Both the position numbers and the translations under genes were made by a program. DNA of 29,545 nucleotides from a virus, in IMG/VR virus record IMGVR_UViG_3300019764_000015, positions 1-29,545 of that record, one strand, 5' to 3'. A model generated the notes under the pieces. The model had not been told where the DNA came from, made no database searches, and saw nothing but the letters and a program-made list of their open reading frames with translations. Shown here one piece after another: positions 1 to 29,545 of the stretch. The stretch's first letter is position 1; every line of letters starts with the position of its first letter.

Positions 1-19
1 CTAATGTTGGTTTTTTCAT
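1..19 (-). CDS. start of a leftward gene cut by the window edge
   Basis: Only six codons (MKKPTL) are visible before the sequence runs off the left edge. The ATG overlaps the TGA stop of the upstream 148-aa gene in an ATGA arrangement, the same coupling seen elsewhere in this operon, which is the main reason to call it. Nothing can be said about function. Confidence 0.5.
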
Positions 20-462
20 AATCCTATTTGTTTAATTGCTGTTTTTGTTAGTTTTAAATTGTATTTCATTAAATGCTCTATAGTTTTTGATGTGTTCCAA
101 GAAGCCCAAAACCTATTACCGTTACCATCTTCTATAAGATAATGCTTATTATCACCATTTAAAAAAGTGCAAGTACACCCATCAAACAACACACGTTCTT
201 TAGCTTGTTGGTATTCATCCCATTTTTTACATATGTAATCAGCTTCTTTTTGTCCTAAATCTGGTTGTGGCTCTAAATAAATTGGATTAAACGGTTCTTC
301 CAACACATTACCTTCTTCATCACAAGTCACGAACATATCTAGTGTTAATGGTTGTTTTAGAAAGTTAGCGTAATTATTCATCAAGTCTAAAACTTGTAAT
401 TCATCCCTTGTTTCATCTGAATAGTATTCCAAAACAAAATCTGTCATTGATATTAACTTCAT
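16..462 (-). CDS. hypothetical protein, 148 aa
   Basis: I do not recognise this protein. It is a mixed-charge, probably cytoplasmic protein with no membrane segment or signal peptide. A Cys pair (CTC) lies near residue 96, and the C-terminal third is rich in aromatic and Lys residues. It starts 4 bases inside the end of the upstream 114-aa gene (ATGA overlap), and its own stop overlaps the next start, so it belongs to a translationally coupled leftward operon. The operon runs against the neighbouring late genes and probably encodes accessory (moron-type) functions. The function is unknown. Confidence 0.75.
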   Translation of the reverse strand: MKLISMTDFVLEYYSDETRDELQVLDLMNNYANFLKQPLTLDMFVTCDEEGNVLEEPFNPIYLEPQPDLGQKEADYICKKWDEYQQAKERVLFDGCTCTFLNGDNKHYLIEDGNGNRFWASWNTSKTIEHLMKYNLKLTKTAIKQIGL

Positions 463-803
463 AATTCGTTGTCTTTTTTAAATTTTTTAATTACCTCTTT
501 TAATTCTCCTTGTAAGTGGATAGGTACGGATGCAAATTCATTAATGCAGTCGTAGTGTATATCTGTTAGATTCGTTACATACTCATCTTCTTTATTGTAC
601 AATATATCTATCTCTTTACTTTCATGTTTTTGTAACTCTTTTAACGTAAGATTTAAGTGCCTTTTCAATAACCCTTTAGCGTAAAGCGTGCCTTTTAATT
701 TTTCTAAATAAAAGCTTGTTACGTGGCAACTTAATATACAAGATGCTAAGTTCTGAAAAAACACGTTTTCATTTTTAACCCTTATATTCTTAACTATATC
801 CAT
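459..803 (-). CDS. hypothetical protein, 114 aa
   Basis: This small protein is Lys/Leu/Glu-rich and unrecognised. It is predicted to be mostly helical, for example in the basic, leucine-rich stretch around residues 33-60. There is no transmembrane segment. The start ATG lies inside the last codons of the upstream 51-aa membrane peptide gene (10-base overlap), and the end overlaps the 148-aa gene by 4 bases. The tight overlaps support real translation within the leftward operon. No catalytic motif can be seen. Confidence 0.7.
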   Translation of the reverse strand: MDIVKNIRVKNENVFFQNLASCILSCHVTSFYLEKLKGTLYAKGLLKRHLNLTLKELQKHESKEIDILYNKEDEYVTNLTDIHYDCINEFASVPIHLQGELKEVIKKFKKDNEL

Positions 804-949
804 AGTACTCTAATTAATGTAAAAGTTAAACATAATGCTATTGTGAATGCTATAAAAAATAATCGCTTCCATTTCTTTATCTCTTCTGCTAAACTTGTTA
901 TTTCTATAACATTGTTTTCTATTCCGTATTTAATTCTTTGTTGTTTCAT
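794..949 (-). CDS. small single-pass membrane protein, 51 aa
   Basis: The reading frame begins MKQQRIKYG and ends WI. Residues 1-29 are polar and charged. A hydrophobic run (LFFIAFTIALCLTFTLI) follows at about residues 30-46, so the protein is probably anchored by one C-terminal membrane helix. The start forms an ATGA overlap with the stop of the 73-aa gene, and the end overlaps the 114-aa gene start by 10 bases. These junctions justify calling so short a frame. The function is unknown. Confidence 0.6.
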   Translation of the reverse strand: MKQQRIKYGIENNVIEITSLAEEIKKWKRLFFIAFTIALCLTFTLIRVLWI

Positions 950-1167
950 TTCGTTTTTAAATTAGTTGGTTTACCTTCTGATTTTTGATACTGAGCTTCC
1001 TGCACTTTTACATAGCCGAACTTCATCAAAAAATCGTCTATTGTCTTTTGCTTTGACATTCCTTTTCGCCAGCTTGCTACAAAATTTGATGCTGTTGATT
1101 GTGGTATTACTCCTATGTAGTATTTAGGCTCACTAATTATTTTTTCTATTGCTTCGTTTTGTGTCAT
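946..1167 (-). CDS. hypothetical small protein, possible helix-turn-helix, 73 aa
   Basis: The protein begins MTQNEAIEKII. A central segment (PQSTASNFVASWRKG, about residues 22-36) followed by KTIDDFLMKFGY resembles the compact helical layout of small Cro-like DNA-binding proteins. The similarity is by eye only. The C-terminal tail is basic and polar. It lies between two tiny membrane-protein genes in the leftward operon and ends in an ATGA overlap with the next gene. A DNA-binding role is inferred, and a plain hypothetical protein is equally possible. Confidence 0.65.
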   Translation of the reverse strand: MTQNEAIEKIISEPKYYIGVIPQSTASNFVASWRKGMSKQKTIDDFLMKFGYVKVQEAQYQKSEGKPTNLKTK

Positions 1168-1175
1168 TTATTGTT

Positions 1176-1280
1176 TTATTTTTTAATTTGTTTATAATCA
1201 TTTAACTCTTCTTTCAAAATACCTATAAGATTATATACTAAAAGAAAAAGAGCTATTGAGGGTATCGCTATATATAACAT
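1176..1280 (-). CDS. tiny membrane peptide, 34 aa
   Basis: The frame starts MLYIAIPSIALFLLVYNLIG, a single hydrophobic N-terminal helix, followed by a charged tail (KEELNDYKQIKK). It begins 3 bases after the stop of the 32-aa membrane peptide and ends 8 bases before the 73-aa gene start. The packing, the clean ATG-to-TAA frame and the amphipathic design suggest a real gene. It could be a holin-like or superinfection-related peptide, but nothing in the sequence decides this. Confidence 0.5.
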   Translation of the reverse strand: MLYIAIPSIALFLLVYNLIGILKEELNDYKQIKK

Positions 1281-1283
1281 ATC

Positions 1284-1382
1284 TTACCATTTTGTTTCTC
1301 TAGGGCAATATTTAGAATATCTTCTTAGTATTATTGCTATTCCGAATACTAACACTATTACTGCTATTGATTTAATTTCCAT
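1284..1382 (-). CDS. tiny membrane peptide, 32 aa
   Basis: The frame starts MEIKSIAVIVLVFGIAIILR, one membrane helix, then a short basic tail with a single Cys (SKYCPRETKW). It is the first protein gene downstream of the leftward tRNA-like gene, about 20 bases after its end, and probably shares its transcript. The next membrane peptide starts 3 bases after its stop. The function is unknown, and the small size limits certainty. Confidence 0.5.
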   Translation of the reverse strand: MEIKSIAVIVLVFGIAIILRRYSKYCPRETKW

Positions 1383-1404
1383 TGTTGTTTGTTTTAAAGT
1401 TTTG

Positions 1405-1515
1405 TGGTCAAGACAGGATTCGAACCTGTATGAAGTGACCGTTCTACAAGAACTTGTACCAACTCGCGTTCCACTTCTTAACCCCCTTAGCGTCTACCAA
1501 TTCCGCCACTTGACC
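1405..1515 (-). tRNA. tRNA-like gene (Leu-type ends) with abnormal 60-nt core
   Basis: Read on the minus strand, the ends are clearly tRNA. The acceptor stem GGTCAAG pairs with CTTGACC and is followed by discriminator A. TG is followed by a D-arm GCG GAATTGGTAGA CGC, identical in form to bacterial tRNA-Leu. A T-arm ACAGG TTCGAAT CCTGT is perfect. CCA is not encoded. The 60 nt between D-arm and T-arm do not form a normal 5+7+5 anticodon arm plus variable arm, for which about 32 nt would be expected in tRNA-Leu. A GTTAAG (possible UAA or AAG Leu anticodon) sits in the right place but lacks a 3' stem partner. GAAGTG (RNA positions 39-44) pairs instead with CACTTC (79-84). It may be a tRNA-Leu with an insertion, a degraded tRNA, or a tRNA-like RNA. 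Confidence 0.6.
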
Positions 1516-1519
1516 TGTA

Positions 1520-1527
1520 CAAATATA
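1520..1527 (-). promoter_or_regulatory. Bacteroidetes -7 box for the leftward tRNA and operon
   Basis: The minus strand reads TATATTTG, matching TAnnTTTG. The box ends five bases before the tRNA-like 5' end, so transcription could start at or next to the mature 5' end. A TTTG lies at 1552-1555, but its spacing of about 24 bases is longer than the usual 19-21, so the -33 element is uncertain. Confidence 0.5.
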
Positions 1528-1600
1528 TAAAAATATTATTACATAAATACACAAATTCGATTTTTTTTTTACATAGAGCTATAATAATTACTTTTATGGT

Positions 1601-2263
1601 ATGGAATTTAAGCAGTTTTCTTACGATATTAAAGACTTTGACGAAAAGCAGGGTATAGTAAAAGCCTATGCTAATGCTTATGACTTCAAAGATAGTGATG
1701 GAGATATTTCGGCTAAAGGGTCTTTTAATAAGTCTGTTAGAGAGAATAGAAAGAGAATAAGAGTGCTTAAAGACCATATACCTACTATTACTCTTGGCAT
1801 TCCTTTAGAGTTCGACACAAGCGATAATTACGGCTTATTGACCACAACTAAGTTTAATCTACAAAAAGAAGTTAGCCGTGATATGTTTACGGATATTCAG
1901 CTTCTTAAAGAAAATGGTTTAAACGCTGAGTTATCTATTGGATACGAGATTGTAAAGCGTGATGAGAAAAACCGTAGCATAATAACAGAGTATAAGCTAT
2001 GGGAATACTCGTTTTTATCTTCTTGGGCAGCTAACGAGCTTAGTACGGTGCAAGATATTAAGAGTATTAAGTCACACTACGGAGTTATGGAGCTGTTAAC
2101 AAAAGCTTATAACTTACCATATAGCGATAGTAGATTACAACAAATAGAGCAAATATTAAAGTCACTCGACAATAAAGAGCCGATAGAAACTATCACTCCT
2201 ACAGTAGAGCCGACGCCAACCGAGATAAAAAACATTTTTAAAACATTAAATTTCACAAAATAA
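1601..2263 (+). CDS. HK97-type prohead protease
   Basis: This is a serine protease that matures the procapsid by removing scaffold or delta-domain sequence from the major capsid protein. At 220 aa it has the usual family length. The N-terminal part has the typical VKAYANAYDFKDSDGD strand-loop, where most members have a GYA..F...D.hGD pattern. The catalytic His is likely H59 in LKDH, and the catalytic Ser S112 in ELSIGY, followed by a W-E-x-S-F-L strand. The C-terminal 40 residues are Pro/Thr-rich linker. The TAA stop abuts the capsid gene start, so the two are coupled. The ATG at 1601 is chosen over the out-of-frame ATG at 1596. Confidence 0.92.
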   Translation: MEFKQFSYDIKDFDEKQGIVKAYANAYDFKDSDGDISAKGSFNKSVRENRKRIRVLKDHIPTITLGIPLEFDTSDNYGLLTTTKFNLQKEVSRDMFTDIQLLKENGLNAELSIGYEIVKRDEKNRSIITEYKLWEYSFLSSWAANELSTVQDIKSIKSHYGVMELLTKAYNLPYSDSRLQQIEQILKSLDNKEPIETITPTVEPTPTEIKNIFKTLNFTK

Positions 2264-3471
2264 TGGAAGTTAAGGAAATTAAAGAAATAGTTGACAACGG
2301 CTTTAAAGATTTAGAGGGTAAAGTTGACGCTAAATTTCAAACACAATTCGAAAATTCGAAAACTGATATTATAAAGCAAATAGAAGCAAAAGGCTACAAA
2401 TCAGAAGCAGAAATAAATAAATTAATTGAGTCAAAAACTGCTGACTTAGAAGCCGCGGTAATTGATTTAAAAAAGGCTGGATTTAAAGCTGAAAAAAGCA
2501 ATAAATCATTCAAAGAGCGTTTAGCAGAAGGAATGAAAGGTTCTAAAGAAGCTCTATCTAACATGAAGAACGGTTCTAAAGGAGCAGTAGACGCAATGTT
2601 ATTCAAGGCTGATGAAGATTTAGACCCTGCTAATTTTTCAGGAGATTCTTATGAAATTGCAACAAGAGATAATTCAAGAGGTTTATATCAAGCTCCTTTT
2701 ATGCCTTTATGGTTTAGGTCTTTGATGCCACAAGGTACAACTTCAAGCGGTACAATTCAGTATTTACGAGAAAATGGAGATAACGGAGCGGCAGCAGTTT
2801 GGGACGGTACTGGAGCAATTGCTGCCTTAACTGAAAAACCAGGGACAGCACCTTTGTTTGATGATGTTTCTGAAAACGTTTTTTGGATTGCTGGTATCAC
2901 ACGAGTTAAACGTGAGATGTTAGATGATATTTCTTGGTTACAAGGTTATCTATCACGTAGATTAACAGTAGGACGCACAGGTTTATGGGTTGCAGAAAAC
3001 ACTCAGATATATAATAAGTTACAAGCTAATTCTACTACTTACTCAGGAAGTAAAACAAATCCTATTGAGATTTTAATAGATGCTGCTTTTGCAGAGTTAA
3101 GAGATTATTACTACAATCCTAGTGTTATATTATTAAATAACCATGATGTTATAGATATTATGTTGAATGTAGCAAGTGGTTCAGGAGAATATAACTTACC
3201 TAATGGAGTTGTAGCAATCGTAAATAACACTCTTACTATTGGAGGTATTCCAGTAACTTCTGCGCCTAACGTGCCACAAGGAGAATACTTAATAATGGAT
3301 AGGTCAGCGACTGAATTTGTAAATAGAATGAGTCCAGAAGTAAGATTCTTTGAGCAAGATAGAGATAATGTTACTAAGAACTTAATAACAGTAAGAGCTG
3401 AAGAAAGAATACTACCTTTAGTTTACGATACTAAGGCTATTATAACGGGTTCTTTCACACCATCAACATAA
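2263..3471 (+). CDS. HK97-fold major capsid protein
   Basis: This is the main shell protein of the head. Residues 1 to about 95 are a charged, heptad-like helical region (EVKEIKEIVDNGFKDLEGKV and onward), matching the scaffolding delta domain of HK97-type capsid proteins. The shell domain begins near residue 110 and contains the recognisable SLMPQGTTSSGTIQYLRE and AGITRVKREMLDD segments, a long helix (WVAENTQIYN) and the C-terminal IGGIPV...YLIMDRS...ERILPLVY strands. The protease directly upstream and the connector downstream fix the assignment. The cleavage site is probably between the coiled coil and the shell domain, but its exact position cannot be read. Confidence 0.93.
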   Translation: MEVKEIKEIVDNGFKDLEGKVDAKFQTQFENSKTDIIKQIEAKGYKSEAEINKLIESKTADLEAAVIDLKKAGFKAEKSNKSFKERLAEGMKGSKEALSNMKNGSKGAVDAMLFKADEDLDPANFSGDSYEIATRDNSRGLYQAPFMPLWFRSLMPQGTTSSGTIQYLRENGDNGAAAVWDGTGAIAALTEKPGTAPLFDDVSENVFWIAGITRVKREMLDDISWLQGYLSRRLTVGRTGLWVAENTQIYNKLQANSTTYSGSKTNPIEILIDAAFAELRDYYYNPSVILLNNHDVIDIMLNVASGSGEYNLPNGVVAIVNNTLTIGGIPVTSAPNVPQGEYLIMDRSATEFVNRMSPEVRFFEQDRDNVTKNLITVRAEERILPLVYDTKAIITGSFTPST

Positions 3472-3521
3472 AAAAGAAACTTTTTTTCATAGTTAGTTGT
3501 TTATTAATTAGTTGTTTCACG

Positions 3522-3539
3522 CCCTCTCTTCTTAGAGGG
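3522..3539 (+). terminator. hairpin after the capsid gene (possible partial terminator)
   Basis: CCCTCT pairs with AGAGGG around a 6-base loop in the 86-base gap after the capsid gene. The following sequence is TTACTTTTA rather than a strong T-run, so termination may be partial. It could instead lower expression of downstream genes relative to capsid, or protect the 3' end of the capsid mRNA. A 10-base direct repeat, TTAGTTGTTT, lies just upstream at 3493-3502 and 3508-3517. Confidence 0.45.
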
Positions 3540-3557
3540 GGTTACTTTTAAAAAATC

Positions 3558-4094
3558 ATGGATTACTACAAAAATATTGACCACTTAGAAAATTCTAACA
3601 CTCCCTTAACAGCAAGAGGAGTGCAATATAATGTAGTTACTGATTTATCAGTTGAACCTGTGGATGTAGATTTTTTTAAGGAACACGCAAGAATAGACTT
3701 TGATACAGATGATAATTTAGTAGCTATTTATTTAAAGTCAGCTAGACAGGTGTTGGAACAATGGGCACAGTTAAGCTTTGGAGTAAAAACAATTAGTCTA
3801 ACAGCGTTAAGCTTGCCTAAGAACTATAGGTTAATGTATGGTAGAGTTGACACGATAACAACTGCTAACTTTACGAATGTAGGCGATATTTTGAAAGAAG
3901 GAGGTAAGGATATAGATATTGAATTTACCACAAAAGACTGGATTTCTGACGACATTAAGATAGCTATTTGCCGTTATGCAGCAGGTTTATACATCAATAG
4001 AGAAGATGTTAAGGAAACTAAATATTCAAGTTCTGGTAAAATAAATGAGGCTAAACTAATGGTTCAACCATATAAAAATATAACGCTATTATGA
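3558..4094 (+). CDS. gp6-like head-tail connector protein
   Basis: This protein joins the portal ring to the neck. The central part (DFFKEHARIDFDTDDNLVAI, then YLKSARQVLEQWAQLSFG) is the signature of the phage gp6/YqbG-like connector family. In this family a short 'hlRid..ddD..i..yi.aAr..ie' helix pair is followed by beta strands and a C-terminal helix (DDIKIAICRYAAGLYINRED). At 178 aa it is longer than many members because of an N-terminal extension of about 30 residues. It directly follows the capsid gene and overlaps the head-closure gene by 4 bases, the normal place for this function. Confidence 0.82.
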   Translation: MDYYKNIDHLENSNTPLTARGVQYNVVTDLSVEPVDVDFFKEHARIDFDTDDNLVAIYLKSARQVLEQWAQLSFGVKTISLTALSLPKNYRLMYGRVDTITTANFTNVGDILKEGGKDIDIEFTTKDWISDDIKIAICRYAAGLYINREDVKETKYSSSGKINEAKLMVQPYKNITLL

Positions 4095-4489
4095 TGAAAG
4101 CAGGTGAGCTTAGGGAGAAGTTAGCTTTTTATAGAAGCGCTAAAACATCTAATGGTAGTGGTGGTTTTGATTGGAACGATGCTTTGTTGTTAAGAACTTA
4201 CGCTAAAGTAGTAGAAGAACGAAGCGCACCAGTTGTAGTAGCTAACCAAGAGAATGCACAGAACCAAGTTCATTTTGAAATTCGTTATAGACCAGATGTG
4301 CCAATAAAAATGGATGATAAGATGGTTTGGCGAGGTAATGAGTTTATCGTTAATAATATTAAAGTTGATCCGTTAAGAACTAAGATAGATATATATGTTA
4401 GCTCTTATATAGAAACAAGTCAAAGAGAAGGTTTTACACCACCAATAACAGGAGGATTCCCTTACATATTCCCAATAATATTAAACTAA
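4091..4489 (+). CDS. head closure / head-tail adaptor protein (SPP1 gp16-like)
   Basis: The beginning, MKAGELREKLAFYRSAKTSNG followed by GGFDW, and the later FEIRYRPDVPIKMDDKMVWRGNEFIV are hallmarks of the phage head-tail adaptor family. The family pattern is 'G.lr.ri.iq....d..G....w', then 'frirYr.di...mri.y.g..y.I..i..d..r...l.i.'. The protein forms the stopper ring below the connector. At 132 aa it is slightly longer than usual, with a Pro/Ile-rich C-terminal tail after residue 118. Two adjacent ATGs overlap the upstream stop. Position between the connector and gp10-like genes supports the call. Confidence 0.87.
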   Translation: MMKAGELREKLAFYRSAKTSNGSGGFDWNDALLLRTYAKVVEERSAPVVVANQENAQNQVHFEIRYRPDVPIKMDDKMVWRGNEFIVNNIKVDPLRTKIDIYVSSYIETSQREGFTPPITGGFPYIFPIILN

Positions 4490-4490
4490 T

Positions 4491-5063
4491 ATGAGTTACT
4501 TAAATATACCATATAAAAATACAGGAGACACGTTTTCAAGCGCAGAGTTAAATTCTATTGTAGAAGCTATACAGAATTTACAAAAAGCTTTTGGTTGGGG
4601 GACTTATTTTGATACTCAGTATACAATTAGTTCTCCTCAAGTGTTAGTGGGTAATGATGATTGGCAAATATTAAAAAATAATGCAGGAGGTAAAATAGAA
4701 GATTATTTACCTTATGGAGTTACTAGCTTATACGATAGTATAACAAATAAAATACAGGCTAATGTAGAAGGAAGTACTGGTAATGGATATATTAGCTTTT
4801 TTGCTAAAACAGATACTTCACAAGGAGCATATAGCAGTGTAGGATTAGATATTAATGGAGATGTAGGTGTCATTTTTAAAGATGTATTATCTTTCCCTAG
4901 AGGGGCTGATATTTGGCATCCTTTTACTATACCTATTAATGCGTACACATTAGATACTTTTGTTCAAAATGGGGGTATCCCAAAAATAAGCACCCCTACA
5001 GGTCAAACTATTAGTGTGTATGGTACTACTTTTTTCATTAATCTATCAAGTAGACCTTTGTAA
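4491..5063 (+). CDS. putative virion decoration/fibre-like protein, 190 aa
   Basis: The N-terminal segment (NTGDTFSSAELNSIVEAIQN) is a short helical motif that I associate with attachment regions of Bacteroidetes phage fibre or appendage proteins. The rest is rich in Gly, Ser, Thr, Ile and aromatic residues in a pattern expected for beta-sandwich domains, with no membrane segment. It starts two bases after the head-closure stop, and its own stop abuts the gp10-like gene, so it lies inside the head-tail joining block. A head fibre or decoration protein is inferred. No family can be named with confidence. Confidence 0.6.
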   Translation: MSYLNIPYKNTGDTFSSAELNSIVEAIQNLQKAFGWGTYFDTQYTISSPQVLVGNDDWQILKNNAGGKIEDYLPYGVTSLYDSITNKIQANVEGSTGNGYISFFAKTDTSQGAYSSVGLDINGDVGVIFKDVLSFPRGADIWHPFTIPINAYTLDTFVQNGGIPKISTPTGQTISVYGTTFFINLSSRPL

Positions 5064-5476
5064 TGAGAATAAACATCACAACACAAGGAAATAGAACAGC
5101 GATACAGGCGTTAGGGCGAGCTACTGAAAACTTTATTGAGTTTTTAGAGGATGAAATAATGACAACTACTGACGATATACAAGACAAGGCAGTTAGTAGA
5201 GTTGCGGTTAATACAGGGCTGCTAAAAAGCAGCATATACAAAAATCAACAAGGTTTAAACGCTGAGGTAGGAGCAACAAAAAAATACGCTCCGTATGTTG
5301 AATTTGGAACAGGGGGGTTAGTCAATGTACCGCAAGGATTAGAAGATTACGCTATACAGTTTAGAGGCAGGAATATGGCAACTGTAAGTTTACCAGCAAG
5401 ACCTTTTTTATTTAATAGCGCATTCGAAGAGGTGCAAGCAATGATAAGAAGAGTTAATAAAGCTACAGGTCAATAA
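5063..5476 (+). CDS. HK97 gp10-like tail protein
   Basis: The motif order is typical of HK97 gp10-like proteins: an N-terminal strand and helix, then VAVNTGLLKSSIY (most members read 'aPvdTG.Lr.si'), then YAPYVEFGTG, then LPARPFLFNSAFEE. These proteins act in tail completion or neck assembly. The length of 137 aa is normal. It is coupled to both neighbours, starting at the preceding stop and ending at the next start, and lies between head closure and tail terminator as in many siphoviruses. Confidence 0.88.
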   Translation: MRINITTQGNRTAIQALGRATENFIEFLEDEIMTTTDDIQDKAVSRVAVNTGLLKSSIYKNQQGLNAEVGATKKYAPYVEFGTGGLVNVPQGLEDYAIQFRGRNMATVSLPARPFLFNSAFEEVQAMIRRVNKATGQ

Positions 5477-5910
5477 TGGATTTAAGTCAAGCAATAAGAA
5501 CAGGTTACTATAGTGTGCTAGATGGCAATGTTTTTCATAACGGACACCCAGTGCCTATTTTTGACGATTTTGCAACAGCAGAAGGAGTTAACTATCCTTA
5601 TATAATTCTAAGTAGTCAAAACAACGTACAAAGGTTTATTAAGCGTTGTAAGAATTATGATAGTACAATAGTTATTGATATTGTAACAGGAAGCAGTAGA
5701 CCTATAGGAAGAGCAGACAGCGAGGATATTGCGGAGCAAATAGAGAATATAATTAATCCTAATGGATTAGACAACGTAGATATAATTTCTAACGGTTATA
5801 GAATAGGTAACACGTTTAGAATAGCAGACAATAATATAGTTTCAAAAAATGACGTTTATTACGTTTACAGAAAGCTATTAACCTATTCACATTTAGTAAG
5901 TAAAATTTAA
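5476..5910 (+). CDS. tail terminator / completion protein-like
   Basis: Position between the gp10-like gene and the major tail protein, and size (144 aa), match the tail terminator that caps the tail tube. The sequence agrees with the loose family pattern. An N-terminal helix (LSQAIRTGYYSVLDG) precedes 'P.fd.....YPYIILSSQ', then a strand with D-I-V-T-G, then a helix (SEDIAEQIENIINP) with LDNVDI after it, and a C-terminal YVYRKLLTYSHLV strand. Family members diverge strongly, so the assignment rests mostly on synteny. Confidence 0.68.
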   Translation: MDLSQAIRTGYYSVLDGNVFHNGHPVPIFDDFATAEGVNYPYIILSSQNNVQRFIKRCKNYDSTIVIDIVTGSSRPIGRADSEDIAEQIENIINPNGLDNVDIISNGYRIGNTFRIADNNIVSKNDVYYVYRKLLTYSHLVSKI

Positions 5911-5923
5911 AATCAATAATAAA

Positions 5924-6373
5924 ATGGCAGGAAAAAACAATGCGATAAAAAGCGAAGGGGTTGGGTTGTATTTCAACAACGGAACACCAGAAACACCAGA
6001 CTGGTTATTAGCTGTGTGTTCAACGTCTGACGGATTCGACTCGTCGGTGGATTCAGTTACCACATCAACTAAATGTGATGGTGGTTGGGTTACTTCATTA
6101 CCAGGAGATGGTAGTTGGAGTTTTTCACATTCAGCACTTGCGAACTACGAGCCTGGAACTGGAAAGATGTCTTATAAGCAATTACAAGATATTTATTTAG
6201 CTAAAACAGTAGGACAATGGAAGTTGGAGAGTGTGGACACTGAGGACGATTACTACTGGGAAGGAGAAGGTTGGATTTCGGCACTTACGGAAACAGCACC
6301 TTCTGGGGAGTATTTAACAGTAGATATTACCGTAACTGGTTCAGGAGAGCCAAGTAACACACCAAGCACATAA
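5924..6373 (+). CDS. major tail tube protein
   Basis: This is the tube subunit that polymerises around the tape measure. It is 149 aa long, of tail-tube size, and all-beta in appearance. It has the characteristic 'T.tKCDGGWVTSLPGDGSWS' segment (most members have 's..t.s.k.....e.l.g..swt'), then a YKQLQDIYLAKTVGQWKLES helix-strand and a GEGWISALTETAPSGEYLTV strand pair. The short Ser/Pro/Thr tail may be exposed. It lies immediately before the tail assembly chaperone, the standard order, and is probably highly expressed late. Confidence 0.85.
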   Translation: MAGKNNAIKSEGVGLYFNNGTPETPDWLLAVCSTSDGFDSSVDSVTTSTKCDGGWVTSLPGDGSWSFSHSALANYEPGTGKMSYKQLQDIYLAKTVGQWKLESVDTEDDYYWEGEGWISALTETAPSGEYLTVDITVTGSGEPSNTPST

Positions 6374-6385
6374 TAAAATATAATA

Positions 6386-6781
6386 ATGGATAAACATTTT
6401 AAACTAAGAATTAAAGAAGGAGTAGAGGTAGATTTAACGCTAAACCAAGCGTTTAGCTTTAGGTTTGCTCAATTTTTGGAAGTAGAGGATGCAACAGCTC
6501 ATAACATTACTGCTGCTTTGGTAGAGAAATTACAGAGCGATTCGTTAAATACAATTAAATATTTAATTTCAGCAGGAATATACGGACACGAGTTTGTCAG
6601 TAATGATAATTACGTATCAAGATACAAGCCCTCTGACATTGGACGTATGCTTTTAGAAATGGAAGCTTCAGAGAGTGAAAGACTTGTAAACACAGTTTTT
6701 AAAGAGTTGGGTTACGATTTGAAGGCTAAGGCAGAAACTACAGAAGAAGTTGAGGAAGATGATACAGAAAAAAAAAGTTAA
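6386..6781 (+). CDS. tail assembly chaperone, short form (G-like)
   Basis: This is a 131-aa helical protein with an acidic C-terminus (ETTEEVEEDDTEKKS), located between the major tail protein and the tape measure. This is the place of the lambda gpG-type chaperone, which coats the tape measure during tail assembly. The gene ends at TAA just after a run of nine A (6768-6776). The downstream frame is open from 6763 and carries the T-like part, so part of the ribosomes should shift -1 and make a longer product. The short form ends normally at 6781. Confidence 0.8.
   Translation: MDKHFKLRIKEGVEVDLTLNQAFSFRFAQFLEVEDATAHNITAALVEKLQSDSLNTIKYLISAGIYGHEFVSNDNYVSRYKPSDIGRMLLEMEASESERLVNTVFKELGYDLKAKAETTEEVEEDDTEKKS
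6768..6777 (+). promoter_or_regulatory. slippery site for -1 programmed ribosomal frameshift
   Basis: Nine A followed by G give zero-frame codons GAA AAA AAA AGT TAA. Slipping back one base on A AAA AAA lets the ribosome continue as AAG TTA ACT TAT into the T-like frame, which has no stop until 7095. The downstream frame has no ATG before 6817, although clearly coding sequence begins earlier. This matches the conserved G/GT frameshift of tail chaperones. A small GGAG/CTCC palindrome follows at 6819-6826; whether it stimulates the shift is unknown. Confidence 0.75.
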
Positions 6782-7095
6782 CTTATGATGATATATTATC
6801 TATAGCTTTTGGGGAAATGGAGCTCCTGCCTGATGATTTCTATAGAATGAGTTGGCGGGAGTTCTTTTTACTATACAGGGGAAGAAATAAGAAGAATGAA
6901 AATAATTTGATAACACAAGCTTCATTCACAAGGGAAATAGCATATCAAATTTACTGTACTATTCCACTTGGAAAAAACAAAAAACATATTTCTAAGTCTA
7001 AATACTGGGCGTTACCAGAGGATAAGGAAAGAGAAAAAGAACAATTAGATTTAATGCGTCAAACTATGGATAAACTCACAAATAAAGCAAGATAA
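6775..7095 (+). CDS. tail assembly chaperone T-domain, made by -1 frameshift (GT-like)
   Basis: Read from the shift at 6775, this frame encodes KLTYDDILSIAFGEMELLPD and then FYRMSWREFFLLYRG. This is the short helical domain typical of chaperone T parts, where most members have 'p..fw.mt..E......'. The domain recruits tail tube subunits to the tape measure. The remaining residues are basic and helical. An independent start at ATG 6817 is possible but would drop the conserved first residues. The stop abuts the tape measure start. The expected full product is the 131-aa chaperone joined to this 106-residue extension. Confidence 0.75.
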   Translation, partial: KLTYDDILSIAFGEMELLPDDFYRMSWREFFLLYRGRNKKNENNLITQASFTREIAYQIYCTIPLGKNKKHISKSKYWALPEDKEREKEQLDLMRQTMDKLTNKAR

Positions 7096-9125
7096 TGGAT
7101 CAGGGCATAAAATTTATAATAACAGGAGACACTTCTGGGTTAAAAAAGTCGGCTAATCAAGCTGAAAACGCACTTGGAAAACTTAATAGTAAAATATCTC
7201 AACTAGAGAAAGACATTGCTGATAACATACGTATTACGCAGGGTTATGAAAAGGCTGTTGAGGATTTGTCTAGGGAATTTAAGAGTGGAATAATTAGCCA
7301 AGATAAATACGCAAAGAGCTTACAAAGGTTACAACGAGACGAGAAGGAAACTACTTCTGAAACTGACAGGCTTAGAAAAGAGTTATCTAAATTAAAAAGA
7401 GATCAAAAATATTTAGCGGCAACAGGAAAAAACACGTTTAAAGGTGTAAAAACAGGTGCTGCAAATGCAACTCCTACACTTATTGAATTTAGCAGGGTAA
7501 TTCAAGATGCTCCTTATGGTATTCAAGGTGTCGCAAATAATATACAGCAATTAACTACAAATTTTGGACACTTAAGCAGGTCAGCAGGAGGTGGGAAAGC
7601 AGCGTTAAAGGCTTTAGTAGGCAGTTTTGCTGGTCCTGCAGGATTAGTTTTTGCGGTTAGTACAGTTACTTCATTACTTGTTACGTATGGAGATGAATTA
7701 TTCGCTTCAACAAATAAAGCTAAACAACTTGAAGAGCAGTTAGATAGCTTAAACGAGTCTTTTGGTGCTCAATTAAATCTGAACAAAGAAATAACAAGGA
7801 ATTTAGAATTACAGGGAAAGTCGGTAAAAGGTAATCTAGAGTCTAGGAAAGAAATACTTCGAAATCAATTAAAATCGCTAGATACAATATTAAAAGAGCA
7901 AGTAGCGCAATTAAAACTTCAACAAATACAAAACCAAACCACTAGCGACTGGGAAGCTTTTGTTTTAGTGTTAGAAGATGCTTTTAATTCAGTTAGAGCT
8001 TTCGCTTCTGTAGCTCTTCAGTTATCAGGATTGTTTTTAAAAGACGCCTTAAAAACTACTGAAGGATTAAAAAATTCTTGGATAACAGGTGTAATACCCG
8101 GAATTAAAGAAGCTGTTATAGCCGCAGAAACTTTAAATAAAAAATTAGAAGAAAAGAAAAAACAAAACAAAACAAGTAAAGAAGACTTAGAAAAAGAAAA
8201 AAAGTTAGAGCTACAGATAAATGAGTTATTAGCACAGCAATTAGGTATAAGGAATGAAATACTTGAAACGAACAAAAAACAAGCGAAAACTGGTAGTAAG
8301 AGTTTAGCCACAGGATTAGGTTTAAACTTTACTCCGAAGATTGTTAGCGACCCAAAAGAGATAGCTAAATCAACTAGGAGTTATGTAGATAGCGTTACTG
8401 GCGAAATAAAGAAAATTACATCCGACATTTCTACGGAAGATTTAGCAATAATAAATCCATTTAGTGATTTAAAGCTTGAGATGCCTACTGTAGAAAATGA
8501 AGATTTTACTAACAGCTTAGAAGAAGCTTTTAACAGAACAAAAATTTTCACTGATGCTGTAGGGTCAGCTTTTAGCTCTTTAGGCGGTGTTATATCTAAC
8601 GCTTTAGCTACTGGTAATGCTATTGTAGATGCGTTTGTTAGTAGTATAACTAATAGCTTGACTAGTTTGCTTGCTGAGTTTGTCGCTAATCAGTTAGCTA
8701 TGTCAGTATTAGGAAAAACACAAATAGCAGGAGAGCAGGCAAAAGCAAACGCTAGCGGTATTGTTGTAGCTACACAAGGTGCAACAGCTTTTGGACCATT
8801 AGCACCGTTAGCTTTGCCGGGGTTATTAGCTAGTACAGCCGCTACCATTAACGCAGCATTCGCACCATTATACACATTCTCACAAGGTGGAATTGTTCCC
8901 GGAGGTTCGTTTGTTGGAGATAAAGTTCCTATCTTAGCAAATGGAGGAGAAATGATATTAACAGCTCAAGATCAAAGTTTACTAACTCACGTATTAAGAG
9001 GAGGTTATGCAGGAACAACGAGCATAGGAAGCGGTCAAACAATCGAAGTTGTTGGCAAGATAAGAAACGAAACAATATATTTAGCTAACAAGAGAGCAAC
9101 TAAAGAAAATAGAAGAATAAACTAA
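7095..9125 (+). CDS. tape measure protein
   Basis: This protein sets tail length and may help DNA ejection. Its 676 aa contain an N-terminal coiled-coil region (residues 20-110, Lys/Glu/Leu-rich). A conserved segment PTLIEFSRVIQDAPYGIQGV follows, common to Bacteroidetes tape measures. Hydrophobic stretches lie around residues 175-200 and 490-600. The C-terminal GGIVPGGSFVGDKVPILANG plus GEMIL motif is found at the end of many tape measures. By the usual rule of roughly 1.5 angstrom per residue the tail would be near 100 nm. Position after the chaperone pair is diagnostic. Confidence 0.92.
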   Translation: MDQGIKFIITGDTSGLKKSANQAENALGKLNSKISQLEKDIADNIRITQGYEKAVEDLSREFKSGIISQDKYAKSLQRLQRDEKETTSETDRLRKELSKLKRDQKYLAATGKNTFKGVKTGAANATPTLIEFSRVIQDAPYGIQGVANNIQQLTTNFGHLSRSAGGGKAALKALVGSFAGPAGLVFAVSTVTSLLVTYGDELFASTNKAKQLEEQLDSLNESFGAQLNLNKEITRNLELQGKSVKGNLESRKEILRNQLKSLDTILKEQVAQLKLQQIQNQTTSDWEAFVLVLEDAFNSVRAFASVALQLSGLFLKDALKTTEGLKNSWITGVIPGIKEAVIAAETLNKKLEEKKKQNKTSKEDLEKEKKLELQINELLAQQLGIRNEILETNKKQAKTGSKSLATGLGLNFTPKIVSDPKEIAKSTRSYVDSVTGEIKKITSDISTEDLAIINPFSDLKLEMPTVENEDFTNSLEEAFNRTKIFTDAVGSAFSSLGGVISNALATGNAIVDAFVSSITNSLTSLLAEFVANQLAMSVLGKTQIAGEQAKANASGIVVATQGATAFGPLAPLALPGLLASTAATINAAFAPLYTFSQGGIVPGGSFVGDKVPILANGGEMILTAQDQSLLTHVLRGGYAGTTSIGSGQTIEVVGKIRNETIYLANKRATKENRRIN

Positions 9126-12100
9126 TGGCATACGCAGAAAAATATTTTCATCAATTTTGCAAGCCTTCTGGTAAGGTTTGCAGGATTTCAATACAAAAAA
9201 GAGATTATGTTGGGAGCTCAATAGAGTTAGAAGGGCAACCAGACCCTATACTTATCAGTTATGATAATAGCGATGAGTTTAAATTTAAACCGATAATCCC
9301 TTCAACTGCTGAGATATTTTTAACGTTTGGAACTGGTAACGGTGTTGATTTTTCAGAGTTTTGGGAAGCTGACGAAAAAACATTTAAAATTGTTTACACA
9401 GTTGCAGGTGAGATTGAATGGGTAGGCTTTGTATTAATTGAAGGGTTTGCATACGAACTTTCAGGTGGTGTGTATTATGCACAGATAACCGCTACTGATG
9501 GTTTGGGAACTCTTGAATCTATTTTATTTAAAGACCAAAACACAGGGCAAAAATATGGTTTAACCGACTTAACATATAACGATGGATTTAAGTTTCCGTT
9601 AATTCTTGTAGCTACTGAGATACTACGTAAGTTGGATTTAGACTTAGATTTGTGGACGTTGGTTGATGTTTACGAACAAAACCAAACAGATAGAACAAGC
9701 GATAGCAGAAATAGTGATCCGTTAGCAATAACACAGGTTAACGTAAAGACGTATATTAATGGCTCAGAAAGGAACGATATTCCATACTACCAAGAAGTAG
9801 ATGAGGCTTGGGATTGCAATAAAGTAATGGAGAACTTGCTTTATGTAATGTGTGGTTCTCAATTGTTCCAAGAGAGCGGAAAATGGAAAATAAAACGTTT
9901 TGGCGTTGATGCTAAATACGGATTGCCTTATCCAATAAAAATAGAAGAGTTTAAATACTTCTATAAAGCTGATTTTAACGACGACCCTACGACTTATGCA
10001 AATATAAAAGACGCAATATACGACACGAGCTTAGACTTGTATATGTATGTAGATGCTGACAATATTAATATAGGCGACTATTGTTCTAACGATGCAGATT
10101 TTTCATCCCCTGCAAAAGAAGGGTATTACAAGTTTTTCTACCTTGGTAAAATTATAGAAGTATCATCTAACGGCTCAGTAATAGGGATAACAAATTACGA
10201 CAAGCCAGTATATAAGTGGCATAAGTATAACACGCTTGCAGGTTACATAGGAAGTGAAGAATTGAACAATACTATTTTTATACCATGCAAAGACAAAAAC
10301 AAGTTCTTACTTGGAAACGACCATGTATTACGAATGGATGATCTTTATAAGCAATTTAGAGTTAATTATGAGTATACATATCTAAAAGATGGAGATAGTC
10401 CTGATAATTTTATAAAAAACGGCAATTTTGAGCAAGATTTTCAACAGTACGGAAAGCTAGAAGCTCCACCTGAGTGGTATAGAATAAAATGGGGATCATC
10501 TTACAAATACCCAAGATTAAGAGTTGAAGATATACCTCTTAATGAGCGTATATATGCTAATGGAGAGACAAAGATGTTAACAATGGGTAGGCAATACAAT
10601 AATTTAAACATATATGGAAAAGAAAAAGCAGGTAGGCCAACATCTGCTTTAGGGCAAAACAATATAATTGTAACTAAAGGAGATGAAACTTTGCTTCGTG
10701 TTTTTGTGCGTTATAATTATAGACCTATAACTAGTAGATATTATCCGATGTTTAGGATTTTTCTAGCGGGAAGTGAAAATTGTTACTTTTTACTTAATGA
10801 TTTCAAATCAGATGAAAATTATAAAACAAAATGGTCAAACGAACACAAAACTTCTTTAATAAAAAAATATCCAGACGGAAGTATAAATTTAGCTCATGGA
10901 AATACTTCAAGTTATAATAAAAAACCAAATATTTTTCAGAAAAATCCAGATTTTTTATACTTAAACGCAAAAGATGCTGAAAATTATGATGAAAACTTAG
11001 AGCATGATGAGCGTTGGTATGAGTTTAATTACCGAATACCTCCTATTCCTGAATCTGGACAGATAGCTATATATATTCATGGATTAGCTTCTTCTAGAAA
11101 AACTTATAATAATCCATCTACTAAATTTTATGGAGTTTCTGAAAGCGGAAAAACTAGAGTTCTTTATATGCCAAATATAAAATGGGAAGAAGAGGATATA
11201 GATATGCACTTAGCTTCTATTAATATAGGAAAAACATATACAAAAGATGAAGTAATTCCTAGTGAAGACTACATTTATGCAAACGAAAACGTAAACTTTA
11301 CAGACCAAAGAGAGCCTATTGAAATTTTTAATGGAGATACTGAAGATGTAGTTGTACAAAGCAGTTTAATTGTACCTGCTAATAACACAGGAGGTAAGAA
11401 TAAATGGGATACATCAAATAATGACTTTGGCAAAAGTGATTTAGGTCTAATTCTTTGTAAATCAGTGATGAAGCAATACGGGAATCCTTCAAGATTATTA
11501 GAAGGTGGAGTGGCTGCTGAAGATGCTACGTATGGTACACGATTTTTGTTTGAAGCTATACCTAACACTTACTTTATGTTATTAAGAGGAGATTTTAATC
11601 CTATTAAGGGATACATAGAAGATGCTACATTTGCTGAGATAGGAAGTGCAGCAATAAAGAGAGGTGGTATAATTAACGGGGAAAGCTTAGACCCTGTTTG
11701 GGATTTTACAGGAGAAATAAGATGTATTAAAGAGAACGATCTAAACACAGGTTATTATGAAGAAGAGCAGTTAGATATAAATAGAAATAGCGAAACTTTC
11801 GGAGTTACTAGATGGATATTAGGAGAAGAAGATACAGAACTCTGTCCTATTGGTCAGCCTAGTAAATATTATTGGGGTTGCGATAATGCAGGTTACCAAT
11901 TAGCTAACTTTACAGACTATACAGTTTTAAATGAAGAAAACAATACAGTATCAGTAGGTTATACACAAGAAGGTGGAAAGTATATTTACTTTTTACACTT
12001 GGCTAGTTTAGGTACAGTTAACAGGATTTCTAATGAATTTCAATATAACATTATATCCAGTTTTCAATATCTTGCAGATATAACAATTAATGGTTACCTT

Positions 12101-12172
12101 TATCGTGTATTGCGTCAAGACTTTGTAACCGATGAAATGGATAATTTCTCACAAACTTTTGATTTTAATTAG
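9125..12172 (+). CDS. large tail tip / baseplate protein, 1015 aa
   Basis: This very long protein follows the tape measure, where siphoviruses encode the distal tail and tail-associated proteins. The N-terminal 150 residues (beta-rich, with FKFKPIIPSTAEIFLTFGTG and AGEIEWVGFVLIEGF) look like a distal-tail/baseplate hub domain seen in Bacteroidetes phages. Residues from about 430 to 720 contain a Gly/Tyr/Asn-rich beta segment beginning IKNGNFEQDF and ending in YMPNIKWEEED, a pattern of carbohydrate-binding modules. The C-terminal third is again beta-rich. It may combine hub and receptor-binding roles. No catalytic motif was seen. Confidence 0.72.
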   Translation: MAYAEKYFHQFCKPSGKVCRISIQKRDYVGSSIELEGQPDPILISYDNSDEFKFKPIIPSTAEIFLTFGTGNGVDFSEFWEADEKTFKIVYTVAGEIEWVGFVLIEGFAYELSGGVYYAQITATDGLGTLESILFKDQNTGQKYGLTDLTYNDGFKFPLILVATEILRKLDLDLDLWTLVDVYEQNQTDRTSDSRNSDPLAITQVNVKTYINGSERNDIPYYQEVDEAWDCNKVMENLLYVMCGSQLFQESGKWKIKRFGVDAKYGLPYPIKIEEFKYFYKADFNDDPTTYANIKDAIYDTSLDLYMYVDADNINIGDYCSNDADFSSPAKEGYYKFFYLGKIIEVSSNGSVIGITNYDKPVYKWHKYNTLAGYIGSEELNNTIFIPCKDKNKFLLGNDHVLRMDDLYKQFRVNYEYTYLKDGDSPDNFIKNGNFEQDFQQYGKLEAPPEWYRIKWGSSYKYPRLRVEDIPLNERIYANGETKMLTMGRQYNNLNIYGKEKAGRPTSALGQNNIIVTKGDETLLRVFVRYNYRPITSRYYPMFRIFLAGSENCYFLLNDFKSDENYKTKWSNEHKTSLIKKYPDGSINLAHGNTSSYNKKPNIFQKNPDFLYLNAKDAENYDENLEHDERWYEFNYRIPPIPESGQIAIYIHGLASSRKTYNNPSTKFYGVSESGKTRVLYMPNIKWEEEDIDMHLASINIGKTYTKDEVIPSEDYIYANENVNFTDQREPIEIFNGDTEDVVVQSSLIVPANNTGGKNKWDTSNNDFGKSDLGLILCKSVMKQYGNPSRLLEGGVAAEDATYGTRFLFEAIPNTYFMLLRGDFNPIKGYIEDATFAEIGSAAIKRGGIINGESLDPVWDFTGEIRCIKENDLNTGYYEEEQLDINRNSETFGVTRWILGEEDTELCPIGQPSKYYWGCDNAGYQLANFTDYTVLNEENNTVSVGYTQEGGKYIYFLHLASLGTVNRISNEFQYNIISSFQYLADITINGYLYRVLRQDFVTDEMDNFSQTFDFN

Positions 12173-12177
12173 AAAAT

Positions 12178-12615
12178 ATGAGTCAACAAATAAATGATAA
12201 TTTTGATTTACTAGCTGGACTTCCAGTTGAGGTAGATGATAGGCACGAAACAATTAGCGGTAGAGATAGCATACCTATGACTAAGCGTTATACAGGTCGT
12301 ATGTGTTATGTTGAGCAAACAAGTACTTTGTATATCCTTATTGGAGGTATAGATAACACTAACTGGGTGGCTATTAACGGCGCAGGAGGTACAGCAGGAG
12401 TTGAAACTTATTTAGTAGAAGGTTATCCTTTTATTTGGCGTAAAGGTTTTGGAAATGATAATAATTCAATGGAGGTAGGCGATGTTATAATGTCAGGACA
12501 ATGTAATTATGACGATGGAAGCGGAAGTAAAGAAACGTTTGTTAAATACGCTGTTTACGTTAGCGGAGACCCTAGTTTTATAACAAGTTATGATGTAATA
12601 GAATATATACAGTAA
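12178..12615 (+). CDS. small tail/appendage structural protein, 145 aa
   Basis: It contains DSIPMTKRYTGRMCYVEQTS and YILIGGIDNTNWVAING, segments typical of the short beta domains ('...R..GM.vyv......y.l..g..n..W..i') that occur in bacteriophage fibre or baseplate attachment proteins. It sits five bases after the large tip protein and one base before the fibre gene, so it probably bridges the tip and the fibre. There is no membrane or signal sequence. The specific role is inferred from sequence style and position. Confidence 0.62.
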   Translation: MSQQINDNFDLLAGLPVEVDDRHETISGRDSIPMTKRYTGRMCYVEQTSTLYILIGGIDNTNWVAINGAGGTAGVETYLVEGYPFIWRKGFGNDNNSMEVGDVIMSGQCNYDDGSGSKETFVKYAVYVSGDPSFITSYDVIEYIQ

Positions 12616-12616
12616 A

Positions 12617-14092
12617 ATGAATCCAACAAGTTTTAAATACGGTATTAGATTACCACAAGCAACAGAAGATAACAGTAAGTTGAAGCTAGTAGCTATTGAT
12701 GATGATGGTAATATACAGGCTTATATTACAGAAATACCTGCTAGTATGCTACCGCCTATTGCTATAACAAGTGTTATTATAGCTACAGAAACAACAATCT
12801 CAGACTTTGCTTCAAATAGTGGTAGTTATACTTTTGAGCAAGGAGATGTAATAGTGTTAGATAATGGTAACGGAAACTATTATATGTACAACGGAGGCAC
12901 TAAAACAGATGTTAGTGCATATAACGAGATAACAGCTTCTGAAATTGATTGGAATCAAATTGTAAATGTACCAACAGATGTAACTAACCCAACATTAGAA
13001 GATGTTTTAAATAATGGAATTTTTGGGGGAATTAATAATAATATAATACTTCAAGGTGATGGATATTTAAGAACAGATAATAATATTAAGATAAAGCCTA
13101 AATTAGCTATTACAGAATCGGATGGTTATAGTAGTATAGGTGTTTTATCAGAGGATTTATTCTACTTGTTGCAGACTAAAAACACAGGAGAAAACTCATA
13201 TTATTTAGGTTTAGATATTTCTAATTTAACTGCTAACAGAGTTGTTGAAATTCAAGATTTCGGTGGGAAACTACCTGTTTTAGGGGTAAATACTAATGAT
13301 GGAGATTTTGAAATAAATGGTATATTTACAGGAAATGGTAGTGGTTTAACTGATGTGAATGCAACTCAATTAGGGGGGCAACCTGCTAGTTATTATAATT
13401 TTAGAAATTATGGTTTAGGAGGATCGGCTATCTCAACAAATAACTTTGACACAATAGACGCTACTGGTTTTTATTACAACCCGGCACCTGGTGCAGTTGG
13501 GCAACCAGCTAATTTAGGTCTGCTATGTATATCTCATTTTCAAATAGATAATAACACAGCTACACAAGATGCTAGAAGAGCAGGAGGAGACCAGCAATGG
13601 TATCGCAGAAAAATTGGAGGTGTTTGGTACCCTTGGGTAGAGCTTATTACCGAAGACAATATTTCAAATTACTCATCTTTACCAGCAGGTTTTTACGAAG
13701 AAGGTACTTTTACGCCTACTTTAGTTGATGCAGGAGGGGGAGCTACTTACTCTTTTACTGTAGATGAGGCTAATTATGTTAGGCAAGGTAATTCTGTTAC
13801 TTTTAATATAAGATTATTATCAATAAATACAACTGGAACGCCCAGTGGTATCTTACAGCTTGGTAATCTTCCTTTTAATACATCTACTAATGTAAATCCA
13901 ATATCTGTAAGTGCTTTCACTGGTAGTGATTTGTCTAGTTCTAACTTAGATAGATTAGCTGCAAGAGTAACTACATCTAATTATATTCTTTTTAAATCTG
14001 TATCTTCAGCAGCTGTTTCTGTAGCTATTACATTTTCATCAGGTGTTATTGAAGTTGGTGGCACATACATAACAAATGTTTACACACCATAA
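12617..14092 (+). CDS. tail fibre protein
   Basis: This 491-aa fibre contains several recognisable fibre elements in order. The N-terminal attachment region is followed by FEINGIFTGNGSGLTDVNAT with QLGGQPASYYN, the repeat used in trimeric fibre shafts. A knob-like domain with QQWYRRKIGGVWYPWVELIT is similar to pyocin-knob/fibre domains. The C-terminal domain begins GTFTPTLVDAGGGATYS and contains NYVRQGNSVTFNIRL and LGNLPFNTS, a jelly-roll type found at the tips of Bacteroidetes phage fibres. It is the likely host-recognition protein and is followed by the lysis genes. Confidence 0.82.
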   Translation: MNPTSFKYGIRLPQATEDNSKLKLVAIDDDGNIQAYITEIPASMLPPIAITSVIIATETTISDFASNSGSYTFEQGDVIVLDNGNGNYYMYNGGTKTDVSAYNEITASEIDWNQIVNVPTDVTNPTLEDVLNNGIFGGINNNIILQGDGYLRTDNNIKIKPKLAITESDGYSSIGVLSEDLFYLLQTKNTGENSYYLGLDISNLTANRVVEIQDFGGKLPVLGVNTNDGDFEINGIFTGNGSGLTDVNATQLGGQPASYYNFRNYGLGGSAISTNNFDTIDATGFYYNPAPGAVGQPANLGLLCISHFQIDNNTATQDARRAGGDQQWYRRKIGGVWYPWVELITEDNISNYSSLPAGFYEEGTFTPTLVDAGGGATYSFTVDEANYVRQGNSVTFNIRLLSINTTGTPSGILQLGNLPFNTSTNVNPISVSAFTGSDLSSSNLDRLAARVTTSNYILFKSVSSAAVSVAITFSSGVIEVGGTYITNVYTP

Positions 14093-14093
14093 G

Positions 14094-14360
14094 ATGAAAA
14101 AATTAATAGAAATAATAAATAAGCTAACACCTAAAGAAGATAAATTAAAGCACTTCTTCTGGGGTTTTGTTTACGCATTAGTTAGCTATGTAATAGGTGT
14201 GTATTTGCTAGATAGTAAATTGTTTACCATGTTTTTACCAGTAGCCTTCGGAGCTGCAAAAGAGATATATGATGATATTAAATACGGAGGTTTTGACGTT
14301 GAAGATTTATTTTATACATTAATACCTTCTTTTATAATAACTTTAATCATATTACAATGA
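14094..14360 (+). CDS. small membrane protein, lysis region, 88 aa
   Basis: I place the start at ATG 14094, two bases after the fibre stop. The in-frame ATG at 14076 would overlap the fibre gene. The sequence has DKLKHFFWGFVYALVSYVIG, a second hydrophobic stretch, GAAKEIYDDIKYGGFDVED, and a C-terminal membrane helix ending in LIILQ. This layout resembles small 'DKxKHF...G..KE..D' membrane proteins (YfiM/DUF2279-like) that occur in phage lysis regions. Its role is unknown; holin or accessory lysis factor are both possible. It overlaps the next gene by 4 bases. Confidence 0.7.
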   Translation: MKKLIEIINKLTPKEDKLKHFFWGFVYALVSYVIGVYLLDSKLFTMFLPVAFGAAKEIYDDIKYGGFDVEDLFYTLIPSFIITLIILQ

Positions 14361-14605
14361 ACGTAAAGAAAAAAACAATTTTAGTTGTTCGGGTTTTGTG
14401 TTTTATAATTATGATTTTGTACACCGTTTTTAGAATTGCAATCCCAGTTATTAAGAACAATCCTATATACATGGATAAAAACGACGGTTATATATTAATT
14501 GGTTCAGTTATTACTTGGTTAGTTGCTGAAGCGATATATGCAGCTCTTAACGGAGCAGTTAAGGTATTTTTTAGTAACTTAGCTAATAAATTTAAAATTA
14601 AATAA
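14357..14605 (+). CDS. two-helix membrane protein, holin candidate, 82 aa
   Basis: Two hydrophobic helices are visible: VVRVLCFIIMILYTVFRIAI at about residues 10-30 and YILIGSVITWLVAEAIYAAL at about 45-64. The tail is short and basic (ANKFKIK). Small size, two helices, charged C-terminus and position upstream of the endolysin are the features of class II holins. Three other membrane proteins lie in the same cassette, so which one is the holin cannot be decided from sequence. The start overlaps the preceding gene in ATGA fashion. Confidence 0.68.
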   Translation: MNVKKKTILVVRVLCFIIMILYTVFRIAIPVIKNNPIYMDKNDGYILIGSVITWLVAEAIYAALNGAVKVFFSNLANKFKIK

Positions 14606-14607
14606 AA

Positions 14608-14703
14608 ATGAAAGCAGATTATTATTGTATGCCTGATGGCGTAGAAGAGATTACAGAACAAGACACAGGGGGAGACGGAACAGATGAGGATGGAGAAGTA
14701 TAA
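14608..14703 (+). CDS. very small acidic protein, 31 aa
   Basis: This is a complete ATG-to-TAA frame beginning MKADYYCMPDGVEEITEQDT. Its tail is dominated by Gly, Asp and Glu. It starts 2 bases after the upstream stop, and the next gene's ATG lies within its 3' end, so it fits the operon spacing. The acidic, Gly-rich composition is unlike the membrane proteins around it. The function is unknown, and it might be only a translational spacer. Confidence 0.45.
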   Translation: MKADYYCMPDGVEEITEQDTGGDGTDEDGEV

Positions 14704-15028
14704 AAATACTATATTATTTTCATTAATAATTCTAAGCCAAATACATGTATTATTTAGAGGTGTTGGGAGTTTTACATGGGTTCTAAATGACGTAGAAAAG
14801 ACTTTTAGCCTTTCTACGTTTTTATTTGTAAAACACTTAACTACATTTGTATTGTACTACATGATAATAAATCCTAAAGGAATAAATAAAAACTTACTTT
14901 ATTTTTGCTTTATTATTTCTGGTTTAGATATTATACATTTTATTGTATTGTCTGGTTTTGGATATGGTTTGGTTAAACTTATACTTTCTTTTGCAATATT
15001 AACCATATATTACTTTTTTAAAAAATGA
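14684..15028 (+). CDS. multi-pass membrane protein, 114 aa
   Basis: About four hydrophobic segments fill this protein: near residues 8-24, 45-63, 70-88 and 93-111. It ends in a basic YYFFKK. There is no enzyme motif. It overlaps the 31-aa gene by 20 bases and the following membrane protein gene by 4 bases. Its place in the lysis cassette suggests a holin, antiholin or superinfection-exclusion role, with no way to separate these by eye. A second ATG at 14690 is an equally plausible start. Confidence 0.62.
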   Translation: MRMEKYKNTILFSLIILSQIHVLFRGVGSFTWVLNDVEKTFSLSTFLFVKHLTTFVLYYMIINPKGINKNLLYFCFIISGLDIIHFIVLSGFGYGLVKLILSFAILTIYYFFKK

Positions 15029-15363
15029 TCAAACTATTCGGTATCAGCATTAAAACATTAATTAACTACTTTTTCAATGGAGTAACGTGTTATTATTTTA
15101 TAAACGTGTTAAAAGTAATACTACCTTTTACAGATTCTCAAATTGACAATATAAAAATAGCAGGGAGCTTATTAGTAGCTATATTTGCTTCTATATATTG
15201 GATAATAAGAGGTATTAACTCATTAATTGAATTACCTTATAAAAAAAGAGAAAGACGTATAAGAGAAAGGATATCGGAATTAGAAGAGATAAAAAAAAGA
15301 ATGGAAATAATGAATGATATGACAAAAGATGATATAGATAAAATATTAAAAAATGATAAATAG
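15025..15363 (+). CDS. membrane protein with cytoplasmic coiled coil, holin candidate, 112 aa
   Basis: Two membrane helices (about residues 9-33 and 45-65) are followed by a strongly charged helical tail, KKRERRIRERISELEEIKKR and onward, that should form a coiled coil. The gene ends at the base before the endolysin ATG. Direct coupling to the endolysin and the layout of hairpin helices plus charged tail make this the other strong holin candidate. Holin families are not identifiable from motif alone, so the assignment is contextual. Confidence 0.65.
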   Translation: MIKLFGISIKTLINYFFNGVTCYYFINVLKVILPFTDSQIDNIKIAGSLLVAIFASIYWIIRGINSLIELPYKKRERRIRERISELEEIKKRMEIMNDMTKDDIDKILKNDK

Positions 15364-15873
15364 ATGAAAGTAGCTTTTGTAATAGGGCACCATAAATTAA
15401 GTAAAGGCGCTTTTTCAAAATGGTTTCAAAGAAAAGAATATGATTTTTGGAAAGGTTTTGAATGTGAATTAAAAGAGGTAGGAGATGTTTTTTACCACGA
15501 TCAGTTTATTTTTGGTTATAATTCCAGACAAAGAGCAATGGCTAAAAAAACAAAAGACTACGATGTTGTTTTTGAGGTTCATTTTAACTCTTTTAAAGGA
15601 GAAACACAAGGTTGTGAAGCATTGTACTACCATACAAACGAAAAGACAAAAGATATATGCGATAAGTTTTGCTTTGTATATTCAAGCTTATCAGATGGAA
15701 ACAGCAGAGGAAGTAAGCCTTTAAGTAACGACAAACAAAGAGGTTTTGGATTTGTTTATTATCAAAGAACTAATGCTGTAATATTAGAGCCTTTTTTCGG
15801 AGATAATTATACAGATTGCTCAAAGTTTGAAATAAATAAATTTATAGACGCTGTAAAAATATCAATAAAATGA
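15364..15873 (+). CDS. endolysin: N-acetylmuramoyl-L-alanine amidase (amidase_3)
   Basis: This enzyme cuts the bond between muramic acid and L-Ala in peptidoglycan. Amidase_3 features are visible: VAFVIGHH with zinc ligand H9 (or H10), a Glu ligand probably E25 in RKEYDFW, FEVHFNSF with zinc ligand H73, and catalytic E142 in VILEPFFGDN. At 169 aa it is a bare catalytic domain without a cell-wall-binding domain, common in endolysins of Gram-negative hosts. No signal peptide is seen, so release should need a holin. It overlaps the spanin candidate by 4 bases. Confidence 0.9.
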   Translation: MKVAFVIGHHKLSKGAFSKWFQRKEYDFWKGFECELKEVGDVFYHDQFIFGYNSRQRAMAKKTKDYDVVFEVHFNSFKGETQGCEALYYHTNEKTKDICDKFCFVYSSLSDGNSRGSKPLSNDKQRGFGFVYYQRTNAVILEPFFGDNYTDCSKFEINKFIDAVKISIK

Positions 15874-16478
15874 AACACTTCAAACATATAATTTACGGAA
15901 TAGTAATTTTAATAATTGTTTTTCAATTTAAGACTTGCTTCATTCGCTCAAAAACAGAAGTTTTAAGGATAGATACTGTTGAGGTGGTTAAGATTATACC
16001 AAGTAAAGAAAATACGTTTGTAAAAGATAGTTTAATACCCATATATATAGACACATCAAAACATTATGAGAAATTATTTAAACAACTCGAAAAAAAATAC
16101 AATAAAAAAGCCGATAGCGTTACGATTTTACGAGAATTACTACAAGCTACACGTACAAGAAAATATAAAGAAACGTTTACGGATAGCGTTTTGGATGCTG
16201 AAGTAGTTGCACATACTACTGGAACTTTAGATAGTTTAAAATTTTCGTATAAAACAAAGCCACAAGAGGTTCGTTACAACGAGATAACGAAATATGTATC
16301 GCCTAAATTTAGAGTATTAGCAGGGGCTAATGCTAGTTTTGGAGGAGATATGAATAGTACTATTTTAGGCATAAATGCAGGAATTCAAGACAAGAAAGGT
16401 AATATATACACTATAGGCGTAGATACGCAGAAAAGCGTTAACTTCTCCGCGTATATTAATTTGTTTAGTGGGTATTAG
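15870..16478 (+). CDS. candidate spanin: N-terminal TM, periplasmic coil, beta C-terminus
   Basis: An N-terminal membrane helix (IIYGIVILIIVFQFKTCFI, about residues 6-24) is followed by a charged helical region with coiled-coil character around residues 60-95. The C-terminal domain (KFRVLAGANASFGGDMNSTI onward) looks like outer-membrane beta strands and ends in aromatic Tyr. An inner-membrane anchor, a periplasmic rod and an outer-membrane-type end would suit a protein that disrupts the outer membrane after the endolysin acts. Its position just after the amidase agrees. The protein could otherwise be an unrelated phage envelope protein. There is no lipobox. Confidence 0.58.
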   Translation: MKHFKHIIYGIVILIIVFQFKTCFIRSKTEVLRIDTVEVVKIIPSKENTFVKDSLIPIYIDTSKHYEKLFKQLEKKYNKKADSVTILRELLQATRTRKYKETFTDSVLDAEVVAHTTGTLDSLKFSYKTKPQEVRYNEITKYVSPKFRVLAGANASFGGDMNSTILGINAGIQDKKGNIYTIGVDTQKSVNFSAYINLFSGY

Positions 16479-16638
16479 TTTCACTAAGCTCTCTATTTAT
16501 TAATTGTTTAATTGTGTTGTAAGTAACTACACTTACACTTCCTACATTATATAAGTAAGATATTTGACTATAAGCTATTATTAACTTGTCTTTATCACAA
16601 GTATTCTGTGTATCGTTGTTTTTTAGATCGTTCTTCAT
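16465..16638 (-). CDS. small protein, possible HTH, 57 aa
   Basis: This short frame starts MKNDLKNNDTQNTCDKDKLI inside the end of the 72-aa gene and ends 14 bases inside the spanin candidate gene on the other strand. The middle segment (IAYSQISYLYNVGSVSVVTY) followed by NTIKQLINREL is reminiscent of a helix-turn-helix, but the match is weak. It would be the last gene of the leftward control operon. The convergent overlap with a late gene means the two transcripts meet here. Confidence 0.5.
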   Translation of the reverse strand: MKNDLKNNDTQNTCDKDKLIIAYSQISYLYNVGSVSVVTYNTIKQLINRELSETNTH

Positions 16639-16813
16639 CTGCTTTTAGTTTGTCTATATAATTTCTAGCTTCATTAATTGATGTGAATATCTTAGGTATT
16701 GATATTGGCATTAATAAAGTTTCTTCTCTTACAGGAAACCACCAAAACAACCAAAATCTTTTTTCAATTATATATGTTGAGTTGTAATAACTCTTAATTC
16801 TGTATTTTTTCAT
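16595..16813 (-). CDS. hypothetical Trp-rich protein, 72 aa
   Basis: The N-terminal half contains a striking aromatic segment (KRFWLFWWFPVREE, about residues 18-31). The C-terminal half is a helix (FTSINEARNYIDKLKADEER). Small phage proteins with the same layout, an aromatic strand then 'f.s.eEA..yI.kl', are common and uncharacterised. It starts three bases after the 170-aa gene's stop and is probably co-transcribed with it. No function can be given. Confidence 0.68.
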   Translation of the reverse strand: MKKYRIKSYYNSTYIIEKRFWLFWWFPVREETLLMPISIPKIFTSINEARNYIDKLKADEERSKKQRYTEYL

Positions 16814-16816
16814 TTT

Positions 16817-17329
16817 TTAAATAAAATTACATCCAACTTCTATTTCTTCATAAATATAATCCAAATGAAACTGTTTTAATAATGGTTCTAATTTCATTTT
16901 TGAGTTACCACCAGTAACATAATTATCATAATTGTTTTTTCTGTGCCATTCAAACAATTTACTTTTATTAGCATTTAATACTGCTTGTGCTTTTTTAGAT
17001 AAAAAACTTCCTTTTTCATAAAAATTCATGTCTAAAACAATGTCTTTTAAAACCTGTACTGTTCTGCTTGTAGGTTTTGAGCTATACCCCCATTCCTCTC
17101 TATTTATTTGAGTTCCATTGCTTATTCCGCTTTCAATCTCAATAAAGAAGTTTTCTTTATAACCAAAATCTACTTCATAATAATAAGTGTACTGCAAAGC
17201 ATTGTGTTTTTCTATATCAAAACTTATTTTACACTTATAATGTTCTTCAAGTTTTTTTAATTCAATTTCATAAGTTGGCTCAATTCCACACAATTCATCT
17301 ACGAAATTATTTGTATCTATTTTTTTCAT
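16817..17329 (-). CDS. hypothetical protein, 170 aa
   Basis: I do not recognise this protein. It is a soluble, Lys/Glu/Tyr-rich protein with mixed helix and strand character, no membrane segment and no metal-binding motif. A YYYEVDFGYKENFFIEIESG strand-rich region lies near residues 48-67, and the second half is helical. It lies in the leftward control operon between the Trp-rich protein and a small zinc-ribbon gene. An immunity or superinfection function would fit the location, but this is only contextual. Confidence 0.68.
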   Translation of the reverse strand: MKKIDTNNFVDELCGIEPTYEIELKKLEEHYKCKISFDIEKHNALQYTYYYEVDFGYKENFFIEIESGISNGTQINREEWGYSSKPTSRTVQVLKDIVLDMNFYEKGSFLSKKAQAVLNANKSKLFEWHRKNNYDNYVTGGNSKMKLEPLLKQFHLDYIYEEIEVGCNFI

Positions 17330-17348
17330 TTTATTTGTTTTTAATTAA

Positions 17349-17477
17349 TTAAACCCTCTCCGAATAATCAGCTGTGTAACATTCTTTAGAGCAGTAGTTT
17401 TTATCGTCTTTTATTTCAACGCCACAGAACCAACAACAGTTGCCTTCTTCGTGGTTATATTCGTCTTGTATGTCCAT
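17349..17477 (-). CDS. small Cys-rich zinc-binding protein, 42 aa
   Basis: The frame starts MDIQDEYNHEEGNCCWFCGV and later has YCSKECYTADYSERV. Cysteines in CCWFC and CSKEC form two knuckles spaced about 13 residues apart, a treble-clef/zinc-ribbon pattern (C-x2-C...C-x3-C). This gives strong internal evidence that such a short frame is real. It sits between the 170-aa and 68-aa genes of the leftward operon. Small zinc ribbons in phage control regions may bind nucleic acid or host factors; which applies here is unknown. Confidence 0.62.
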   Translation of the reverse strand: MDIQDEYNHEEGNCCWFCGVEIKDDKNYCSKECYTADYSERV

Positions 17478-17506
17478 TTTTTTTGTTTATTAGGAGTTGG
17501 TTGCAA

Positions 17507-17713
17507 TTAAGCACGTATTTTTTCAATAATGCTTTGTCTAATTAATTCACGTCCTTTAAGGATGAACTGTTTTAAGTTATAATCTTTATGGTGGTAGCTA
17601 AAGTCTTTTATGCTATCTTTTTTAAACCAACCCGTTTCAACTAAATTGTCTAAGTCATCTAAATATTGTTTTAATTCTTCTTTTGTGTAATCTTCTTTTA
17701 ATGCTTCTATCAT
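17507..17713 (-). CDS. hypothetical helical protein, 68 aa
   Basis: The ATG at 17713 gives MIEALKEDYTKEELKQYLDD and then a helical, acidic-to-basic protein. An in-frame TTG further upstream (17734) would add seven residues, but it lies inside the dyad described at 17723-17763, so the ATG is preferred. No domain is recognised. It is the first gene after the dyad and its promoter-like sequence, hence probably directly regulated from there. Confidence 0.65.
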   Translation of the reverse strand: MIEALKEDYTKEELKQYLDDLDNLVETGWFKKDSIKDFSYHHKDYNLKQFILKGRELIRQSIIEKIRA

Positions 17714-17722
17714 AATTTTAAT

Positions 17723-17763
17723 GCACCCTAACAAAGTATAAAAACAAAAGCCTGTTAAGGTGC
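17723..17763 (-). promoter_or_regulatory. inverted repeat flanking a promoter-like element (operator candidate)
   Basis: GCACCCTAACA (17723-17733) and TGTTAAGGTGC (17753-17763) form 11-base arms with one mismatch, separated by 19 bases. On the minus strand the spacer and inner edge read TATACTTTG, close to the TAnnTTTG -7 box but with one extra base. The dyad ends about 10 bases before the 68-aa gene. The arm sequence recurs near the primase gene (26888-26898, 10 of 11 bases), suggesting a shared binding protein. A leader-RNA hairpin is the alternative. Confidence 0.5.
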
Positions 17764-17854
17764 TTAATTTTAAAGCTTCTGTTTGTTTAATATGTTTATT
17801 TTATTAATTCAACTTGTGTAAGTTTTGCACGGGGTCAAATTTTATAAAAGTCTG

Positions 17855-18058
17855 TTAAACCCCCTTAGATTTTAAATAATTATCTATCTTAATGAGATTG
17901 CACATACCCGGCTTTACCTTTCCTTGCTCATATCTACTAAGCAATGATATGTTAATTCCTGTATCTTCAGCCATCTTAGCTAAAGAAATAGCTCTACATC
18001 TATTAATTACGCCGTAGCTTGCTCTTCTGTACTTGAAATCTTCTACTTTTATTTCCAT
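17855..18058 (-). CDS. Cro/CI-type HTH transcriptional regulator, 67 aa
   Basis: The helix-turn-helix is clear: ISLAKMAEDTGINISLLSRY followed by EQGKVKPGMCNLIKIDNYL (about residues 24-62). This is the XRE-family five-helix domain, where most members have 'sq..lA...g.s.s.is..E.G...p....l..ia..l'. It consists of the DNA-binding domain alone, with no dimerisation or cleavage domain. It is transcribed leftward from its own -7 box and faces the rightward replication operon, the layout of a lysis-lysogeny or early-gene switch. Confidence 0.85.
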   Translation of the reverse strand: MEIKVEDFKYRRASYGVINRCRAISLAKMAEDTGINISLLSRYEQGKVKPGMCNLIKIDNYLKSKGV

Positions 18059-18084
18059 GTTTATACTTTTAATGTTATCTGAAG

Positions 18085-18092
18085 CAAAGATA
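18085..18092 (-). promoter_or_regulatory. -7 box of the repressor gene
   Basis: The minus strand reads TATCTTTG, an exact TAnnTTTG match, 27 bases upstream of the repressor ATG. It faces the TATATTTG box at 18140-18147 on the other strand. No convincing -33 TTTG is seen at the usual distance. Confidence 0.6.
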
Positions 18093-18139
18093 TAAAAAAC
18101 TTTTTTAATATTTTCTTTTTTTTATAAATATTTTCTTTA

Positions 18140-18147
18140 TATATTTG
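18140..18147 (+). promoter_or_regulatory. -7 box of the rightward early operon
   Basis: TATATTTG matches TAnnTTTG and lies 27 bases before the first early gene. The upstream region is A/T tracts without a clear -33 TTTG. The promoter is divergent from the repressor promoter, with about 47 bases between the two boxes, so a repressor bound between them could control both. Confidence 0.6.
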
Positions 18148-18174
18148 TCAACGTAACAATTAAACAGTAATAAC

Positions 18175-18336
18175 ATGAAGAAAAAAACCTTACCAACAGG
18201 AGTAGTTATACATTATGATAGTAACGGGAATATGAAGTACGTAGAAAGTCCTTACTACGGAAAAAAGAAAAACAACCCAGTTAGAGGCAGCATATTAAAA
18301 CACTTGTCTTACCAATTAAAACAATTAATAAAATGA
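18175..18336 (+). CDS. small basic protein, first early gene, 53 aa
   Basis: The frame starts MKKKTLPTGVVIHYDSNGNM and is Lys-rich throughout, with a helical C-terminus (SILKHLSYQLKQLIK). It is the first gene after the TATATTTG box, and its stop overlaps the next start (ATGA). The position and basic character would suit a small early regulator or nucleic-acid-binding protein. No family is recognised. Confidence 0.62.
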   Translation: MKKKTLPTGVVIHYDSNGNMKYVESPYYGKKKNNPVRGSILKHLSYQLKQLIK

Positions 18337-18491
18337 GTCCATACGAACAACTACAAATTTTAAAGAAAAACATAGCTAAAGTTCATGCTCCTGATTTATT
18401 ATTTGTAATGAATCAGAAATCTAGAGAATTACAACAACAAATTAATAGAATAAACAATTTAACAGTAAATTATGAGCAAGTTACAACTTAA
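18333..18491 (+). CDS. small helical protein, 52 aa
   Basis: The frame starts MSPYEQLQILKKNIAKVHAP, followed by a Gln/Asn-rich helix (SRELQQQINRINNL). It overlaps the upstream gene by 4 bases and the ATPase gene by 20 bases, in keeping with the dense packing of this operon. No domain is recognised, and the function is unknown. Confidence 0.58.
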   Translation: MSPYEQLQILKKNIAKVHAPDLLFVMNQKSRELQQQINRINNLTVNYEQVTT

Positions 18492-19305
18492 AAAAGCAGA
18501 AAGAAAACAGGTAAAACTTAGACTTAATCTATCCGCTCCAAGTGGCGCAGGTAAAACAATGTCAGCGCTTAGAATGGCAAAAGGATTAGTCGGTGATTGG
18601 ACAAAAATAGCTGTATTAGATACAGAAAACGGCAGTGCGAGTCTTTACAGTCATTTAGGAGAATTTAATACAATAGAATTAACTCCTCCGTTTACTCCTG
18701 AGAGCTATATTGAAGCGTTAAACATATGTGCAAAAGCAGATATGCAATGCGTTATAATAGACAGTAGTTCTCACGAATGGGCATGCTTATTGGAACAAAA
18801 TCAAACTTTAGCTGATGCTTCTTATAGAGGTAATACTTGGGCTGCTTGGAGCAAGACAACACCAAGGCACGATAAGTTTCTTAGTGCTGTACTTCATGCT
18901 CCTTTTCATGTTATCACATGTACACGTTCAAAAACAGAAACTATACAAGAAGGTGGAAAGGTTAAAAAGATAGGAATGAAAGATGAGCAGCGTTCTGGTT
19001 GGGAGTATGAGCTTACTGTTTCATTAGAAATTGATCGTGATACACACATGGCAACACCAAGTAAAGATAGAACTAACTTGTTTGAAGGAAAGCAACCTTT
19101 TATTATTACAGAGGACACAGGAGCTGAGATATTAGAATGGTGTAATACTGGTGCTAAATTAAAAACTCCTGAAGAAAAACTAAAAGAAGCGACTACATTA
19201 ACTGAATTAGCAAATGTGTACATTAGCTTCACAACATTGGAGAAAGAGCAAACAAAAGATTTAAAAGATAAACTTAAAAAACAATTTGAAGATGATAAGA
19301 ACTAA
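18472..19305 (+). CDS. Sak4-like RecA-fold ATPase (phage recombination, AAA_24)
   Basis: This is a P-loop ATPase of 277 aa. Walker A is APSGAGKTM at residues 22-30, and Walker B is CVIIDSSSHEW at 93-103, where most members have '.vviDS.s..w'. A TWAAWSKTTPRHDKFLSAVL helix and a FHVITCTRSKTE sensor region follow. This is the Sak4/AAA_24 type of phage ATPase, a single-strand-annealing recombinase family that cooperates with SSB. The SSB gene lies two genes downstream, which supports a recombination role. The last 70 residues are helical and basic. Confidence 0.82.
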   Translation: MSKLQLKKAERKQVKLRLNLSAPSGAGKTMSALRMAKGLVGDWTKIAVLDTENGSASLYSHLGEFNTIELTPPFTPESYIEALNICAKADMQCVIIDSSSHEWACLLEQNQTLADASYRGNTWAAWSKTTPRHDKFLSAVLHAPFHVITCTRSKTETIQEGGKVKKIGMKDEQRSGWEYELTVSLEIDRDTHMATPSKDRTNLFEGKQPFIITEDTGAEILEWCNTGAKLKTPEEKLKEATTLTELANVYISFTTLEKEQTKDLKDKLKKQFEDDKN

Positions 19306-19690
19306 AGAAATATTCCAACAGTATCGAGAAGGAGAAATTCTTTTAGAAGATGCAACTATTCAATTAAGAGAAATTAGAAATAGTCACGAACAAGAATTGA
19401 AAGAAATTAAGGAGTTTGAACACGAAAACCTAGAAAACTATAATGAAGGTACTTATAAAGGTTTTGAATTTAAAGTTGTTAATGGTCGTAAAACCTATGA
19501 TTTTTCAGAAATAGAAGAACATGCGAAAGCTATTAAAAACGTGAAAGAGATTGAAAAAACAGCTAAAACAGCTTTTGATATGTATCAAACAACAGGTCAA
19601 CGTCCTATTACAGAGGATGGCGAAATTTTGGAACTGCCAAAAATAAACTACGGAAAATCATATTTAAAAGTAACTAAATTAAAATCATAA
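19286..19690 (+). CDS. hypothetical protein between recombinase and SSB genes, 134 aa
   Basis: The N-terminal half is strongly helical and charged (EILLEDATIQLREIRNSHEQ onward), suggesting a coiled coil. A segment with TYKGFEFKVVNGRKTYDFSE precedes a helical region and the conserved-looking TTGQRPITEDGEILELPKIN. This arrangement is reminiscent of phage Gp157-like proteins found next to recombination genes. I cannot confirm the family. It overlaps the ATPase gene by 14-20 bases, depending on which of the two ATGs is used, and precedes the SSB gene by 5 bases. Confidence 0.68.
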   Translation: MKMIRTKEIFQQYREGEILLEDATIQLREIRNSHEQELKEIKEFEHENLENYNEGTYKGFEFKVVNGRKTYDFSEIEEHAKAIKNVKEIEKTAKTAFDMYQTTGQRPITEDGEILELPKINYGKSYLKVTKLKS

Positions 19691-19695
19691 ATAAA

Positions 19696-20094
19696 ATGCA
19701 AAAAACAGAAGTAATAATTAGATTAGGAGCAGATGCAACTATAAATGAATCTAGTAACGGTAATACAGTAATAAACTTCGATGGAGCAGCTACTGAACGA
19801 TGGAAAGACAAAGATGGTAATAAACAAGAAAAAACAACTTGGTACAGATGTTCTTGGTGGCTTAATAACACGACTATAGCGCAATATTTAACTAAAGGAA
19901 CTCAGGTTTACGTTAGTGGAAAACCTAACGCTAACGCTTATCAAAACAACAACGGAGATATTGTCGCTCAAAATGGAATTTTAGTTCGTGAAGTAGAGTT
20001 GTTAGGTGGAAGCAACAATAGTCAACAACAATCAACATCTACTACTGCACCAAGTCAACCAACTCAAGAAGAAAACGACTATTTACCTTTCTAA
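19696..20094 (+). CDS. ssb: single-stranded DNA-binding protein
   Basis: This is an OB-fold protein of 132 aa. The core shows a first strand with EVIIRLGADATIN, then FDGAATERWKDKDG, KTTWYRCSWW and LTKGTQVYVSGKPNANAYQN, matching bacterial SSB (most have 'k.t.Wh....fg..A.....l.KG..v.veG.l....y.d.dG'). The Gln/Ser/Thr-rich linker ends in DYLPF, the acidic-hydrophobic tail that recruits partner proteins (the usual ending is DDDIPF). It protects single-stranded DNA during replication and works with the Sak4-like ATPase. Confidence 0.93.
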   Translation: MQKTEVIIRLGADATINESSNGNTVINFDGAATERWKDKDGNKQEKTTWYRCSWWLNNTTIAQYLTKGTQVYVSGKPNANAYQNNNGDIVAQNGILVREVELLGGSNNSQQQSTSTTAPSQPTQEENDYLPF

Positions 20095-20105
20095 AAAAAC
20101 AAACT

Positions 20106-20127
20106 CCCCTCGCTTAGTTATGAGGGG
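20106..20127. terminator. hairpin in the gap after ssb
   Basis: CCCCTC pairs with GAGGGG around a 10-base loop between ssb and the next gene. Downstream on the plus strand is TAAAAAAC, not a T-run. On the minus strand the hairpin is followed by a T-rich stretch, but no leftward gene needs it. It may mark mRNA processing or weak termination after ssb. Confidence 0.4.
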
Positions 20128-20144
20128 TAAAAAACAAACAAATT

Positions 20145-21440
20145 ATGGAATACTTAGAAATAAAAAACAAAGGATTAATCGAAGCAGAGGCTTTAACATT
20201 GTTAGGAGGAACAACTAAAAGAAACGATGATTCAAAAATAGGTATGTTTGGCAGCGGAAATAAATACGCTTTAGCTTATTTTATAAGAAACAATATAGAT
20301 ATTAATATTTTTTCAGGAGAAGATGAAATTTTAATTGATACAGTAGAGAAAACATTTAGAGGTAATAAAATGAATGTAATTACTGTAAACGGAAGCGAAA
20401 CTTCTATAACTACAGAAACAGGTCCAGGATGGGATTTATGGCAATGTATTAGGGAAATTTATTCAAATGCAGTTGATGAAGGTATTTTATCGTTTAATCT
20501 TGTTGAAGAAATAAATAAAGAAAAGGATGTTACTTCTTTTTACTTAACAGCCACAGAAAAGGTTCTTGATTTTTATAAAAATAAAGAAAAATATATTTAT
20601 TCAGAAGATAGAATTTTATTTGAATGTGAGATAGGGAGAACATTAAAAAAAGATGGAGATAAAGCAAACATATATAGAAAAGGTATAAGATGTTTTGATA
20701 CGGATAAAGATAGTTTATATGATTATGACTTGTTTAATATAGATATTAATGAAAGCAGGTTAATTCAAAGAGATAGCGAAGGAATGCAGGGAGTTTGGAG
20801 TTTAATGTCGAGGTGTGATAATAAAGAAATAATAGATTATTTTTTATCAAACATATCTAAAGAAGTTTTAGAAAATAATAACTACATAGACTATTGGAGT
20901 TTTAATGAGTATAAATTCGAAAAATCAAAAATATGGGACGAAATATTTAAAACAAAACTTGTTGCGCCTTATAAATTAGGTGGATATGTATCTGAATTAT
21001 GGATAGATAAAACATATCTTGTAAACGACAAACTTTATCAAAAATTAAAAAAAATATACGGAAGAGAAGTAAGTGCTTTGAAAGGAGCTAATGGAGATAA
21101 TATACAGTATATCCCAAAAGAACCAAATAATTTAGAAAAAGCAACCATAGAAAAGGCTAATATGTTCTTTAAAGAATGTGATTTTGAAATAAATTTACCT
21201 ATATATGTTGTTGATTTCTTAGTAGACAAAAAAGAATCACTAATGGGATTAGCTCATGAAGGAATTATATTATTGTCATCATACTGTATAGAAAAAGGAG
21301 TTCAATATGTAGTAGATACTATATTCGAGGAATATATACATATTAAATATAATGTGTCAGATAAGACTAGACAAATGCAAAATGCATTAATTAATGAAAT
21401 GATTAATTATATGAAATTTAAAAATACAATTGTTTTGTAG
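20145..21440 (+). CDS. GHKL/Hsp90-like ATPase with reordered motifs
   Basis: Residues 15-55 contain ALTLLGGTTKRNDDSKIGMF followed by GSGNKYALAYFIRNN, closely resembling the G-rich lid of GHKL/MORC/Hsp90 ATPases (Hsp90 has IGQFGVGF). The N-box-like REIYSNAVDEG (residues 103-113, E104, N108, D111) comes after it, whereas classical GHKL proteins have the N box first. The C-terminus has MGLAHEGIILL and FEEYIHIKYNVSDKTRQMQN (F394, E395, E396, H399), a pattern suggestive of a metallopeptidase-like EE-x2-H site. I recall an uncharacterised phage protein family with this order. It sits between ssb and the helicase, so a DNA-metabolism or anti-host role is plausible. Confidence 0.65.
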   Translation: MEYLEIKNKGLIEAEALTLLGGTTKRNDDSKIGMFGSGNKYALAYFIRNNIDINIFSGEDEILIDTVEKTFRGNKMNVITVNGSETSITTETGPGWDLWQCIREIYSNAVDEGILSFNLVEEINKEKDVTSFYLTATEKVLDFYKNKEKYIYSEDRILFECEIGRTLKKDGDKANIYRKGIRCFDTDKDSLYDYDLFNIDINESRLIQRDSEGMQGVWSLMSRCDNKEIIDYFLSNISKEVLENNNYIDYWSFNEYKFEKSKIWDEIFKTKLVAPYKLGGYVSELWIDKTYLVNDKLYQKLKKIYGREVSALKGANGDNIQYIPKEPNNLEKATIEKANMFFKECDFEINLPIYVVDFLVDKKESLMGLAHEGIILLSSYCIEKGVQYVVDTIFEEYIHIKYNVSDKTRQMQNALINEMINYMKFKNTIVL

Positions 21441-23093
21441 ATGACCCCATACACACATCAACAACAACACATTAACGAGATAATACTCGCTTTAAGAAAA
21501 CACCAACGTGTACTTTTCCAAGCTTCTACAGGCTACGGAAAAACAGTAGTAGCTTCTTTTCTTATTAAGTATTTTACAGAAAGGAATAAGCGAGTATTGT
21601 TTATCGTTGATAGTGAAGACCTCGTTCGTCAGACTTGCGAAAAACTTATTAAGTTTGGAGTACCTAACGAGCAAATACTTAGTAAAACGAAAAAGCCTAA
21701 ACACTTTTCGAATTGCTATGTGTCGATGGAGAGGAGCTTATATAATAGGTTAGAAAAAGATAGTAATTTTCTTAAAACTATTGATGTTATTATAAGTGAT
21801 GAGTGTCATATATTGGTCCACGAGAAATTATACGACTTTTTCCCAGGAGCAAAAATACTAGGGATGACAGCAACACCAGTAATCCTAAAAAGAGAAACTT
21901 TTTTTAAATGTGAAGTATGTAAGAGCGAATACAACGAACTTACAACGTGCTGTGGTACTGAAGTAATGGAATGGACAAAACCGTTCGCAATGGCTTCAAT
22001 ATACAACTATATAGTTGTATCTAACGGAATTGATTGGTTAATTGAAAACGGATATCTAACTCAAGATATTTCGATAGTTAAAAAGTCAGTTGATACGACT
22101 AAACTAAAAAAAGATAGTTCTGGGGAATTTACCAATTCATCTCAAACGCAAGTGTTTAGCGATGAAACAAGCTTACAAGCGTTGGTTGATGACTATATGC
22201 AACTTTGTAAAGGTAAAAAAACTATTCTTTTTACCTCATCAACTAAAATTAACAAGAAGATAGTTGAATTACTTACTGCTGCAGGTGCTAACGCAATGAG
22301 TTACGATAGTAAAAACAACAAAAAAAACGAACGTGTTGAGATATTAGAATGGTTTGAAAATAATCGCGATAGTGTCCTGGTAAACACAGGGTGCTTTGTA
22401 AAAGGTTTAGACGTTACGGATATTGAATGTGTTATTGGTTACTTGTCAACTAATAGTCTTAGTAAATACCTTCAATATGTAGGTAGAGCAGGCCGTATTA
22501 CAAAAAAGATATTCAAAGAAAACTTCTTACACATTGATTACGGTGGTAACATTGAGCGTTTTGGGGAATGGAGTGATCCAACTCGTGATTGGGAAAGTAT
22601 ATTTTATAACGGAATAGGCGAACCACGACCTAAAAAAGAAGTTCTTGAAGCTGTTACGCAATGTGAGGAATGTGGTATATTGTACCCTAGTTCACTTAGC
22701 GCATGCCCTAATTGCGGTGCTATTCCTAAACCTAAAAAAAAGAAAGTACAAAAAGGCGAGAAGTATGTATTAGAACCATTACGACCGATGCCACCGCCAA
22801 GTGGTAGTAAGATAATAGAGTATACTAAATACATGGAGAAAGATGTTAACTTCTCTTTTAAAGTGTTAACTCATCAAATAGTAGATTTATTTCGTTTTTA
22901 TCAAGTTACAGAAGAACAATACACCTCAGCTAAAGATAGCGGAGAACTTGACAGTAAAATAGACAGAATGATACAAAAAGCTTATTTCGTTATTATTCGT
23001 AGTGGTTTAGGTGGTAAAAACAGAAGATTAAAAACAGTAATTGAATCAATTAAATTAAAAATAGAGAAGTATTATGAAAGTATTAGGAGATAG
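21441..23093 (+). CDS. SF2 DNA/RNA helicase with zinc ribbons
   Basis: The helicase motifs are in order. Motif I is QASTGYGKTV (residues 27-36), motif II is DECH (120-123), motif III is MTATP (142-146), and motif VI is QYVGRAGR (345-352) after the TILFTSSTK start of the second RecA domain. Two cysteine clusters are added: C157, C160, C170 and C171 in an insertion after motif III, and a C-terminal ribbon with C408, C411, C422 and C425. It probably unwinds DNA during phage replication or recombination, in the manner of UvsW/RecQ-like phage helicases. It starts one base after the preceding TAG. Confidence 0.9.
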   Translation: MTPYTHQQQHINEIILALRKHQRVLFQASTGYGKTVVASFLIKYFTERNKRVLFIVDSEDLVRQTCEKLIKFGVPNEQILSKTKKPKHFSNCYVSMERSLYNRLEKDSNFLKTIDVIISDECHILVHEKLYDFFPGAKILGMTATPVILKRETFFKCEVCKSEYNELTTCCGTEVMEWTKPFAMASIYNYIVVSNGIDWLIENGYLTQDISIVKKSVDTTKLKKDSSGEFTNSSQTQVFSDETSLQALVDDYMQLCKGKKTILFTSSTKINKKIVELLTAAGANAMSYDSKNNKKNERVEILEWFENNRDSVLVNTGCFVKGLDVTDIECVIGYLSTNSLSKYLQYVGRAGRITKKIFKENFLHIDYGGNIERFGEWSDPTRDWESIFYNGIGEPRPKKEVLEAVTQCEECGILYPSSLSACPNCGAIPKPKKKKVQKGEKYVLEPLRPMPPPSGSKIIEYTKYMEKDVNFSFKVLTHQIVDLFRFYQVTEEQYTSAKDSGELDSKIDRMIQKAYFVIIRSGLGGKNRRLKTVIESIKLKIEKYYESIRR

Positions 23094-23292
23094 AATAGCA
23101 TTGCCTCGAATGGCTTTAAATATGGCTGGTATATATGTAAATGATAAGCAAGTTGATTTGATGCTTAGAATTTTAGATAAGTTAGAAGATAGGAAAGGAC
23201 TTATGAATATAATAGATGTGTGTAAGATAGAGAGAGAGCATCAAGAAGAGTGGGCAGAATATGAACAAGCTAAGAAAGAACGAAATAAATAA
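23074..23292 (+). CDS. hypothetical helical protein, 72 aa
   Basis: The protein is short and mostly helical, ending in a charged tail (EEWAEYEQAKKERNK). It overlaps the helicase gene by 20 bases. It is the last gene of the early operon before the intergenic region with the structured RNA. No domain is recognised. Confidence 0.62.
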   Translation: MKVLGDRIALPRMALNMAGIYVNDKQVDLMLRILDKLEDRKGLMNIIDVCKIEREHQEEWAEYEQAKKERNK

Positions 23293-23338
23293 CCAAAAAA
23301 ATTAACACTTTGTTACCTTTTATTTGTGTAATTACGTG

Positions 23339-23346
23339 TATATTTG
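23339..23346 (+). promoter_or_regulatory. -7 box in front of the structured RNA
   Basis: TATATTTG matches TAnnTTTG. Transcription would start a few bases downstream, at about 23350, which is the outer end of the 15-bp stem at 23349-23492. The lack of a protein gene within the next 300 bases makes a dedicated RNA promoter likely. A perfectly spaced -33 TTTG is not seen. Confidence 0.6.
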
Positions 23347-23348
23347 TA

Positions 23349-23492
23349 AAACAAATGACACAGAAGCTAGCAGGGATACCATTGCAATACAAGGATTCGT
23401 AAGAAGAGAGTGTCCAAAGCTCATTTGTATTTCCTACCGAGGGCGAGAGTACCCGAACGTAATATCGGTTAAATGGACTGTGTCATTTGTTT
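23349..23492 (+). ncRNA. candidate structured small RNA closed by a perfect 15-bp stem
   Basis: Bases 23349-23363 (ending CAAATGACACAG) pair perfectly with 23478-23492 (CTGTGTCATTTG and three T). Inside, ACCGA (23436-23440) pairs with TCGGT (23465-23469), GGG (23441-23443) with CCC (23452-23454), and ATTT (23429-23432) with AAAT (23471-23474). TTC-GTAA-GAA (23396-23405) forms a GNRA-type tetraloop hairpin. The strand ACAAATGA can pair either with TCATTTGT at 23421-23428 or with the same sequence at 23483-23490, so two folds are possible. A -7 box lies just upstream. A 61-codon frame covers the region, but it is Cys/Arg-rich and looks like chance. The family is unknown. Confidence 0.62.
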
Positions 23493-23543
23493 ATTGTTTA
23501 CAACGTTAAAGTATATGAACCGTTTAAATCAAAAAATTAACAA

Positions 23544-23691
23544 ATGAGAACATACATTTATAAAAGTTACTTCAATACCAATATTAAATAACGATAACTT
23601 ATTAATAAAAACTACTGATACAATGGGAAGAGAAGCTTTTTATGAATTAAATAAATTAGGAAACAAAATAAACACTAATTTATATTTTTAA
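23544..23691 (+). pseudogene. possible frameshifted small gene
   Basis: An ATG at 23544 opens a 15-codon frame. A different frame, open without a stop from 23548 to the TAA at 23689-23691, has gene-like composition: it contains VTSIPILNNDNLLIKTTDTM and ends GNKINTNLYF, directly before the next gene. The only ATG of that frame is at 23623. A one-base change near the start would join the two. It may be a decayed gene, a sequencing error, or non-coding. The rest of the gap from 23493 to 23543 shows nothing recognisable. Confidence 0.28.
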
Positions 23692-23693
23692 CC

Positions 23694-23918
23694 ATGTCAA
23701 AATACGAAAAATCATACACACCAGAACAAGAACAAAAAGTAATTAAACTATTTAACAGACCTCTTCGAGAAGGAGAGGTTGTTGTTGATAACTCTAACAG
23801 TGCTATAGCTGAAGAAGTAGGACTTCATAAGCAATTAGTAAATACTATTCTTAATAGATATTTAGACGAGAAATTTAGAGTATTAAACATAAAAATTAAT
23901 AACGGATGTATAATTTAG
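23694..23918 (+). CDS. small HTH-like protein, 74 aa
   Basis: The segment NSAIAEEVGLHKQLVNTILN (about residues 35-54) followed by RYL has the spacing of a helix-turn-helix (A..vGl....v...l). The N-terminal half is charged. It starts the second rightward block after the structured RNA and overlaps the next gene by 13 bases. It is likely a DNA-binding regulator or replication accessory; the target is unknown. Confidence 0.65.
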   Translation: MSKYEKSYTPEQEQKVIKLFNRPLREGEVVVDNSNSAIAEEVGLHKQLVNTILNRYLDEKFRVLNIKINNGCII

Positions 23919-24133
23919 ATAAATTTAGTGATGAAGAAGCTGACTTAATAGTCGCTAGAATGCTTAAAATGGTAAAAGAAAAAGATAATCTATTTACATG
24001 TATTAGCGATCATATTATTTCTGAAATGATTCTACAAGATTTAATTGAGATTGATCTTAATAATGAAACTATTGAAGGAACATCCTTAACAAAAAAAGGG
24101 TGGAAAATCTTATATGAAAGTAATATTTTATAA
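23906..24133 (+). CDS. small winged-helix-like protein, 75 aa
   Basis: The sequence DEEADLIVARMLKMVKEKDN, then HIISEMILQDLIEID, and the ending TSLTKKGWKILYES follow the helix-helix-strand-turn pattern of winged-helix proteins (the LT.KG...L wing is typical). It overlaps the upstream HTH gene and precedes a third small HTH gene. A DNA-binding role is inferred from fold pattern only. Confidence 0.6.
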   Translation: MYNLDKFSDEEADLIVARMLKMVKEKDNLFTCISDHIISEMILQDLIEIDLNNETIEGTSLTKKGWKILYESNIL

Positions 24134-24146
24134 AAATTAATAACTG

Positions 24147-24290
24147 ATGAAAATAATAAAAAACCCTAAAGAGTTTTTCAAAGAAAACTATATAAAAGGA
24201 TCTAAAATAAATGTTACTGAAACAGCTAAAAGTCTCAAAGTAAGTAGAAAATCTATTTACAACTGGATGGACGAAATTAATAACTCTTGA
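24147..24290 (+). CDS. tiny HTH protein, 47 aa
   Basis: The frame starts MKIIKNPKEFFKENY. The segment NVTETAKSLKVSRKSIYNWM is a textbook helix-turn-helix (T..AK.L.vSr.tIy.W), which makes this short frame credible. It ends two bases before the primase-helicase ATG. Possible roles are origin binding, targeting of the primase, or transcription control. Confidence 0.65.
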   Translation: MKIIKNPKEFFKENYIKGSKINVTETAKSLKVSRKSIYNWMDEINNS

Positions 24291-24292
24291 TT

Positions 24293-26671
24293 ATGGCAAT
24301 AATATCAATTTTTAAGAACGTAAAAGACACTTCAAATCCTTTTTACAAATCGGTTGAATATGCTTTAGAAAGAATAAAGAATGGTAAATCTAAAGAAATA
24401 GTTGAACAAATAAGACAGTTGCCAAAGGATAAAGCTAATAAATTAAAACAACAACTACCTTCTGTTTGCTTTCAAGGAAAGTTTAAATACAGAAATGAAT
24501 CTTCACTAATACAACATAGTGGATTTATGATATTAGATTTTGATAACATTACTGATGTAGAAGTTTTTAAAAAAGAGTTGTCGAAAAATGAATATATTTA
24601 TGCAGCTTGGGTGTCTCCTTCAGGGAATGGAATAAAAGCGTTAACTAAAATACCACCAGAAAAAGAAAATCATAAAGGTTACTTTTTATCTTTTGAAAAG
24701 TATTTAGATAGTCCTAATTTTGACGCTTCTGGAAAAGATGTTTCAAGAGCATGTTTTGAGAGTTACGATGAAGATATATACATAAATCCAAATTCGTTAA
24801 TTTGGTCTGAAAAAGAAGAACCAGAAATTGAGGACGTTGGTAGTTTATCTTCTGAAATAACTATTCCAATAACATCAGAAAATAGAATAATTGAAAACCT
24901 ATTAGAATGGTGGAAAAAAAAGTATGGAACAACAAAAGGGGATAGAAATAATAATATTTTTAAACTTGCTGCTGCATTTAATGATTTTGGTATAAATATA
25001 CGAGAAGCAGAAAATGTATTGATAAAGTTTAGTCAAAAAGATTTTACAGAACAAGAAATTAAAACTACTTTAAAATCAGCTTATAAGAAAGTTTCTAGTT
25101 TCGGAACAAAAGCCTTTGAGGATAACGAAACTAAAGAGAAAATTGAAAAATTAGTAAGAGCAGGTAAAAAGAAGTCAGAAATAACAAAAGAAATACCTGA
25201 AGCTAAAGAACATATTGAAAAAATAAAAGATAACTTAGATGTTGATGAATACTGGTATTTTGATGATAAAAATAAAATCAGGTTAAAACCGCATAAGTAT
25301 AAATTTTGGCTTCAACAAAACAACTTTTTTAAATACTATCCATCGGAAAAATCAAGTACATATACTTTCATTAAAAGAGATCAAAACTTATTAGAAGAAA
25401 CTAACGATAAAAGAATAAAAGATTATGTTCTTACAGACATAATGAATAGACCTAACATAGGCTATACTCCGTATGACTTTATGGCGTCTAATACTGGTTA
25501 CTTCAAACCTGAATTTTTATCAATGATAGATGCTATAGATGTTGATATAATGGAAGATACAAAAGAGAAATCATATTTATATTATAAAAATTGCGTAGTT
25601 GAAGTATCTAAAAACGAAATAAAAGAAATTGATTATATAGATTTACCAGGACATGTATGGAAAAGGCAAATAATAGATAGAGATTTTAAAAGATACGACC
25701 ACCATAAAGCAGAGTTTAGAACTTTTATATGGAAAATAGCAGGAGAAAATATTGAACGATATAATACTTTCAAATCAGTTATAGGATATTTACTTCATGG
25801 ATATAAAAACAGCGCAAATAATAGAGCTATAATTTTTAATGATGAAACTATAAGCGAAAACCCTAACGGAGGTAGTGGTAAAGGTTTGTTTTGGAACGCT
25901 TTAAAACACATGAAAAAAGTTAGCTCTATTGATGGTAAGACTTTTGAGTTTAGCAAGTCCTTTCCATATCAAACAGTTAGTACTGACACGCAAATTCTTG
26001 TTTTTGACGATGTAAAGAAGAACTTTAATTTCGAAAATCTATTTAGCTTAATTACTGAAGGAATTACTTTAGAATATAAAGGTCAAGATGCTGTTATTAT
26101 TCCAGTTGAAAAATCGCCTAAATTATTAATAACAACTAATTACACTATTGGAGGTGTTGGGGGCTCTCACGAAAGAAGGAAGTTTGAAGTTGAGATGTCT
26201 AGTTACTTTAATTACAAACACACTCCTGTTGATGAGTTTGGACACATGTTATTTTCTGATTGGTCTGAAGAAGAATGGTTAATGTTCGATAATTACATGA
26301 TAAATTGTGAACAATACTATTTAGAAAATGGATTAATAGAAAGCCAATATTATAACCTTGAAACTAGAAAATTTATTAAAGAAACTAGCTTCGAGTTTTA
26401 CGAATGGGTGTTAGATGATAATTTAACTACGAATATAAGGATTAATAAAAATGATAAATTTGAAGATTTTATAAACGAATATACAGATTTAAAAAAATGG
26501 TTAACAAAAAGAAGGTTCTCATTTTGGCTGGATTCTTACGCTAACTTTAAAGGTTATGATATTTTAAAAACAAAAACAAATGGTATTCGACAAGTAGAAT
26601 TTGTATCTAGGACACTTAATAATGAACAAGAGACACTTAATAATTATGAAGAGGACGAAATACCTTTTTAA
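24293..26671 (+). CDS. primase-helicase: BT4734/VirE-type AEP primase plus SF3-like ATPase
   Basis: The ATG at 24293 gives 792 aa; an in-frame TTG two codons earlier overlaps the previous stop. The N-terminal primase part has MILDFDN (D82, D84) as metal site, SPSGNGIKAL (108-117), and DVSRACFESYDED (149-161), the three motifs of the BT4734/VirE branch of archaeo-eukaryotic primases. A helical linker follows. The C-terminal ATPase has Walker A NGGSGKG (K530) and Walker B QILVFDDV (567-574), with a later LLITTNYTIGG sensor. It makes primers and unwinds phage DNA. The 234-bp gap after it holds repeats that may be the origin. Confidence 0.87.
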   Translation: MAIISIFKNVKDTSNPFYKSVEYALERIKNGKSKEIVEQIRQLPKDKANKLKQQLPSVCFQGKFKYRNESSLIQHSGFMILDFDNITDVEVFKKELSKNEYIYAAWVSPSGNGIKALTKIPPEKENHKGYFLSFEKYLDSPNFDASGKDVSRACFESYDEDIYINPNSLIWSEKEEPEIEDVGSLSSEITIPITSENRIIENLLEWWKKKYGTTKGDRNNNIFKLAAAFNDFGINIREAENVLIKFSQKDFTEQEIKTTLKSAYKKVSSFGTKAFEDNETKEKIEKLVRAGKKKSEITKEIPEAKEHIEKIKDNLDVDEYWYFDDKNKIRLKPHKYKFWLQQNNFFKYYPSEKSSTYTFIKRDQNLLEETNDKRIKDYVLTDIMNRPNIGYTPYDFMASNTGYFKPEFLSMIDAIDVDIMEDTKEKSYLYYKNCVVEVSKNEIKEIDYIDLPGHVWKRQIIDRDFKRYDHHKAEFRTFIWKIAGENIERYNTFKSVIGYLLHGYKNSANNRAIIFNDETISENPNGGSGKGLFWNALKHMKKVSSIDGKTFEFSKSFPYQTVSTDTQILVFDDVKKNFNFENLFSLITEGITLEYKGQDAVIIPVEKSPKLLITTNYTIGGVGGSHERRKFEVEMSSYFNYKHTPVDEFGHMLFSDWSEEEWLMFDNYMINCEQYYLENGLIESQYYNLETRKFIKETSFEFYEWVLDDNLTTNIRINKNDKFEDFINEYTDLKKWLTKRRFSFWLDSYANFKGYDILKTKTNGIRQVEFVSRTLNNEQETLNNYEEDEIPF

Positions 26672-26902
26672 TAAATCATTGATTTACAGCTATTTAAGTG
26701 TGTTAGGGCGCAAGGGCGTTTTAAAAGGTATATATTCCTTATATATTTTAATATATTCAAAAAAAATGTTTTTCAATTAAAAAATAAGAAATTAAGTGTC
26801 TAAGTGCCCTAATAAGTAGAAAACCTTGTAAATACTGGGAATTATAAAGGGCTCTTATGTATTTTTATAAAAATTAAATGTAATTAACGCCCTAACAAGT
26901 GT
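26612..26902. repeat. cluster of short repeats after the primase gene (origin candidate)
   Basis: The 8-mer ACACTTAA occurs at 26612-26619 and 26633-26640 (21 bases apart), and its complement TTAAGTGT at 26694-26701 and 26792-26799. The first two copies lie in the primase 3' end and code a small peptide repeat. TGTTAGGGCG at 26701-26710 is matched exactly inverted by CGCCCTAACA at 26888-26897, with a third, 8-of-10 copy at 26805-26814. The gap 26672-26905 has no credible gene and includes very AT-rich stretches. Repeats plus an AT-rich element next to a primase suggest a replication origin; a promoter/operator region is the alternative. Confidence 0.45.
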
Positions 26903-26905
26903 ATT

Positions 26906-27211
26906 ATGAGAAAAAAAACAGAAGCAAATATCCAGAATGAAATTATAATCTGGTGCAACATAAATAGACCTGATATTGTATTAATACCTGTAGTTAATGA
27001 AGCAGCGTATAATAATAGAAATCAAACAATTTTAAAAGGTACAAGTGATCTAATAGCTGTTACCAAAGAAAAAGTTATCTTTATCGAGGTAAAACACGGA
27101 TATAACAAACAAACTAAACCTCAAATAGTTTTTGAGCGTAGAGTTAACAATTTAGGTTACGAATACCACATCGTTAAATCAGTAGAAGAGTTTAAAACAA
27201 TTATAAAATGA
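26906..27211 (+). CDS. VRR-NUC domain nuclease
   Basis: This compact nuclease of 101 aa is of the PD-(D/E)XK superfamily. The core GTSDLIAV (D48) and VIFIEVKHG (E61, K63) forms the D...ExK catalytic centre, preceded by E7/E11 helices. It is followed by KPQIVFERRVNNLGYEYHIV, where most members have 'q..f.....~G..y.v..s'. Stand-alone VRR-NUC proteins are common in phages and resemble structure-specific nucleases that resolve replication or recombination intermediates. The stop overlaps the methyltransferase start. Confidence 0.85.
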   Translation: MRKKTEANIQNEIIIWCNINRPDIVLIPVVNEAAYNNRNQTILKGTSDLIAVTKEKVIFIEVKHGYNKQTKPQIVFERRVNNLGYEYHIVKSVEEFKTIIK

Positions 27212-27843
27212 AAGTGCTTGAATTATTTGCAGGAAGTAGATCGATAGGAAAAGTTGCGGACAAACTTGGTTATGAGGTTTTTTCAGTAGATATAAAAAAC
27301 TTTGACGGAATAGATTTAGTTCAAGATATAGAGTATTTAACCCCTGAACAAATACCTTTTAAACCTGATGTGATATGGGCATCACCTCCTTGCACCACTT
27401 ATTCTATTGCTGCAATAAGTAAACATAGAGATAACGGAAAACCTAAAACAGATTTTGCAAAAAAAAGCGACCTATTAGTTCTTAATATACTTGCCTTAAT
27501 AAAATATTTTGGATGCGATTATTATATTGAAAATCCAAGAGGGTATTTGCGAAAAATGGAATTTATGGAAGGGTTGCCTAGAGTTACTATTTGGTATTGT
27601 GCTTATGGTGATACAAGAGCAAAACCTACTGATATATGGTCTAACAACATATATAATCCTATGTTTAATAAAAATGGTTGGAAGCCAAGACCTGAATGCT
27701 GGAACGGAAATAAGGATTGCCATCACGAACCTGCACCAAGAGGTTCACGTACAGGTACACAAGGACTTAAAAATAATTATGAACGCTCAAAGATACCAGA
27801 GCAACTTTGTAAAGAAATACTATCATGCACCTCAACCAAGTAA
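27208..27843 (+). CDS. DNA C5-cytosine methyltransferase-like protein
   Basis: Motif I is ELFAGSRSIG (residues 5-14), motif IV is ASPPCTTYS with catalytic Cys62, and motif VI is IENPRG (E108, N109, P110). These are features of C5-cytosine methyltransferases. At 211 aa it is much shorter than typical Dcm-type enzymes, with a reduced target-recognition region (about residues 120-190, Trp/His/Cys-rich). Small phage versions of this kind are common. It probably modifies phage DNA to escape host restriction, and the lack of an associated restriction endonuclease supports this. Activity is not certain. Confidence 0.8.
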   Translation: MKVLELFAGSRSIGKVADKLGYEVFSVDIKNFDGIDLVQDIEYLTPEQIPFKPDVIWASPPCTTYSIAAISKHRDNGKPKTDFAKKSDLLVLNILALIKYFGCDYYIENPRGYLRKMEFMEGLPRVTIWYCAYGDTRAKPTDIWSNNIYNPMFNKNGWKPRPECWNGNKDCHHEPAPRGSRTGTQGLKNNYERSKIPEQLCKEILSCTSTK

Positions 27844-28262
27844 ACAACCCATTTACAACTTATATAAGCCCTAAAAACAGACCTTACAGAGTAGTTTCTA
27901 TCGAAAAGATACCAAACACTACAAAATGGATAAAAAGGCAAGAAAAGAGCCTATTTAAGGTTTTAATCAAATACCTAGACAACGATACTATGCTATGGTT
28001 ACTATTTGACTACAACGATAAATTACAGAAACTAGAAAATTTGAGTAAAATGTGCGGAATTATTGTAATAAACAAAGGAGAAAAAGAAATAGGGACTCCA
28101 AGAGAATTTAAAAATCATTTTGGTTTTTTGCCAATAAAAGATGAAGATTTTAACAATATAGAACTTGATTGTTGCCTGTGTCAATGTGATATAGAGGAAA
28201 CATTTAATAAAAAAGGAATAACTTATGAATATGATTATTCAGATTATTATATAAATGAATAA
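27825..28262 (+). CDS. hypothetical protein, 145 aa
   Basis: It overlaps the methyltransferase gene by 19 bases and ends that transcription block. It has no membrane segment. A Cys-rich segment (CCLCQCDIEE) near residues 115-124 may bind metal, and the end is Tyr/Asp-rich (YEYDYSDYYINE). I do not recognise a family. Co-expression with the nuclease and methyltransferase is likely from the overlap. Confidence 0.65.
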   Translation: MHLNQVNNPFTTYISPKNRPYRVVSIEKIPNTTKWIKRQEKSLFKVLIKYLDNDTMLWLLFDYNDKLQKLENLSKMCGIIVINKGEKEIGTPREFKNHFGFLPIKDEDFNNIELDCCLCQCDIEETFNKKGITYEYDYSDYYINE

Positions 28263-28320
28263 CAAATGTTAAAATTATGTTAAAAAAGAAAAAATATTTT
28301 TTCAAACGTTTTTCTTGTTG

Positions 28321-28328
28321 TATATTTG
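28321..28328 (+). promoter_or_regulatory. -7 box of the last transcription unit
   Basis: TATATTTG matches TAnnTTTG, 35 bases before the ATG at 28363. Upstream at the -33 position only T-rich sequence is seen. The 100-bp gap before this unit has no gene. This box probably drives the stopped gene, the alpha-CTD-like gene and the repeat protein. Confidence 0.6.
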
Positions 28329-28362
28329 TAGTGTAATTAATAAACAAATAAAAATAAATATT

Positions 28363-28605
28363 ATGAAATAAATTAACATTTACACTAACGGAAAAAGCTT
28401 ATTCACTTTAGAAAATTTTGATAAAACAGCAGGTGTTTGCCATCCTTTAAATATCACTTTGCATAAAATAGTAGACAAATTAACTGCTAGAGCAATGCAC
28501 GAAAGAGGTCAATTACATTACATTTTTGGAATAGGAGATAGAAAAGAGTTATCAGGAGTAACTTTAAATAGAAAAATGAAGTTAAATAACTTTGAAATTT
28601 ATTAA
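28363..28605 (+). pseudogene. small gene with in-frame stop at codon 3
   Basis: The ATG with a normal A-rich leader is followed by AAA and then TAA, but the same frame stays open for 77 more codons. It has clearly protein-like composition (INIYTNGKSLFTLENFDKTA, later ARAMHERGQLHYIFGIGD) and ends three bases before the next gene. A single A-to-T change would convert AAA (Lys, giving MKKINIY) into TAA, so this is most simply a recent nonsense mutation or a sequencing error. Other explanations are a non-canonical start after the stop or readthrough. The intact protein is unrecognised, about 80 aa, soluble. Confidence 0.6.
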
Positions 28606-28607
28606 AA

Positions 28608-28943
28608 ATGAAAATAACAAAAAAACAATACTTAGAAGCTGTACACGTTATAGAACTGTATCGTGAACAACTTAAAGAAGAACTAAAGGAAGTAGAAGAA
28701 ATAATACAACCTGAAATTGAAACTAAAGTTATATATACAGAAGAAACATATCTTGAAGAAACAGATATTTCAATGAGATTATTAAGATGTACTAGATATG
28801 CATTAAATAAAAAACAACCACAATTCAAAGACCTTAAAAATCTTAGAGAATCAAAAGTGTTGAGATGGAGGAATATCGGATATAAATCAGTTAAAGAACT
28901 TAAATTACTAATGGCTCAAGCAGGGCTTGAACTTAAAAAATAA
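28608..28943 (+). CDS. RNA polymerase alpha-CTD-like protein, 111 aa
   Basis: Residues 1-50 are charged helix. From about residue 53 the sequence follows the C-terminal domain of bacterial RNA polymerase alpha. ISMRLLRCTRY aligns with the E. coli LTVRSANCLK segment, so R57 matches R265 and C61 matches C269. RWRNIGYKSVKELK aligns with TPNLGKKSLTEIK, so N89, G91, K93, S94 and E97 match N294, G296, K298, S299 and E302. These residues contact UP-element DNA or regulators. The alpha N-terminal assembly domain is absent. It may bind promoters or tether activators, or redirect host transcription. Confidence 0.68.
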   Translation: MKITKKQYLEAVHVIELYREQLKEELKEVEEIIQPEIETKVIYTEETYLEETDISMRLLRCTRYALNKKQPQFKDLKNLRESKVLRWRNIGYKSVKELKLLMAQAGLELKK

Positions 28944-28949
28944 ATAATT

Positions 28950-29545
28950 ATGAATCAAAATACATTTACATTACAAGAAAAAAATAAGTGGTTAAAAATA
29001 GGAATTGAACATCAAAAATCTGATAGATTTATTCAAGGTAATTGGATAAAAGAAAAAGGAGAAGATGGAATTTTTAGAGGTTGTTTTTTCGGATGCTACA
29101 TGCAGACAGATGATAATGTCCTTTCAACAGCAGCAAAAGAAATGAACATTCCAGAGTGGCTGGTAAGAGTTGCAGAAAAAATATTTGAAGGGTTACCAAA
29201 AGAAGAAGCTATATTATTTCCTGTTAAATTAATTGAAGCTATTCCTGTTAATTCTAATTTAGAACAAGTTTGGAAAAATTGGAATTATTCTATACTTATG
29301 GATAAAAATAATGGGCAAATAACATTTGTTAAAGGAGATAAAGATGTTGAAAAAGCTATAATTAAAGTAGCTAATTTATTTAAACTAGATTTTATATCAG
29401 CAGAGTCAGCATGGTCAGCAGCATGGTCAGCAGCAGAGTCAGCATGGTCAGCAGCAGAGTCAGCAAGGTCAGCAGCAGAGTCAGCAGCGTCGGCAGCAGA
29501 GGCAGCAGCAGAGTCAGCAGCAGAGTCAGCAGCAGAGTCAGCAGC
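28950..29545 (+). CDS. repeat-tailed protein (SAAE/SAW repeats), incomplete at right edge
   Basis: The N-terminal 145 residues form a soluble domain with FRGCFFGCYMQTDDN, EMNIPEWLVRVAEKIFEGLP and FPVKLIEAIPV, a pattern I have met in uncharacterised phage and bacterial proteins that also end in Ala/Ser/Trp repeats. From residue 150 on, the sequence is almost only S, A, E and W in short units (SAE, SAW, SAAE), likely one long helix. The gene is still open at base 29545. The function is unknown; it is the third gene of the unit that includes the alpha-CTD-like protein. Confidence 0.78.
   Translation, partial: MNQNTFTLQEKNKWLKIGIEHQKSDRFIQGNWIKEKGEDGIFRGCFFGCYMQTDDNVLSTAAKEMNIPEWLVRVAEKIFEGLPKEEAILFPVKLIEAIPVNSNLEQVWKNWNYSILMDKNNGQITFVKGDKDVEKAIIKVANLFKLDFISAESAWSAAWSAAESAWSAAESARSAAESAASAAEAAAESAAESAAESA
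29397..29545 (+). repeat. coding minisatellite of TCAGCAGCAGAG-type units
   Basis: From 29397 to the edge the DNA is built from TCA, GCA, GAG and TGG codons in 9-15-base units, with near-identical 12-base TCAGCAGCAGAG copies toward the right edge. Single changes (TGG, AGG, GCG, TCG) mark older units. Codon choice is far more uniform than in the rest of the phage, typical of slippage-driven growth. The array continues beyond the window. Confidence 0.8.

Follow-up and report, generated by a model that had tools for sequence, protein, structure and literature searches.

The locus and its RNA element

The window, a stretch of 29,545 nucleotides from an IMG/VR virus record, belongs to a tailed phage and carries genes for head, adaptor and tape-measure proteins. 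On its plus strand an intergenic RNA element of 144 bases (23349..23492, as defined by its fold and by a covariance model) is flanked by a ResIII/Helicase_C helicase gene, small ORFs and a gene for a BT4734-like/PriCT primase, and the next gene begins about 200 bases off. A sequence-only reading of this region had proposed a new phage structured RNA with its own promoter and two alternative folds. The parts from which that proposal was built, namely a 15-bp stem, an ACCGA/TCGGT helix, a GTAA hairpin, a TATATTTG box and two copies of TCATTTGT (23421-23428 and 23483-23490, plus strand), are all present in the sequence. No reverse transcriptase is found among the neighbours, in keeping with the earlier dismissal of a retron, and the 61-codon reading frame that had been weighed against an RNA is not kept: what tblastn finds of it in homologs is limited to short segments over the conserved RNA core.

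The element is closed by a perfect 15-bp terminal stem, P1, formed by AAACAAATGACACAG (23349..23363, +) and CTGTGTCATTTGTTT (23478..23492, +), which is evident from both sequence and fold. Alignment with the homologs described below places within it a conserved single strand, J1 (GCAGGGATA, 23370..23378, +; GCGGGUA in the family), the strands of P2 (CCATT, 23379..23383, and AATGG, 23472..23476, both +) and those of P4 (ACCGA, 23436..23440, and TCGGT, 23465..23469, both +). The outer helix of P3, recognized by comparison, pairs AATACAA (23386..23392, +) with TTGTATT (23425..23431, +), the latter overlapping the inner TCATTTGT copy. P3 further encloses the hairpin TTC-GTAA-GAA (23396..23405, +; sequence and fold), which lies outside the general family core, and the hairpin P3b, GAGU-GUCCAAA-GCUC (23408..23422, +), in which 23408-23411 pair with 23419-23422 around an anticodon-loop-like loop of 7 nt. 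P5, GGGC-GAGA-GTACC (23441..23453, +; alignment and fold), has a GNRA loop, and here 23441-23444 pair with 23449-23450 and 23452-23453. It is followed by a conserved unpaired strand, CGAACGTAATA (23454..23464, +; alignment), which corresponds to CRARNGCAAUA in the family.

The fold strength of the window element was matched by only 1 of 200 dinucleotide shuffles (z -3.3). As the minimum-energy fold of the window sequence (-39.1 kcal/mol) differs from the family fold (-30.6 kcal/mol) by 8.5 kcal/mol, the inner helices of this copy rest on comparison and not on energy.

Identification of the family

The starting point for the family was a weak blastn match in Cellulophaga phage phi4:1 (KC821632, ~90,490-90,630), in an unannotated region between a pseudo-tRNA and tRNA-Trp. 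The two elements have in common a core of the form AGAGTGTCCAAAGCTC...CCTACCGAGGG...CCC.AA..AATATCGGTTA, and their flanks differ. Scanning IMG/VR and bacterial genomes with patterns, and filtering the matches by a covariance model, yielded 47 distinct members. One is phi4:1, 43 are viral contigs (the window among them) and 3 are bacterial MAG contigs (L138 and L140 from CPR genomes and L146 from a Bacillota MAG). The model, R1, was seeded on six members with the window left out, and it recovered the window element with 36.7 bits (E ~5e-7), while giving no confident matches on the tested loci that lack the element. MAFFT alone misaligned P2 and P3, and an ungapped seed was accordingly prepared by hand, for which three rows each received one padding N and the L140 row lost one loop base; the window sequence was untouched.

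Several candidates were discarded along the way. Most of the 15 matches of a first pattern scan were due to chance, the true ones being L086 and L092 (the phi4:1 member), and the pattern matches in bacterial genomes were likewise mostly chance, only the three MAG members being real. L168 and L243 had weak R1 scores, the former without P1, and both were dropped from the member set; L111 and L137 had no R1 match. Short matches to AACAAATGACA in L007, L058 and L005 come without stem or core and are attributable to chance.

The searches also delimit the distribution of the family. Neither blastn for element copies at 76 loci of relatives of the neighbouring primase nor R1 on 20 tested loci of this set gave a copy or a significant match, and the RNA is therefore not tied to the neighbouring primase gene. 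None of 395 Bacteroidota genomes had the element under strict filters run without a positive control. The relatives of the CPR carriers mostly do not have it (1/380, 1/39 and 1/40 genomes, carriers counted in), the first of these figures being that for Patescibacteria. Searches of phages by blastn with L102, L108, L174 and L177 added no further named family member. Rfam assigned the window element and its homologs L101 and L189 to no family at any useful score; apart from tRNAs, a cis-element in L117 that is unrelated to the family, and chance matches below threshold, it reported nothing for the window and homologs. In the literature searched there was no description of the family, and it may have been listed previously as an unnamed motif in earlier RNA surveys.

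Conserved structure and covariation

The members share a fixed order of elements: P1, J1 (GCGGGU), P2, P3 with its outer helix and inner hairpin (loop GUCCAAA), P4 and P5; the 11-nt strand CRARNGCAAUA and a UA then lead into the 3' sides of P2 and P1. The core is a conserved three-way junction of P2, P3 and P4 with its GCGGGU, UCCAAA-loop and ACCC-RARNG-CAAUAUC strands. In an alignment of 46 rows (A5; one row, L168, is doubtful) that was fitted to the structure of R1, which favours pairing, 88.2% of cells are paired as against 57.2% in shuffles, 397 cells are double-changed as against 138, and the covariation score is 0.671 as against 0.162 in shuffles and at most 0.088 for slid pairings. The fold is also apparent, independently of A5, from a by-eye comparison of the window, phi4:1 and L086.

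Compensatory changes run across the inner helices P2-P5. P2 is 92% paired with double changes at all 7 pairs, and P5 is paired in 97% of cells, with GG...CC and a GNRA loop in many members. The outer helix of P3 varies from GTATTA/TAATAC in L086 to AACAGATAA/TTATCTGTT in L119. P4, the ACCGA/TCGGT helix whose covariation had been proposed as a check, is paired in every sequence (100% of cells) and has double changes at two pairs; the middle pair of the helix switches between C-G, U-A, G-C and A-U. The terminal stem, proposed as a further check, lies outside R1 and was sought separately in the flanks. A P1 is present in most members with a sequence unrelated from one to the next, and for ~70% of members a comparable stem was reached in no more than 7 of 200 shuffles. 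It is short in phi4:1 and in those members that have a tRNA body, and in several members a run of T follows its 3' strand.

The P3b loop is N-U-C-C-A-A-A in most members; a script scores it as 7 nt long in 24 of the 47, and inspection by eye adds more. The exceptions are loops of 5, 6 or 9 nt in several members, GUCUAAA in L119 and GUCCGAA in L183. The loop and J1 were both considered as candidates for kissing interactions with other strands; the loop does not vary with J1.

Together, the 47 members, the compensatory changes in the inner helices and the terminal stems of unrelated sequence bear out the proposal of a phage structured RNA, and strongly support the view that the element belongs to a family not described before, which would be new at the level of RNA class. 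The three-way-junction fold and the absence of an Rfam match likewise agree with the earlier exclusion of a 6S RNA. The proposed switch between two folds is not supported by comparison: an 8-nt inner complement of ACAAATGA is found in 1 of 47 members, against ~1.4 in shuffles. As an alternative partner the inner TCATTTGT copy has no counterpart outside the window and does not exceed chance, and in the family structure 23425-23431 pairs with 23386-23392 in P3.

The position of the window copy between helicase and primase genes, and of nine others beside replication or recombination genes, could also suggest a DNA element, such as a replication origin or a protein-binding site with an inverted repeat. 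We regard this as highly improbable: the G-U pairs, the compensatory changes of the inner helices, the GNRA loop and the tRNA bodies that enclose the core are all features of an RNA, and other members lie far from replication genes.

The invariant parts of the family are mostly single-stranded, namely GCGGGU, the GUCCAAA hairpin loop and the strand following ACCC (RARNGCAAUA). Newly found structured RNAs this rich in conserved unpaired bases have often proved to be ribozymes, riboswitches or RNP RNAs. One alternative is a catalytic RNA, or the scaffold of an RNP with a widespread host protein, in which the J1, loop and P4 strands would be the active or binding site and any resemblance to tRNA would serve only end-processing and stability. 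The clustering of the conserved residues in single strands round a three-way junction whose helices drift freely is consistent with such a role, as is the fact that a plain stem can replace the tRNA body seen in some members. Rfam returned no match to a ribozyme or RNP RNA and no constant partner gene lies nearby, and we consider this alternative possible, if somewhat doubtful.

tRNA bodies and genome context

In five members (L104, L110, L117, L177 and L197) P1 serves as the acceptor stem of a tRNA body. A T arm and a D-like hairpin belong to this body as well, and the element takes the position of the anticodon arm, no normal anticodon arm being present. The bodies of L177 and L197 are tRNA-Leu-like, with A73 and a D arm of that type; L177 is recognized by the Rfam tRNA model at E 1.5e-6, the match being made only through the tRNA body and leaving 103 nt as an insert. 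The terminal module of the family is interchangeable between a bare stem of any sequence and a whole tRNA body.

No protein neighbour is constant, as DNA helicase/primase genes, Sak4-like genes, terminase genes and tRNA clusters alternate around the element. About 12 members are in or near tRNA genes, further ones are near terminase genes, and nine from one phage group all sit in one narrow gap that separates an unknown gene from a Sak4-like gene. These nine, lying directly before the Sak4-like gene, point to another alternative, a cis-acting leader or attenuator in which the core would sense a ligand or protein and P1 with a U-rich run would terminate transcription or block ribosomes, so controlling the next gene. 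The T runs after several P1 3' strands and conserved unpaired bases of a kind typical of riboswitch aptamers fit this alternative. However, the downstream genes vary between members, ~12 members lie in or near tRNA genes and five inside tRNA bodies, and the next gene in the window is ~200 bases away; hence, a leader function appears unlikely.

The element-carrying genomes show some additional features. The CPR copies in L138 (504-604, Nomurabacteria) and L140 (3965-4064, Falkowbacteria) are beside ordinary chromosomal genes, the former directly after tRNA-Arg. Two phages with large tRNA sets have tmRNA genes ~2.3 kb downstream of the element (L174:6474-6827 and L189:5339-5702), and two others have tRNAs with a CTA anticodon (L116:11904-11979 and L196:3155-3240; Pyl according to ARAGORN), which are possible amber suppressors. 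In giant tRNA-rich phages there are tRNA-like genes, 100-135 nt long, whose large inserts lie close to the anticodon arm (L110:5367-5495, 5727-5854 and 5980-6109, +; L117:13040-13169, 13548-13681 and 14619-14722, -; L104:1050-1155 and from 2064, +), several of them with a stretch like AACAAATATTCCCTT...AAGTGGCGAGGTTAATCAGTTACTTCG.

Candidate promoter and a second RNA gene

The box TATATTTG (23339..23346, +), a candidate Bacteroidetes-type -7 box, ends 2 bases ahead of P1 of the window element, and is preceded by TTTGTGTAATTACGT (23323..23337, +), which carries the 15-nt motif TTTGTGTAWTTAYGT and matches 1541-1555 on the minus strand. By itself the box is not rarer than chance (42 instances of TAnnTTTG in the window against 50 expected), and no TTTG is found at the usual distance upstream of it. 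The match at 1541..1555 (-), exact for TTTGTGTAWTTAYGT, lies upstream of a second RNA gene (1405..1515, -), which is again preceded by TATATTTG (1520..1527, -). Both RNA genes have TATATTTGTA at their 5' end, and the window has only two exact copies of the 15-nt motif, one upstream of each, the motif having been defined post hoc after both sites were seen. The promoter reading gains support because the second RNA gene carries the same TATATTTGTA and the same upstream motif. A promoter of its own for the element, as proposed earlier, is plausible in the window phage. The common box and upstream motif are also suggestive of shared control of the window's two RNA genes.

This second gene is unannotated and was missed by ARAGORN. 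It has a tRNA-Leu-like body (Rfam tRNA, 39.2 bits) with parts GGTCAAG/CTTGACC, GGCGGAATTGGTAGACGC and ACAGGTTCGAATCCTGT, in which an insert of ~58 nt, TAAGGGGGTTA[AGAAGTG]...[CACTTC]AT, takes the place of the anticodon arm, and it is tied to the family element by context alone. Comparable tRNA-Leu-like bodies that lack a normal anticodon arm lie, unannotated, between genes of Bacteroides phage BS-TP2 (PQ571275; L297:1501-1608) and Sinorhizobium phage phiN3 (KR052482; L298:1499-1590), the latter with GTAGCGGGTTA at the place of the family's J1; R1 gave no match on either body.

Functional implications

A constant core, an exchangeable end module and the lack of a constant protein neighbour together argue for a stable RNA that probably acts in trans. 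It might be released as its own transcript, which in the window would start from the TATATTTG box and end at P1, or by processing from tRNA or operon transcripts, other members being within tRNA clusters, tRNA bodies or operons. The freed RNA would then act in trans as a stable RNA. Conceivably, it mimics a tRNA and so, during infection, occupies or baits a tRNA-binding host factor, such as the ribosome, a defence nuclease that cuts tRNA, or a tRNA enzyme. Such mimicry is suggested by the anticodon-stem-loop-like P3b, the tRNA arms that frame several members and the frequent proximity of tRNA genes, and phage tRNAs that counter tRNA-cutting defence provide a precedent (PMC11555353).

We give roughly even chances to this overall picture, in which a new family of small RNAs acts in trans, with a tRNA-mimic step. 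A tRNA-mimicking RNA acting on host translation or on tRNA-targeting defence is, tentatively, the best mechanism that we can propose. It is similarly tentative to see here a phage RNA class in which a junction domain replaces the anticodon arm of a tRNA and acts in translation or defence, its members having either a tRNA body or a bare stem with a promoter. Against mimicry, most members, including that of the window, are without a tRNA body. A specific mimic of tRNA-Trp is weakened by the loop being not always 7 nt long and not always containing CCA, and a purely phage counter-defence role does not fit the sporadic copies that two CPR genomes carry beside chromosomal genes.

The family is spread over unrelated phages and is inside tRNA bodies in some of them. 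Its presence in the cultured phage phi4:1 of Cellulophaga baltica makes expression, structure and role directly testable.

Comparison with known RNAs

Group I introns, the hairpin ribozyme and pRNA were dropped as relatives, since by eye their defining parts are absent. The yjdF riboswitch offers a likeness in having a tRNA-like fold outside translation (PMC9142559), but it is a cis-acting riboswitch and the element has no Rfam match. The relation to tRNA itself (RF00005) consists of the tRNA body of five members and the anticodon-like 7-nt loop of many; however, there is no anticodon arm at the tRNA position, and the window element is without any tRNA body. The tmRNA (ssrA) likewise combines a tRNA acceptor and T arm with a larger RNA domain that replaces the anticodon arm, as in L177 and L197, whereas the present family is far smaller, is mostly without a tRNA part and has no identified tag reading frame. 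No tmRNA was called over the element at the Rfam threshold or in the window by ARAGORN; a starred ARAGORN tmRNA call in L001 (890-1551) spans several annotated tRNAs and is taken to be spurious.

The T4 RNAs of species 1 and 2 (rnaC and rnaD) are not homologs, as R1 has no match over either gene with filters off and their predicted fold differs. They nevertheless resemble the family in being small stable RNAs (~120-140 nt) that a phage tRNA cluster encodes, with roles yet to be established (PMC3014915, PMC9697503), and rnaC has a T-arm-like hairpin (CCGGGTTCGAATCCCGG). The family described here provides a comparison case for the decades-old question of what the stable non-tRNA RNAs of phage tRNA clusters, such as T4 rnaC and rnaD, do.
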